DNA of 52,709 nucleotides from Prevotella sp. (lineage in GTDB: Bacteria > Bacteroidota > Bacteroidia > Bacteroidales > Bacteroidaceae): the NCBI GenBank assembly GCA_017428055.1, contig JAFRRN010000039.1, positions 1-52,709 of the forward strand, in the 5' to 3' direction. Shown piece after piece: positions 1 to 52,709 of the stretch. The first letter of the stretch is position 1. Every line of letters begins with the position of its first letter. Under the pieces are notes generated by a model. It saw only the letters and a program-made list of their open reading frames with translations. It searched no databases and was not told where the DNA came from. The position numbers and the translations under genes were made by a program.

Positions 1-97
1 GGCGGTGCCCCACCTCTTCCCATCCCGAACAGAGAAGTTAAGCCCGCCTGCGCCGATGGTACTGCGATGCTATGCGGGAGAGTAGGAGGCCGCCCCC
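1..97 (+). rRNA. rrf: 5S ribosomal RNA, 5' end missing
   Basis: The first ~97 bases match the 3' four fifths of a bacterial 5S rRNA: the conserved loop CCCGAACAGAGAAGTTAAG (28-42 region), CGCCGATGGTACTG, then GGGAGAGTAGG. The 5' ~15 bases lie left of the window, so this is the tail of an rRNA operon running rightwards. A terminator follows directly. Confidence 0.95.
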
Positions 98-108
98 TTT
101 TCGGTGAG

Positions 109-142
109 TCCCCCCGTCCGTGAAAGGGCGGGGGGATTTTTC
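109..142 (+). terminator. Rho-independent terminator of the rRNA operon
   Basis: The arms TCCCCCCGTCC (109-119) and GGGCGGGGGGA (126-136) form an 11-bp GC-rich stem with one G-U pair and a 6-nt loop, followed by five T (137-141). It sits 12 bases after the 5S gene, so it ends the rRNA transcript. Confidence 0.93.
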
Positions 143-272
143 GTTGTCTGCTACCCTGTATGGACATGGGAGCATATTAATGGTTATTTTGGTTTTTGCT
201 AATGAAAAACATGTCCACTTTCATCATTTGTACTAAAAAACGTTAAACTATAAGACATAATTATTATATTAT

Positions 273-303
273 TTTGTGTTTTCGTTAGATATTGTTACTT
301 TTG
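273..303 (+). promoter_or_regulatory. Promoter of the sensor kinase gene
   Basis: TTTG at 273-276, 19 bp, then TACTTTTG at 296-303: a full match to the Bacteroidota sigma-ABfr consensus. Transcription should start near 307, giving an unusually long leader of ~165 nt before the ATG at 473. Confidence 0.75.
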
Positions 304-371
304 TAAATCGAAACGTCCAGCGTGGGCGTATGTTTAACAAGGTTAATCAATACTATGATTATACACGAGGA

Positions 372-405
372 GGAGAGGGGTGTCTATAGATGGGCATGTC
401 TCTCC
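372..405 (+). other. Hairpin in the leader of the sensor kinase
   Basis: GGAGAG (372-377) pairs with CTCTCC (400-405), and the stem can be extended inward with wobble pairs. TTATTTTTAT follows. It lies inside the predicted mRNA leader and resembles a weak terminator or attenuator. The apart from these pairings there is no gene-like content between 142 and 472. Confidence 0.35.
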
Positions 406-472
406 TTATTTTTATGCCTTTATCGTTTTGTAGTTGATACAATAATACCCATTGTTTGGCGTTATTAGTTAT

Positions 473-1636
473 ATGCAATGGACCGATAGAATCCGACAAG
501 TTAAGATTGTTCTTGTTGCCATGGCTGTTTTCATAGCCGTGGCATCGTTGGTTGTTTCTAACCTTTTAACCCGCGATTTGTATCTTGAAGAGCATAAGAA
601 GATGGAAATTTGGGCAGAAGCCATGCGTACCTTGAACATGAATGACGAAAATTCCGGTATGAATTTAGTATTGAAAGTTATAGAGGATAATACTACCATT
701 CCTGTGATTGTCATGGATGAATATAATAATGTGGAAATCTTTCGGAATATCGAGGTTAATGCCACCGATTACAATGATAGTATATCTAAAATATCTCGAT
801 TAGGTGCAACCATGAAAAATGCTGGTCGTAGCATTCGAATTTTTCTTAGCGAAACGTCCAAGAATGAATATATTGATGTTTGTTATGATGACTCTTTGAT
901 GTTGAAACGCCTTGCCTTATATCCTTATGTGCAGCTGGGCGTAGTCTTATTGTTCGTTGTCATCGCAATTTTCGCCTTGCTTACGTCAAAGCGTGCAGAG
1001 CAGAATAAGGTTTGGGTTGGTCTATCCAAGGAGACAGCCCACCAATTAGGAACGCCAATTTCCAGTTTGATGGCTTGGACAGAGGTGCTGAAGGAGTCGT
1101 ACCCTGACGATGACCTTATTCCCGAAATGGGGAAGGATGTCGAGCGTCTGCAACTCATTGCTGACCGATTCTCCAAGATAGGGTCTATCCCGGAGCCCGT
1201 TCCGTCGAGTCTGACCGAGGTGATGGACCATGTCATTGAGTACATGGATCGCCGCACATCCCACCGTGTGGAGATGAAAAAGGTGTTCCCTCCCGAGGAC
1301 ATCATCGTGAAAATTAATTCATCCCTCTTTGAATGGGTCATCGAAAACTTGTGCAAGAATGCCGTGGATGCCATGGAGGGGGCTGGGATTATCACCTTGT
1401 TCATGAACGACGAGGGTGAGCGCGTCGCCATCGAGGTGTCAGACACAGGCAAGGGTATTAAGAAAAAAGACATCGCCAACGTATTCCGCCCAGGTTTCAC
1501 CACCAAGCAACGTGGATGGGGGCTGGGGTTGTCGTTGGCGAAACGCATAGTCGAGGAATATCACCACGGGAAAATATGGGTGAAAAGTTCTGAAGTGGGC
1601 AAAGGCACTACTTTCCGTATAGAACTGCACAAGTAA
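473..1636 (+). CDS. Two-component sensor histidine kinase
   Basis: A 387-residue membrane sensor kinase that should autophosphorylate on a histidine and pass the phosphate to an unidentified response regulator. Membrane helices lie at ~11-31 and ~151-171, framing a ~115-residue periplasmic sensor domain without a recognisable fold. The H-box is KETAHQLGTPISSLMAW with His at ~190. The ATP-binding domain has the N-box (ENLCKNAVDAM, ~291), G1 (DTGKGI, ~324) and G2 (GWGLGLSLAKR, ~348). The frame is open back to a TTG at 452, but the ATG at 473 is the better start: it puts basic residues just before the first helix. No regulator gene is adjacent, so it is an orphan kinase. It has its own promoter (273-303) and the 3' end is followed by the separately transcribed yceD operon. 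Confidence 0.9.
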   Translation: MQWTDRIRQVKIVLVAMAVFIAVASLVVSNLLTRDLYLEEHKKMEIWAEAMRTLNMNDENSGMNLVLKVIEDNTTIPVIVMDEYNNVEIFRNIEVNATDYNDSISKISRLGATMKNAGRSIRIFLSETSKNEYIDVCYDDSLMLKRLALYPYVQLGVVLLFVVIAIFALLTSKRAEQNKVWVGLSKETAHQLGTPISSLMAWTEVLKESYPDDDLIPEMGKDVERLQLIADRFSKIGSIPEPVPSSLTEVMDHVIEYMDRRTSHRVEMKKVFPPEDIIVKINSSLFEWVIENLCKNAVDAMEGAGIITLFMNDEGERVAIEVSDTGKGIKKKDIANVFRPGFTTKQRGWGLGLSLAKRIVEEYHHGKIWVKSSEVGKGTTFRIELHK

Positions 1637-1708
1637 CTTTCCCGTGTGCAATTACATGGGATAATAACCATGAAATCCCATGCAAAAAGCCAAAAAAAAC
1701 ACAAATAA

Positions 1709-1739
1709 TTGTATTTAATCGGAATTTTTCGTAACTTTG
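1709..1739 (+). promoter_or_regulatory. Promoter of the yceD-rpmF-fabH operon
   Basis: TAACTTTG at 1732-1739 matches the TAnnTTTG -7 element, with TTG at 1709-1711 20 bp upstream as a partial -33. Start of transcription near 1743 gives a leader of ~14 nt and rules out translation from the upstream in-frame TTG at 1709. Confidence 0.75.
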
Positions 1740-1756
1740 CACCTCAAAAGTGTAAT

Positions 1757-2275
1757 ATGGAAGCCTATAAGATTGACTTGCGAGAATTGAAAGATGACGT
1801 CCAGGCGTTCAAGTTTCATGTGGATGACGATTTCTTTGAGGCAATCCAGGCACCTGAGATAAGGCGTGGCAATCTTGATGTGGATGTTCTCGTAAAGAAA
1901 GTTGCCAACATGTTTGAGATTGAATTCCACTCCAAGGGGGTGGTTTTTATTCCATGTGACATCTGTTTAGATGACATGGAACAACTCATAGACACAGAGG
2001 ATTCCCTCATTGTCAAGTTGGGGTTGGTTGATGAAGAAGATGAAGGCGACGATATCGTGACGGTAGACGAGGAGCAAGGAATCCTCGATGTCTCATGGTT
2101 CATCTATGAATTTATTGCTCTTGGCATTCCCATCAAGCACGTCCATGAGCCAGGGAGGTGCAACCTTGAAATGCTCCAGGTGATACGAGAGCATCAAGTG
2201 GGCGGTCAAGACGAAATGTCGCAACCTATAGATTCACGGTGGCAAGAATTATTGAAGATTAAAGATAAAGATTAA
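1757..2275 (+). CDS. yceD: YceD/DUF177 family protein
   Basis: A 172-residue acidic soluble protein of the YceD (DUF177) family, which in bacteria is encoded directly upstream of rpmF and is thought to take part in 23S rRNA/large-subunit maturation. Family features seen: N-terminal LRELKDD segment, the internal CDICLDDMEQLID stretch where the family usually has a metal-like C-x-x-C motif (only C-x-x-C remains here), and the C-terminal DVSWFIYEFIALGIPIKH helix. The ATG at 1757 is chosen because the promoter's -7 box ends at 1739. It is followed by rpmF after 14 bp, which supports the assignment more than the sequence alone. Confidence 0.85.
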   Translation: MEAYKIDLRELKDDVQAFKFHVDDDFFEAIQAPEIRRGNLDVDVLVKKVANMFEIEFHSKGVVFIPCDICLDDMEQLIDTEDSLIVKLGLVDEEDEGDDIVTVDEEQGILDVSWFIYEFIALGIPIKHVHEPGRCNLEMLQVIREHQVGGQDEMSQPIDSRWQELLKIKDKD

Positions 2276-2289
2276 AACATTAAACAATT

Positions 2290-2475
2290 ATGGCACATCC
2301 TAAAAGAAGACAGTCAAAGACCCGTACTCGTAAAAGAAGAACTCATGACGGAGCAGTAGTACCCACACTTGCTGTATGTCCCAACTGCGGTGCATACTAT
2401 GTTTACCATACAGTGTGTTCCACCTGCGGCTATTATCGTGGAAAGGTGGCTATTGTGAAGGAAGCAGCCGAGTAA
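2290..2475 (+). CDS. rpmF: 50S ribosomal protein L32
   Basis: A 61-residue basic protein that is a component of the large ribosomal subunit near the peptidyl transferase region. The start MAHPKRRQSKTRTRKRRTH is the classical L32 N-terminus. Two CxxC pairs (CPNC and CSTC) form the zinc ribbon, so this is the zinc-binding (C+) form. Position between yceD and fabH, with only 3 bp before fabH, is the standard Bacteroidota arrangement and implies one transcript. Confidence 0.98.
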   Translation: MAHPKRRQSKTRTRKRRTHDGAVVPTLAVCPNCGAYYVYHTVCSTCGYYRGKVAIVKEAAE

Positions 2476-2478
2476 TAG

Positions 2479-3483
2479 ATGGGTACAATCAACGCGATAA
2501 TCACCGGAGTGGGTGGCTATGTGCCCGATTATATCCTCAACAATGAGGAGTTGTCGCGCATGGTGGACACCAGCGACGAGTGGATCATGACGCGTGTAGG
2601 CATCAAGGAACGCCATATCCTTACCGAGGAGGGCATTGGCACAAGCTACATGGCACGTAAGGCCGCTAAGCAGTTGATAGAGAAGACGGGCGTATCCCCC
2701 GATACTATCGACGCGCTGTTGGTTGCCACGACTACTCCCGACTACAAGTTTCCCTCCACGGCATCTGTCGTCCTTGGCAAGTTAGGCTTGAAGAATGCCT
2801 TTGCCATGGACTTGTCAGCGGCTTGTGCAGGGTTTATGTATGCGATTGATATGGCCGCCTCTATGATTAAATGCGGTCGTTGCAAGAAAGTGATTGTCAT
2901 CGGAGCCGACAAGATGTCGTCGATGGTCGATTATACCGACCGTCAGACCTGTGTCCTCTTTGGCGATGGGGCAGGTGCGGTGTTGATGGAAAGGACGGAA
3001 GAGGAAGGCATTGGCGCACAAGACGCATTCTTCCGCACAGACGGCAAGGGCTTGCCCTATCTGCACATGAAAGCGGGTGGCTCTGTTTGCCCGCCATCCC
3101 ATTTCACCATTGACCATCATCTCCATTATGTCTACCAAGAGGGTCGCACCGTATTCCGCTTCGCGGTGACTAACATGGCGGATGACGTGTTAGAAATACT
3201 ACGACGCAATGAACTCGCGCAGGAAGACGTGCAATGGGTAATCCCCCATGAGGCCAATTACCGCATCATCGAGGCGGTTGCCAAGAGAGTGGACATTCCG
3301 ATGGAAAAGGTTGTTGTCAACATTGAGCGTTATGGCAACACCAGCGCGGCGACCATCCCACTTGCCCTCTGGGATCATGAATCCAAGTTGAAAAAAGGAG
3401 ACAATGTGATATTCACCGCTTTCGGCGCGGGTTTCACTCATGGTGCCTCCTTCTACAAGTGGGCATACGACGGGCAAAGGTAA
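2479..3483 (+). CDS. fabH: 3-oxoacyl-[ACP] synthase III
   Basis: A 334-residue beta-ketoacyl-ACP synthase III, which condenses an acyl-CoA primer with malonyl-ACP to start type II fatty acid synthesis in the cytoplasm. The thiolase-fold triad is complete: Cys116 in LSAACAGF, His257 in IPHEANYRI and Asn287 in YGNTSAA. The C-terminal GAGFTHGAS motif is also intact. The ATG lies 3 bp after the rpmF stop. Length is normal for the family. In Bacteroidota the enzyme often uses branched primers; that cannot be decided from sequence here. Confidence 0.96.
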   Translation: MGTINAIITGVGGYVPDYILNNEELSRMVDTSDEWIMTRVGIKERHILTEEGIGTSYMARKAAKQLIEKTGVSPDTIDALLVATTTPDYKFPSTASVVLGKLGLKNAFAMDLSAACAGFMYAIDMAASMIKCGRCKKVIVIGADKMSSMVDYTDRQTCVLFGDGAGAVLMERTEEEGIGAQDAFFRTDGKGLPYLHMKAGGSVCPPSHFTIDHHLHYVYQEGRTVFRFAVTNMADDVLEILRRNELAQEDVQWVIPHEANYRIIEAVAKRVDIPMEKVVVNIERYGNTSAATIPLALWDHESKLKKGDNVIFTAFGAGFTHGASFYKWAYDGQR

Positions 3484-3493
3484 ACGTATTAGA

Positions 3494-3569
3494 AAGGACA
3501 AGGGAGCGAGGATGAGTAGACATCGCCAGGGTCATGGAGCGTTCTACAGATTCTTACTCCCTTGTCCTT
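3494..3569 (+). other. Long inverted repeat between fabH and era
   Basis: AAGGACAAGGGAG (3494-3506) and CTCCCTTGTCCTT (3557-3569) are a perfect 13-bp inverted repeat. Inside it, GTAGA (3516-3520) can pair with TCTAC (3543-3547). There is no T-run after it, so it is not an ordinary terminator. It ends 18 bp before the era ATG and would place an upstream in-frame ATG (3534) in its loop. Confidence 0.7.
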
Positions 3570-3587
3570 ATTATAAATAATGTATAT

Positions 3588-4505
3588 ATGCACAAGGCAG
3601 GTTTTGTGAATATCGTGGGCAATCCCAACGTGGGTAAGTCCACATTGATGAACCAACTGGTGGGCGAGCGTATCAGCATTGCGACCTTCAAGGCGCAAAC
3701 CACCCGACATCGTATCATGGGCATCGTGAATACCGACGACATGCAAATCGTCTTCTCCGACACCCCTGGTGTACTCAAGCCCAATTACAAGTTGCAAGAG
3801 TCGATGTTGGCTTTCTCTGAGTCGGCATTGAAGGATGCCGACGTTCTACTCTATGTTACTGACATCGTGGAGAATCCCGAGAAGAACATCGACTTCCTCG
3901 ACAAGGTGAAGAAGATGACGATTCCCGTCCTCTTGTTGATTAACAAAATCGACCAAGCACCCAAGCTTCTGCCACAGGATGGGAAACAAAAGTCCCCCAA
4001 CGAAGTCATTGCCGACCTCGTGGATAAGTGGCATACCCTGTTGCCCAACGCGGAAATCCTTCCCATCTCCGCCCTCAACAAGTTTGGTACAGACATGCTG
4101 CTCCGTCGCATCAAGGACCTTTTGCCCGACTCCCCTCCCTATTTCGACAAGGACCAACTTACCGACAAGCCCGCTCGTTTCTTTGTCTCCGAGATCATCC
4201 GTGAGAAAATCCTCTTATATTATGACAAGGAGATCCCTTACAGCGTGGAAGTGTACATAGACAGTTTCAAGGAAAGTGAGAAACGCATAGACATCCATGC
4301 CGTTATCTACGTGGAGCGCGAGTCGCAGAAAGGCATCATCATTGGGCATCAAGGCGTGGCGTTGAAGAAAGTCGGCACGGAGAGCCGCAGGGCCTTGGAG
4401 CGTTTCTTCGGGAAAAAGATATTCTTGGAGACATTTGTGAAAGTAGACAAAGACTGGCGTAGTTCCCAAAAGGAACTCACCCATTTCGGATATAACCCTG
4501 AGTGA
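3588..4505 (+). CDS. era: GTPase Era
   Basis: A 305-residue Ras-like GTPase with a C-terminal KH domain that binds the 3' end of 16S rRNA and assists 30S subunit assembly. G1 is GNPNVGKST (residues 11-19), G3 is DTPG (58-61), G4 is NKID (119-122). The KH region contains the GIIIGHQGVALKKVG loop. The frame is open back to an ATG at 3534, but that ATG lies in an inverted repeat and would add 18 residues foreign to the family; MHKAGFVNIVGN is the usual Bacteroidales start. It may be co-transcribed with fabH (104-bp gap) and is followed by der. Confidence 0.96.
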   Translation: MHKAGFVNIVGNPNVGKSTLMNQLVGERISIATFKAQTTRHRIMGIVNTDDMQIVFSDTPGVLKPNYKLQESMLAFSESALKDADVLLYVTDIVENPEKNIDFLDKVKKMTIPVLLLINKIDQAPKLLPQDGKQKSPNEVIADLVDKWHTLLPNAEILPISALNKFGTDMLLRRIKDLLPDSPPYFDKDQLTDKPARFFVSEIIREKILLYYDKEIPYSVEVYIDSFKESEKRIDIHAVIYVERESQKGIIIGHQGVALKKVGTESRRALERFFGKKIFLETFVKVDKDWRSSQKELTHFGYNPE

Positions 4506-4559
4506 TTCATTTCACCCTTACCCTCAACTGCATGAGAGGGGACTTAACATTTTTGAAAC

Positions 4560-5873
4560 ATGGCAAATTTAGTAGCAATCGTTGGACGGCCCAACGTGGG
4601 TAAGTCCACCCTTTTCAACCGATTGACACAATCCCGCCGCGCCATCGTCAGCGACGAGGCAGGCACCACCCGCGACCGCCAGTACGGCAAATGCCAATGG
4701 AACGGCGGCGAGTTCTCCGTGGTAGACACGGGCGGATGGGTTGTCAATTCCGATGACATCTTTGAGGATGCCATCCGTAAGCAAGTAACCATTGCCACAG
4801 AGGAAGCAGACCTCGTCCTCTTCATGGTAGACATCACTACGGGTGTCACAGACCTGGACCAAGACGTGGCGGCAATTCTTCGCCGATCCAAATTGCCCAT
4901 CATCCTTGTCGCCAACAAGGCGGACAACAATAGGCAATTGTATGACTCATACGAGTTCTACAGCCTTGGCCTTGGCGACCCGCATTGCATCAGCTCGGCG
5001 ACGGGAAGTGGCACTGGCGACCTCCTCGACCTTGTGATGGAGAAACTGCCAGCCGCCTCGGGCGAAATCATCGAGGACGGCATACCGCGCTTTGCTGTGG
5101 TGGGGCGTCCCAATGCGGGCAAGTCGAGCCTCATCAACTCCTTCATTGGCGAAGAACGCAACATCGTGACGGAGATTGCCGGCACCACACGCGACTCCAT
5201 CTACACCCGTTTCAACAAGTTTGGCTTCGACTTCTACCTTGTCGACACGGCGGGCATACGCCGAAAGAACAAGGTGACTGAGGACTTGGAGTTCTATAGT
5301 GTCATGCGTTCCATCCGTGCCATAGAGAACAGCGACGTGTGCATCCTGATGATTGATGCCACACGCGGTATCGAGGCACAAGACCTCAATATCTTCCAAC
5401 TTATCCAGAAAAACAACAAGTCAATGGTCGTGGTGGTCAACAAGTGGGACTTGGTGGAGAAAAAAGACAGCAAGGTCATGAAAACTTTCGAGGATGCCAT
5501 CCGCAGCCGCATGGCACCTTTCGTGGACTTCCCCATCATCTTCGCCTCCGCCCTGACTAAGCAGCGCATCTTCAAGGTCTTGGAAATGGCGCAACAAGTG
5601 TACACCAACCGCAAGGCTCGTGTTGGAACATCCAAACTCAACGAGGTGATGCTTCCTATCATCGAGGCATTCCCGCCACCATCCATCAAGGGCAAATACA
5701 TCAAGATCAAGTATTGCACCCAGTTGCCCAACACGCAGATTCCCTCTTTCGTGTTCTATGCCAACCTGCCGCAATACGTGAAAGAGCCATACAAGCGCTT
5801 CCTTGAGAACAAGATACGCGAGAACTGGTCGATGCACGGATGCCCTATCAATGTGTTCATCCGACAGAAGTAA
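4560..5873 (+). CDS. der: Ribosome biogenesis GTPase Der (EngA)
   Basis: A 437-residue protein with two tandem GTPase domains and a C-terminal KH-like domain, needed for maturation of the 50S subunit. The first P-loop is GRPNVGKST (residues 9-17) and the second GRPNAGKSS (~181-189). Each domain has its own DTGG/DTAG and NKAD/NKWD motif. Length is typical. It lies 54 bp after era on the same strand and the following lipoprotein gene starts 1 bp after its stop, so the three are probably one transcript. Confidence 0.97.
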
Positions 5874-5874
5874 T

Positions 5875-6267
5875 ATGAGAAATATCATCTACGTTTTCTG
5901 CGCTTTCCTCTTGGCGAGCCTCTATGCTTGTGGAGGGAAAGACCCAGGAGAGGTGGCAGCCCATGCCGCCAAGCAATATTACGACTACCTCTTGCAAGAG
6001 AAATACGATGCCTTCGTGGATGGGCAATACCGTCCCGATGCCATCCCCTCCTCATACCGCGAGCAACTCATTGCCAATGCCAAGATGTTCATGGGCCAAC
6101 AGACAAAAGAGCATCGGGGCATCAAGGAGGTGCGCATCGTCAACGCACAGGCAGACACCGCCCGCCATGCCGCCAACGTGTTCCTACTCTTCGCCTACGG
6201 CGACAGCACCAGCGAGGAGGTCAACGTGCCGATGGTGGAACACGAGGGCATCTGGTATCTTCGTTAA
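5875..6267 (+). CDS. Small lipoprotein, DUF4878-like
   Basis: A 130-residue predicted lipoprotein. The signal peptide is MRNIIYVFCAFLLASLYAC with the lipobox LYAC (Cys19). The mature part begins GGKDPGEVAAHAAKQYYDYL and ends with a short beta-rich section (VFLLFAYGDSTSEEVNVPMV ... IWYLR), the look of an NTF2-like DUF4878 domain. Function is unknown. The start is the ATG at 5875, 1 bp after the der stop; a longer frame from 5803 overlaps der and would hide the signal peptide. It is the last gene of the era-der run. Confidence 0.75.
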   Translation: MRNIIYVFCAFLLASLYACGGKDPGEVAAHAAKQYYDYLLQEKYDAFVDGQYRPDAIPSSYREQLIANAKMFMGQQTKEHRGIKEVRIVNAQADTARHAANVFLLFAYGDSTSEEVNVPMVEHEGIWYLR

Positions 6268-6289
6268 TCAATGATGTAAAGATTGTCGT

Positions 6290-6319
6290 CTGTTTACGTA
6301 TGGTAAACAGTTTGTTTTT
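6290..6319 (+). terminator. Terminator after the der-lipoprotein transcript
   Basis: CTGTTTAC (6290-6297), loop GTATG, GTAAACAG (6303-6310), then TTTGTTTTT (6311-6319). A perfect 8-bp stem followed by a T-rich tract. Confidence 0.7.
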
Positions 6320-6363
6320 GTATGGTAAACAGTTTGTTTTCCATACGCAAACAAATTGTTTAT
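6298..6363. repeat. Short direct and inverted repeats built on the terminator arm
   Basis: GTATGGTAAACAGTTTG occurs at 6298-6314 and again at 6320-6336 (22-bp period). A degraded inverted copy, AAACAAATTGTTTA, follows at about 6349-6362. The result is a small cluster of terminator-like arms. Between here and the promoter at 6471 nothing gene-like is visible. Confidence 0.6.
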
Positions 6364-6470
6364 GGTGTTTCCTCCAAGGGTGGACGGATTCATGATCATG
6401 TTTTCATACCTCCTTTGCATCTTTTATTGCATCTTTTTTGTAAAATAATCAGTAATAATCTCAAGGATTA

Positions 6471-6502
6471 TTTGTTAGCATCCATATTTTTTCATACCTT
6501 TG
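6471..6502 (+). promoter_or_regulatory. Strong promoter of the structured RNA / dockerin operon
   Basis: TTTG at 6471-6474, 20 bp, TACCTTTG at 6495-6502: full Bacteroidota consensus. Transcription should start near 6506, exactly at the foot of a hairpin (6505-6524). Confidence 0.85.
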
Positions 6503-6504
6503 TC

Positions 6505-6690
6505 ACGTGCTTTGATAAGCACGTACATTTTTATTTGCTCAATCGCTACTCGAACTGGACCCTCGAAATGTGAACGGGCAATGATTAGGAACTTGAGGCT
6601 TGTGTGTATAACGCAGGCTTTCCTAAGTTCCTAATGGGTTGGTCCAGACCTGAGTAGCGTATGGTGAAAGCCTGCGCTTTTCTTATGCCC
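6505..6690 (+). ncRNA. Highly structured RNA candidate (6S-like rod or cis-acting leader)
   Basis: Starting at the predicted transcription start there is a hairpin ACGTGCTT/AAGCACGT (6505-6524). Then a long rod: CGCTACTC (6544-6551) with GAGTAGCG (6652-6659), CTGGACC (6555-6561) with GGTCCAG (6641-6647), a very lopsided bubble (6562-6583 against 6636-6640), ATTAGGAACTT (6584-6594) with AAGTTCCTAAT (6625-6635), and GCTTGTGT (6598-6605) with ACGCAGGC (6611-6618). A competing pairing also exists: CGCAGGCTTTC (6612-6622) is perfectly complementary to GAAAGCCTGCG (6666-6676), which is followed by CTTTTCTTAT. A promoter, a rod with a large internal bubble and a size of ~180 nt recall 6S RNA; the switchable terminator-like pairing recalls a riboswitch. 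I do not recognise it as any specific family. No start codon is used inside it. Confidence 0.6.
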
Positions 6691-6753
6691 ATAAGTTTGA
6701 GGCAGGATTCTTCAGGGAACATTAACTGTTTATTAACAAATAAAAATGTGATT

Positions 6754-9027
6754 ATGAGAAAGATGTTTAATTTGATGGTAGCCGCCATAATGATGATGGC
6801 TACGTCTGCATGGGGCGCAAATGCCGCCTCGTCGATTGTGGCAGGTAAGTATTATCTGCAAAATGTTGCTACAGGACTTTACCTAAACAATGGCTCGTCT
6901 TGGGGGACTCATGCGATTGTCAATGATGTCGGACTTGAGTTTGAATTGGAAACTGAAGATGGAGGTGATGTGATGATTAAGAATAATGGATTCTTTCTTT
7001 CGCCAGATAGTGATACACATATCAATGTGTGGGTAGACTATCGTACAGAACATTATTGGAGTTTCCAAAAACTATCTGAAGGCATTTACCGCATTGGTGT
7101 CAATAATGATGGAAACCTTACGGCAGGAAGTGATAGTATTGTAAATATAGAATCGTGTACGGATGAAAATGCACAATGGAAACTCGTAACTTTAGAAGAT
7201 CGCTTAAAAGTATTGAATACGGCTACACGTGAGAATCCTGTTGATGTTTCATTCTTGATACAAGGTGCTAATTACTTTTTGCCAGATAAAGATAGAGGTG
7301 TTTATATAGGAAGTCATGATTATTGGATGGGTGACCATGGAGATAATGTCTGGCGTAATTCAAATCTTGGAGCTCATATCAATATTTTTAATAGTGAAGA
7401 CGATTATGATAAGCCTTTTAATCTTTATCAAGATTGCGAAGTGAGAAATGGTACATATAAGCTAACTGCACAAGGTTTTTATCGTGCAAAGTATAACTAC
7501 CATTTCCTCGTCTATGGCGAGACGGAAACGTTAGATGCCATCCTATATGCCAACAAGAAAGAGCAGCCTCTCGTATCTTTAATGTCGAAAGAAAACGAGT
7601 TGGAAAGATACCGTAGTGATTATTGGGGATTGAGCTGTGCTTGGCCAGGAAGTAACGAGGCTGCTGCGGACTTCTTTCATGAGGGTCTTTATGTCAACAC
7701 CATTGATGATATTGAAGTGACCGATGGTAAATTAAGAATAGGTGTGAAGGATGAAGCTACCATACAACATGGATGTTGGATGACTTGTACTAATTTCCGT
7801 TTGTATTATTATGGCGACGGGACATTGAAGGAACAGACATTAGAAACAGAAATCTTGCCCAACATGACCTATGGCGATGCGGCATTGGATTTACCCACAT
7901 CGACAGAAGAAGGATTGCCGTTGGCATGGAATAGTAATGACCCGACCATTGCCACCATAAGTGATAATATGTTGATAATCAAAAAAGCGGGAACCACAAC
8001 CATCACTGCAACGCAAGAGGGAAACGGTGATTATCTTCCATTTTCACGCGATTATACTCTTACTGTTCAAAAGGCAGAATTGACCATCAAAGCAAACAAT
8101 TGTGTCAAGAATGTGGGAGAGGCCAATCCCGAATTGACTGTGACATACGATGGTTTTAAGTATGATGACAATGAATCGTCACTCATCAAGCAACCTATCG
8201 TAACGACAACCGCAACAACCAATAGTTCCGTTGGAACTTATCCTATCACTGTCTCTGGTGCTGAATCTGACAATTACGTTTTTATTTATGTTGCAGGAAC
8301 GTTGACGGTGAAAGCACATGAGGGAGAGATTCCCTCGACAGAAATAGATATAACCGATATTGCAGGAATGGATAATGCAATCTATATTGAGCCTTTTGAT
8401 GCCCGTGTGGGAGATGATGTCGATATTGAGGTGAGACTGAAAAATGCCGAGTCGGCAACATCTTATGGTTTTGAATTGGTATTGCCAGACGGCATGAGTA
8501 TCGAGGTGAGCGATGACAATGACTTCGATTCAGAGATAACCTTTAGCGCAAGGCATAAAGACCATGTGGTGACTTCAAACAAATTAGCATCCAATATATA
8601 TAAGATAGGTGTAGCCTCTCTCAGTTCAAAAACGTTGGCTGATAATGATGGAACCGTCCTTTCCATTAAAGCACACGTTGCCGCCAATATGGTAGCGGCT
8701 CAATATCCGATAATGATTCAAAGTCCTTTATTGGTAAAAGCTGACGGTACAAAGCCAACAATGCAAGAGACTACGTCTGCTGTCACGATTGAGGATTACA
8801 TGAGGGGCGATGTCGATGATGACGGCGTAATAGATTTAGCTGACGCAGTATTGGTCATAAACTACTATGTTGGAAAACCTGTGAATAAATTTGTAGAAAA
8901 AGCCGCTGATACAGATGGCGACGGAACAATAGATCTTGCCGATGCCGTCAAGATAATCAATTACTATGTTGGTAAGACGCCAAGTCTGGCACGGGAGAAA
9001 AGACAAAACGAACGTAATCCACAATAA
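6754..9027 (+). CDS. Secreted multidomain protein with C-terminal dockerin repeats
   Basis: A 757-residue exported protein. In order: signal peptide (1-24, ending SAWGANA), a lectin-like region (~25-160, KYYLQNVATGLYLNNG), a beta-sandwich resembling a carbohydrate-binding module (~170-360), a Big-like domain (~367-438), an MBG-type beta domain (~440-525), a cohesin-like domain (~540-680) and a type I dockerin-like pair of calcium loops: GDVDDDGVIDLADA from 685 and DTDGDGTIDLADA from 719. Both loops have Asp at positions 1, 3, 5, 9 and 12. No catalytic domain is visible, so it is probably a binding or scaffold protein at the cell surface. The start is the ATG at 6754; an in-frame ATG at 6661 lies inside the structured RNA and would bury the signal peptide. 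A cohesin-like partner gene follows after 13 bp. Confidence 0.8.
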   Translation: MRKMFNLMVAAIMMMATSAWGANAASSIVAGKYYLQNVATGLYLNNGSSWGTHAIVNDVGLEFELETEDGGDVMIKNNGFFLSPDSDTHINVWVDYRTEHYWSFQKLSEGIYRIGVNNDGNLTAGSDSIVNIESCTDENAQWKLVTLEDRLKVLNTATRENPVDVSFLIQGANYFLPDKDRGVYIGSHDYWMGDHGDNVWRNSNLGAHINIFNSEDDYDKPFNLYQDCEVRNGTYKLTAQGFYRAKYNYHFLVYGETETLDAILYANKKEQPLVSLMSKENELERYRSDYWGLSCAWPGSNEAAADFFHEGLYVNTIDDIEVTDGKLRIGVKDEATIQHGCWMTCTNFRLYYYGDGTLKEQTLETEILPNMTYGDAALDLPTSTEEGLPLAWNSNDPTIATISDNMLIIKKAGTTTITATQEGNGDYLPFSRDYTLTVQKAELTIKANNCVKNVGEANPELTVTYDGFKYDDNESSLIKQPIVTTTATTNSSVGTYPITVSGAESDNYVFIYVAGTLTVKAHEGEIPSTEIDITDIAGMDNAIYIEPFDARVGDDVDIEVRLKNAESATSYGFELVLPDGMSIEVSDDNDFDSEITFSARHKDHVVTSNKLASNIYKIGVASLSSKTLADNDGTVLSIKAHVAANMVAAQYPIMIQSPLLVKADGTKPTMQETTSAVTIEDYMRGDVDDDGVIDLADAVLVINYYVGKPVNKFVEKAADTDGDGTIDLADAVKIINYYVGKTPSLAREKRQNERNPQ

Positions 9028-9040
9028 AAAAAATAACAAT

Positions 9041-10261
9041 ATGAAAACAAAATCATTAACATTAATGATGATGTTCTTTACATCAATCATTGCCCAAGCA
9101 CAAAATGCACTGACCGTTGCGAATACCTCCATGCCTCAAAATGGCGGTGAGCTTATGTTCAATTACACATTTGATGAAGAAGGGGTTTATTCGGCTTATC
9201 AGTTTAAGATCGAGACCCCAGAGGGAATCACTTATGTTACAGATGAAGTTGGCGATGTAGAATGCAGTTTAGGTGAGTGCCATACATCGTCACATACGGC
9301 AGTTGTCCATTGGAATTCAACAGATAAAATTCTTGGAGTGGGAGTAACATCCATGAAAAGTACCCTATTGATGGGAATTTCGGGAAAACTCATCTCCATT
9401 CCCTTGGCAGCAACAGAAGCGCCTGTTGGTACAGAATTCACTTTCACAGTCAAGGATCTTACCTATATCCGTCAAGACGGAACGAAGGATAAACTCGATG
9501 ATGTTACATTTACGATTACGATTGGTGAACCAACAGAAATACGTACCATACTTGATGAGACTTCCACGGAGATGCCCGAGGCTGCATCGGGCGTGGATGT
9601 CCGTGTTAAGCGCACCCTTGTCGCCGACGTATGGAACACCATCGTCCTGCCTTTCGCCATGACGAGCCAGCAGGTGGTGGAGGCTTTTGGCGATGGTGTC
9701 CAACTGGCGGACTTCATGGGATATGAGGCAAGCTGTGACGACGATGACAACGTGACAGCTATTAAGGTGAGTTTCTCCAATGTTTCTGCCATGGAAGCCA
9801 ACCACCCTTATATTATTAAGGTGAAAGAACCCATCAGCGAGTTCACGGTAGACGGCGTGGATATAGACCCAGCGGAAGATCCCGTGAATGCCGTTATCAA
9901 GAGGACAAGAAAGCAATGGAGCGAGATGATTGGAACGTATGTCGCCAACACGGTCATACCTGAGCAGATGCTGTTTCTCAACGGCAATCAATTTTGGTAT
10001 TCCACTGGCAAATCGAAGATGAAAGCATATCGTGCATATTTTGATTTTTACGATGTGTTGTCGGATGTAGAAGGTGCCGAGACAAAGATTGGTTTCGTGG
10101 TAGATGGCGAGGCAACGGACATCGTGGGCATATCCGTCCCGAGGTGTTTTGAGGGTGATGTTTACAATGTGCAAGGCTTGTATGTAGGCAAGGCTGTTGA
10201 CTTGAATCGTCTGCCCAAGGGCATCTATATCGTGAACGGAAAGAAATATACAGTGAAGTAA
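9041..10261 (+). CDS. Secreted protein with N-terminal cohesin-like domain
   Basis: A 406-residue exported protein. After the signal peptide (ending IIAQAQ, ~20) comes a ~145-residue beta domain that reads like the cohesin-like domain of the preceding protein (YxFxIExPxGI, then GKLISIPLAA, then a conserved DLTYIRQDGTK-type strand). The middle part (~190-365) is unrecognised, with a WNTIVLPFAMT stretch common in Prevotella surface proteins. The C-terminus (VYNVQGLYVG ... LPKGIYIVNGKKYTVK) is the short sorting-type tail seen on several proteins here and resembles type IX secretion CTDs. ATG 9041 is chosen because it begins the signal peptide. Cohesin function is an inference from fold-like similarity and gene order. 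Confidence 0.65.
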   Translation: MKTKSLTLMMMFFTSIIAQAQNALTVANTSMPQNGGELMFNYTFDEEGVYSAYQFKIETPEGITYVTDEVGDVECSLGECHTSSHTAVVHWNSTDKILGVGVTSMKSTLLMGISGKLISIPLAATEAPVGTEFTFTVKDLTYIRQDGTKDKLDDVTFTITIGEPTEIRTILDETSTEMPEAASGVDVRVKRTLVADVWNTIVLPFAMTSQQVVEAFGDGVQLADFMGYEASCDDDDNVTAIKVSFSNVSAMEANHPYIIKVKEPISEFTVDGVDIDPAEDPVNAVIKRTRKQWSEMIGTYVANTVIPEQMLFLNGNQFWYSTGKSKMKAYRAYFDFYDVLSDVEGAETKIGFVVDGEATDIVGISVPRCFEGDVYNVQGLYVGKAVDLNRLPKGIYIVNGKKYTVK

Positions 10262-10270
10262 AACCAAAAG

Positions 10271-10277
10271 AAGGAGG
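10271..10277 (+). promoter_or_regulatory. Perfect Shine-Dalgarno AAGGAGG
   Basis: AAGGAGG lies 7 bases before the ATG at 10285. Nearly all other genes in the window lack such a site, so it stands out and supports translation of the small frame. Confidence 0.8.
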
Positions 10278-10284
10278 AAAAATC

Positions 10285-10464
10285 ATGAAAAAGACATATC
10301 AATCCCCATCATTGGAACAGATTTCTGTCAGTGATTTACAACTGCTGCAAACAGCGAGCGGCGTGTATGGCGACGGCGCGGCAAACGATATCACCTACGG
10401 CGGCACGGATGATGGTGGCGATATTAGCCCACAGTCTAAGCCCGCAAGCGTATGGGATGAATAA
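10285..10464 (+). CDS. Small peptide with leader-like N-terminus (59 aa)
   Basis: A 59-residue protein beginning MKKTYQSPSLEQISVSDLQL and ending SKPASVWDE. The N-terminal half is amphipathic and charged, then LLQTASG, then a Gly/Asp-rich part (GDGAANDITYGGTDDGG). There is no signal peptide or membrane helix. I recall the layout (MKKxYxxPxLxxxxV, LLxxSG, acidic Trp-containing end) from small unannotated Prevotella proteins, but know no function. The start is fixed by the AAGGAGG site. It is 23 bp after the cohesin-like gene and so probably the third gene of that operon. The leader-plus-core look is like a peptide precursor, but no modifying enzyme or exporter is nearby. Confidence 0.75.
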   Translation: MKKTYQSPSLEQISVSDLQLLQTASGVYGDGAANDITYGGTDDGGDISPQSKPASVWDE

Positions 10465-10507
10465 GAATTGCAGCTCAAGCTGAAAAAGGAGAGTGAAACA
10501 TAGAAAC

Positions 10508-10565
10508 GAAATGAGTCATGGACTTCTCATAAAGTTTAATTTGTGGTAAATCCGTGGCTCATTTC
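10508..10565 (+). terminator. Long hairpin after the small-peptide gene
   Basis: GAAATGAGTCATGG (10508-10521) pairs with CCGTGGCTCATTTC (10552-10565) over 14 positions with two G-U pairs and a 30-nt loop. There is no T-run, so it is a possible operon end or RNA-stabilising stem rather than a canonical terminator. Confidence 0.4.
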
Positions 10566-10577
10566 AGATTATTTCAG

Positions 10578-10585
10578 TATCTTTG
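10578..10585 (+). promoter_or_regulatory. -7 promoter element of the lipoprotein gene
   Basis: TATCTTTG matches TAnnTTTG. No clear -33 TTTG is found 19-21 bp upstream. The predicted leader to the ATG at 10684 is ~95 nt. Confidence 0.5.
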
Positions 10586-10683
10586 TCCTCGGTAATCATG
10601 GCGATATTCTTTAGTACAATCTGTTTATTACATATTTACAAATTATCGCTGAACATCTAATAATCAATGAGATATTTCAAGAC

Positions 10684-11181
10684 ATGAAGAAATTGATGAT
10701 GATTGCAGCAGCCGCGATAGTGGTCTCCTGCGGAAACAAGCAACAGGCTCAATTGACGGAAGATGATTCCACCATTGTAACAAAAGACTCAATTGAGCTG
10801 GTAAACGAACAAGTGGAAACTCAAGATGCCTTTGACAATCAGGCTATTGAGAACATCAAGGAGTTCTACCAGAAGTATGTCTTCGGCAATGAAGAATTGA
10901 CAGATGAAGTCGTCAATAAGTATTGCACGAAGAAACTGGCTAAGAAGCTTGCCGATGACTATGAATATGAATATGATGGTGGCGGCTATGCTGTTTGGAA
11001 TTTCCGAAGCGGAAACCAAGATGGTGATGAGGACACGCAAGAAGTGATGAGTGTTGAGGCATTAGGCAATCATACGTATCAAGTCCATTATAATGACTTG
11101 GGCGCAAAAGGCAATTGTGTTATATCTGTTGTTGGTGAAGAGATTCTTTTTGACGAGATTATAAGCAATTCAACGTATTAA
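10684..11181 (+). CDS. Lipoprotein, DUF3828-like
   Basis: A 165-residue predicted lipoprotein. The signal peptide MKKLMMIAAAAIVVSC has the lipobox VVSC with Cys16. The mature part has an acidic linker (~20-50) and then a compact domain (~52-165) with IKEFYQKYVFG, LTDEVVNKYCTKKLAKKL and a C-terminal beta section (YQVHYNDLGAKGNCVISVVG). That order is typical of the DUF3828 type found in Bacteroidota periplasmic lipoproteins. Function is unknown. It has its own -7 element and is separate from the dockerin operon. Confidence 0.7.
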   Translation: MKKLMMIAAAAIVVSCGNKQQAQLTEDDSTIVTKDSIELVNEQVETQDAFDNQAIENIKEFYQKYVFGNEELTDEVVNKYCTKKLAKKLADDYEYEYDGGGYAVWNFRSGNQDGDEDTQEVMSVEALGNHTYQVHYNDLGAKGNCVISVVGEEILFDEIISNSTY

Positions 11182-11184
11182 CAT

Positions 11185-11283
11185 GTGAGAATACAATTGG
11201 TAAGTTTCTTTGTACTATGCTTCATGGGCATTTCAAACGATGATGCCCAGAATATATATCAGGGCAATTCCTCAAATCATTAA
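11185..11283 (+). pseudogene. Fragment of a secreted protein, or 32-aa small ORF
   Basis: From a GTG 3 bp after the preceding stop a frame reads a hydrophobic signal-peptide-like stretch (LVSFFVLCFMGIS), then DDAQNIYQGNSSNH and stop. The AQNIYQGNS junction looks like the start of a mature exported protein that is cut short, so it may be the remnant of a lost gene. A TGGGCAT/ATGCCCA hairpin (11225-11231, 11243-11249) overlaps it. It could also be chance. Confidence 0.3.
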
Positions 11284-11332
11284 TAATTCTTAATATTGTT
11301 CCGTTTAAGCCTATTCTTTGTGTTTTTATTCG

Positions 11333-11340
11333 TATTTTTG
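11333..11340 (+). promoter_or_regulatory. -7 promoter element of the glycoside hydrolase gene
   Basis: TATTTTTG at 11333-11340 fits TAnnTTTG. A TTTG at 11317-11320 is only 12 bp away and so not a proper -33. Confidence 0.4.
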
Positions 11341-11404
11341 GCAAATTATGGGTGTATAGCCTTTATACATGGACAGAAACGGATATTAACTAACAACAGA
11401 AAAT

Positions 11405-14191
11405 ATGAGAAAACTATTACTATTATCATTATTGGCGATTGCCAACTTGCCGCTATGGGCGGGCAACACGACAACCACCGTCAGCCAAGTGACTGCCGCT
11501 GTGACGCTCAGCGAGGACGTGGATTACCATATCACGTCCACCACGCCGTTCACCACGACGGGAAGTATAGACATCACAAACACCGAACATGCCGTCGTCA
11601 TCATCGATAACCTACGCCCCAGCCTTGCCGTCAAGCAATTGGGATTCATCACCATCAATGGGGAGAAGGCGGTCAATGGTGCCAATTGCCAGGTGAAGAT
11701 GTACAACAATGGTGCCATCATCTTTCCTTATCCCGCTACACTCAAACCCCTGACGGTTTACAGCGAGGAGAACTTTGAGGGTGAGTCGTGTAACGATTTC
11801 GGGTTGGAAAACACCAACGGTTACATGAACACGCTGACCGCCGCCAAACTCAACAACCGCATCAAGAGCTTCAAACTCAAACGTGGATATATGGTCACGT
11901 TTGCCATAGGCACGGGAGGACGGGGCTACAGCCGTTGCTTCGTCGCTGACAAGGAGGACTTGGAAATAGCGACGTTGCCCACCATCTTGAGAGGCAGGAT
12001 CTCGTCCTATCGTGTATTCAAATGGAACAACTTCAGCAAAAAGGGCCTTGCCAGTGACACGAGATACGATGCCACGCAAGCCCTCAACGTACAAGCATGT
12101 TATTCATGGGGCTTGGGAGAAGACCGTGGCGCGGATTGCGAGTGCGTTCCCAACCACATCTATGAGGACTGGCCATCGGCGGCGGCTTGTGGAGGTGTTT
12201 CCTATTCTCCTCACATGAAGACCAACAACGAGCCGGGAAACAGTGCCGACGACCATCCGCAGACGGTGGCACAGGTGTTGGACAACTGGCAAAATCTCAT
12301 GCGCACGGGTATGCGCCTCTGTTCGCCGTCTTCCCACGACGGCAGTTTGGGGTGGTTGCGCGAATTCCTTGATTCCATCGATGCCCGTGGGTGGCGTTGC
12401 GACATCCTCGACATGCACTGCTACTGGCCAGAGGGAAGTTTTGGTAACTTGGCGGGATGGTATAGTAGCTACCATCGTCCGATATGGGTATCTGAGTTTG
12501 TCTGGGGAGCATCGTGGAACAGCAATGGTGCTTTCGCCTCGGGGGTGACCGAGGAGGACAACAAGAATGCCATGAGCCGTATCCTCACCCGCTTGAATGA
12601 GTGGGAATATGTGGAAAGGTATTTCTACTGGAACAGCGAACGTGACCCGTCCAAGATTTATAAGAGTAGTGGGCTCACGCCCCTTGGCGAGTTTTATAGG
12701 GACATGAACACGGGGCTTGGCTACAGGGAAAACCTCCAATATGTGCCACGACCCACGCGAATGTCCAACCCGTCAGACCTCACCATCGCCTTCAATCCCA
12801 GCACCACCATCGCCACCTTGAAATGGAATGATGCCAATGGCGAGTTGAACGACTCCATGTTTGTAGAGCGTAAGGTGGGCAAGGGACCTTGGCAGATTAT
12901 CGCCCGCATCGACGTGCCTGACGATGCCGCCAGCTTTACTTACAAGGACACCGTGTCAACGGCGGGCAATTACTCGTATCGCATCCACACGATTTCTTAT
13001 TCCAACTCGAATCGGTATTCCACGGAGGTGTATAATATCATCAACGGGTCGGAGGCATCGGGCAATGGCGATGTGCAATATGGTACATTCAATGCCGTCA
13101 GCACCGACGATACGTATAACTATTTTGCGAGCACATTCGACGAGCAACCTGCCATCGTCTTCGGTAGCGTGAGCAACCTCAATGCAAAAATCGCCCTCGT
13201 GGAACGTGTCTATCGTGTGTTCCAACAGAACATTGGCGGCAAGCGGGCTTATTCGTTCTATCGCGCCAATATGCAGGCACTCTCCCTCTATGACGAGACG
13301 GAGTTCTACCAGACCAGCTCCCCGGAACTCTCCTCCTATATCGTTGCCAAGACGGGTAGAGGAGCAGTGGGGACTTTGCCATACGAGGCGGGCATCATTC
13401 CGGAGATGACGGTGGGTGATGTTGCCACATACACTTTCACCGAACCATTCGCCGAGACACCCGTGGTGTTGGCAACGCCCATCTATACCTCCACCCAATA
13501 CCCGTTGATGTGGCGCGTGTTTGATGTCACGCCGACAGGTTTCAAGGTGGCTTTGCAACGGCAGAAAGCATACGATGATGAAGGAAAGACGCGCGTCAAG
13601 GCTGACCTCTCTTTCTTCGCCATCGCCAAAGGCACCAGCCCTGATGGCACGGGAAGGCAGTTCACCGTGCGTGACACCACCGTTTCGTTCACCAGCACCA
13701 CCTCGTTAAGGAAGGTGGAATATGGCTTTACCGTAGAGGAGCCTGTCGTTCTTGTGCAGATGCAGACGCTCAACAAGGACGTTGCCGCCACGTTGCGTAC
13801 TCGCCCATACGGCCCCGAGGCAGACAATACGCGCGTCCGTTTCCAAGTCGACAACACCAATAAGGACATTACAGTCAGTACGAAAGACCCAGCAACTGAA
13901 CGTCTTGGTATGATTATTATCGGCAAGGACCCGGTCTTCGATGGCATTGAGGCGGTGAGGACGGTTGATGGCAATGGCAAGCTGGCAGTCTACCCCGTCG
14001 TGGCACATGAATCTTTGGGCATTCGTGACGATGCCGCTACCATGGTAAGCCTTTACAACATGGGCGGCCAGCAGGTATATAACGGTTGTCTGCAAGATGG
14101 GCAGTCCACCGTCGATGTCTCTTCCTTGCCCTCTGGCATCTATATCGTGCGTACCAACGCTGGTCATAGCAAGAAGGTCATGAAGAAATAA
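11405..14191 (+). CDS. Secreted GH128-like glycoside hydrolase
   Basis: A 928-residue exported enzyme. After the signal peptide (ending LPLWAG, ~20) and a ~190-residue N-terminal region, residues ~210-440 look like a family 128 (Glyco_hydro_cc) TIM barrel, known for cleaving beta-1,3-glucans: NNEPGN with Glu276 as candidate acid/base, SPSSHDGSLGWLREFLDSI, the DILDMHCYWP strand, and PIWVSEF with Glu364 as candidate nucleophile. A fibronectin-III-like domain (~455-545) and a beta-rich region (~550-840) follow, and the C-terminus (LYNMGGQQVYNG ... SLPSGIYIVR) is a sorting-type tail. The substrate is inferred from family only. The assignment rests on the spacing of the two Glu motifs. Confidence 0.7.
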   Translation: MRKLLLLSLLAIANLPLWAGNTTTTVSQVTAAVTLSEDVDYHITSTTPFTTTGSIDITNTEHAVVIIDNLRPSLAVKQLGFITINGEKAVNGANCQVKMYNNGAIIFPYPATLKPLTVYSEENFEGESCNDFGLENTNGYMNTLTAAKLNNRIKSFKLKRGYMVTFAIGTGGRGYSRCFVADKEDLEIATLPTILRGRISSYRVFKWNNFSKKGLASDTRYDATQALNVQACYSWGLGEDRGADCECVPNHIYEDWPSAAACGGVSYSPHMKTNNEPGNSADDHPQTVAQVLDNWQNLMRTGMRLCSPSSHDGSLGWLREFLDSIDARGWRCDILDMHCYWPEGSFGNLAGWYSSYHRPIWVSEFVWGASWNSNGAFASGVTEEDNKNAMSRILTRLNEWEYVERYFYWNSERDPSKIYKSSGLTPLGEFYRDMNTGLGYRENLQYVPRPTRMSNPSDLTIAFNPSTTIATLKWNDANGELNDSMFVERKVGKGPWQIIARIDVPDDAASFTYKDTVSTAGNYSYRIHTISYSNSNRYSTEVYNIINGSEASGNGDVQYGTFNAVSTDDTYNYFASTFDEQPAIVFGSVSNLNAKIALVERVYRVFQQNIGGKRAYSFYRANMQALSLYDETEFYQTSSPELSSYIVAKTGRGAVGTLPYEAGIIPEMTVGDVATYTFTEPFAETPVVLATPIYTSTQYPLMWRVFDVTPTGFKVALQRQKAYDDEGKTRVKADLSFFAIAKGTSPDGTGRQFTVRDTTVSFTSTTSLRKVEYGFTVEEPVVLVQMQTLNKDVAATLRTRPYGPEADNTRVRFQVDNTNKDITVSTKDPATERLGMIIIGKDPVFDGIEAVRTVDGNGKLAVYPVVAHESLGIRDDAATMVSLYNMGGQQVYNGCLQDGQSTVDVSSLPSGIYIVRTNAGHSKKVMKK

Positions 14192-14247
14192 TGTAGGCCA
14201 TTGTGTGGGTTTTTATCCAAGTAGAACTTTGTTTTTTATGATATGAC

Positions 14248-14285
14248 GAGGGTGTGTTCAACGTGAAGTGCACACCCTCTTTCTC
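14248..14285 (+). terminator. Terminator after the glycoside hydrolase gene
   Basis: GAGGGTGTG (14248-14256) and CACACCCTC (14271-14279) form a perfect 9-bp stem followed by TTTCTCT. A second small dyad ATGGTAT/ATACCAT (14295-14301, 14313-14319) follows. No gene is seen in 14192-14497. Confidence 0.75.
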
Positions 14286-14466
14286 TCCATTCCGATGGTA
14301 TAGCTACAAAAGATACCATGTTAGGTGTGCAGTTGTGAAAAATGAAAGGAACGACATTGGCGATAGGTAGTGATAAATGGACGAGAATCTTTGATATGAG
14401 GCAGTGTAAATGTACATTTAACTAACATTAACTATGCCTTATATGTCTTGAACTATGAACTTTTAG

Positions 14467-14474
14467 TAATTTTG
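14467..14474 (+). promoter_or_regulatory. -7 promoter element of guaB
   Basis: TAATTTTG matches TAnnTTTG. The -33 region is poor (CTTG at 14447-14450, 16 bp upstream). Predicted leader is ~20 nt, too short for a riboswitch. Confidence 0.6.
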
Positions 14475-14488
14475 CAAGCAATATTTAA

Positions 14489-15976
<1,488 letters not shown>

Positions 15977-16017
15977 CCCAAGTGTTTTTTATTAAACTTT
16001 GAATACAATAATTGAAA

Positions 16018-17469
16018 ATGAATATGAAAAAGAGAATGATAAATCTGATGGAGAGGAGAGTTGTTGTACTTTCTCTGGTGGCTTTCATGTCTATGATGGC
16101 GATGGCACAAGATGACCCCGTGATCATGAAAATCAACGGAAAGTCCGTCACTCGTTCTGAGTTTGAATACTCATATAATAAGAACAATGCCGAAGGAGTG
16201 ATTGACAAGAAAAGCGTTGAGGAATATGTAGACTTGTTTGTTAATTACAAGCTAAAGGTGGAAGCCGCCAAAGATGCAAAGTATGATACCCTCCAGTCAT
16301 TCAAGGATGAGTTTACCTCATATCGTGACCAGCAGATCCGACCCGCTTTCATTACCGACGAGGATGTAGAGATGGAGGCGCAGAAGATTTATAAGGAGAC
16401 ACAGACGCGCATCGACTCGATGGGTGGCATGGTGAAACCGTCGCATATCCTCCTCTTGGTTGGACAAAAAGCCACGCAAGAGCAGCAGGATGCCGCCAAG
16501 GTACGCATTGATTCTATTTACCAGGCATTGAAGAGCGGAGCCGACTTTGCGGAGATGGCGAAGAAGTATTCTGACGATAAGAACTCTGCCGTCAATGGTG
16601 GCGCACTGCCCTGGTTGACGAAGGGTCAGACCTTACCCGCATTCGAGAAGGCTTTGTTTGCCTTGGAGAAGGGGCAGATGAGCGAGCCTGTGCTTTCTGA
16701 GGCTGGTTATCATATCATCAGGTTGGACGACAAAGGTGGCTTCTTCCCTTACGACTCTGTTCATGCCGACATTCTCCAGTTCATTGAGCAACGCGGCTTG
16801 CGCGAGAGCATTATCGACCGAAAGCTCGATGAACTTGCCAAGGCAGAGGAGGTGAGCAAAGAGCAGATTGTCGATGCCAAGGCAGATGAGATGGCAGCCC
16901 AGGACATGGATTTGAAGTATCTGATACAGGAATACCATGATGGATTGCTCCTTTATGAGATCAGCAACCAGACCGTTTGGGACAAAGCCGCCAAGGACGA
17001 GGCTGGCCTTGCCGCCTATTTCAAGAAGAACAAGAAAAACTACAAATGGGATGCACCCCGTTTCAAGGGCATTGCTTACCATGTGAAGGATGCTGCTGAT
17101 GTGAAAGCCGTGAAGGATGCCGTGAAGAATCTGCCTTTCGACCAATGGGCAGATAAGTTGCGCAAGACTTTCAACAACGACTCTATCCTGCGCATCCGTG
17201 TGGAAAAGGGTATTTTCAAACAGGGCGACAATGCCTTGATAGACAAGGAAATATTCAAGAAAGACACGACGGTGAAAGCCTTAAAGGATTTTCCCATCGA
17301 TGCCGTCTATGGCAAGAAGTTGACCGCGCCGAAGGAATATACTGATGTGCGGGGCTTGGTGTTACAAGATTACCAAGAGCAATTGGAGAAGGAATGGGTG
17401 GCTACACTCCGCCGTAAATACACCGTTGAGGTGGACGAGTCGGTGTTGAAGACCGTGAATAAGCATTAA
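16018..17469 (+). CDS. Periplasmic peptidyl-prolyl isomerase (parvulin type)
   Basis: A 483-residue exported foldase. A signal peptide (ending SMMAMAQ, ~30) precedes an N-terminal helical chaperone region with the SRSEFEYSYNKN-type motif of Bacteroidota PpiC proteins, a parvulin domain (~130-235: SHILLLV, FAEMAKKYSDD, NGGALPWLTKGQ, SEAGYHIIRL) and a C-terminal helical region. It probably assists folding of outer membrane proteins on the way to the Bam complex. The frame is open from a TTG at 16012; ATG at 16018 or 16024 is likelier. It is 11 bp before surA and functions with it. Confidence 0.88.
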   Translation: MNMKKRMINLMERRVVVLSLVAFMSMMAMAQDDPVIMKINGKSVTRSEFEYSYNKNNAEGVIDKKSVEEYVDLFVNYKLKVEAAKDAKYDTLQSFKDEFTSYRDQQIRPAFITDEDVEMEAQKIYKETQTRIDSMGGMVKPSHILLLVGQKATQEQQDAAKVRIDSIYQALKSGADFAEMAKKYSDDKNSAVNGGALPWLTKGQTLPAFEKALFALEKGQMSEPVLSEAGYHIIRLDDKGGFFPYDSVHADILQFIEQRGLRESIIDRKLDELAKAEEVSKEQIVDAKADEMAAQDMDLKYLIQEYHDGLLLYEISNQTVWDKAAKDEAGLAAYFKKNKKNYKWDAPRFKGIAYHVKDAADVKAVKDAVKNLPFDQWADKLRKTFNNDSILRIRVEKGIFKQGDNALIDKEIFKKDTTVKALKDFPIDAVYGKKLTAPKEYTDVRGLVLQDYQEQLEKEWVATLRRKYTVEVDESVLKTVNKH

Positions 17470-17480
17470 AGTGAGAATAC

Positions 17481-18920
17481 ATGGATAAAGTACCCCTTGT
17501 TTACATAGGATTTTTAGGATTATCGCTGTTGGCGGGCATGAATGTGAATGCCAGCCAACAGGCTCTTTTAGATGAAGTAAAAGACTCTACCAAGGTTGTT
17601 GCCGAGGAGAAAGTCATTCCCGAGTCAAGCGTCGTGGATGAAGTGATATGGGTGGTAGGTGATGAGCCTATCCTCAAGTCGGACGTGGAGGCGATGCGTC
17701 TGCAAGCGGAGGCAGAGGGCGTGAAATGGCAAGGCGACCCAGACTGCACCATCCCTGAACAGATGGCAGTGCAGAAATTGTTTCTTCACCAGGCAGCCAT
17801 CGACTCTGTAGAGGTGTCGGAGTCGGAAGTGTCACAAGGCATTGATGACCAGATTAATCGTTGGATTCAGTTGATTGGCTCACAGGAGAAGTTGGAGGAA
17901 TACCGCAAACAAACAGTTCAGCAGATGCGACAGGAGATGCACGACGAGTTTAAGAACAGTCGTTTGATGCAGAAGATGCGTGAAAAACTTGTTGAGGACG
18001 TCACCGTGACCCCTGCCGATGTGCGTTTGTACTTTAAGGACTTATCAGAGGATAGCATCCCCTTCGTTCCCACGGAGGTAGAAGTGGAGATCCTGACACA
18101 AGAGCCGCGAATCCCCATAGAGGAAATAAACCGCGTGAAAGACCAGTTGCGCGAATATACAGACCGTGTGACGAAAGGTGAGACGACCTTCGCCACTTTG
18201 GCACGTATGTATTCCGAGGATCCGGGTTCCGCCCGCCAAGGCGGCGAATTGGGTTATGCTGGGCGTGGCAAGTTTGACCCTGCCTTTGCCTCTGTGGCAT
18301 TTAATTTGACCGACCCCAAGAAGATTTCCAAGATTGTGGAGTCAGAATATGGCTTTCATATCATCCAACTCATAGACAAAAGGGGTGACAAGGTGAATTG
18401 CAGGCATATCCTGCTCAAACCGAGGGCATCCTACGAGGTGGTTGACCAAGCTATTGCTCGACTCGACTCAATCGGTGACGACATTAGGGCTGGGAAGTTC
18501 TCTTTTGAGGATGGAGCAACAGCCATTTCCGACGATAAAGATACGAAAAACAACCGTGGCTTGATGTCAAATTACATTGAAGAGACACGTACACGCACGT
18601 CCAAGTTCCAGATGAAAGACCTTCCAACGGAAGTAGCGCGAGTGGTTGATACAATGAAGGTTGGCGAGGTGTCAAAGGCTTTCAAGATGATAAACAGTAA
18701 GGGTAAGACCACGTGTGCCATCATCCGCCTACGGAGCAGGGTGGATGGTCATAGGGCTACTATCGCAGGGGATTTCCAGGTGATGAAGGATGTAGTATTG
18801 GCTAAGCGTCGTGAGGATGTGTTGCACGAATGGGTGGTGGAGAAAATCAAGCATACCTACGTGCGTATGAATAGCCGATATAAAGATTGTAAATTCGAAT
18901 ATCAAGGTTGGGTGAAATGA
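17481..18920 (+). CDS. surA: SurA-like periplasmic chaperone and isomerase
   Basis: A 479-residue exported protein with the SurA layout: signal peptide (~1-25), SurA N-terminal chaperone domain (~50-190, starting DEVIWVVGDEPILKSDVE), parvulin domain 1 (~205-305: ATLARMYSEDPGSARQGGELGY, EYGFHIIQLIDK) and a more divergent parvulin domain 2 (~308-420: CRHILLKPR, FEDGATAISDDKDTKNNRGL). In proteobacteria SurA escorts outer membrane beta-barrels to BamA. It is 11 bp after another parvulin and its stop overlaps the start of the OstA-like gene (ATGA), so these are translated together. Confidence 0.9.
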   Translation: MDKVPLVYIGFLGLSLLAGMNVNASQQALLDEVKDSTKVVAEEKVIPESSVVDEVIWVVGDEPILKSDVEAMRLQAEAEGVKWQGDPDCTIPEQMAVQKLFLHQAAIDSVEVSESEVSQGIDDQINRWIQLIGSQEKLEEYRKQTVQQMRQEMHDEFKNSRLMQKMREKLVEDVTVTPADVRLYFKDLSEDSIPFVPTEVEVEILTQEPRIPIEEINRVKDQLREYTDRVTKGETTFATLARMYSEDPGSARQGGELGYAGRGKFDPAFASVAFNLTDPKKISKIVESEYGFHIIQLIDKRGDKVNCRHILLKPRASYEVVDQAIARLDSIGDDIRAGKFSFEDGATAISDDKDTKNNRGLMSNYIEETRTRTSKFQMKDLPTEVARVVDTMKVGEVSKAFKMINSKGKTTCAIIRLRSRVDGHRATIAGDFQVMKDVVLAKRREDVLHEWVVEKIKHTYVRMNSRYKDCKFEYQGWVK

Positions 18921-20596
18921 TGGGCGACACAAGGAGGCGGCGACGGCTCTTCTCATATCGGTTGTTGCTCATGTCTGTCTTGTTGCTGGGGATGGGAACA
19001 GCTCTGTCTTGGGCGGCATCCCGGAAGAAGGGTAAGCAAGACAACAGGGTGTATCTCATCCATGCGGATGAGTTGCGATATGATGTGAATGCAGGTTATC
19101 CTCCTGCCCAGATTGTGAAAGGTCGTGTGTCTTTTCGTCATCAAGGTGCTACGCTAACTTGCGATAGTGCCTATTTTTATCAAGAACAGAACTCTGTCAA
19201 GGCTTTCGGGCATGTGCATTATCGGCAGGGCGACACCTTGTCGCTTGATTGCGACCATGGCGACTATGACGGTCAGGAGCAGATGATGCGGGCGAGGAAA
19301 GACGTAGTGCTAAAACACCGCAGACAAACACTTTATACCGATAGCCTTGATTACGACCGACTGTATAGCAATGCCTATTTCTTCGAAGGTGGGCGATTGG
19401 TGGATGGCAACGACAGGCTTAGCTCTGATTGGGGGGAATATAATACGGAGACGCGCGAGGCGGTCTTTTATTATAACGTACGACTTACAAACGGGAAACG
19501 TTTGATAACGACCGACACGTTGTATTATGACACCAAGATTTCCACTGCCCACGTGAAGGGACCTTCGCACGTCACCCAAGGGAAAAGTGCCATTGACACC
19601 GAAGATGGATATTTCGACACACGTACCGACCAAGCGCAGATGTTTGGGCGGTCAACGGTGGTGGATGGCATGAAGACTATCACGGGCGATAGCCTATACT
19701 ACGATGACCAGACAGGTCAAAGCGAAGGGATTGGAAATGTTGTTTACATTGACAAGCTCAACAAGAATGAATTGCATTGTGGGTGCCTCCGATATAATGA
19801 GAAAACGGGATATGGCTTCGCCACTGTTGATGCCCTCATCAAAGACTATTCGCAGAAGGATACCTTATATGCCCATGGTGATAGCATAAAAATCTTTACG
19901 TTCAACATAGGAACAGACTCTGTTTATCGTAAGGTGCATCTTTATGATAAGGTTCGTGCATATCGGGTGGATGTGCAGGCTGTATGTGACTCTTTGGTTT
20001 TCAATTCACAAGATTCGTGTATGACGATGTATAAGGATCCCATCGTGTGGAATATGGATAGGCAGCTACTGGGGGAGGAAATCCGCATGTACATGAACGA
20101 CTCCACCGTTAGGGAAACACGTGTCATAGGGCAGGCTCTCTCTGTGGAGCAAGTGGATGAATATGACCACTTTAACCAAATCTCCTCGAAGGAAATGGAT
20201 GCTTATTTCGAGCATGGGGTCATCCGTCGTGCCGTGAGTTTCGGCAATGTTTGTGCGGTGTATTATCCAATTGATGAGCAAGACAGTTCTATCGTGTTGA
20301 TGAACTATACTGAGACAGACACGTTGAAGATGTTTTTCTCCCCAGAAAGAAAGCTGGAGAAAATATGGATGCCGGCAGCTACCAATACGGCTTATCCCTT
20401 AACACAAATCCCTCCCTCACGATTGAAATTACCACAGTTTGCATGGTTTGAGTATATCCGCCCGCATGACAAGGATGACATCTTTGAATGGAGAGGAAAG
20501 AGCGAAGAGATGAAACTCAAAGTGGTGGAACGGAAATCTCCACCCAAACAAACGATTGGTGGTAATACTGATGCCAGAAGAATGAGTGAACGATAA
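18917..20596 (+). CDS. OstA/LptA-like periplasmic protein
   Basis: A 559-residue exported protein of the OstA-like type (OstA_2), related to the LptA/LptD-N jellyroll that carries lipopolysaccharide between membranes. Signal peptide ~1-32 (RLLLMSVLLLGMGTALSWA). The remainder is built of repeated beta strands with the DSLYYD / TLYYDTKIS signature (ADELRYDVNAG, DSLDYDRLYSNAYFFEGG, DTLYYD, DSLYYDDQTGQSEGIGNV). The ATG at 18917 overlaps the surA stop by 4 bp. Its place behind two foldases argues for envelope biogenesis, possibly LPS transport, but no LptD barrel is attached. Confidence 0.8.
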   Translation: MMGDTRRRRRLFSYRLLLMSVLLLGMGTALSWAASRKKGKQDNRVYLIHADELRYDVNAGYPPAQIVKGRVSFRHQGATLTCDSAYFYQEQNSVKAFGHVHYRQGDTLSLDCDHGDYDGQEQMMRARKDVVLKHRRQTLYTDSLDYDRLYSNAYFFEGGRLVDGNDRLSSDWGEYNTETREAVFYYNVRLTNGKRLITTDTLYYDTKISTAHVKGPSHVTQGKSAIDTEDGYFDTRTDQAQMFGRSTVVDGMKTITGDSLYYDDQTGQSEGIGNVVYIDKLNKNELHCGCLRYNEKTGYGFATVDALIKDYSQKDTLYAHGDSIKIFTFNIGTDSVYRKVHLYDKVRAYRVDVQAVCDSLVFNSQDSCMTMYKDPIVWNMDRQLLGEEIRMYMNDSTVRETRVIGQALSVEQVDEYDHFNQISSKEMDAYFEHGVIRRAVSFGNVCAVYYPIDEQDSSIVLMNYTETDTLKMFFSPERKLEKIWMPAATNTAYPLTQIPPSRLKLPQFAWFEYIRPHDKDDIFEWRGKSEEMKLKVVERKSPPKQTIGGNTDARRMSER

Positions 20597-20607
20597 AATG
20601 ACAAGTC

Positions 20608-22419
20608 ATGAGTGATGTTATACAATTATTGCCAGATTCAGTCGCAAACCAAATTGCAGCGGGAGAGGTCATCCAACGGCCAGCCAGCGTCATCAAGGAG
20701 TTAGTGGAGAATGCCGTGGATGCTGGTGCCAAAAGTATTAACGTGTTGGTGGTGGATGCTGGTCGAACATCGATTCAGGTGATAGATGACGGTTGTGGGA
20801 TGTCGGAAACCGATGCACGGTTGGCATTCGAGCGTCATGCCACTTCCAAGATACGTCAGGCAGACGACCTCTTTGCCTTGACAACAATGGGATTCCGTGG
20901 TGAAGCGCTCGCGTCTATTGCGGCTGTAGCGCAAGTGGAACTGACGACACGTCGGGAAAGTGACGAGGTGGGTACCCGATTGTCAATATCGGGGTCGCGA
21001 TTCATGGGGCAGGAGGTGTGTGCTTGTCCTGTTGGCAGTAATTTTAAGGTGGAAAACCTATTCTTCAATGTACCTGCCAGAAGGAAGTTCCTGAAGTCTA
21101 ATTCTACAGAACTCAATAACATCTTGACCGCTTTTGAGCGGATAGTCCTTGTTTATCCCCATATTTCCTTTACTTTCCATAGCAATGGTGTGGAATTGTT
21201 CAATCTCAAGCCGGGCAATGCCAAGCAACGTATCGTGGATGTGTTTGGCAAAAAGATGAGCCAGGAACTATTGCCTGTTGGTGTGGAAACCACGATGTGC
21301 AAACTTTTCGGATTTGTGGGGAAACCAGAGTCTGCCAAGAAAAAGAATCCCCGACAGTTCTTCTTCGTCAATGGGCGATATATGAAACACCCCTATTTTA
21401 ACAAGGCTGTGATGACTGCTTACGATAGGTTGGTCATGGCGGGCGATCAAGTTCCATACTTTTTGTATTTTGAAGTTAATCCCGAGGATATTGATGTCAA
21501 CATACACCCTGTCAAGACGGAAATCAAATTTGAGAACGAACAAGCCATCTGGCAAATCCTCGCAGCAGCCGTGAAAGAGGCGATAGGGTTGTTTAATAAT
21601 GTTCCGCAGATAGAGTTTGACGTGCAAGGACGGCCAGACATCCCTCTTTTTGACCCCCAAACCGATAAAGGCTTGCCACAAGTGAACATCAATCCGCAAT
21701 ACAATCCCTTCAAACAAACAAAGCCACGCCCGCAGACGAATGCCATTTCAGACTGGGCGGAATTGTACGATGGGCTGAAGCCTCCCTCAAGCAATGAAAC
21801 GGATTTGTTTGGGCAAGACCAAGAAAGTCGCTCCGAGGAAAAGATAGGAATGGAGAGGTCGCCTGTACATTATCAATATAAAGGACGGTACATCATGACC
21901 GCAGTTAAGTCTGGGCTTATGATAATTGACCAGCATCGCGCGCACGTGCGTATATTATATGATAGGTATATGGAACGACTTGCCAACAGACAAGGCAATC
22001 CACAGAAAGTCTTGTTCCCTGAGACATTTCAATTGTCTGCTTCTGAACAGGTGATTTTGCGACAGATATGGGATGAATTATCTTATGTGGGATTTGACTT
22101 GTCTGACTTGGGTGGTGGTAATTTTGTTGTTAATGCTGTGCCAAGCGATGTCTTCGGAGCGAATGTCGTGGTCTTGATGCACGACTTGTTGAATGAGACC
22201 ATCGACGTGGGAACGTCTGTCAGTGATGGTATGCGACGAAAAGTTGCCTTGGAATTGGCTCGTCACTCTGCCATACCCGAGGGACAAGTGCTGAATAATG
22301 ATGAAATGGAGAATATCGTTAATGACCTTTTTGCTTGCTCCAATACCAATTTTACACCGAATGGAAAGGCTATCCTTTGCATTTTAAAACAACAGGAAAT
22401 AGAGCGTTTGTTGGGTTGA
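20608..22419 (+). CDS. mutL: DNA mismatch repair protein MutL
   Basis: A 603-residue GHKL-ATPase that links MutS to downstream repair steps. N-terminal motifs: [12 protein letters not shown] (motif I), DDGCGM (II), ATSKI and [10 protein letters not shown] (III). The transducer domain has [12 protein letters not shown]. In the C-terminal dimerisation domain the endonuclease motif DQHAxxExxxxE reads [12 protein letters not shown] from Asp441: the first Glu is Val447 and the second is Asp452. The final CPHGRP-type motif reads TPNGKA. By family rules the nicking site therefore looks lost, although the protein is full length. It follows the OstA-like gene by 11 bp. Confidence 0.96.
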
Positions 22420-22517
22420 ATGGTGCAAAAAAGTGTGGAAAAGTTCTCTTTATACCCTTTTTTTTATCAAAAAAGTGTTTTTTTTCGTAAAAAATGATGA
22501 GTTATAAAAATAATTAC

Positions 22518-22525
22518 TAATTTTG
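22518..22525 (+). promoter_or_regulatory. -7 promoter element of the OmpA-like porin gene
   Basis: TAATTTTG at 22518-22525 fits TAnnTTTG. A second ATTTTG at 22532-22537 follows. The leader is ~70 nt and AT-rich. No clear -33 TTTG is seen. The gap after mutL has only poly-T tracts. Confidence 0.6.
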
Positions 22526-22598
22526 TACTCGATTTTGTACGATTACGTGCAATTATGTGTATAACATTATTAATATAAAACATAGTATTTTGTAAGTT

Positions 22599-23768
22599 AT
22601 GAAAAAATTATTAATTGTTTTGGCTTTTGCCAGCGTCTCAATGGCCTCTATGGCACAAGACGATCCTACGCTCAAGTACAGCGTAGCAACTAATTCTTTC
22701 TGGAGCAACTGGTTTATCCAGGTAGGCTACAATTACAATGTGTTCTATTCAAATCAAGAGCACGCAGCAGCTTTTGATAATGATAAGAGTCCATTTAAAT
22801 CTTTCCGCGCCAGCCATGGTGCCGCTGTTGCCATCGGTAAGTGGTTTACTCCAAGTCTCGGTCTTCGTACCAAATTCCAGGGGGTTTGGGGAAAAACTGT
22901 ACTCGGTGCCACCAGAGATAAAGAAAATAATTCTTACAAGAACAAGTACTGGACTTTGAATGAGCAGATTCTTTTCAATGTAAGCAACATGCTCTGTGGT
23001 TACAACCCCAACCGTGTGTGGAGCTTCATCCCCTTCATCGGTGGTGGTCTGACTCGTAACATGACCCATGATGTTTATGCGATGCAGTTGAGTGCAGGTT
23101 TGTTGAACCAATTCCGTTTGAGCAATCGCGTTGCTTTGAACATTGAGCTTGGTTACAACCGCCAAGAGTCTGATGCTGATGGTGTTTGGCAGTACAGAAC
23201 AGAGCGTGGATGGGGCAACAAGGACAACTATCTCTATGCTGAGGCTGGTTTGACTTTCAATCTTGGAAAGACCGCTTCTTGGGAGAAAACTCCAGATGTG
23301 GATGCTATCAAGGCTCTCTCACAGGCTCAAATCGATGCCCTCAATGCTCAGTTGAACGATGCTAACTCTGAGAATGCACGTCTGAAGAACCTCCTCGCCA
23401 GCCAGAAGGCTGCCGAGACTCCAAAGACAGTTAAGGAGTTCGTTGCCGTTCCTGTTACTGTTTACTTCCACTTGAATAAGACCAATAGCGGTCCTTCTTA
23501 CGCTGCTGACCTCATCGACGTGAAGAACCTCGTTGATGTTGCTAAGGAGAAGAATGCTGGCTTGCTCGTTACAGGTTATGCTGATAGCGCAACAGGTAAG
23601 GCTGACCACAACCAGTGGTTGTCAGAGAAACGTGCAGAGCAGGTTGCTAACGAAATCGTTAAGATGGGTATGAGCCGCGATAAGATTCAGACAGCTGCCA
23701 AGGGTGGTGTTGCTATCCTTTCGCCCATCAACCTCGACCGTCGTGCTACTGTTGAACTCAAGAAGTAA
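22599..23768 (+). CDS. OmpA-family outer membrane protein
   Basis: A 389-residue protein with a signal peptide (ending SMASMAQ, ~20), an N-terminal beta-barrel (~25-230, aromatic strands such as WFIQVGYNYNVFYSN and NIELGYNRQES), a short helical linker (ALSQAQIDALNAQLNDANSE, ~245-265) and a C-terminal OmpA peptidoglycan-binding domain (~285-389: VYFHLNKTNSG, GYADSATGKADHNQWLSEKR, NLDRRATVEL). It would anchor the outer membrane to the cell wall. Codon choice (many GGT, GCT, CGT) differs from its neighbours and suggests high expression. A strong terminator follows. Confidence 0.93.
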   Translation: MKKLLIVLAFASVSMASMAQDDPTLKYSVATNSFWSNWFIQVGYNYNVFYSNQEHAAAFDNDKSPFKSFRASHGAAVAIGKWFTPSLGLRTKFQGVWGKTVLGATRDKENNSYKNKYWTLNEQILFNVSNMLCGYNPNRVWSFIPFIGGGLTRNMTHDVYAMQLSAGLLNQFRLSNRVALNIELGYNRQESDADGVWQYRTERGWGNKDNYLYAEAGLTFNLGKTASWEKTPDVDAIKALSQAQIDALNAQLNDANSENARLKNLLASQKAAETPKTVKEFVAVPVTVYFHLNKTNSGPSYAADLIDVKNLVDVAKEKNAGLLVTGYADSATGKADHNQWLSEKRAEQVANEIVKMGMSRDKIQTAAKGGVAILSPINLDRRATVELKK

Positions 23769-23787
23769 TTTTTATTCATGATAAAAC

Positions 23788-23827
23788 AAGAGGTATTCCT
23801 GAAATCATAGGGAATACCTCTTTTATT
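23788..23827 (+). terminator. Terminator of the OmpA-like gene
   Basis: AAGAGGTATTCC (23788-23799) and GGAATACCTCTT (23811-23822) form a perfect 12-bp stem with an 11-nt loop, followed by TTATTT. Confidence 0.9.
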
Positions 23828-23849
23828 TAGTTACTAATAACCTTTTGAC

Positions 23850-24569
23850 ATGACCACGAAAAGAATCTTTTTATTGTCTTTGTTGGCTTTTTGCCTGTTT
23901 GGTGTTAGCCGCATGGATGTTTTTGCCAATGAGGATGAGGAAAAAACACAACGATCTTCGTTGCCTAATGATAACCAAATGGTTGTTGCCGAACCTGTAG
24001 ACTTGGGTTTGAGTGTGTTATGGGCAAGTTGGAATGTTGGTGCGAATACACCCGAGGGTGATGGCAATTATTACGCTTGGGGAGAAATTGAGCCGAAGAA
24101 TTATTACGATTGGAACAACTATTCTCTATGCAAAGGCAAGGTGAATACCTGTGAGGACTTGGATGAGATAAGCGGTACGCAGTATGATGTCGCCCATGTC
24201 AAGTGGGGGGGCAAGTGGCGTATGCCCACTCGTGCAGAGGTGAAAGAGCTGTGTAACCGTTGTAATACCACATGGACTGTCAAGAATGGCAGGCTTGGCG
24301 TAAAACTTTGGCGCAAAATCAAAGGTAAAGTGGTAAGCATTTTCCTCCCTGCCTCTGGTTTTTATATTAAAGGTGAACTTCGTGATTTAGGAAATGGCAA
24401 GGGACCACTCAAGTTTGGTGCTTATTGGTCAGGTACACAGCGCAACCTCCGTGGCGGGTATGCCTTCGCTTTGGAATTTAAGGCACGATTGGAGTATCCA
24501 GAACGGGCTGGTTGGAATGATAAAAGTCGTTATGAGGGTCTGCCCATTCGCCCTGTTATGGATAGGTAA
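23850..24569 (+). CDS. Secreted FISUMP-like domain protein
   Basis: A 239-residue exported protein. Signal peptide ~1-26 (FLLSLLAFCLFGVSRMDVFA), acidic linker, then one domain (~48-239) starting VDLGLSVLWASWNVGANTPE, with YYAWGE, WGGKWRMPTRAEVKELC, FLPASGF, AYWSGTQ and a C-terminal GLPIRPVMD. This is the Fibrobacter major paralogous domain type, common on Bacteroidota surface proteins and related to C-type-lectin-like folds. The role is unknown. It is flanked by terminators on both sides and so monocistronic. Confidence 0.78.
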   Translation: MTTKRIFLLSLLAFCLFGVSRMDVFANEDEEKTQRSSLPNDNQMVVAEPVDLGLSVLWASWNVGANTPEGDGNYYAWGEIEPKNYYDWNNYSLCKGKVNTCEDLDEISGTQYDVAHVKWGGKWRMPTRAEVKELCNRCNTTWTVKNGRLGVKLWRKIKGKVVSIFLPASGFYIKGELRDLGNGKGPLKFGAYWSGTQRNLRGGYAFALEFKARLEYPERAGWNDKSRYEGLPIRPVMDR

Positions 24570-24574
24570 TAATT

Positions 24575-24606
24575 AGTGACTTATGGCAATAAGTCACTTT
24601 TTTAAT
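24575..24606 (+). terminator. Terminator of the FISUMP-like gene
   Basis: AGTGACTTAT (24575-24584), loop GGCA, ATAAGTCACT (24589-24598), then a T-run to about 24603. Perfect 10-bp stem. Confidence 0.93.
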
Positions 24607-24614
24607 GCTACTGC

Positions 24615-24644
24615 TTTGATTTACAATTATTTTTCGTATTTTTG
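24615..24644 (+). promoter_or_regulatory. Promoter of paaK
   Basis: TTTG at 24615-24618, 18 bp, TATTTTTG at 24637-24644. Predicted leader ~28 nt. Confidence 0.75.
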
Positions 24645-24675
24645 TCCCAAGGATTTACTTTTAAATACCTAACAA

Positions 24676-25974
24676 ATGATTTGGAACGAAACAATGGAGT
24701 GTATGGACCGCGAACATTTGCGTGAGGTCCAAAGTATCAGACTGAAAAAGATGGTTGATTATGTGTACCATAACTCACCTTTCTATCGTAAAAAACTTCA
24801 GGAGATGGATGTTACGCCAGATGACATCCACGACATTGACGACATCGTCAAATTGCCCTTCACCAATAAGTTAGACCTCCGTGATAACTATCCGTTTGGC
24901 TTGGCGGCAGTTCCCATGAGCCAAATCGTGCGAATACATGCGTCATCAGGCACCACAGGGAAGCCTGTTGTTGCCCTGTACACCCGCAAGGACCTTGCCA
25001 CATGGTCAGAGGCCATCTCACGTGCCTTCATCGCTTATGGCGCATCTGAGAAAGACATCTTCCAAGTGTCATACGGCTATGGATTATTTACTGGTGGCCT
25101 TGGCGCTCACGATGGTGCCACCAATATTGGTGCAAGTGTCATTCCCATGTCATCGGGGAACACCAACAAGCAAATCACCTTGATGCACGACTTTGGTGCC
25201 ACAGCCCTTTGCTGCACGCCCTCGTATGCCATGTATTTAGGAGAGGCGATGAAAGAGTCCTCTTATCCTAAAGATGAATTCAAGTTGCGTATAGGTGCCT
25301 TTGGGGCAGAGCCTTGGACGGAGAACATGCGGAAGAAACTTGAGGAAAGCCTGGGCATTAAGGCCTATGATATTTATGGCTTGAGTGAAATTGCTGGCCC
25401 TGGTGTTGGATATGAGTGTGAATGCCAAAAAGGTACTCACCTCAACGAAGACTATTACTATCCAGAGATAGTTGACCCGGAGACAGGGGAACAGTTGCCC
25501 GAAGGTACTCTTGGTGAACTTTGCTTCACCCATCTCACCAAGGAGGGTATGCCCCTCTTGCGTTACCGTACTCATGATCTCACCGCCTTGCACTATGAGA
25601 AATGCGAATGCGGCAGGACTTTTGTACGTATGGACCGTATACTTGGACGTTGCGATGACATGCTCATCCTTCGTGGAGTCAATGTGTTCCCGACGCAGAT
25701 TGAGGCCGTCATTCTCAGCCTGAAGGAATTTGAGCCGCATTACCTCCTCACCGTTGATCGCATCAATAATACCGACACCGCCGAGTTGAAGGTGGAGGTG
25801 AAAGAAGAATACTTCTGTGACGAGATGGCACAGATGGTCAGGCTACAGAAAAAGCTTGAGAACGAGTTGCGTAGTGTTATAGGCATCGGTTTCAAGGTGT
25901 TGCTTGTCGAGCCGAAGAGCATTGAGCGCAGTACGGGTAAGGCCAAGCGCGTAATAGACAATCGAGTATTATAA
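24676..25974 (+). CDS. paaK: Phenylacetate-CoA ligase family enzyme
   Basis: A 432-residue adenylate-forming enzyme that activates an aryl acid, in the family phenylacetate, with ATP and coenzyme A. Motifs: SSGTTGKPVV (P-loop-like, ~95), YDIYGLSEIAGPGVGYEC (~235), YRTHDLT (~300) and the C-terminal AMP-binding domain ILRGVNVFPTQIE (~335) with the catalytic-lysine region GKAKRVIDNR at the end. Size is typical of PaaK. An ACT-domain gene follows after 20 bp. In gut Bacteroidota this pair often accompanies indolepyruvate ferredoxin oxidoreductase genes, but these are not in the window, so the true substrate is open. Confidence 0.92.
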   Translation: MIWNETMECMDREHLREVQSIRLKKMVDYVYHNSPFYRKKLQEMDVTPDDIHDIDDIVKLPFTNKLDLRDNYPFGLAAVPMSQIVRIHASSGTTGKPVVALYTRKDLATWSEAISRAFIAYGASEKDIFQVSYGYGLFTGGLGAHDGATNIGASVIPMSSGNTNKQITLMHDFGATALCCTPSYAMYLGEAMKESSYPKDEFKLRIGAFGAEPWTENMRKKLEESLGIKAYDIYGLSEIAGPGVGYECECQKGTHLNEDYYYPEIVDPETGEQLPEGTLGELCFTHLTKEGMPLLRYRTHDLTALHYEKCECGRTFVRMDRILGRCDDMLILRGVNVFPTQIEAVILSLKEFEPHYLLTVDRINNTDTAELKVEVKEEYFCDEMAQMVRLQKKLENELRSVIGIGFKVLLVEPKSIERSTGKAKRVIDNRVL

Positions 25975-25994
25975 CCATAAACAATTTATCATAT

Positions 25995-26420
25995 ATGTTA
26001 GCAAAACAATTATCCATCTTCTTGGAAAATAAGTCTGGACGACTTACCGAAGTGACCGAGGTTCTTGGGGCTTCCAATATCAACCTCTCTGCCATGAGCA
26101 TTGCCGACAATAGTGACTTCGGCATTCTCAGGTGCATTGTTTCCGACCCTGATAAGGCATGTAAAGTGTTGAAGGATGCTGGCTTTGCAGTGAAGGTGAC
26201 AGATGTCATCGGGTTCACCTGTCCTAATACGCCGGGATCGCTCGCCGTTGTGCTCAGATACTTGTCAGACAATGACGTGTTCATCGAGTATATGTATTCC
26301 TTCAACCATGGGAATTATGCCAATGTCGTCATCCGTCCATCTGACCTGAAGGTATGTGATGAGCTGTTGGAGAAGAAAAAGGTTGACCTCCTGGCAGCAA
26401 ATGACCTTTACAAGTTATAA
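25995..26420 (+). CDS. Tandem ACT-domain protein
   Basis: A 141-residue cytoplasmic protein made of two ACT domains (~4-68 and ~72-139), the small ligand-binding modules that sense amino acids. The first begins KQLSIFLENKSGRLTEVTEV with the GxL turn, and the second CPNTPGSLAVVLRYLSDNDV. No catalytic domain is fused, so it is probably a regulatory subunit or sensor, perhaps for an aromatic acid. It is co-transcribed with paaK, which is a recurring pairing. Confidence 0.88.
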   Translation: MLAKQLSIFLENKSGRLTEVTEVLGASNINLSAMSIADNSDFGILRCIVSDPDKACKVLKDAGFAVKVTDVIGFTCPNTPGSLAVVLRYLSDNDVFIEYMYSFNHGNYANVVIRPSDLKVCDELLEKKKVDLLAANDLYKL

Positions 26421-26445
26421 AAATTGTGAAAAACGAGTGCAAATG

Positions 26446-26477
26446 TTTGGCGTTTCCATTCGAAAGCCTTATCTTTG
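26446..26477 (+). promoter_or_regulatory. Promoter of tRNA-Val(UAC)
   Basis: TTTG at 26446-26449, 20 bp, TATCTTTG at 26470-26477: full consensus, 18 bases before the tRNA. Confidence 0.85.
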
Positions 26478-26495
26478 CACTCGCTTTTGAGCAAT

Positions 26496-26570
26496 GGGCG
26501 TTTAGCTCAGCTGGTTTAGAGCATCTGCCTTACAAGCAGAGGGTCGGCGGTTCGAATCCGTCAACGCCCA
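26496..26570 (+). tRNA. tRNA-Val (anticodon UAC)
   Basis: The acceptor stem GGGCGTT (26496-26502) pairs with AACGCCC (26563-26569). The anticodon arm CTGCC-TTACAAG-CAG places TAC in the loop, reading GTA/GTG valine codons. The T-arm has GGTTCGAATCC. CCA is not encoded. Promoter and terminator flank it closely. Confidence 0.97.
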
Positions 26571-26571
26571 C

Positions 26572-26609
26572 AACATCCTGTAGACCCACAATGGTTGCAG
26601 GATGTTTTT
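26572..26609 (+). terminator. Terminator of tRNA-Val(UAC)
   Basis: AACATCCTG (26572-26580) and CAGGATGTT (26598-26606) form a perfect 9-bp stem followed by TTT and G-rich/T-rich sequence. Confidence 0.88.
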
Positions 26610-26669
26610 GTTTGTCCAGCACAAACGTATTTTTCCGTCTTTTTTTAGGCTATTTGGTAATTATTTTTG

Positions 26670-26677
26670 TATTTTTG
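26670..26677 (+). promoter_or_regulatory. -7 promoter element of the large secreted protein gene
   Basis: TATTTTTG at 26670-26677, with an overlapping alternative TATTTTTG at 26662-26669. The TTTG at 26653-26656 is too close for a normal -33. Leader ~47 nt. Confidence 0.55.
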
Positions 26678-26727
26678 CATCGAAATCATTATCTTTTATA
26701 ATAACTAATTTACAAAATGACAAACGT

Positions 26728-29331
26728 ATGAGAAGATTATCTACCCTTATGGCTTTCTTGGTGGTCGTGTCGTTGGGTTCATTCGCCCAAGATAAGAAGA
26801 CATGGGACTTCACCAAGGGACTGAGCACGGAGACCGTTGACAACCTTAATGCTGATGAGGCCAACTGGAAGGCTAATGGAACTGACAGCGACGGCAACAC
26901 CAATAACTGGCAGAATGCCGTGAAACCCTCTCCCAATGAGGAGCTATCTGCTAACGGCATGGTGATCAAGGAGACGGCAGGATTGCTCTTTGACATTGGT
27001 AACAACAAGGCGAATAGTATTCATATTGCGCAAAACAAGATCCGCCTGACACGTGCCAACACCACCATTACGTTCCCCAAGTTGAAGAACGGGCAGACCG
27101 TTACCATCGTGGGACGTTCCGCCAATGGCTCCGCTACGGATCGTGGCATCTCGCCTGTTCAGGAGCATATCAAGTTTGTAAGTGGCGAGCGTACCGACGA
27201 TGCTTGCATCTTCCTCGGCAACAATGTAGAAGGGTCGTTAGGGACGTATTCGTTCACTTGGCAGATTGAGACCTCTGAGACAGACCCCGTAGACGTGCAG
27301 TTCAAACTCACACCCAATGCGGGCATTGATTTTACGTTGTTCATGATTGATGAGGGTGATGCTGCCGTGACGAGCAACATTGCATACCTGTATGAGCCAT
27401 CAGCCGGTGACGATGCTATCCTCAACCATTTGTTAAGTATTGAGAATACTAAAGTCACGACTTTCAATGTGTCTGAGGAGATAGGCATGAATGCCGAAGC
27501 ATTCCAGGGCTATGACGTGACGGTACTTGCCCCTTCCATCCCTGCCGGTAATGGCCTTGTGGCAATCGTGAAAGAGGCGATGCCATGGACACCCGTCCTC
27601 AACCTCAACCCCTCGCTCTATGCCACTTGGGGATATGGCGAGCAGGTGGCGCAAGAGATGCCCATCGGCATTGTGACCGACAGAAAGAATGCCCTGTTGA
27701 GTGGTGTGGAGTTGATTGAGGTTGACGGCATGTATATCGTGGAACTCTCGGGCGAACCTGTTACGGGTGTCAGCTTGGGTGACTATTTCGTTGGCGATGC
27801 CTCACCCATAGTCGCGGGAGACAATATCACTCCATTGACGCACATCCACAATGCGGGGCATAATAGCTACATCTACTTGCCAGGAAGCATGACCCCGACT
27901 CCCACGATGTTGCAAATTATCGACAATGCCATCACCATGCTACAGGACTCAAAGAGCGAAATCACCAAGGCACCCGCTCCCAATATCAGTTTTGAATACA
28001 AAGACCAGAACACCAACGTGACCATCACCCCATCGCGATTCCTGCCGAAGACACGCCTGTTCTATACCATTGATGGTACAGAACCCACAGAGCAAAGCAC
28101 GGAGTATACGGAAGTGTTCAACTTGACATCTCCCACCACAGTTAAGGCTGTTGCCATTGCCGAGGGTTATCTGTTGAGTGATGCCGCCGCACAAGACATT
28201 GAGATTAAGTCACAGCCCAAGACCCCACAGGTTTCCGTAGTGGAGAATGAGGGTTCGACAGTCATTACTATCACGTGCGAGACAGAAGATGCCGATGTGT
28301 GGTACAACTTCAAGTCTACCACCGATACCATCGTTTCTTCCAAATACACCGAACCTATTACCATCAACATGCCTGCTACCATCACGGCTTTCTCCGTGGC
28401 GGGCGGTGCCGTTTGGTCAGAGGTGGCAGAGCAGCGCGTCTATGTCAAGAACCCACGTGTGGTCATTGATGTGGCAGCACATTTCCGTGCCGCCAAGTGG
28501 GATGACCTCGCCAATGGCGCAGGCCTCTTCTCATGGGGCAAGAGTGCCTCCTCGATGTATGAGGAGAGTGGCGAGGACGTGACGGTGGTCGTTGACCCCG
28601 AGACAGGAGAGGAGACTATCATCTACGGCAAGGAGAAAGAATATGAGACACGTGATGAGGCTGGAGAGAATCCCCAATGGACCATCATGTCTAAAGGACA
28701 GTCGGTGTTGTGGCAGAGCAATGGTCCTTCTACGACTGTCATCGGCTCCAACGAGGGTGGCTATTATCCCGCCACGGCAGAGGACATCGACGAGCGATTC
28801 CCCGTGACCAGTTACGACATCCAGTTCTATAAGATACAAAGTGGAGAGCCTGCCAATGCTGCCATCCAGTCGAAGGGTACCTACAAGGCACCGCTCGATG
28901 TGGTGACGATTGCCAACATGCAGGGCGGTCCCATCCTTGTTCAAGTGTCTGCCGATGGCGAGAATTGGACAACCATTGGAGAGGAGATTGCCGCCACGGG
29001 TTATACTCGTATGTGGAAGAAATACACCAACAGCTATGACGGCACCGACGAGGTGTATGTGCGTGTGGCACAGGAGACAGGGTCTCTCGGTGCCAAGATC
29101 TTCGACATCTATGTTGCCAACGCTGGTGAGGAGTCACAGAAGCTCCTTGAGGAAATCAATAGCGAGTATGCTGAACATGCAAGTGGCATCGAGGAAATTT
29201 CTACTAACGGTAAGGCTGCCAAGGCTCAAGGAATCTACAACCTTGGCGGCATTCGCCAGACAAGCCTCAAGCCCGGCATCAACATCGTCGTGAATGGCGA
29301 TGGCACCGTGAAGAAGGTCATGGTGAAGTAA
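26728..29331 (+). CDS. Large secreted protein with tandem chitobiase-C-like domains
   Basis: An 867-residue exported protein of unknown function. Signal peptide ~1-21 (ending LGSFAQ). An N-terminal beta domain (~24-215) begins KKTWDFTKGLS, a form often seen before polysaccharide lyases or esterases. The middle (~220-410) contains an ETFN-type GLVAIVKEAMPWTPVLNL segment. Two consecutive CHB_HEX_C-type beta domains follow (~415-490 with FYTIDGTEPTEQS, ~492-572 with DVWYNFKSTTDT). The end (GIYNLGGIRQTSLKPGINIV) is a sorting-type tail. No catalytic motif was recognised. ATG 26728 begins the signal peptide; the upstream open frame overlaps the promoter. Confidence 0.72.
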   Translation: MRRLSTLMAFLVVVSLGSFAQDKKTWDFTKGLSTETVDNLNADEANWKANGTDSDGNTNNWQNAVKPSPNEELSANGMVIKETAGLLFDIGNNKANSIHIAQNKIRLTRANTTITFPKLKNGQTVTIVGRSANGSATDRGISPVQEHIKFVSGERTDDACIFLGNNVEGSLGTYSFTWQIETSETDPVDVQFKLTPNAGIDFTLFMIDEGDAAVTSNIAYLYEPSAGDDAILNHLLSIENTKVTTFNVSEEIGMNAEAFQGYDVTVLAPSIPAGNGLVAIVKEAMPWTPVLNLNPSLYATWGYGEQVAQEMPIGIVTDRKNALLSGVELIEVDGMYIVELSGEPVTGVSLGDYFVGDASPIVAGDNITPLTHIHNAGHNSYIYLPGSMTPTPTMLQIIDNAITMLQDSKSEITKAPAPNISFEYKDQNTNVTITPSRFLPKTRLFYTIDGTEPTEQSTEYTEVFNLTSPTTVKAVAIAEGYLLSDAAAQDIEIKSQPKTPQVSVVENEGSTVITITCETEDADVWYNFKSTTDTIVSSKYTEPITINMPATITAFSVAGGAVWSEVAEQRVYVKNPRVVIDVAAHFRAAKWDDLANGAGLFSWGKSASSMYEESGEDVTVVVDPETGEETIIYGKEKEYETRDEAGENPQWTIMSKGQSVLWQSNGPSTTVIGSNEGGYYPATAEDIDERFPVTSYDIQFYKIQSGEPANAAIQSKGTYKAPLDVVTIANMQGGPILVQVSADGENWTTIGEEIAATGYTRMWKKYTNSYDGTDEVYVRVAQETGSLGAKIFDIYVANAGEESQKLLEEINSEYAEHASGIEEISTNGKAAKAQGIYNLGGIRQTSLKPGINIVVNGDGTVKKVMVK

Positions 29332-29349
29332 ATATGAGTATAGGAGTTT

Positions 29350-29412
29350 TTACCCCGAATGAGAGAATTAGAGAATAAACCCAAAATTCTCTAATTCTCT
29401 CATTCGGGGTAA
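29350..29412. repeat. 27-bp perfect inverted repeat
   Basis: Left arm 29350-29376 (TTACCCCGAATGAG...) and right arm 29386-29412 (...CATTCGGGGTAA) are exact reverse complements over 27 bp with a 9-nt loop. The inner part repeats GAGAAT. It lies 18 bp after a stop codon and lacks a T-run. It may end transcription or protect the mRNA 3' end. Confidence 0.9.
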
Positions 29413-29498
29413 TAGTTTATTCATGGGAAGGCTAATGCCTGAATTCCTTTTTCCTTATTTATGCAATATTTACACCCTTTTTCCGTTTCTATTCATAT

Positions 29499-31931
29499 AT
29501 GAAATGGAAAATAGCATATCTTACCATCATATTTTTCGCCTGTGCCGACCTTGTCTGCGCACAGACATTCACGCTTCAAGGGCGGGTGACAGACGACAAA
29601 CTCAACCCCATTGAGTTGGCATCCGTGTCGGTTGTCAAGCAACAAAAGGTGGCTCTCACTTCGCTCAAGGGTGAGTTTTCCTTGCAATTGCAATCGGCAG
29701 ACAGCGTGGTGGTGTCGTTTTCCATGATTGGTTATAAGACGAAGACGCGCGTCCTTCGTAATCCCCGTGGCAAGCAGACATTACAAATCATCCTCTTTGA
29801 GGATGACTACACGCTCGGCGAGGTGAGCGTGAGCGAGATGAAACGGCAGACGGGGCAGACGCAAGAACTGAAGAAAGAGGATGTGAAAAACATGCCCTCC
29901 ACCACGGGCAACGCCGTGGAGGAGATGATTCAGATGCAAGCGGGTGTCTCCACCCATAATGAGATGTCGTCGCAATACAACGTGCGTGGCGGCTCGTTTG
30001 ACGAGAATAGCGTATATATAAATAATGTGGAGGTCTATCGCCCGTTCCTTGTCCGTTCCGGGCAGCAGGAGGGACTGTCTATCATCAATTCAGACATGGT
30101 GGAGAAGATTGGTTTCTCCACGGGCGGCTTCGAGGCGAAATATGGCGACAAGATGTCGTCAGCCCTCGACATCACGTACAAGAAACTGAAACCTGAAGGA
30201 ACAAAGAAGAGTGTTGCCGAGGCAACGGCGATGGCAAGTCTGTTGGGGGCGAGCGGCTATGCGGGCATTGGGAATAAGAATTTTTCGTGGCTCAACGGCA
30301 TCCGCTATAAGACCACCCGATACCTTTTAGGGTCGTTGGAGACCACGGGGGAATACAAGCCCAATTTCTTAGACTATCAGACTTACCTCAACTACACGCC
30401 CAATGAGCGGTGGCAGGTGGACTTCATCGGCAACATTTCCGAGAACCATTACAACTTCAAGCCCAAGGATCGGGAGACTTCCTTTGGCACGATGGAGAAT
30501 GTCAAGTCTTTCCGCGTCTATTTCGACGGTCAGGAGAAAGACCTCTTCCGCACGTTCTTTGGCACGTTGGGCATTACCCGCCATTTCACGAAGAGCACCA
30601 GCCTGTCGCTCCTTGGCTCCGCTTTCTATACCAAGGAACAGGAGAAGTTTGACATCCAAGGGCAATATTGGCTCACGCAGACAGAGACGAGCGAGAATCT
30701 TGGCGTGGGTACCTACTTTGAACATGCCCGCAACTACCTTGAGGCAAACGTGAAGAGCGTGAAACTCATGCTCAAGCACAAGACACAGAAACATGCCATT
30801 GAGACAGGATTCACCTATAAGATGGAGCATATACAGGAGAACAGCGTTGAATATGAAATGCGCGACTCCAGTGGATATAGTGTGCCACACACGGGCAAGG
30901 ACCTGTATATGATTTATTCTTTGAGAGCCAAGAACGAACTCAATGCCAACCGTATTGAGACATACATCCAAGACACCTACCGCTTTAGCTTGGGAGGGTA
31001 CGAAGGTGACGAGAACGGGGAAGGCGAGGTTGCCCCCACCTTGTTCACGTTGAACTATGGCATACGCTTTAGTCATTGGAACTTCAACAAGGAGTCGATT
31101 GTCAGCCCCCGTGTGTCGCTTGGCATCATCCCGTCGTTCAACCAAGACCTTACTTTCCGCATTGCGGCGGGTCTCTATTATCAAGCTCCATTCTTTAAGG
31201 AATTGCGCGACACGTCTACGGTGAACGGCATCACCTATGCCACGCTCAACCGCAAGATCAAGAGCCAGCAGTCCATCCAGTTCATAGCGGGAATGGATTA
31301 CCGATTCAATGCCAACAAGCGTCCGTTCAAGTTCACGGCGGAGGCATACTATAAGGCTTTGTCAAACCTCGTGCCTTATAGTGTGAGCAATGTCAAGGTG
31401 GTGTATTATGGCAATAACGAGTGCAGCGGACATGCCTTGGGTCTCGACCTCAAGCTCTATGGCGAGTTTGTGCCAGGCACGGACTCGTGGGTTAGCTTTT
31501 CCGTGATGGACACGAAGATGAAACTCAATGGGAAGAGCATCCCGATGCCAACCGACCAGCGGTATGCCGTCAACCTTTTCTTTACTGACTATTTCCCAGG
31601 GACTGACCGTTGGAAGATGTCGCTCAAGTTGGCATATGCCGACGGCTTACCCTTCTTTGCGCCACACCAGGAGTTGGAAACACACTCCTTCCGTGCCCCT
31701 GCCTATAAGCGGGCGGACATCGGTATGAGTTTCCGTGCCTTGGACAACGAGAAGCGTAGCAAGAAATATCCCTTCAAGAATATTTGGATAGGAGTTGATT
31801 GCCTCAACCTCTTCGGTATCAGCAATGTCAACAGCTATTATTGGGTGACGGATGTGACCAACCAACAATATGCCGTGCCCAATTACCTAACGGGTAGGCA
31901 GATTAACGCACGGCTATTGTTTGAGTTTTAG
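29499..31931 (+). CDS. TonB-dependent outer membrane receptor
   Basis: An 810-residue outer membrane transporter. Signal peptide ~1-21 (ending LVCAQ), carboxypeptidase-regulatory-like domain (~24-105: LQGRVTDDKLNPIELASVSV, SFSMIGYKTKTR), plug domain (~110-225: AGVSTHNEMSSQYNVRGGSFDENSVYINNVEVY) and a 22-strand-type barrel to the C-terminus (ending RQINARLLFEF, with a terminal aromatic residue). It would use TonB energy to import an unknown ligand. No SusD-like partner is adjacent, so it is not a typical Sus pair; small carbohydrate, metal complex or vitamin are all possible. Confidence 0.92.
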   Translation: MKWKIAYLTIIFFACADLVCAQTFTLQGRVTDDKLNPIELASVSVVKQQKVALTSLKGEFSLQLQSADSVVVSFSMIGYKTKTRVLRNPRGKQTLQIILFEDDYTLGEVSVSEMKRQTGQTQELKKEDVKNMPSTTGNAVEEMIQMQAGVSTHNEMSSQYNVRGGSFDENSVYINNVEVYRPFLVRSGQQEGLSIINSDMVEKIGFSTGGFEAKYGDKMSSALDITYKKLKPEGTKKSVAEATAMASLLGASGYAGIGNKNFSWLNGIRYKTTRYLLGSLETTGEYKPNFLDYQTYLNYTPNERWQVDFIGNISENHYNFKPKDRETSFGTMENVKSFRVYFDGQEKDLFRTFFGTLGITRHFTKSTSLSLLGSAFYTKEQEKFDIQGQYWLTQTETSENLGVGTYFEHARNYLEANVKSVKLMLKHKTQKHAIETGFTYKMEHIQENSVEYEMRDSSGYSVPHTGKDLYMIYSLRAKNELNANRIETYIQDTYRFSLGGYEGDENGEGEVAPTLFTLNYGIRFSHWNFNKESIVSPRVSLGIIPSFNQDLTFRIAAGLYYQAPFFKELRDTSTVNGITYATLNRKIKSQQSIQFIAGMDYRFNANKRPFKFTAEAYYKALSNLVPYSVSNVKVVYYGNNECSGHALGLDLKLYGEFVPGTDSWVSFSVMDTKMKLNGKSIPMPTDQRYAVNLFFTDYFPGTDRWKMSLKLAYADGLPFFAPHQELETHSFRAPAYKRADIGMSFRALDNEKRSKKYPFKNIWIGVDCLNLFGISNVNSYYWVTDVTNQQYAVPNYLTGRQINARLLFEF

Positions 31932-31992
31932 GATATTGAAGATTGAAGATTAGGCTTGCGCCATCAATTTTCAATTTTCAATTTTCAATCTT
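31932..31992. repeat. AT-rich short tandem repeats between convergent genes
   Basis: GATATTGAAGATTGAAGATT (31932-31951) is followed by three copies of CAATTTT and CAATCTT (31965-31991). The two blocks are roughly inverted (AAGATTGAA against TTCAATCTT) and can form a stem, so this probably acts as a two-way transcript end. The last codons of the minus-strand dehydrogenase lie in it. Confidence 0.55.
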
Positions 31993-32999
31993 ACCAAGAT
32001 TCTGAATACCTTACCGGGATTGGCAGCCCATTCCTGCATGGCGGCATGGGCATCCTCGGGAGTCACCACCTTGCTAATCAATTCGTCAATGGGACAAGTG
32101 CCTTTCTCCATGTAGTGAATCACGGCACGGAAGTCTGACGGCTGGGCATTGCGCGAACCACGGATGTCAAGCTCCTTTTGCACAAAGTATTTCGTCTGGA
32201 AAGTCACCTCCGTCTTGGCATAGCCGATGCAGATGACCCTACCTGTGAATGCCACCTCATCAATCGCCATCTGGTACGTTGGCGCACTGCCCACAGCCTC
32301 TATCACCACGTCGGGACCGAACCCCGATGTCATCTCCATCAGTCGGGTATGGACATCCTCGGTCTTGGTGTTGACGGTATAACTCGCACCCATCCGTTTC
32401 GCCAATGCCAACTTCTCATCATCGATGTCGGCGGCTATCACCGTGGCACCACGCTGGGCGGAACGCACCACCGCACCCATGCCCACCATGCCGCAACCGA
32501 TGACCATCACCACGTCGATGTCGGTCACTTGCGCACGGGAGACGGCATGGAATCCCACGCTCATCGGCTCTACCAATGCACACTCACGGGCGGAGAGCAG
32601 CCCGGCGGGGATGACTTTCTCCCACGGCAGGGCGAGATATTCACGCATGGCACCGTCACGCTGCACACCCAATGTCTCGTTGTGTTGGCAGGCATTCACG
32701 CGCCCATTGCGACACGAGGCGCACTTGCCGCAGTTGGTATAGGGATTGACGGTCACCACCATGCCCTCTTTCAAGCCTTCCGGCACTTGGTCTCCTATCT
32801 TCTCGATGACCGCTCCCACCTCATGGCCGGGGATGACGGGCATTTTCACCATGGGATTGCGACCCAAATAGGTACTCAGGTCTGACCCGCAAAAGCCCAC
32901 ATATTCCATTCGGAGCAACACCTCATTGGGTTGCAACACGGCATTTTCTATCTCTACCACCGACATCTCTCGCTCGGCGGTTATCTTTACTGCTTTCAT
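31971..32999 (-). CDS. Zinc-dependent alcohol dehydrogenase (candidate L-galactonate 5-dehydrogenase)
   Basis: A 342-residue medium-chain dehydrogenase. The catalytic zinc site is GFCGSD and GHEVGA, the structural zinc loop NCGKCASCRNGRVNAC, and the NAD-binding turn IGCGMVGMGAV (~165). It belongs to the threonine/sorbitol dehydrogenase group. Beside a sugar dehydrogenase-like aldo/keto reductase and a lactonase-like amidohydrolase, oxidation of the resulting sugar acid (L-galactonate to D-tagaturonate) is the best guess, as in the L-galactose pathway I recall for Bacteroides vulgatus. The ATG at 32999 is preferred over a TTG 30 bp upstream. The last ~7 codons run into an AT-rich repeat, so the extreme C-terminus (RLKIEN) may be non-native. 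Confidence 0.85.
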   Translation of the reverse strand: MKAVKITAEREMSVVEIENAVLQPNEVLLRMEYVGFCGSDLSTYLGRNPMVKMPVIPGHEVGAVIEKIGDQVPEGLKEGMVVTVNPYTNCGKCASCRNGRVNACQHNETLGVQRDGAMREYLALPWEKVIPAGLLSARECALVEPMSVGFHAVSRAQVTDIDVVMVIGCGMVGMGAVVRSAQRGATVIAADIDDEKLALAKRMGASYTVNTKTEDVHTRLMEMTSGFGPDVVIEAVGSAPTYQMAIDEVAFTGRVICIGYAKTEVTFQTKYFVQKELDIRGSRNAQPSDFRAVIHYMEKGTCPIDELISKVVTPEDAHAAMQEWAANPGKVFRILVRLKIEN

Positions 33000-33063
33000 T
33001 TCTTGACTTTGTTTTAAGTAACTACTCAATTAAATGATATCTTTATATCAACATTTACTAACA

Positions 33064-33104
33064 CAAATCTACCTAATAACACGAACCGTTCATTATATTC
33101 GTGT
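33064..33104 (-). promoter_or_regulatory. Promoter and dyad upstream of the zinc dehydrogenase
   Basis: On the minus strand TAGATTTG (33071-33064) matches TAnnTTTG, giving a leader of ~60 nt. Just upstream, ACACGAA (33079-33085) and TTCGTGT (33098-33104) form a perfect 7-bp dyad, a possible operator. So this gene may be transcribed independently of the two genes before it. Confidence 0.45.
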
Positions 33105-33142
33105 TCATTTGAATTTTTGAACTTGAATCCCTACATTTGTCA

Positions 33143-33177
33143 GAACTCCTGAACTCCTTGAAACTCCTGAACTCCTA
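33143..33177. repeat. Short tandem repeat GAACTCCT
   Basis: GAACTCCT occurs three times and a variant TGAAACTCCT once within 35 bp, between the amidohydrolase and dehydrogenase genes. Non-coding. Confidence 0.75.
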
Positions 33178-33183
33178 ACATTC

Positions 33184-34119
33184 TCACTCCGACATATTCT
33201 TGATATAGGGCAAGTCCACAAGGTCGCGGAAACCATAGAATCGCTGGGCATTGCCGCCAAGGAATGCAGCCTTCTCCCCATCGGTCAGCTCATTGCTCTT
33301 CGTCACGAAGTCGTATGACATACGGTAGGTGATGGCAGTGATGGTACGCGGATAGTCGCTGCCCCACATCAGTTTCTCCACTCCCACCATGTCAATCGCC
33401 TCGCGGATGGCGCGGATGGCGCTTGGGAAGGGATAAAACTCACTGTTGTAGAGCCAAGTGATACCACCCGATTCCACCATTACGTTCTCATGGCGGGCAA
33501 GCTTCATCTGCTCTTCCCATCCCTTGACCGTGGGCATCCCGAAATGGCCGATGGCGATTTTCAGCCGTGGGCATTCCTGGATTACCTCTTTGATTTCCCC
33601 CACTTGCATGTCGCCGTCTGCCAACGTGATAGATAAGATCACGCCATGCTCCTCCATGACATGAAACATGTGCATCATTTCGGGCGAATTGAGCATCACC
33701 CGCTTGCGGTCTGTCAATAGCCGATGTCCGGGGATGGCGATGCCGCGGAAGCCGTTGTCTATCAATTTCTCCGCTTGCCAACTAAATCCCTCATGGAAAT
33801 AGTCGCACAAGCCACAGACGAAGAAACGCTCGGGATAATGGGCAGCCACCTCTTCTAAATAGTCGTTCTGCATCCCGTCGATGAACTCCTGCACCACCAC
33901 GGCGGCAGACACCTGCGCATAGTCCATGTTGGAGAGGAACACCTCGGCGGAGTTTCTGCCGTCAATCATGAAAGGCGGCAACATCTGCACCTCCTTACCG
34001 AGAAACATCGAGCGGCCATTCTTCATCGTCTTGATGACCTTGCCGTTCCATTTTGTGTCTTGACGCAGCCACAAGTGGCTATGTGCATCGATAATCTTCA
34101 TGCCTAACTGTTTTTCCAT
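33184..34119 (-). CDS. Amidohydrolase, COG3618-type sugar lactonase
   Basis: A 311-residue metal-dependent hydrolase of the amidohydrolase superfamily. The N-terminal IIDAHSHLWLR carries the HxH metal motif, AIGHFGMPTV carries a conserved metal His, and MWGSDYPR the catalytic Asp. COG3618 members hydrolyse sugar lactones such as L-fucono- or L-galactono-1,5-lactone, and the aldo/keto reductase gene next door would supply such a lactone. The ATG at 34119 overlaps the preceding gene by 16 bp; a second ATG at 34101 (MKIIDAHSH) fits the family start equally well. Specificity (galactose or fucose type) cannot be read from sequence. Confidence 0.83.
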   Translation of the reverse strand: MEKQLGMKIIDAHSHLWLRQDTKWNGKVIKTMKNGRSMFLGKEVQMLPPFMIDGRNSAEVFLSNMDYAQVSAAVVVQEFIDGMQNDYLEEVAAHYPERFFVCGLCDYFHEGFSWQAEKLIDNGFRGIAIPGHRLLTDRKRVMLNSPEMMHMFHVMEEHGVILSITLADGDMQVGEIKEVIQECPRLKIAIGHFGMPTVKGWEEQMKLARHENVMVESGGITWLYNSEFYPFPSAIRAIREAIDMVGVEKLMWGSDYPRTITAITYRMSYDFVTKSNELTDGEKAAFLGGNAQRFYGFRDLVDLPYIKNMSE

Positions 34120-35039
34120 CTCACACGTTTTTGGTCACCTATGATGTCTTTTACCTCTTCCACCAATTGTTCATCCATCGGCTCGTTCACAAATCCGATG
34201 TTCTTCAATACATTCTGTGGGTTGGCACTGCTGAACAACGTTGTGGCAATGCGGGGGTTGAGGCTCGTGGAATATTGCATCGCCAATTTTTCTATTGGGT
34301 AGCCTTTTGCCGCACAATGGGCGGCGGCACGGGCGCAGGCCTCTTTCAATGCCTTGGGGGCGGGATGCCAAGAAGGGGTGCCTCGTTGTGAGAGCAAGCC
34401 CATCGACAGCGGCGAGGCGTTGATGACACCGATGCCCCGTTCCTCCAAGAAGTCGAGATAGTCTAATAGCATGTCGTCGTTGAGGCTGTAATGGCAGAAA
34501 CACAACACGCTCTCCACCACGCCCTTATCGCTATGCTCGATGACCCATTTGATGTTCTCGGGCTGCAAGTCGGTGATGCCCACATGCTTGACAACGCCCT
34601 TGTCGCGCAATGCCACCAGCGTGGGCAGCGTCTCATCCACCACCTGCCGCAGGTCGGCAAACTCAATGTCATGCACGTTGATGAGGTCGATATAGTCTAT
34701 ATTCAACCGCTCCATGCTCTCATAGACGCTCTCCGTGGCGCGGCGGGCGGAATAGTCCCACGTGTTCACGCCATCCTTGCCATATCGCCCCACCTTCGTG
34801 GAGAGGTAATACTTGTCGCGGGGGATGTCCTTCAGGGCTTTCCCCAACACCATCTCTGCCTTCAAGTGGCCGTAATAAGGCGACACGTCGATGAAGTTGA
34901 TACCATTCTCCACGGCGACATGCACCGCCCGAATGCCCTCCTCCTCGTGGATGTCATGAAATACGCCACCCAACGATGATGCGCCAAAGCTCAAGTTTGA
35001 CACCACCATCCCTGTTTTTCCAATCTCGTTGTATACCAT
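34104..35039 (-). CDS. Aldo/keto reductase, L-galactose/L-fucose dehydrogenase-like
   Basis: A 311-residue NAD(P)-dependent oxidoreductase with an AKR barrel: GxSNLSFGASSLGG start, the catalytic Asp-Tyr pair in NFIDVSPYYG, Lys in STKVGRYG and His in INVHDIEF. The opening and the VGRYG/HDIEF motifs are those of the L-galactose dehydrogenase subgroup, which oxidises L-galactose (or L-fucose) at C1 to the lactone. The ATG at 35039 lies ~25 bp after a TACTTTTG box; a longer frame to 35102 overlaps the promoter. It is the first gene of the minus-strand sugar operon. Confidence 0.83.
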   Translation of the reverse strand: MVYNEIGKTGMVVSNLSFGASSLGGVFHDIHEEEGIRAVHVAVENGINFIDVSPYYGHLKAEMVLGKALKDIPRDKYYLSTKVGRYGKDGVNTWDYSARRATESVYESMERLNIDYIDLINVHDIEFADLRQVVDETLPTLVALRDKGVVKHVGITDLQPENIKWVIEHSDKGVVESVLCFCHYSLNDDMLLDYLDFLEERGIGVINASPLSMGLLSQRGTPSWHPAPKALKEACARAAAHCAAKGYPIEKLAMQYSTSLNPRIATTLFSSANPQNVLKNIGFVNEPMDEQLVEEVKDIIGDQKRVRWKNS

Positions 35040-35064
35040 TAGTCTTGTTATTGATTTGTCTCCA

Positions 35065-35072
35065 CAAAAGTA
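35065..35072 (-). promoter_or_regulatory. -7 promoter element of the sugar operon
   Basis: Minus-strand TACTTTTG (35072-35065). The -33 zone falls in a 25-bp repeat (35076-35100) that has a near-identical copy beyond the ATPase gene. Confidence 0.6.
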
Positions 35073-35075
35073 TAT

Positions 35076-35100
35076 AAAAATCTTGAAACTGCGGAAAAAC
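35076..35100. repeat. 25-bp direct repeat, copy 1
   Basis: AAAAATCTTGAAAC followed by CGGAAAAAC after two variable bases. Copy 2 (36808-36832) is identical at 23 of 25 positions and in the same orientation. The ATPase gene lies between them. Confidence 0.85.
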
Positions 35101-35169
35101 ACATGAAAATAGTTTCATTAGCACGTCTCTTCGTTAATCATCTCTCTCTTCCACAATAAATACAGGCAT

Positions 35170-36600
35170 CTACCTCGTCGGTTTGAATAGGTCATCAAGC
35201 GTCAGTTGGCATTGCACATGTCCGCTATACATGCCAGGCTTGATGCCAAAACTTGTGATGAGTGTCAGCATCAGCGATTTGCGTGTGTTCGTCTGACGGA
35301 GAAAAGTTTCAAGTTTGTGGTCAAAGTCACTGTCGTCAGACTTCGTGATTTCATATTCGGTGCGAGAAAACTTCATCTCACAGATGTTGATTGTCTGGTC
35401 CGCACGGTCAATGATCAAGTCTATCTGTGTCCCTTTGTGATTCGCTTCAGGCTTACTGGTCCAGCAACAGGCTCGGCTTCGTATGCCGGCTATGCCGAGG
35501 GCATGCTTGATTTGGTCGATATGGGTCAGGCAGAGAATCTCAAAGGCATAGCCACTCCATGCCCTGTGCTGTGCGCTATTGAGTGAATTTGTCCAAAAAG
35601 CCTCGTCTTGGTACTTATTTTCTGTGGCATAATGAAAATGGAAGAGTGTGAAGGCATCCATGAGTTGGAATAGGGTGTCACGCTTCGTCTCGCCGAACGG
35701 AATATAACTGCGGATGAACCCGCATTTTTCGAGTTCTACCAATGTCTTCGTGAATTTGGCATTATTATTGATTTTAGTTTGTTCGAGGATTTGCTTACGT
35801 GTCATCCCTTTTGCCTTCCTTGCAAGAGCCGTGACGATGGAGATGTGGTCTCCAGCTTTCTTATACAGTGAGTGATAGAGATTTTCAAACTCATTTTTCA
35901 GTTCCCCATTACGTGCAAAGAACAGACGGTCGATATTCTGTGCCACGCTCTCCCTGTTGTTCATCAGTGAATAGTAATAGGGAACTCCACCCATTACCAT
36001 ATAACACTCTGCTATTTCCTTCTCGCGATAACCAAAGCCGTATGCCTTGAAATAGTGTTGGCTTTCCTCTAACGTGAATGGAGCCAGATATATTTGGTGG
36101 GTCTTGCGATTATGCAGCCCACCTCTATTATTGATGATGTTGTCAATCATCCATGATGTTGCCGAACCACATACTATCAGTTTGATGTCATCGCGCCCAT
36201 CGGCCCATCCATTCCAAAACCGCTCCAAGGCTGCTGTGAACTTGGAACGGACGGTGTCAAGCCATGGAAGCTCGTCGATGAAAATGATTTTCTTCCCAGT
36301 GGGAAGTCCCTCCAAATAGCTTTGCAGCGCATCAAAGGCCTCTATCCATGATTGGGGTGGCAAGAGGGAAGGGCTGACTCTGCGCAGGGTAAAGTAGAAG
36401 TTCGCCAATTGCTCGCCCATATTCGCATTCTCCATCCCTGTCATTGAGAAACATGCTTGTTCTCCAATAACCTGTCTAATGAGGAAGGTCTTACCCACAC
36501 GTCGGCGTCCATAAACGGCGATAAATTCTGACTTTTCCGTGTCTATGTATTCTCTTAATCGTCTTGCCTCTTGTTCTCTTCCAATGAGTACCTGCCTCAT
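35170..36600 (-). CDS. AAA ATPase with C-terminal DUF234/nuclease-like domain
   Basis: A 476-residue protein of the archaeal-type ATPase family. It starts MRQVLIGREQEARRL, then Walker A GRRRVGKTFLIRQ (~30-42), Walker B IIFIDELPWLD (~105), sensor-1-like LIVCGSATSWM, a winged-helix part (~265-330: KGMTRKQILEQTKINNNAKFTKTLVELEKCGFI) and a C-terminal DUF234 domain with a PD-(D/E)xK-like pattern (GTQIDLIIDRADQTINICEMKFS, ~405-425). Such proteins are often in mobile or defence contexts, but their role is unsettled. The start ATG at 36600 follows a TATATTTG box; the longer frame to 36663 overlaps it. Gene is solitary and bracketed by 25-bp direct repeats, which suggests insertion. Confidence 0.85.
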   Translation of the reverse strand: MRQVLIGREQEARRLREYIDTEKSEFIAVYGRRRVGKTFLIRQVIGEQACFSMTGMENANMGEQLANFYFTLRRVSPSLLPPQSWIEAFDALQSYLEGLPTGKKIIFIDELPWLDTVRSKFTAALERFWNGWADGRDDIKLIVCGSATSWMIDNIINNRGGLHNRKTHQIYLAPFTLEESQHYFKAYGFGYREKEIAECYMVMGGVPYYYSLMNNRESVAQNIDRLFFARNGELKNEFENLYHSLYKKAGDHISIVTALARKAKGMTRKQILEQTKINNNAKFTKTLVELEKCGFIRSYIPFGETKRDTLFQLMDAFTLFHFHYATENKYQDEAFWTNSLNSAQHRAWSGYAFEILCLTHIDQIKHALGIAGIRSRACCWTSKPEANHKGTQIDLIIDRADQTINICEMKFSRTEYEITKSDDSDFDHKLETFLRQTNTRKSLMLTLITSFGIKPGMYSGHVQCQLTLDDLFKPTR

Positions 36601-36619
36601 ACTTGAATCATATTTAAAG

Positions 36620-36720
36620 TTGAAAACTGCTGCAAATATAGTAAAAGCCATCCGTTTCAGCAAGTTTCAGGGTTGAAAACTGCTGAAATGCCCTCACTTT
36701 TGTTCCATTTCAGCAGTTTT
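36620..36720. repeat. Operator-like repeats in the ATPase promoter region
   Basis: TTGAAAACTGCTG at 36620-36632 recurs at 36673-36685. AAAACTGCTGAAAT (36676-36689) and ATTTCAGCAGTTTT (36707-36720) form a perfect 14-bp inverted repeat with a 17-nt spacer. The first copy covers the predicted transcription start. Confidence 0.8.
36633..36640 (-). promoter_or_regulatory. -7 promoter element of the ATPase gene
   Basis: Minus-strand TATATTTG (36640-36633), with CTTG (36664-36661) 20 bp upstream as weak -33. A second TATCTTTG lies further upstream at 36774-36767. Confidence 0.6.
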
Positions 36721-36807
36721 GGAATAGGTTATTCATGTTGTTTGATGCCTCATGGTATCGATTCCACAAAGATACACAAATAATGTGGCATGGATGGTTT
36801 TTTCACG

Positions 36808-36832
36808 AAAAATCTTGAAACGACGGAAAAAC
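36808..36832. repeat. 25-bp direct repeat, copy 2
   Basis: Same orientation as 35076-35100, 23 of 25 identical (TG replaced by GA in the middle). Confidence 0.85.
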
Positions 36833-36876
36833 GCAAAAAAAATCTTTGAAAATGATGGGGATAATAAAAAAAGTTG

Positions 36877-36884
36877 TATCTTTG
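36877..36884 (+). promoter_or_regulatory. -7 promoter element of tRNA-Val(CAC)
   Basis: TATCTTTG at 36877-36884, 20 bases before the tRNA. No -33 TTTG at the right distance. Confidence 0.6.
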
Positions 36885-36903
36885 CAGCCGAATTACAAGT
36901 GAT

Positions 36904-36978
36904 AGGGGCGTAGCCCAGTTGGTTTAGAGCGCTGCAGTCACATTGCAGAGGTCATCGGTTCGAGCCCGATCGTCCCTA
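36904..36978 (+). tRNA. tRNA-Val (anticodon CAC)
   Basis: The acceptor AGGGGCG (36904-36910) pairs with CGTCCCT (36971-36977) including one G-U. The anticodon stem CTGCA/TGCAG holds the loop GTCACAT with anticodon CAC, which reads GTG valine codons. The T-loop is GGTTCGAGCCC. CCA is not encoded. It complements the UAC isoacceptor 10 kb away. Confidence 0.93.
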
Positions 36979-36983
36979 CTTGA

Positions 36984-37019
36984 AGCACCGCCTTGGCATA
37001 CAAAAGCCAAGGCGGTGCT
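36984..37019. terminator. Strong hairpin terminator between tRNA-Val and the metalloprotease
   Basis: AGCACCGCCTTGGC (36984-36997) and GCCAAGGCGGTGCT (37006-37019) form a perfect 14-bp GC-rich stem with an 8-nt loop. It serves the tRNA and may also end the convergent metalloprotease transcript. Confidence 0.88.
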
Positions 37020-37039
37020 GTATTTATAGCCCATCGAAA

Positions 37040-39064
37040 CTATTTGACCTTTAAGTTCACCACCATCGTGGCTGTGTATCGCTTGCCATCGTGGGTGTAT
37101 TGGATAGCTTGGCGGACGGTGTATGTCCTGCCACGGACGAGCCTTCCGGGATATTGTCCCACGTAACAACCGTATTTATCGGGGTAGAACTCGGCATAGA
37201 TGGCGGCTGAATTGTCGTAGCCACATACGTTGCCCGCCGTGGTGAACCAATGTCCGTAGCACGTGTTGGAACTGGTACTGGTGGTCGTACCCGTGGTAAT
37301 GCCGCCGTTGGCACTCACTCCGACGAAGCGGGGGTTGGCGGAGGCGGTGCGTCCCACGGCTCTCATCTGTGCCGTGCTCAATCCGAGGGCTTGGCTCACC
37401 GCCGCCATGTCGTATTGCACACGTGTACTGGTGTAGCTGCTGCCGTCGTATGCCAGTTCGGCATCGATATAGACGGTGGTGTCGCGACGGGCATAATCCT
37501 CGGGGTAAGCGTCAAACTCGCCATAGACATTGGTGTTCTCGAAGGTCACTTGGTAGGGCCATTGCTCGTCGTTGGAAGCGTCGTCGTCCCACGGATGTCG
37601 CCAATAGGAGGTTGGCGCACCCATCACCACGAAGAACAATCGGGTACATCCCTCGGGGATGGTGAGGGTTGCCGTACCCTCTGCATCGCGCCCAGCCTCC
37701 CCGTAGGTGCGTGTGCCGTCGTTGGAATGAGCCACGAAACCGTATCGCCACCCAGCCTTATCGACGTTGATGGCACGATAGCCCTTGCTCCCCGCGATTC
37801 CCTTGAACGATGCCTTCACCACCGTTCCCGGAGCTGCCGTGTTGAGGTTGATGATGTTATATCCGTAGTTTTGCGGGCAATAGGCGGAGTCCACCTCCCA
37901 CGTCCCGTCACTCCCCGCCGCCTTGTGCAAGTGTGCCACATGTTGGCCGATGCGGTGCTTGGCGGCATCGCGCACCCCGTCGATGTCCCACGTTGCCATT
38001 CGGGCAAATCCCTCGTACATCTCGTCGTTCAGTTCCTCTTGCGAGAGTTTGTTCAACCGCCTGTATGTCTCCATTGGATCCTCGGGCTTGTTGGCTTGCC
38101 GCCATAACTTCCCGATGAAGTCCTGTCCGTGTTTCATGCACCAATAGTCTTGCACGAAGCAGTTTTGGTATCGCCAGTCCTCGTGCAGGATGTTGAGGTG
38201 GTGGAGTGGGAGATGCCCCTCGAAATACTCGCCATCGGTGAACTGCCGTTCGGGATAGCACTTATAGCCCTGCCAGTTGGCGCAACTCTCCCACCAACCG
38301 TTGCCTCCCGAGGCGTTTGTCCCATAGCCATAGTTGTAGCCATGCTGCTGTCCGAGGTCGCAACTCACGAGGTATTGGAATGTATGGCCTATCTCGTGCG
38401 CCACCGTCATGCCGCCTCGTGAGGAGATGGCACCTGGGCTGACGTTGAGCAAGCCCACCTTCGCGTCCACGCCCGAACCCTCTGCTTTCCAGTCGGTCTG
38501 GTAGAAGACGTACATCTCTATCTTATATGTGTCGGTCGTTGACTTGCCTGGCACGAGGAATCCCAATTCGTCCACGTATTTCGTCCATATCTTCTCCGCA
38601 TTGGCGAGCATCGCCTTGGGGTCGAAACGATAACTACCCGCCTTGGTGGGGTCATTACCAAATCCCTTTTCCCAGAACACCACGAAATGCTCGCTCTCCA
38701 TCGAGCGGGCGAAACTCCATCTGTTGGCATCGTTGGTGTAGTCTACGGAGTTGTACGTGCTGGGCTTATAGAGGATGCGGCCGGGGTCTTTGGTCATGAT
38801 GCTGCCGCTATAGATGCTCTCCGTGCCGAAGAGCGTGGACAGGCGATATTCCATATATCCCTTGCTAAGAGACGACCGATAGATTTTCAGGACGGGAATG
38901 GTGCCGTCGCGCTCCTGCATCCGAAACTCGATGGAGTCGGCATTGGCGATGGAGAATACCTTGTTCGCCTTGAAGCGGTTGTCGTATTTCACCCAGATCG
39001 TGTCTTGTGCCATGGCGTTGCCGAGGGCGAAAACCGACAAGAAAGTGATGAATAGCCTTCTCAT
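37040..39064 (-). CDS. Secreted zinc metalloprotease with C-terminal DUF4859-like domain
   Basis: A 674-residue exported protein. Signal peptide ~1-20 (ending LGNAMAQ), a short beta domain (~21-70), then a zincin domain with AHEIGHTFQYL: His223, Glu224 and His227 give HExxH. The surroundings (GGNGWWESCANWQGY, KIWTKYVDELGFL) match DUF6055-type putative peptidases. The C-terminal part (~540-674: YDMAAVSQALGLSTAQM, YGHWFTTAGNVCGY) resembles DUF4859. The substrate is unknown. The start at 39064 is fixed by AAGGAGGG 5 bp upstream, one of few clear Shine-Dalgarno sites here. Only 11 bp separate it from the preceding small gene, so both form one operon. Confidence 0.8.
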   Translation of the reverse strand: MRRLFITFLSVFALGNAMAQDTIWVKYDNRFKANKVFSIANADSIEFRMQERDGTIPVLKIYRSSLSKGYMEYRLSTLFGTESIYSGSIMTKDPGRILYKPSTYNSVDYTNDANRWSFARSMESEHFVVFWEKGFGNDPTKAGSYRFDPKAMLANAEKIWTKYVDELGFLVPGKSTTDTYKIEMYVFYQTDWKAEGSGVDAKVGLLNVSPGAISSRGGMTVAHEIGHTFQYLVSCDLGQQHGYNYGYGTNASGGNGWWESCANWQGYKCYPERQFTDGEYFEGHLPLHHLNILHEDWRYQNCFVQDYWCMKHGQDFIGKLWRQANKPEDPMETYRRLNKLSQEELNDEMYEGFARMATWDIDGVRDAAKHRIGQHVAHLHKAAGSDGTWEVDSAYCPQNYGYNIINLNTAAPGTVVKASFKGIAGSKGYRAINVDKAGWRYGFVAHSNDGTRTYGEAGRDAEGTATLTIPEGCTRLFFVVMGAPTSYWRHPWDDDASNDEQWPYQVTFENTNVYGEFDAYPEDYARRDTTVYIDAELAYDGSSYTSTRVQYDMAAVSQALGLSTAQMRAVGRTASANPRFVGVSANGGITTGTTTSTSSNTCYGHWFTTAGNVCGYDNSAAIYAEFYPDKYGCYVGQYPGRLVRGRTYTVRQAIQYTHDGKRYTATMVVNLKVK

Positions 39065-39075
39065 GTTCCCTCCTT

Positions 39076-39501
39076 TCATCTTCCAACCACGGTTTTCTTG
39101 CCATTCAAGATATAGATGCCCTTGGGCAACAGAGAGGGATTGGACACGAAAGTGGCGAGGTCGCACACCTTTTGCCCATTGAGATTATAGACGGCATCCG
39201 ATTCTTTTACCTCCACAGGGTCTGACTCGACATGGACAATGGCATCGATGGTGCGCTTCTCGAAGCGGATTTCCCCGATTTCATCGGCAGAATGGGCAGT
39301 GCCATTGATGATGAATGTCTTGTCTTGCCGCATCATCTTCGGCCCGGTGAACGTGCTTTCGTTGGTGAGCATCACCTCGTATTTCGTACCCGAGGAGAGT
39401 GTCGTCACCATGTACAATACGTCAATTTCCTCCGCCATTACGCCCTGCCAAGTCCCGAATGTAAGGCAAAGCAAAGCCAGCATCTTTCTTTTCATGGTCA
39501 T
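39076..39501 (-). CDS. Small secreted protein with sorting-type tail
   Basis: A 141-residue exported protein. Signal peptide ~1-23 (LLCLTFGTWQGVMA), a short beta domain (~25-85: VTTLSSGTKYEVMLTNESTF, EIGEIRFEKRT) and a tail AVYNLNGQKVCD ... LLPKGIYILNGKK like those on larger surface proteins here. The same short beta module opens the next gene (RMQERDGTIPVLKI), suggesting they are related. Start at 39501 or the in-frame ATG at 39495. Function unknown. It leads an operon with the metalloprotease and might be its partner or inhibitor; that is speculation. Confidence 0.7.
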   Translation of the reverse strand: MTMKRKMLALLCLTFGTWQGVMAEEIDVLYMVTTLSSGTKYEVMLTNESTFTGPKMMRQDKTFIINGTAHSADEIGEIRFEKRTIDAIVHVESDPVEVKESDAVYNLNGQKVCDLATFVSNPSLLPKGIYILNGKKTVVGR

Positions 39502-39532
39502 GGATATGTTTGTTCAGATTGGTTGTTCGTTG

Positions 39533-39540
39533 CAAAGTTA
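39533..39540 (-). promoter_or_regulatory. -7 promoter element of the small protein / metalloprotease operon
   Basis: Minus-strand TAACTTTG (39540-39533). Predicted leader ~28 nt. Confidence 0.6.
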
Positions 39541-39596
39541 TCATTTTTTCTCGAACAAACGTGCAATTAAAAAATGAATTATTAACCCAAGGTATT

Positions 39597-39626
39597 TTTG
39601 TTATTCATAAAAATAATGTATTTTTG
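39597..39626 (+). promoter_or_regulatory. Promoter of the antitoxin-like gene
   Basis: TTTG at 39597-39600, 18 bp, TATTTTTG at 39619-39626. The leader (~27 nt) contains a 5-codon ATG frame (39635-39652). Confidence 0.7.
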
Positions 39627-39656
39627 CAAACAGAATGAATAAAAAAGACTAAAGAC

Positions 39657-39860
39657 ATGACACAATTAACCGTCTCTATTGAAGATGTATCGATGCTTGA
39701 GGAAATACGCAAGGCAATCAGCTTGTTGCAAGGCGTGACATCTGTCACGTTAAAACGACAGAGAAAAACAGGCATGGAACGTGCCATCGAAGACATCGAG
39801 AAAGGCCGAGTCTATGAGGCAAAAAGCGTGGAAGACTTGATTAGTCAATGTAAAGCATGA
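39657..39860 (+). CDS. Antitoxin-like protein, no toxin adjacent
   Basis: A 67-residue protein resembling type II antitoxins. It begins MTQLTVSIEDVSMLEEIRKA (a beta strand then helix), has a basic middle (VTLKRQRKTG) and ends with AIEDIEKGRVYEAKSVEDL, the tail typical of antitoxins paired with RelE/YoeB toxins. Such genes normally sit directly before or after their toxin, but the next 700 bp carry no open frame that looks like one. It may therefore be an orphan antitoxin or the survivor of a lost module. It is next to a palindromic repeat region. Confidence 0.7.
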   Translation: MTQLTVSIEDVSMLEEIRKAISLLQGVTSVTLKRQRKTGMERAIEDIEKGRVYEAKSVEDLISQCKA

Positions 39861-39894
39861 AATAACACATTCTTAATGACCACTAAAGCTACAC

Positions 39895-40330
39895 ATTCAG
39901 ACCTCTTCGGGAAAAATAGGCGATAAGCATTTCGATAGATAATGTCAATTTTTTATCACGAAATGGGCGCAAATGGCGGGCGGTTTTCCAAACGAAAAGA
40001 CTTTTGGGCGTAAATAACGCAATGGTGGCGCGTTTCGTAACGCGCTCATTATCAACGTATTGGCAATTGAAGGCATTTTTCGGTGGCGATAAATGCGACA
40101 TTTTAACATCTTTTGGGGGGCATCCGCCGCCCAAAAATGCCACATTTACCGTCGGCGGATGTGGCATCCGTCGTCGATAAATGCCGCCCAAAAAATGTTA
40201 AATGCACATATCCGCCCAGTTTTTGGGGTTTTGGGGGTCTTTTCGGGTGATAATTCCGCCGTCGGCCATTCTATTTCACAGAAAATCCCAGACATGATTT
40301 TGTCAGGTTTTTTCCAAGGAAATTCAAGTA
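39895..40330. repeat. Nested palindromic non-coding repeat region
   Basis: A GC-contrasted stretch rich in inverted repeats: GCGCGTT/AACGCGC (40028-40045); 40100-40123 against 40181-40203 (24 nt, near-perfect, 3 differences); ATGCCACAT (40137-40145) against ATGTGGCAT (40159-40167); CATCCGCCG (40121-40129) against CGGCGGATG (40153-40161). GCGATAA/TCGATAAATGC occurs at 39913, 40086 and 40174. Both strands have ~100-codon open frames, but their composition (Pro/Arg-rich) is that of repeats, not protein. It resembles dispersed intergenic elements I have met in Prevotella. Nothing gene-like was seen in 39861-40494. Confidence 0.65.
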
Positions 40331-40520
40331 ATCTTCCGTCATTCACGTGGTGAGAATGTGCGGGAAGTGATGCTCCGCCATGTTGAATGGGCATTGCCAA
40401 GAGAAGGAAAACGGTTTGTTTAGGCATGTTTTTTTGCGCATAATGCCCGTCAAGGAAGGTATAGAGATATTCCTTGCAATGAAAAAGTGGTAAGGTGCTT
40501 TCGCCTTTCCGCTTTTTTTA

Positions 40521-40528
40521 TTATCTTT
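40521..40528 (+). promoter_or_regulatory. -7 promoter element of the second metalloprotease gene
   Basis: TATCTTTG; the leader is ~29 nt. The -33 area (GCTTTCG near 40497) is a poor match. Confidence 0.6.
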
Positions 40529-40560
40529 GCCCGCACAATAATAACCTAAACGAAACAATT

Positions 40561-42933
40561 ATGAACGGAAAGACTTTGTTTTCGACTTTCGCCTTGGCTT
40601 GTCTATGGATTGCAAGTTTGCAGGCGCAAGACGTTTATTATGACGTTACCAGCGTTTATCTGAAGAATGCGGGCTTTGACACGCATTTCGACTATACCGT
40701 GGACGATGAGGGCGACGTGGAGTCGGAGATGCTTGACATCTATGGATGGACGCATACCGACCCGTCGGTGACCAACCTCATCGCCGGCATCTACCAGTTC
40801 GGAACGAAAAAGACATTCACGGGGTGGCCCGTGCCTGCCGTGGGATCCGACGGCGAGGCGGGCGGTGGCGGCCTGGTGTTTTCACCGGGATTCCAGTCGT
40901 CGCAGTCGTATTACCAGACCATCATGCTGCCCCCGGGCAATTATCGCATGGTGGCAATGTACTACAATGCCAGCACCCAGCCCAATGCCTATAATGTCAC
41001 GGCGTGGATCCCCTCGGCGGGGCGGCGCACACAGAGCCGCCTTCGCACTTTCCCGCAAGGCGTGTGGACGGGCGACACCTTGACCTTCACCGTCGCCGAG
41101 CAGATCTCGGGCAAGGTGCAGGTGGGATATACCGTCAACCAGTCGTCCACCACCGGCACGATGGCGCAGATGATTCTTGACTTCGTGAAGATAGAGCGCG
41201 ACACGCCGATAGATGCCGTCGATTCGTTGGCAAAGAAAGCGTTGCTCAAGCAATACATCGATGAGGCGTTGAATGTCTATGGCGACGGTTCGGGCATCGG
41301 TGCCGATGCGTTGAAAGACGTGATTGACGCGGCACAAGCGGTGTATGATGCCGACGAGGTCTCGTTTGACGACATCGATGAGCAGGTGGCGCTCTTGGTG
41401 AAGGCGTTGGATGAGTACAACTGGGACAATAGCGGCAAGAGCGTTGTCACAGACCCCCGTTTTGCCCGTGGCTCTTCGATGGCGTTTGGGCGCATGAGTA
41501 CCAAGGGATTCACCACCAGCGAGATCAAGGAGCAGGGATTCTGCTATGCCACGCATGAGAACCCCACTGTGGAGGATGGCGTGACGACCAGTTTCCTGTC
41601 TAACAATGGCAACATCTATTACATGGAAGACCTCACACCCTGCACCCAATACTATATGCGGGCTTTCGTGAAGACCAAGGAGGGCAAGGTGAAGTATGGC
41701 GACGACATCAAGTTCTACACCATCGCCAGGGGAAATATCACGTATTGGTACAACAACGGGGGCGACGATGCCGCCAACAACCGCGTGAACAAGGCGGCGA
41801 CGGAGGCATGTGAGATCTTCAATAAGCTCACCGCCACGCGCAAGGCGTTCAGCATCGGGTATAGCGCGGGAACGCCCACAGCCGACTGCTACTATGCCGA
41901 CAACCCTTGGATGAACATGGGTGCCAACTCCTCGTACCAGCGCACAGGTACCATCATGCACGAGATGGAGCATGGCCTGGGCGTGATACCTTACTCGACA
42001 CAATGGAGCAAGACCACGTTGAGGTCGGGCACGCAGAGTTATAATGGCGGCACCGTGGGCTCCGGGCAGTGGTTAGGCGACCGCGTGAGCGCGTTCCTCG
42101 ACTTCTGGGACAACACCACTGGCTCGCGCCTCAATGGCGACTACCAGCACATGTGGCCGTATGGCATCAACGGCGCGAGCGAGGATAATGGGTCGAAAGT
42201 GCTGTATTATGCTAATGCCTTGATTTGCCAGGCACTGGGCGAGGACGGCTTGGAGCACAATTACTCGTCGTATGCCGACCCGTATTATTCATTCAACCAT
42301 GACGATGAAGTAAAGTATTACCTGAAAAGTGAGAATGAGGGACGGGGATTATATACATCGTACCTCATGGAAGGAAAGAACGGACAACTGAAGATTGCCG
42401 AGATGTCGAGCGACGACGCTGCCGCCAACGACTCCGCCGCATGGTACCTGTCGTTTGAGCCTTCCACGCAATACTACACCATCCGCAATGCTGCCACGGG
42501 CAAATATATCACCTACAACAGCTCGCGGTTTGTGGCTGCGGAGCGCACGTCGCCCGTTGCCAACGACTGGCTGCACCTCATGCGGGGGCGTGTAGACGTG
42601 ACAACGGAGAAGTATCGCGGCTACTGGATGATCCATCCCATTACCGATTGGAATCCCAATTGCATGGTTGCCAACGCCTCGGGGTCGGTAGGGCAAGCCA
42701 CTTTCAACCTCGCCAATAGTGCCACGACGCAACGTTGGCTCATCCTCACCGAGGAGGAGATGCGCAAGATCAACGCATACACCGACGGCATCAAGGCCAT
42801 TGAGAGCGGTGATGACGCACGGGAAGCCATTGAAAGCCAAGGGATGTTTGACCTCCAAGGTCGTCGTGTCAACAACGCCAATGGTCAGCGGAAGGGCATC
42901 TATATCGTGAATGGGAAGAAAGTAATCAATTAG
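40561..42933 (+). CDS. Secreted zinc metalloprotease with lectin-like and sorting domains
   Basis: A 790-residue exported protein. Signal peptide ~1-21 (ending IASLQAQ), carbohydrate-binding-like beta domain (~22-210), helical linker (~215-290), fibronectin-like segment (~295-395), zincin domain (~400-590) with HEMEHGLG (His467, Glu468, His471), a ricin-type lectin-like domain (~600-745: YYTIRNAATGKYITYNSSR) and the tail GMFDLQGRRVNN ... KGIYIVNGKKVIN. It probably cuts glycoproteins while bound to glycans; the target is unknown. ATG 40561 begins the signal peptide. pfkB follows after 13 bp, which may be chance co-transcription. Confidence 0.8.
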   Translation: MNGKTLFSTFALACLWIASLQAQDVYYDVTSVYLKNAGFDTHFDYTVDDEGDVESEMLDIYGWTHTDPSVTNLIAGIYQFGTKKTFTGWPVPAVGSDGEAGGGGLVFSPGFQSSQSYYQTIMLPPGNYRMVAMYYNASTQPNAYNVTAWIPSAGRRTQSRLRTFPQGVWTGDTLTFTVAEQISGKVQVGYTVNQSSTTGTMAQMILDFVKIERDTPIDAVDSLAKKALLKQYIDEALNVYGDGSGIGADALKDVIDAAQAVYDADEVSFDDIDEQVALLVKALDEYNWDNSGKSVVTDPRFARGSSMAFGRMSTKGFTTSEIKEQGFCYATHENPTVEDGVTTSFLSNNGNIYYMEDLTPCTQYYMRAFVKTKEGKVKYGDDIKFYTIARGNITYWYNNGGDDAANNRVNKAATEACEIFNKLTATRKAFSIGYSAGTPTADCYYADNPWMNMGANSSYQRTGTIMHEMEHGLGVIPYSTQWSKTTLRSGTQSYNGGTVGSGQWLGDRVSAFLDFWDNTTGSRLNGDYQHMWPYGINGASEDNGSKVLYYANALICQALGEDGLEHNYSSYADPYYSFNHDDEVKYYLKSENEGRGLYTSYLMEGKNGQLKIAEMSSDDAAANDSAAWYLSFEPSTQYYTIRNAATGKYITYNSSRFVAAERTSPVANDWLHLMRGRVDVTTEKYRGYWMIHPITDWNPNCMVANASGSVGQATFNLANSATTQRWLILTEEEMRKINAYTDGIKAIESGDDAREAIESQGMFDLQGRRVNNANGQRKGIYIVNGKKVIN

Positions 42934-42946
42934 TAGAGGTTTTTAT

Positions 42947-43882
42947 ATGACACGAAAGGTAATAGGAATAGGCGAGACAGTCCTCGATATTATTTTCAAG
43001 AACGACCAGCCCATAGGGGCTTATCCGGGCGGTTCGACATTTAATGCCATCATCTCATTGGGGCGTTGCGGCGTGAATACGTCATTCATCTCCGAGGCGG
43101 GAAACGACCGCGTGGGAGAGCAAATCATCAAGTTCTTGGAGGAGAATGGTGTGGACGCTTCGGGCGTGAGCCGTTTTCCCGACTCGCAGTCGCCCATCTC
43201 GTTGGCGTTCTTGAATGAGAGAAACGATGCAGAATACCTGTTTTACAAAGACCACCCACACGACCAGTTGGACTTTGTCTGTCCTGACATCCAGCCTGAC
43301 GACATCGTGCTGTTCGGCTCTTATTTCGCCGTCAACCCCGTGATACGTCCACAGGTGATGGGATTGTTGGACTATGCCCGTAATCATGGTGCCATCATCT
43401 ATTACGACGTGAACTTCCGTCCGTCGCATCGGCATGAAGTGCTGCGCCTCACCCCCAACCTGTTGGAGAACTTGGAATATGCCGACATCGTGCGTGGTAG
43501 CAATGAGGACTTCTCCGTTCTGTACAAGATGGACGACCCCGCCAAGGTCTATAATGCCGAGGTGTCGTTTTATTGCAAGAAATTCATCTATACACAAGGA
43601 AGCAAGCCCATCGAACTCCGTGCGGAGGAGGGTTTCCACAAGTCGTATCCCGTGGAGAAGACACAGACGGTCAGCACCATCGGGGCGGGCGACAACTTTA
43701 ACGCAGGGTTCATCTACGGTTTGCTGAAATATGGCATCACGCGCCGCGAAATCGAGAGAGGACTCACCGAAGAGCAATGGGACAAGGTGATAGGGCAAGC
43801 CCAGATGTTCTCATCGGAGGTCTGCAAGAGCCTCTTCAATTACGTTCCCGTGGAGTTTGGGGAGAAGTTGAAGAATATTTGA
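42947..43882 (+). CDS. PfkB-family carbohydrate kinase (fructokinase-like)
   Basis: A 311-residue cytoplasmic sugar kinase of the ribokinase/PfkB family. It has the N-terminal GETVLDIIF, the GGSTFNAIISLGRCG substrate motif (~28), YYDVNFRP (~150) and the C-terminal TIGAGDNFNAGFIYG anion hole with the catalytic Asp (~246). Closest in look to Bacteroidota fructokinases; the substrate could be another ketose or nucleoside. trmD follows after 15 bp. Confidence 0.87.
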   Translation: MTRKVIGIGETVLDIIFKNDQPIGAYPGGSTFNAIISLGRCGVNTSFISEAGNDRVGEQIIKFLEENGVDASGVSRFPDSQSPISLAFLNERNDAEYLFYKDHPHDQLDFVCPDIQPDDIVLFGSYFAVNPVIRPQVMGLLDYARNHGAIIYYDVNFRPSHRHEVLRLTPNLLENLEYADIVRGSNEDFSVLYKMDDPAKVYNAEVSFYCKKFIYTQGSKPIELRAEEGFHKSYPVEKTQTVSTIGAGDNFNAGFIYGLLKYGITRREIERGLTEEQWDKVIGQAQMFSSEVCKSLFNYVPVEFGEKLKNI

Positions 43883-43897
43883 TGTTTCTATAGGAAG

Positions 43898-44572
43898 ATG
43901 AGGATAGATATTATCACTGTTTTGCCCGAGATGATTGAGGGATTCGTTCATGAGTCCATCTTGGCACGGGCGGAAAAGAAGGGGTTAGCGGAAATCCACT
44001 TGCACAACCTACGTGACTACACCACCGACAAATGGCGGCGCGTGGACGATTATCCCTACGGCGGCTTTGCGGGTATGGTGATGCAATGCGAGCCGATTGA
44101 CCGCTGTATCAGCACGTTGAAGGAACAGCGTAGCTACGATGAGGTCATCTTCACCTCGCCTGACGGTGAGCAGTTCAACCAACATGTTGCCAACGAACTC
44201 TCCTTGATGGAAAACATCATCCTCCTCTGTGGACATTATAAGGGAATAGATCATCGCATTCGCGAACACCTTATCACACGGGAAATCTCCATCGGTGACT
44301 ATGTGTTGACGGGGGGCGAGTTAGCGGCGGCAGTCATGGCGGATGCCATCGTGCGCGTGGTACCGGGCGTGATAGGTGACGAACAGAGTGCCCTTTCCGA
44401 CTGTTTCCAAGATGACATGCTCTCGGCTCCCATCTATACCCGCCCCGCAGACTATAAGGGATGGAAGGTGCCAGATGTCCTCCTCAGTGGCAACGAGGCG
44501 AAAATCAAGCAATGGGAATTGGACCAGGCGATGGAACGCACCAAGCGGCTGCGCCCCGATCTTCTCAAATAA
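43898..44572 (+). CDS. trmD: tRNA (guanine37-N1)-methyltransferase
   Basis: A 224-residue SPOUT-family enzyme that methylates G37 of tRNAs with a G36 using S-adenosylmethionine, preventing frameshifts. It has [12 protein letters not shown] start, [12 protein letters not shown] (~48), [13 protein letters not shown] (~108) and the trefoil knot [14 protein letters not shown] (~130). The C-terminal domain is complete. It is separated from the usual rpsP/rimM/rplS neighbours. uvrB converges on it. Confidence 0.97.
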
Positions 44573-44608
44573 TGAATAAGGTTGTGGATGTCTTTGAAGG
44601 GGAAGACC

Positions 44609-46660
44609 TTAAGTTTTTTCCTTATTATCCAATAATTCTGTCAATCGGATGATTTCGTCTCTGTATTGCGCCGCTTGCAGGAAATCGAGCTGTTTGGCGG
44701 CTTCTTTCATTGATAGCGTAAGCATGTCTATACGCTTACGCAATTGTTCGATGGTCATGCGCTCTTCGATGGCATCGGCAGCGAAGGCGATGTCGTTTGG
44801 GTTGGGTGCGTATGGGCCATACGAGCGTTTCAGTTCCTTTTGGTCTGGCGATAATTGTTCTTTCGATGACTTTAAGGTGTTGTTGATGGCTTTGATGATT
44901 TGCTTGGGCGTAATATGATGTTCCTCGTTGTATTTTAGTTGGATGGAACGTCTGCGGTTGGTCTCGTCAATAGTCTTTTTCATGCTCTCGGTAATCGTGT
45001 CGGCATACATGATTACCTTGCCATTGACGTTGCGGGCTGCCCTTCCTGCTGTTTGTGTCAGGCTGCGGTGGCTTCTTAAAAAGCCCTCCTTGTCAGCATC
45101 GAGAATAGCCACGAGAGAAACCTCTGGCAGGTCGAGTCCCTCGCGCAAGAGGTTGACGCCCACCAACACGTCAAACTCTCCTTTCCTTAAACCGCTCATA
45201 ATCTTCACCCGGTCAAGTGTTGCCACGTCACTGTGGATGTAGTTGGCACGAATGTCGTGATTGAGGAGGTATTCGGTGAGTTCTTCTGCCATCCGTTTGG
45301 TTAGTGTCGTCACCAACACCCTCTCGTCGTGTTCGCACCGTTGGATGATTTCGTCCATCAAGTCGTCTATTTGGTTCTCGCTCGGACGCACCACAATCTC
45401 GGGGTCGAGCAGTCCGGTCGGGCGAATCAATTGTTCCACGACCACGCCCTCTGCCTCCATCAACTCATATTCGGCAGGTGTTGCAGAGACGTAAATCACT
45501 TGGTGAATCATATCTTGGAACTCCTCGAAACGTAAGGGGCGGTTGTCGAATGCCGCCGGGAGGCGGAATCCATATTCCACGAGGTTTTGCTTTCTCGCCC
45601 TGTCGCCGCCGAACATCGCATTGATCTGTGGTACGCTGACATGGCTCTCGTCGATGACCATGAGATAGTCGTCGGGAAAGAAGTCCAATAAGCAATATGG
45701 ACGCTCGCCAGGCTCTCTTCCATCGAAGTATCGGGAGTAGTTTTCGATACCCGAGCAATGTCCCAGTTCCTTAATCATCTCCATGTCGTATTCCACCCGT
45801 TCCTTGATGCGCTGCGCCTTAATGGGGTCGCCGAGTTCGTTGAAGAAGTCGATTTGTGCCACCAGGTCGTCTTGTATCTTGCGGATGGCGGAGTGTGTTT
45901 GTTCTTGTGTAGTGATGAACAGGTTGGCGGGATATAGTTGGTATTCACTGAAAGAAAGAAGGTGGTGGCTGTCGATAGGGTCGATTTCCTCAATCTCGTC
46001 AATCTCGTCATCCCACCATGTTATGCGCAAAGCGTGTTCGCTGTATGCCATGAAAATGTCAACATGGTCGCCCTTGACACGGAAGTTGCCGCGTTGCAGG
46101 TCGATGTCGTTGCGTACATATTGCGATTCGACGAGGCGGCGTAAGAACACGTTGCGGTCCAGCCGCTGCCCTTTCTTGATGGTGATGATGCCGCTCTCGA
46201 GCGCCGATGGTCCCCCCATGCCATAGATGCATGAGACAGACGATACCACCACTACGTCCTTGCGTCCTGACAGCAGGGATGAGACGGCGGATAGTCGTAG
46301 GCGGTCGATGTCATCATTGATGGCGAGGTCTTTCTCAATGTAGGTGTCAGTGGTGGGGATATAAGCCTCGGGTTGGTAATAGTCGTAATAAGAGACATAA
46401 TATTCCACTGCATTATTGGGGAAGAACCCTTTCATTTCTTCGTATAATTGTGCGGCAAGCGTCTTGTTATGGCTGAGGATAAGGGTGGGCTTGTTGACAT
46501 TGGCGATGACATTGGCAATCGTAAAGGTCTTGCCAGAGCCTGTGACGCCTAAGAGGACTTGTGCCTTGTCGCCCCTCTCCAACCCGTCTGTGAGTTGGCT
46601 GATGGCTTCGGGCTGGTCTCCTGTGGGCTTGAATTGTGATGAGATCTTGAATTCGGTCAT
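44609..46660 (-). CDS. uvrB: Excinuclease ABC subunit B
   Basis: A 683-residue helicase-like subunit of nucleotide excision repair that loads onto damage with UvrA and recruits UvrC. Walker A GVTGSGKTFT (~39-48), the beta-hairpin region YYDYYQPEAYIP (~93-104), DEAD-like box VIDESHVSVPQ (~335), helicase motif VLVGVNLLREGLDLPEV (~500) and QTAGRAARN (~540), and a C-terminal UVR motif (~640-675: LSMKEAAKQLDFLQAAQYRDEI). The promoter's TACCTTTG ends only 4 bases before the ATG, so the mRNA looks leaderless. Confidence 0.98.
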   Translation of the reverse strand: MTEFKISSQFKPTGDQPEAISQLTDGLERGDKAQVLLGVTGSGKTFTIANVIANVNKPTLILSHNKTLAAQLYEEMKGFFPNNAVEYYVSYYDYYQPEAYIPTTDTYIEKDLAINDDIDRLRLSAVSSLLSGRKDVVVVSSVSCIYGMGGPSALESGIITIKKGQRLDRNVFLRRLVESQYVRNDIDLQRGNFRVKGDHVDIFMAYSEHALRITWWDDEIDEIEEIDPIDSHHLLSFSEYQLYPANLFITTQEQTHSAIRKIQDDLVAQIDFFNELGDPIKAQRIKERVEYDMEMIKELGHCSGIENYSRYFDGREPGERPYCLLDFFPDDYLMVIDESHVSVPQINAMFGGDRARKQNLVEYGFRLPAAFDNRPLRFEEFQDMIHQVIYVSATPAEYELMEAEGVVVEQLIRPTGLLDPEIVVRPSENQIDDLMDEIIQRCEHDERVLVTTLTKRMAEELTEYLLNHDIRANYIHSDVATLDRVKIMSGLRKGEFDVLVGVNLLREGLDLPEVSLVAILDADKEGFLRSHRSLTQTAGRAARNVNGKVIMYADTITESMKKTIDETNRRRSIQLKYNEEHHITPKQIIKAINNTLKSSKEQLSPDQKELKRSYGPYAPNPNDIAFAADAIEERMTIEQLRKRIDMLTLSMKEAAKQLDFLQAAQYRDEIIRLTELLDNKEKT

Positions 46661-46664
46661 TTTG

Positions 46665-46672
46665 CAAAGGTA
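46665..46672 (-). promoter_or_regulatory. -7 promoter element of uvrB
   Basis: Minus-strand TACCTTTG (46672-46665); 4 bases (CAAA) separate it from the uvrB ATG. Transcription would begin within about 2 bases of the start codon. Confidence 0.75.
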
Positions 46673-46753
46673 CGTATTTTGTCCATAATAACCGTTGTTT
46701 TCTTGAAATAAACGTTATAAAATATTCGTTATTTCCCTAAAATCCTTAAAATA

Positions 46754-46791
46754 CCTTGCAAAAGAAAGGAAATATATGTACCTTTGCAAGG
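46754..46791 (+). promoter_or_regulatory. Promoter of bamD with overlapping dyad
   Basis: TTG at 46756-46758, 20 bp, TACCTTTG at 46779-46786. CCTTGCAAA (46754-46762) and TTTGCAAGG (46783-46791) form a perfect 9-bp dyad that covers both promoter elements, so it could be a protein-binding site. Confidence 0.7.
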
Positions 46792-46813
46792 TTTTTGTAT
46801 TTGGATCGTGAAA

Positions 46814-47659
46814 ATGAAGAAAAGCTTTTCCATTTCTGTGTTGTCTGTCTTGTTGTTTGCGAGTTGCGCCCATGAGTTCAACCAAGTATACAAGTCGTCC
46901 GATTACTCCTACAAATATGAATACGCAAAGGAATGCTATGCCCGAGGCAAGTATATCCGTTGCACCACATTGTTACAGGAACTGGTGACGATGATGAAGG
47001 GTACGGACAATGGACAGGAATGCCTCTTTATGCTTGCCATGGCGGAATACAAGGCGAAAGACTATGAGACGGCAGCGGAATATTTTAAGAAATACAGCAC
47101 GTCGTACCCACGGGGCGACTATGGCGAGCTGGCAAAATTTTACGTTGGCGAGAGCCTTTACATGAGTACGCCGGAGCCCCGGCTTGACCAGACGCCGACA
47201 GTGGCCGCGATTACAGCCTACCAGTCTTTTCTTGACATGTTTCCCGAATCGGAATTGAAGCCACTGGCGCAAGACCATTTGTTTGAGTTGCAAGACAAGT
47301 TGGTGCAGAAAGAATTGCTCTCCGCCCAACTCTATTACAATCTTGGGACTTATTTCGGCAACTGCAACGGCAATGGCGAGAGCAATTACCTATCGTGCAT
47401 CATCACTGCGCAAAATGCGTTGAAGGACTATCCTTATTCCTCCTTGCGTGAGAGTTTTGCCCTGCTGGTGATGAAAAGCAAGTATGAACTGGCACAGAAT
47501 AGTGTGGAGGCGAAACGTATGGAACGCTATCAAGATGCGGAAGACGAGTGCTATGGATTCATTAATGAGTATCCTGATTCCAAGTATGTGGCAATGGCGG
47601 AGAAGTATATCAATCGTTGCAAGCAGTTCACGAAGGAAGAAAACAATGACTCAAATTAA
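46814..47659 (+). CDS. bamD: Outer membrane assembly lipoprotein BamD
   Basis: A 281-residue lipoprotein of the beta-barrel assembly machinery at the inner face of the outer membrane. The signal peptide ends LLFASC (lipobox Cys19). The mature protein has TPR-like helices: YEYAKECYARGKYIRCTTLL, FMLAMAEYKAKDYETAAEYF, FLDMFPESELKPLAQDHLF, YGFINEYPDSKYVAMAEKYI. The ATG at 46814 is chosen over an upstream TTG (46784) that lies in the promoter. It is followed by the omega subunit gene after 12 bp, a Bacteroidales signature order. Confidence 0.93.
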   Translation: MKKSFSISVLSVLLFASCAHEFNQVYKSSDYSYKYEYAKECYARGKYIRCTTLLQELVTMMKGTDNGQECLFMLAMAEYKAKDYETAAEYFKKYSTSYPRGDYGELAKFYVGESLYMSTPEPRLDQTPTVAAITAYQSFLDMFPESELKPLAQDHLFELQDKLVQKELLSAQLYYNLGTYFGNCNGNGESNYLSCIITAQNALKDYPYSSLRESFALLVMKSKYELAQNSVEAKRMERYQDAEDECYGFINEYPDSKYVAMAEKYINRCKQFTKEENNDSN

Positions 47660-47671
47660 TTTTTTATAGAT

Positions 47672-48013
47672 ATGGATTACAAGAAATCAAAAGCCTCAGT
47701 AAACACAGTGACGCGCAATGTCATGGACTTGTGCGAGGAGACGGGCAACATCTATGAGACCGTTGCCATCATTGGTAAACGTGCCAACCAAATATCCATG
47801 GAGATCAAGCAGGACTTGACCAAGAAACTTGCCGAGTTCGCATCGTATAATGATTCTTTAGAAGAGGTGTTTGAGAATCGCGAGCAAATCGAAATTTCAC
47901 GCTATTACGAGAAACTGCCCAAACCAACGTTGATGGCAACGGAGGAGTTTATCTTGGGTAACATCTATTACCGCGATCCCTCCAAGGATCCCAAGGACAC
48001 GATAGAGTTATAA
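47672..48013 (+). CDS. rpoZ: RNA polymerase omega subunit (Rpb6-like)
   Basis: A 113-residue protein of the Bacteroidota omega type. It starts MDYKKSKASVNTVTRNVMDL and has ETVAIIGKRANQISMEIKQDL, the conserved helix that clamps the beta' C-terminus. The C-terminal ~35 residues (KPTLMATEEFILGNIYYRDP) are Bacteroidota-specific. Located between bamD and a DUF4293 gene, 2 bp before the latter. Confidence 0.9.
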   Translation: MDYKKSKASVNTVTRNVMDLCEETGNIYETVAIIGKRANQISMEIKQDLTKKLAEFASYNDSLEEVFENREQIEISRYYEKLPKPTLMATEEFILGNIYYRDPSKDPKDTIEL

Positions 48014-48015
48014 TC

Positions 48016-48471
48016 ATGTGGCAACGTAAACAAACAGTATTCCTCGTCTGCGCACTTATCTTTACAGCGGTGTGCTTGAGTTTGCCCTTGCTTGACGTGG
48101 AACCCAAGGGGATGGGGGTGAGTGCGGTGTTGTACAACCTCATTTATATCGATGGCGATGGAGTGGCACATTATGGCAAGGCATTGCTCTTTGCCTTCCT
48201 CCTGCTCACATGCCCGTTGAACCTCTTTGCCATCTTCATGTTTAAGAACCGCAAGTTGCAGGCAAGCCTTTGCACTTGGTGCATGATTTTAAATCTTGCT
48301 TGGTATGTTTATCTTGCGTTTTGCGTCATCAATGAGTTTATGCTCGCTGGTACGCCCCATTTCCATATTGCCGTTTGTTTCCCCTTGATAGCCATCGTCT
48401 TTTATTATATGGCACGGAGAGGAATCATGGCTGATGAGAAATTGGTGCGGTCGATGGACCGTATCAGATAA
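48016..48471 (+). CDS. DUF4293 membrane protein
   Basis: A 151-residue inner membrane protein with four predicted helices (~8-25, ~58-80, ~88-108, ~120-138). It starts MWQRKQTVFLVCALIFTAV. The DUF4293 family is specific to Bacteroidota and of unknown function. It is tightly coupled to the omega gene (2 bp) and is the last gene of the operon. Confidence 0.88.
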   Translation: MWQRKQTVFLVCALIFTAVCLSLPLLDVEPKGMGVSAVLYNLIYIDGDGVAHYGKALLFAFLLLTCPLNLFAIFMFKNRKLQASLCTWCMILNLAWYVYLAFCVINEFMLAGTPHFHIAVCFPLIAIVFYYMARRGIMADEKLVRSMDRIR

Positions 48472-48513
48472 ACAAAAATGTCGCTGAGAATCATCCCGGC
48501 GACATTTTTGTTT
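48470..48513. terminator. Bidirectional terminator between DUF4293 and the LEA-like lipoprotein
   Basis: AAACAAAAATGTCGC (48470-48484) and GCGACATTTTTGTTT (48499-48513) form a perfect 15-bp stem with A/T ends, so it gives a T-run in both directions. It ends two convergent transcripts. Confidence 0.93.
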
Positions 48514-48530
48514 AGTGATGGTCAATGTGA

Positions 48531-49193
48531 TTAGATTCCTAAGCCTTTCTTCACGGCGTCAGCACCTTTGTCAACAGCGTCAGCAGCCTTGTCCTTGGCA
48601 TCCTGAACAGCGTCAGCAGCCTTGTCTTTCACATCCTGAACAGCGTCAGCGGCAGCGTCTTTCACAGCGTCGGCAGCGTCGCCAACAGCTTCCTTGGCAT
48701 TGTCGATGGCACCCTCAACGGCACTTTCTGCGGCGTTGGTCACCAAACTCTTGGTGTCAATGCCTAATGCTCCGAGAGCCTCTGATGCGCCTAAGAGTGT
48801 CTGGACGGACTCTGTTGGGATGTTGGTGATGTTGGAAACCAAGCCACTAATCACAGCATTCGAGCCAACAACAGCCTTGATTGTCTCAGCATTGTCCTTC
48901 AAGAAAGACTGCACCTTGCTCACGTAGCCTAATGCCACTTCAGGATTCTTGCCAATGTACTCGGCAATCTTGGTCTTCACCGTTTCCAACAAACCTTGGA
49001 TGGAGGGCAGGTCTTTCGACTCCAAGAGACCAGCGAAGTTGCTTGTGAACTCGTCTGCTGCGGTGTTTGCTTCCTCTGTAAGGACAGCCAATGTGTCAAT
49101 AGCCTCCTCTACGGGGGCGGCGTTCTTGTTACCATTGCAGCTCGTGATGGTGATGGCGGCTGCGGCAATTGCCATCATAAAGATTTTCTTCAT
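48531..49193 (-). CDS. Lipoprotein with 11-residue LEA-like repeats
   Basis: A 220-residue predicted lipoprotein. Signal peptide ends ITITSC (Cys19). Residues ~30-145 are a helical domain of unknown type (TLAVLTEEANTAADEFTSNF, KDLPSIQGLLETVKTKIAEY). From ~150 the sequence is an Ala/Asp/Lys amphipathic helix with 11-residue units of the form KDKAADAVQDA; in DNA the motif ACAGCGTCAGC recurs every 33 bp (48574, 48607, 48640). Eleven-mer repeats are the mark of group 3 LEA proteins, which protect membranes and proteins during drying or osmotic stress. Function here is inferred. Monocistronic, with its own -7 box at 49259-49252. Confidence 0.75.
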   Translation of the reverse strand: MKKIFMMAIAAAAITITSCNGNKNAAPVEEAIDTLAVLTEEANTAADEFTSNFAGLLESKDLPSIQGLLETVKTKIAEYIGKNPEVALGYVSKVQSFLKDNAETIKAVVGSNAVISGLVSNITNIPTESVQTLLGASEALGALGIDTKSLVTNAAESAVEGAIDNAKEAVGDAADAVKDAAADAVQDVKDKAADAVQDAKDKAADAVDKGADAVKKGLGI

Positions 49194-49251
49194 ACTTTCT
49201 TTTGTTTTAATTAATTAATAAATGAGTAACAATTTGTTTTGTAAAACACCG

Positions 49252-49259
49252 CAAATATA
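49252..49259 (-). promoter_or_regulatory. -7 promoter element of the LEA-like lipoprotein
   Basis: Minus-strand TATATTTG (49259-49252). Predicted leader ~55 nt. Confidence 0.6.
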
Positions 49260-49307
49260 GTAGAATTTGTGATTGGTTGTTACATTTATTTGCAACATTT
49301 AACTAAA

Positions 49308-50072
49308 TCATGACAATTCAATGACGATATTAATCAAATTCTTGCGGAAAGTCTTTCCAACTTTCACGTCTTTAATGAGATTGAAAGGAGGGTAAAAATA
49401 GCATACATTGTCTACGACCTTCATCAGGTAGTCGATGTTGACGATGTAACTCTGGTGAACCTGCACGAAATCGTTAGACAATGAAATGATGTCCTTGTTG
49501 TATACGCTACGCTTCAACTTGATGGGTTTGGAAATTCCGGCAACATTCATCATCCAGACCCTTTGCTTGTTGTCATACTCAAATAAGCCGATGTCCTTGA
49601 GCTTAATCAACAAGAAGTCCATTTGGTTGATGTAGGTCATCAAATGTCTTTCTGCTTTGGCGATGGTGCCGATGGTGGCTTTCTTGGTTGGACTCCATGA
49701 TGTCTCCAGCCGTCGGATGATGGTATTGAGGTTTTCACGGTTGACGGGTTTCTGCAAGAAGTCGAAAGCATGGTTGCGGAAAGACCTTAACATGTAGTCC
49801 ACGTAAGAGGTGTATGCCACGATACGGCATTTCTCAAACACTTTCTCGTCTAAGCTCTCAAGGAACTCGATTCCCGACATGTCGGGTAACTCGATGTCGA
49901 GAAAGAGTAGGTCGGGATCGTGAATCATGATAGCCTCCAATCCTCCTTTTCCATCGTTGCATGTGCAGACGACATCAATGTGGGTGTAGTGTGCGAGACA
50001 TTGCTTGAGAATCTGGATGTCCTCTGGGTTGTCGTCCACGATGACGGTCTTTAATATTTCTTTCTTTGTCAT
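49308..50072 (-). CDS. LytTR-family response regulator
   Basis: A 254-residue two-component regulator. The receiver domain (~8-125) has Asp13/Asp14, phosphoacceptor Asp59 in LLFLDIELPD, Thr88 and Lys108 (FLQKPVN). The LytTR DNA-binding domain (~150-252: FLLIKLKDIGLFEYDNKQRVW, FVQVHQSYIVNIDYLMKV) binds direct repeats upstream of its target genes. It is 63 bp downstream of a LytS-type histidine kinase gene that is its evident partner. Confidence 0.93.
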   Translation of the reverse strand: MTKKEILKTVIVDDNPEDIQILKQCLAHYTHIDVVCTCNDGKGGLEAIMIHDPDLLFLDIELPDMSGIEFLESLDEKVFEKCRIVAYTSYVDYMLRSFRNHAFDFLQKPVNRENLNTIIRRLETSWSPTKKATIGTIAKAERHLMTYINQMDFLLIKLKDIGLFEYDNKQRVWMMNVAGISKPIKLKRSVYNKDIISLSNDFVQVHQSYIVNIDYLMKVVDNVCYFYPPFNLIKDVKVGKTFRKNLINIVIELS

Positions 50073-50135
50073 GATGGTATATGTTTTGATGGTTGGTATC
50101 TACAGATGGCGGCGTGTCTTTTCGTTCCACATCCT

Positions 50136-52145
50136 TCACTTGCCAAAAGAGGCAGGAATGACGAGTGTAGACTTGCACCCGATGATGTTTCCCTTCTCGT
50201 CCTCGATATTCTCGATGTCGTAGTTTATTTTCTCATGATGTATCTTGTTGTGCAAGGCCATCGTGTTTCGGATTACGCGCAGTCCTGTCCCCGTACTATT
50301 GTCTTTGGAACGGTTACGGATGTCGAATCCGTTGCCGTTGTCTATCACATGAATGGTGGTGGCATCGTCCGTGAATCCCACCTCTATCGTGAGTTCCTTG
50401 GGACGGTCCAGCCCCCGAAGGCCATGCTTGATGGCGTTCTCCGCGAGGATTTGGATGAATGTGGAGGGTATGCGACGGGTGTCTTGCAACTCACCCTTGG
50501 GTATATGGATGTGATAAGTGAAACTATTGCCCATTGTAGCAGTTGCCACCTCGATATATTGTCTTGTAAATTCCAGTTCCTCTCGCAGGGTGGTGTGTTT
50601 CTGATTAGAGGCGTTTATCCCGTCATGCATCAGCTTGATGACGCTATTGATGGTCTTCTGCGAGTCTTGAGGTATGCCTGACAAGGCGTGTTGAAGCACG
50701 TTGAACGTGAAATGAGGCGATATGATATTCCGCGTGTTGTCGATTTTCAGGTTGGCGATTTCTATCTCACTCTCCTTTCTTTTCTTGTTTTGGTATAGAT
50801 ACAATGCCAGTAAAACCAATGCCATCAAGAGAATGCCGCCAGCAATGAGAACGAACAAGAGGCGGTTGTGTTCCATCTCAGCATCCTTTTCCTTCATCCG
50901 CAGTTGGTTGTGGAGAGCGAGGGTGTCCATGGCGAGGCGCATCATGATGTCGGAAGAGCGCATGAATTCGCGGCTCTTGTCGATGCTGTCCTTGCGGGTG
51001 AGGTTCAGCTTCTCATAATAGTCGGCACGTTGCTTGTTGCCTGTGCTGGCATAATAGTCGTGGAGGTAACGGTTGCGGATGTCAATCATGTTCTCGTCAG
51101 TGGTCAGTCCCGCAGGCTCGTTGGCGAGGATGCTGCTGATTTGGCTCACGTTGCCTGTCTTTAGGATGTTGCCGATGCGGATGGTGTTGGCATAATAGAT
51201 GCAGTCGCCTACATTATTGGCGCGGAAGAAACTGTCAGCGGGTTCCAAGCATTTCATCGACTCCTTGTTCTTTCCGAGGTTTAGATATACGTCTGCCATG
51301 TTGAGGTGGCAGAGACAATCTTCAAATCCGCCTTCCAACCTGTATGATTTAATAAGGCTGTCGAGACATAGGAATACGGAGAGTGCTTTGGCAAAATCTT
51401 TTTTATAGTATTGTAGGTTGCCATAGTTGTTGAGGTATGTCAACTTCATGTTGGCTTGCATGTCGTTGAATCCTTCTTTAGCCTTGGCATAATAGTTTTC
51501 AGAAAGATCAAAGTCTTCTAATTGGCAATAGATTCCTCCTAAACCCATGTAGAAGGAATAATTCTCTTCCTTGGGTAGGTTTAGCGAGTCGCTGATGACC
51601 AAGGCGCGACGATACCATGCTGCGGCTTCGGGCAAAAGGCTCTTTTGGATGTACATGTCGCCGATGTTGGCACAGATGCTCGGCACATTGTGGGACATGT
51701 CGCTCTCCGCGAATAGTTGGTATGCAGCACGGTTGGCTTCCAATGCCTTGTCATGGTTGATGTGGTAGAGATGAAAATAGTTAGCACGAAGGTTATAGGC
51801 TTCAGCCAACAAACCATTTGTGCGAGGTGAGGAGGGTTGGCTTTTACCGAAATGAATAAGGCGGTCGCACACATTGAGAACAGAGTCGGGTTGCTCCAAA
51901 ATATAGAGATGCCCCAATTCTATCAAATAATCATAATAGGTAAGACTATCCTTGGCGTTTACCAAGGCTGAATCAACCATCGCACGGGCGTGGGGAGACT
52001 GTACGTCAACGGAGTCGCTGACGGTCTTTAGGCGTACAACCTCCGCTTCCGACCGCTCGTTGCCCCATGATGTACCCTTGTGACATGATGTCAAGGCGGA
52101 AGCCAATGCCATCAAGATGAGTGTTAGCTTTGTTAATTGTCTCAT
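50136..52145 (-). CDS. TPR-containing histidine kinase (LytS/YpdA type) with lipobox
   Basis: A 669-residue sensor kinase. The N-terminus MRQLTKLTLILMALASALTSC has a lipoprotein-type cleavage site (LTSC), then periplasmic TPR-like repeats (~60-360: ANIGDMYIQKSLLPEAAAWY, NYGNLQYYKKDFAKALSVF, LNMADVYLNLGKNKESMKCL), a membrane helix (~425-447: LIAGGILLMALVLLALYLY), and a His_kinase domain with ISPHFTFNVLQHA (His478) and an ATPase domain (ENAIKHGL, DNGNGF, GTGLRVIRN). The H-box has ISPHFTFN where LytS proteins have NPHFLFN. The ATG at 52145 is chosen over a TTG upstream. It pairs with the LytTR regulator downstream. Whether the lipobox is used in a protein that also has a cytoplasmic kinase is uncertain. 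Confidence 0.9.
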   Translation of the reverse strand: MRQLTKLTLILMALASALTSCHKGTSWGNERSEAEVVRLKTVSDSVDVQSPHARAMVDSALVNAKDSLTYYDYLIELGHLYILEQPDSVLNVCDRLIHFGKSQPSSPRTNGLLAEAYNLRANYFHLYHINHDKALEANRAAYQLFAESDMSHNVPSICANIGDMYIQKSLLPEAAAWYRRALVISDSLNLPKEENYSFYMGLGGIYCQLEDFDLSENYYAKAKEGFNDMQANMKLTYLNNYGNLQYYKKDFAKALSVFLCLDSLIKSYRLEGGFEDCLCHLNMADVYLNLGKNKESMKCLEPADSFFRANNVGDCIYYANTIRIGNILKTGNVSQISSILANEPAGLTTDENMIDIRNRYLHDYYASTGNKQRADYYEKLNLTRKDSIDKSREFMRSSDIMMRLAMDTLALHNQLRMKEKDAEMEHNRLLFVLIAGGILLMALVLLALYLYQNKKRKESEIEIANLKIDNTRNIISPHFTFNVLQHALSGIPQDSQKTINSVIKLMHDGINASNQKHTTLREELEFTRQYIEVATATMGNSFTYHIHIPKGELQDTRRIPSTFIQILAENAIKHGLRGLDRPKELTIEVGFTDDATTIHVIDNGNGFDIRNRSKDNSTGTGLRVIRNTMALHNKIHHEKINYDIENIEDEKGNIIGCKSTLVIPASFGK

Positions 52146-52223
52146 ATTCAGTTTCTTTTTTAGGTGATGCAAGTGTCATTCCGCCAAGCCATCCACCCCT
52201 TTCGCTATTGATGATTCGCCCTG

Positions 52224-52255
52224 CAAAGATAAGCGAAAAGTGGCTTTTTTGCAAA
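52224..52255 (-). promoter_or_regulatory. Promoter of the kinase-regulator operon
   Basis: On the minus strand TTTG (52255-52252), 20 bp, TATCTTTG (52231-52224). Predicted leader ~75 nt to the ATG at 52145. A further minus-strand TATCTTTG lies at 52439-52432. Apart from these the 52146-52610 stretch is AT-rich and shows no gene. Confidence 0.8.
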
Positions 52256-52614
52256 TGGCATTACTCCATTACGAGGGCAAACGGCTTGTGTCTGTGGTTA
52301 TTTGGTGAATAATCGTGTTCGTTTGGTCGAAAATTTTACTATCGGTTATGAGTTGAAATAGATTATTGTTCGTTAGAGAGGCATCTTTTATAGCCTATTT
52401 TCAATTATCATTGAAGTTATATTTCTGTCAACAAAGATACACATTTTTTATATATAAGAGTAGGGTTGGCGAAAAATTCTTTCCGACAACCCCGATTTTC
52501 TTTCATTTTTCTTTCGACACATGCTCGCTTCAAAAGAGTAAAATGAACATTGTGACAAACTATTATTGTTAAGGGATGTTCTATAAATTAAGTTGTTAAT
52601 AATCAACAAGTTAC

Positions 52615-52645
52615 TTGCGTAATTCGAGAAAAAGTCGTACCTTTG
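52615..52645 (+). promoter_or_regulatory. Promoter of the gene at the right edge
   Basis: TTG at 52615-52617, 20 bp, TACCTTTG at 52638-52645. Leader ~18 nt. Confidence 0.75.
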
Positions 52646-52666
52646 TGGTATAAATCAGACGAAAAG

Positions 52667-52709
52667 ATGGATAAACCGACGATATACCGCAAGCCGATGG
52701 GCGAGAGCC
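52667..52709 (+). CDS. Start of an unidentified gene, truncated by the window edge
   Basis: The ATG at 52667 opens a frame MDKPTIYRKPMGES that runs off the window. A consensus promoter lies just upstream, so a gene probably begins here. Fourteen residues are too few to identify it. Confidence 0.6.
   Translation, partial: MDKPTIYRKPMGES

Follow-up and report, generated by a model that had tools for sequence, protein, structure and literature searches.

A rod-like RNA family with two competing, covarying folds as a candidate class of cis-acting mRNA leaders ahead of exported-protein genes in Bacteroidales

The window, by which we mean the whole stretch of 52,709 nucleotides analysed here (Prevotella sp., assembly GCA_017428055.1, contig JAFRRN010000039.1, forward strand), contains a gene for a protein with a dockerin domain, as a preliminary description of this DNA had stated, and ahead of it a compact block of self-complementary sequence (Table 1). 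In the encoded protein the dockerin is accompanied by a sub-threshold cohesin match on the same chain (22.1 bits, cut-off 24.1). An AT-rich imperfect palindrome occupies 6290-6362, in the gap that separates the upstream gene from the promoter; its 28-nt arms (6304-6331 and 6335-6362) are 86% complementary. Transcription would start near position 6505, and the RNA can be folded into a 5′ hairpin (HP5) followed by a long rod of the helices P1, P2, P3 and P4, with a lopsided bubble between P2 and P3. When the positions were rechecked, the promoter box, the hairpin, the rod helices, the competing complement and the T-rich stretch behind it were all found where they had been claimed, and so was the bubble of 22 against 5 nt. 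All five helices that had been called perfect are likewise present, but P4 holds two G-U pairs in the window copy, and is hence not perfect in the Watson-Crick sense.

Table 1. Features of the window copy and its surroundings, in order along the forward strand
Feature	Position	Strand	Basis or remark
Promoter box TACCTTTG	6495-6502	+	Sequence; presumably a Bacteroidetes-type -7 box
HP5, 5′ hairpin, 8 bp, 4-nt loop	6505-6512/6517-6524	+	Folding
5′ single strand	6525-6543	+	UGCUC at 6536-6540 predicted to pair with the bubble (PK1)
P1, 8 bp	6544-6551/6652-6659	+	Own-versus-swapped partner test, covariation
P2, 7 bp	6555-6561/6641-6647	+	Own-versus-swapped partner test
Long bubble strand, 22 nt	6562-6583	+	Conserved CUCG; 3′ half of PK1, GGGCA, at 6576-6580
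P3, 11 bp	6584-6594/6625-6635	+	Own-versus-swapped partner test
P4, apical hairpin, 8 bp	6598-6605 (segment a)/6611-6618 (segment b)	+	Folding, covariation
Competing helix, 11 bp	6612-6622 (segment b)/6666-6676 (segment c)	+	Covariation
Short bubble strand, 5 nt	6636-6640	+	
GGY and RCC	Flanking the P2 3′ strand, 6641-6647	+	Mutual covariation; alternative small hairpin
Segment c	6666-6677	+	Second partner of b; terminator-like fold
TTTTCTT tract	6678-6684	+	Immediately 3′ of segment c
CAAATAAAAATGT	6737-6749	+	Fully complementary to 6525-6537; lies 5′ of the start codon
Downstream gene, 757 aa	6754-9027	+	Signal-peptide-like start; MBG and dockerin type I domains

The amount of pairing exceeds chance, as had been proposed. 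The folding z-score of the window copy is -5.57, with none of 200 dinucleotide shuffles equally stable, and perfect stems of 7 bp or longer number six, against a mean of 0.54 and a largest value of three among 300 such shuffles; for stems of at least 11 bp, the count is two against a mean of 0.00 and a largest value of one.

A DNA search recovered further copies in the same genome. Six copies were aligned for a covariance model (R1) that finds eight in this genome. Applied to sampled genomes, with the own genome included each time, R1 matches 73 of 150 in the genus, 104 of 301 in the family (14 of 30 genera) and 16 of 295 in the order (14 of 184 genera). A second model, R2, matched four of 296 genomes of the phylum, the own genome among them; the three weaker matches lie outside the order, with E-values from 5.6e-9 to 8.7e-4. 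A pattern scan of named genomes returned at least 119 stretches, and most of those listed belong to MAGs from the rumen or gut, labelled Prevotella, Prevotellaceae, Bacteroidaceae or other Bacteroidales; 33 of the at least 119 were checked with the model and 31 confirmed. Across 68 loci searched with the model, two (L142 and L159) gave no match. A phage origin was considered as well: one pattern, run over viral contigs, gave three stretches, none of which the model confirmed, and these are therefore taken as chance. Individual loci deserve mention. L155 comes from a cultured isolate, Prevotella sp. ne3005. L214 carries two tandem copies of the RNA (5045-5212 and 5392-5557) ahead of a small gene; L192, on a MAG contig labelled Lachnospiraceae, holds a good copy, and L255, labelled Gammaproteobacteria, matched the pattern only, both contigs being likely misbinned. 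At L139, where the RNA spans 1501-1671, a cobalamin riboswitch match (3035-3171, cut by the end of the locus) lies about 1.4 kb away.

As predicted helices, P1 to P3 covary almost perfectly. In the six own-genome copies, aligned without reference to structure, 18 of the 30 rod pairs show double changes, and 90.3% of the cells are paired, compared with 25-42% in slid controls. On R1, with 100 copies in an alignment fitted to the structure, all 30 pairs have changed on both sides and 95.8% of the cells are paired (27-53% when slid). When each strand was offered its own or swapped partners, the own partner ranked in the best 10% for 162 of 164 sequences in P1, 160 of 165 in P2 and 162 of 165 in P3, lying 26-47 sd beyond the permutations; the segments for P1 to P4 were cut from structure-fitted alignments, so that their rows lean towards the structure. 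Fixed windows, independent of the fitted alignment, were exploited for the same comparison of the 5′ and 3′ sides of the rod: the longest perfect run averages 8.07 for own pairs and 5.36 for swapped ones (sd 0.08), and a run of at least 8 occurs in 112 of 165 own pairs versus 2.4% of the swapped. The permutations do not correct for relatedness, and two control segment pairs scored 0.0 and +0.4 sd.

The rod is also almost free of G-U pairs, which make up 20 of 1265 standard pairs in P1, 0 of 1160 in P2 and 24 of 1132 in P3 (44 of 3557 in total), compared with 14.4% in P4 and 11.6% in the 5′ hairpin as folded by RNAfold. Such scarcity would fit balanced strand exchange, folding of both strands, or a process in which one arm is copied from its partner.

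The apical strand b has a second partner. In the six own-genome copies, the competing helix shows compensating changes in 5 of 11 pairs, with 92.3% of its cells paired versus 32-49% in slid controls. The alternative pairings, apart from a-b, lie outside the fitted model. In the own-versus-swapped comparison a-b, that is P4, scores -16.6 sd and the b-c core -12.5 sd, while the CCAUA-UAUGG extension of the b-c helix, imperfect in the window copy, reaches -8.3 sd. As both pairings of b covary, two mutually exclusive structures have been kept by evolution; segment b, pairing with either a or c, would thus form an expression platform exclusive with the structured domain. A T-tract of at least five T in 8 nt follows directly on c in 90 of the 99 copies scored, against a background of 5.1%, which gives the predicted b-c stem with its tract the shape of an intrinsic terminator. 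The hundredth copy (L091, RNA at 2501-2653 on the minus strand) has no segment c and was left out of this count; it lies 142 nt upstream of metK, the gene for SAM synthetase.

Two further pairings lie within the element. UGCUC, a motif of the 5′ strand, is the complement of GAGCA on the long side of the bubble (PK1), and also in the window copy the corresponding letters are complementary, a match that the preliminary description does not list. G[AG]GCA is present in 134 of the 148 copies with UGCUC, and 9 of 12 copies with an altered 5′ motif carry the exact compensating letters, two of these nine (L139 and L141) being close relatives; the 5′ motif is absent altogether in 5 of 167 copies. With its near invariance, PK1 scores a weak -2.1 sd by permutation alone. 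It is the compensated copies that support a pseudoknot of the 5′ strand with the bubble, which would explain why the bubble is lopsided. Around the 3′ strand of P2, the GGY and RCC letters covary as C-G in 44, U-A in 26 and another combination in 5 of the 75 copies scored out of 100, and the small hairpin they could form scores -13.8 sd over 150 copies; in our reading this pairing requires P2 to be open.

The position of the RNA relative to promoters and genes is regular. Of the copies in the first set 90 of 100, and in the second 59 of 67 (149 of 167 in total), have a TANNTTTG box no more than 60 nt upstream, mostly ending 15-35 nt 5′ of the core, with a background of 0.027 per 50 nt. The stretch separating box and core was examined in 149 of the 167 copies, and 148 of them have a hairpin of at least 5 bp there. 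Downstream, a same-strand ORF of at least 80 residues was found for 94 of 100 and 63 of 67 copies, and one of at least 100 residues within reach for 91 of 100 and 58 of 67, leaving 9 copies in each set where it is missing. The median distance from the end of the model to the ATG is 66.5 nt in the first set. Judging from this arrangement, the RNA appears to be part of a 5′ leader. The hairpin nearest to the gene, evaluated in 68 leaders, averages -10.6 kcal/mol with its own partner and -8.3 with swapped ones (sd 0.3), and the own combination is in the best 10% for 18 of the 68.

The genes themselves tend to encode exported proteins. With the first ATG as start, 76 of 91 and 44 of 58 targets pass a crude signal-peptide test; among neighbouring ORFs, judged by the same rule, 42 of 122 and 50 of 203 do so (Fisher p 4e-13 and 2e-12). 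With later starts allowed, the passing targets rise to 80 of 91 and 48 of 58, and the passing neighbours to 51 of 122 and 58 of 203. A lenient form of the test is passed by 21 of the 37 ORFs of the window itself. The targets that fail, 15 of 91 and 14 of 58, include metK and T5orf172 proteins. This linkage to secreted-protein genes, which had been named beforehand as a point on which the readings would part, favours a leader. One shared downstream protein family was ruled out by a Pfam scan, the families being diverse: among 91 of 94 downstream proteins, LRR_5 was found 12 times, LRR_8 11 times and LRR_4 five times, and the others among those listed (25 of 40 families) in one or two proteins each. 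A leader peptide starting at UAUGG was also considered: an AUG is present there in 147 of 167 copies, with peptides varying in frame and length among the 60 of these 147 that were read.

RNA and gene seem to travel together. For the protein downstream of the RNA at L012, 30 of the loci behind the 43 homologue matches listed were searched, and the RNA was found with all six full-length homologues of at least 50% identity and with none of the 24 others; the latter include L295 (61% identity over 87 residues) and L303, cut by a contig end. A homologue at 47% (G034:C68, L071) also has the RNA. For the L013 protein, 8 of 9 homologue loci were searched and the RNA was clear in three of them, and weak (22.5 bits) in a fourth.

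Consistent with the earlier remark that no known family was recognised, scans with Rfam gave no match on the element. Over the element itself no family reached its gathering threshold, the hits listed falling outside it; the region 6300-6900 at E-values up to 10 likewise gave no match on the element, and for ten relatives at E up to 1 the hits listed again fall outside. A known Rfam riboswitch was ruled out on this basis. The model for 6S RNA, RF00013, found no match across the own genome, while matching 6 of 14 control genomes, and a true 6S RNA was therefore not located; RF01685 is presumably the 6S-Flavo entry. The 6S-type reading put forward earlier finds no support, with no Rfam match on the element, eight copies in one genome and non-random downstream genes, linked as they are to exported proteins. 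The cis-acting switch offered beside it is instead supported by the covariation of both pairings in the family of homologues, the conserved T-tract and the linkage to genes for secreted proteins. No description of the RNA appeared in the literature searched, the reach of which ended before supplementary tables such as those of PMC8040213, where the RNA may be listed unnamed.

Aggregated, these findings make it likely, as far as comparison of sequences can tell, that the RNA is a new class of cis-acting mRNA leader, with the rod serving as antiterminator and the b-c pairing as terminator, probably switching the downstream genes on and off in an attenuator-like manner. Transcription would start right behind the TANNTTTG box, and the nascent RNA would fold the 5′ hairpin first and then the rod from P1 to P4, probably clamped by the UGCUC-GAGCA pseudoknot in the bubble. 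With the rod formed, segment b would be held in P4 and polymerase would read through into the gene, the presumed ON state. Should the rod fail to form, or be opened by some factor that targets the conserved letters of the core (CGAA, ACCUCG, GAGCA and GGY/RCC), segment b would be freed to pair with c, and the GC-rich stem with its T-tract would act as an intrinsic terminator, presumably turning the gene off. In a nested energy model, enforcing the rod gives the lower energy in 98 of 99 copies, and the mean gap to the alternative is 13.3 kcal/mol; being more stable and transcribed first, the rod is proposed as the antiterminator, and given such a preference it would take an active trigger or a kinetic effect for the terminator to form. 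The likely recognition site comprises the unpaired, conserved CGAA and ACCUCG together with the pseudoknot, and we infer one common signal for all copies.

An alternative is that the leader acts mainly on translation, the 5′ strand ACAUUUUUAUUUGCUC masking the region of the start codon, the pseudoknot releasing it and the T-tract being incidental. Over 13 nt, the 5′ strand of the window copy is indeed a perfect complement of the stretch just 5′ of the ATG at 6754, a match absent from the preliminary description, and the stem they form appears in the minimum free energy fold of the whole leader. In the 122 of 167 leaders whose start codon lies at a distance of 20-110 nt, a set that does not include the window copy, own pairing of 5′ strand and start region beats swapped pairing by 5.9 sd, with a control at +0.3 sd, and the strongest leaders form 12-13 pairs, G-U allowed, in varied registers that in some cases include the AUG. 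Perfect runs of at least 8 are however confined to 18 of the 122 leaders, versus 8.1% when swapped, and masking of the start leaves the b-c pairing and its T-tract (90 of 99) unexplained. We therefore regard translation as an unlikely main target; the data rather suggest a second, translational layer in a subset of the leaders, the window included.

A small RNA acting in trans, whether a 6S-like mimic for polymerase or another type, could end at the b-c terminator, with the genes reached by read-through or adjacent by chance. It would account for the promoter box of its own, the stable 5′ hairpin and the terminator-like end, but we hold it to be very unlikely given the eight copies in one genome, the non-random genes (median distance 66.5 nt for the first set), and the failure of RF00013 and every other Rfam family to match; furthermore, a constitutive small RNA would not need two competing folds. 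That the inverted repeats serve as DNA hairpins of a mobile or DNA-level element, such as a MITE or a recombination site, strikes us as most improbable, despite the multi-copy, patchy distribution and the near lack of G-U pairs in P1 to P3, which would be expected if both strands fold. The G-U shares of P4 and the 5′ hairpin rather suggest that this strand folds as RNA; similarity begins near the promoter box and stops before the start codon, and the rod sequences vary widely among copies.

Returning to the antiterminator reading, a broader version of it would be a pseudoknotted switch found throughout the order, coupling a large and rapidly changing set of orphan surface and secreted proteins of Bacteroidales to one signal by strand exchange, with a translational lock in some copies. 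The G-U-poor rod may then reflect a requirement of the exchange for Watson-Crick strands in exact balance, or folding of the opposite strand as well. This we put forward tentatively, as a possibility to which we would give somewhat less than even chances. If the leader reading is right, abundant bacteria of the rumen and gut possess a widespread gene-control RNA that Rfam lacks, and the exported proteins behind it, mostly without a known domain, may form a shared regulon.

Compared with known systems, the RNA resembles riboswitches and transcription attenuators in its presumed 5′ leader position, conserved core, covarying stems and pseudoknot, in one strand being common to two stems and in the T-tract after the alternative stem. 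It differs from them in having no Rfam match, in preceding mostly unrelated exported-protein genes rather than those of one pathway, and in that the rod and not the terminator is the stabler fold of the nested model. With 6S RNA it shares a rod of about 180 nt, an asymmetric bubble and a place behind a promoter box, whereas the lack of a covariance-model match, the eight copies, the linkage to genes and the second covarying fold set it apart. Type III toxin-antitoxin loci are built from a promoter, a pseudoknotted RNA, a terminator and then the gene, an order that the RNA described here would follow; in contrast to these systems, nearly all loci carry a single RNA unit, tandem copies being seen at L214 only, and the genes that follow encode no common protein family.
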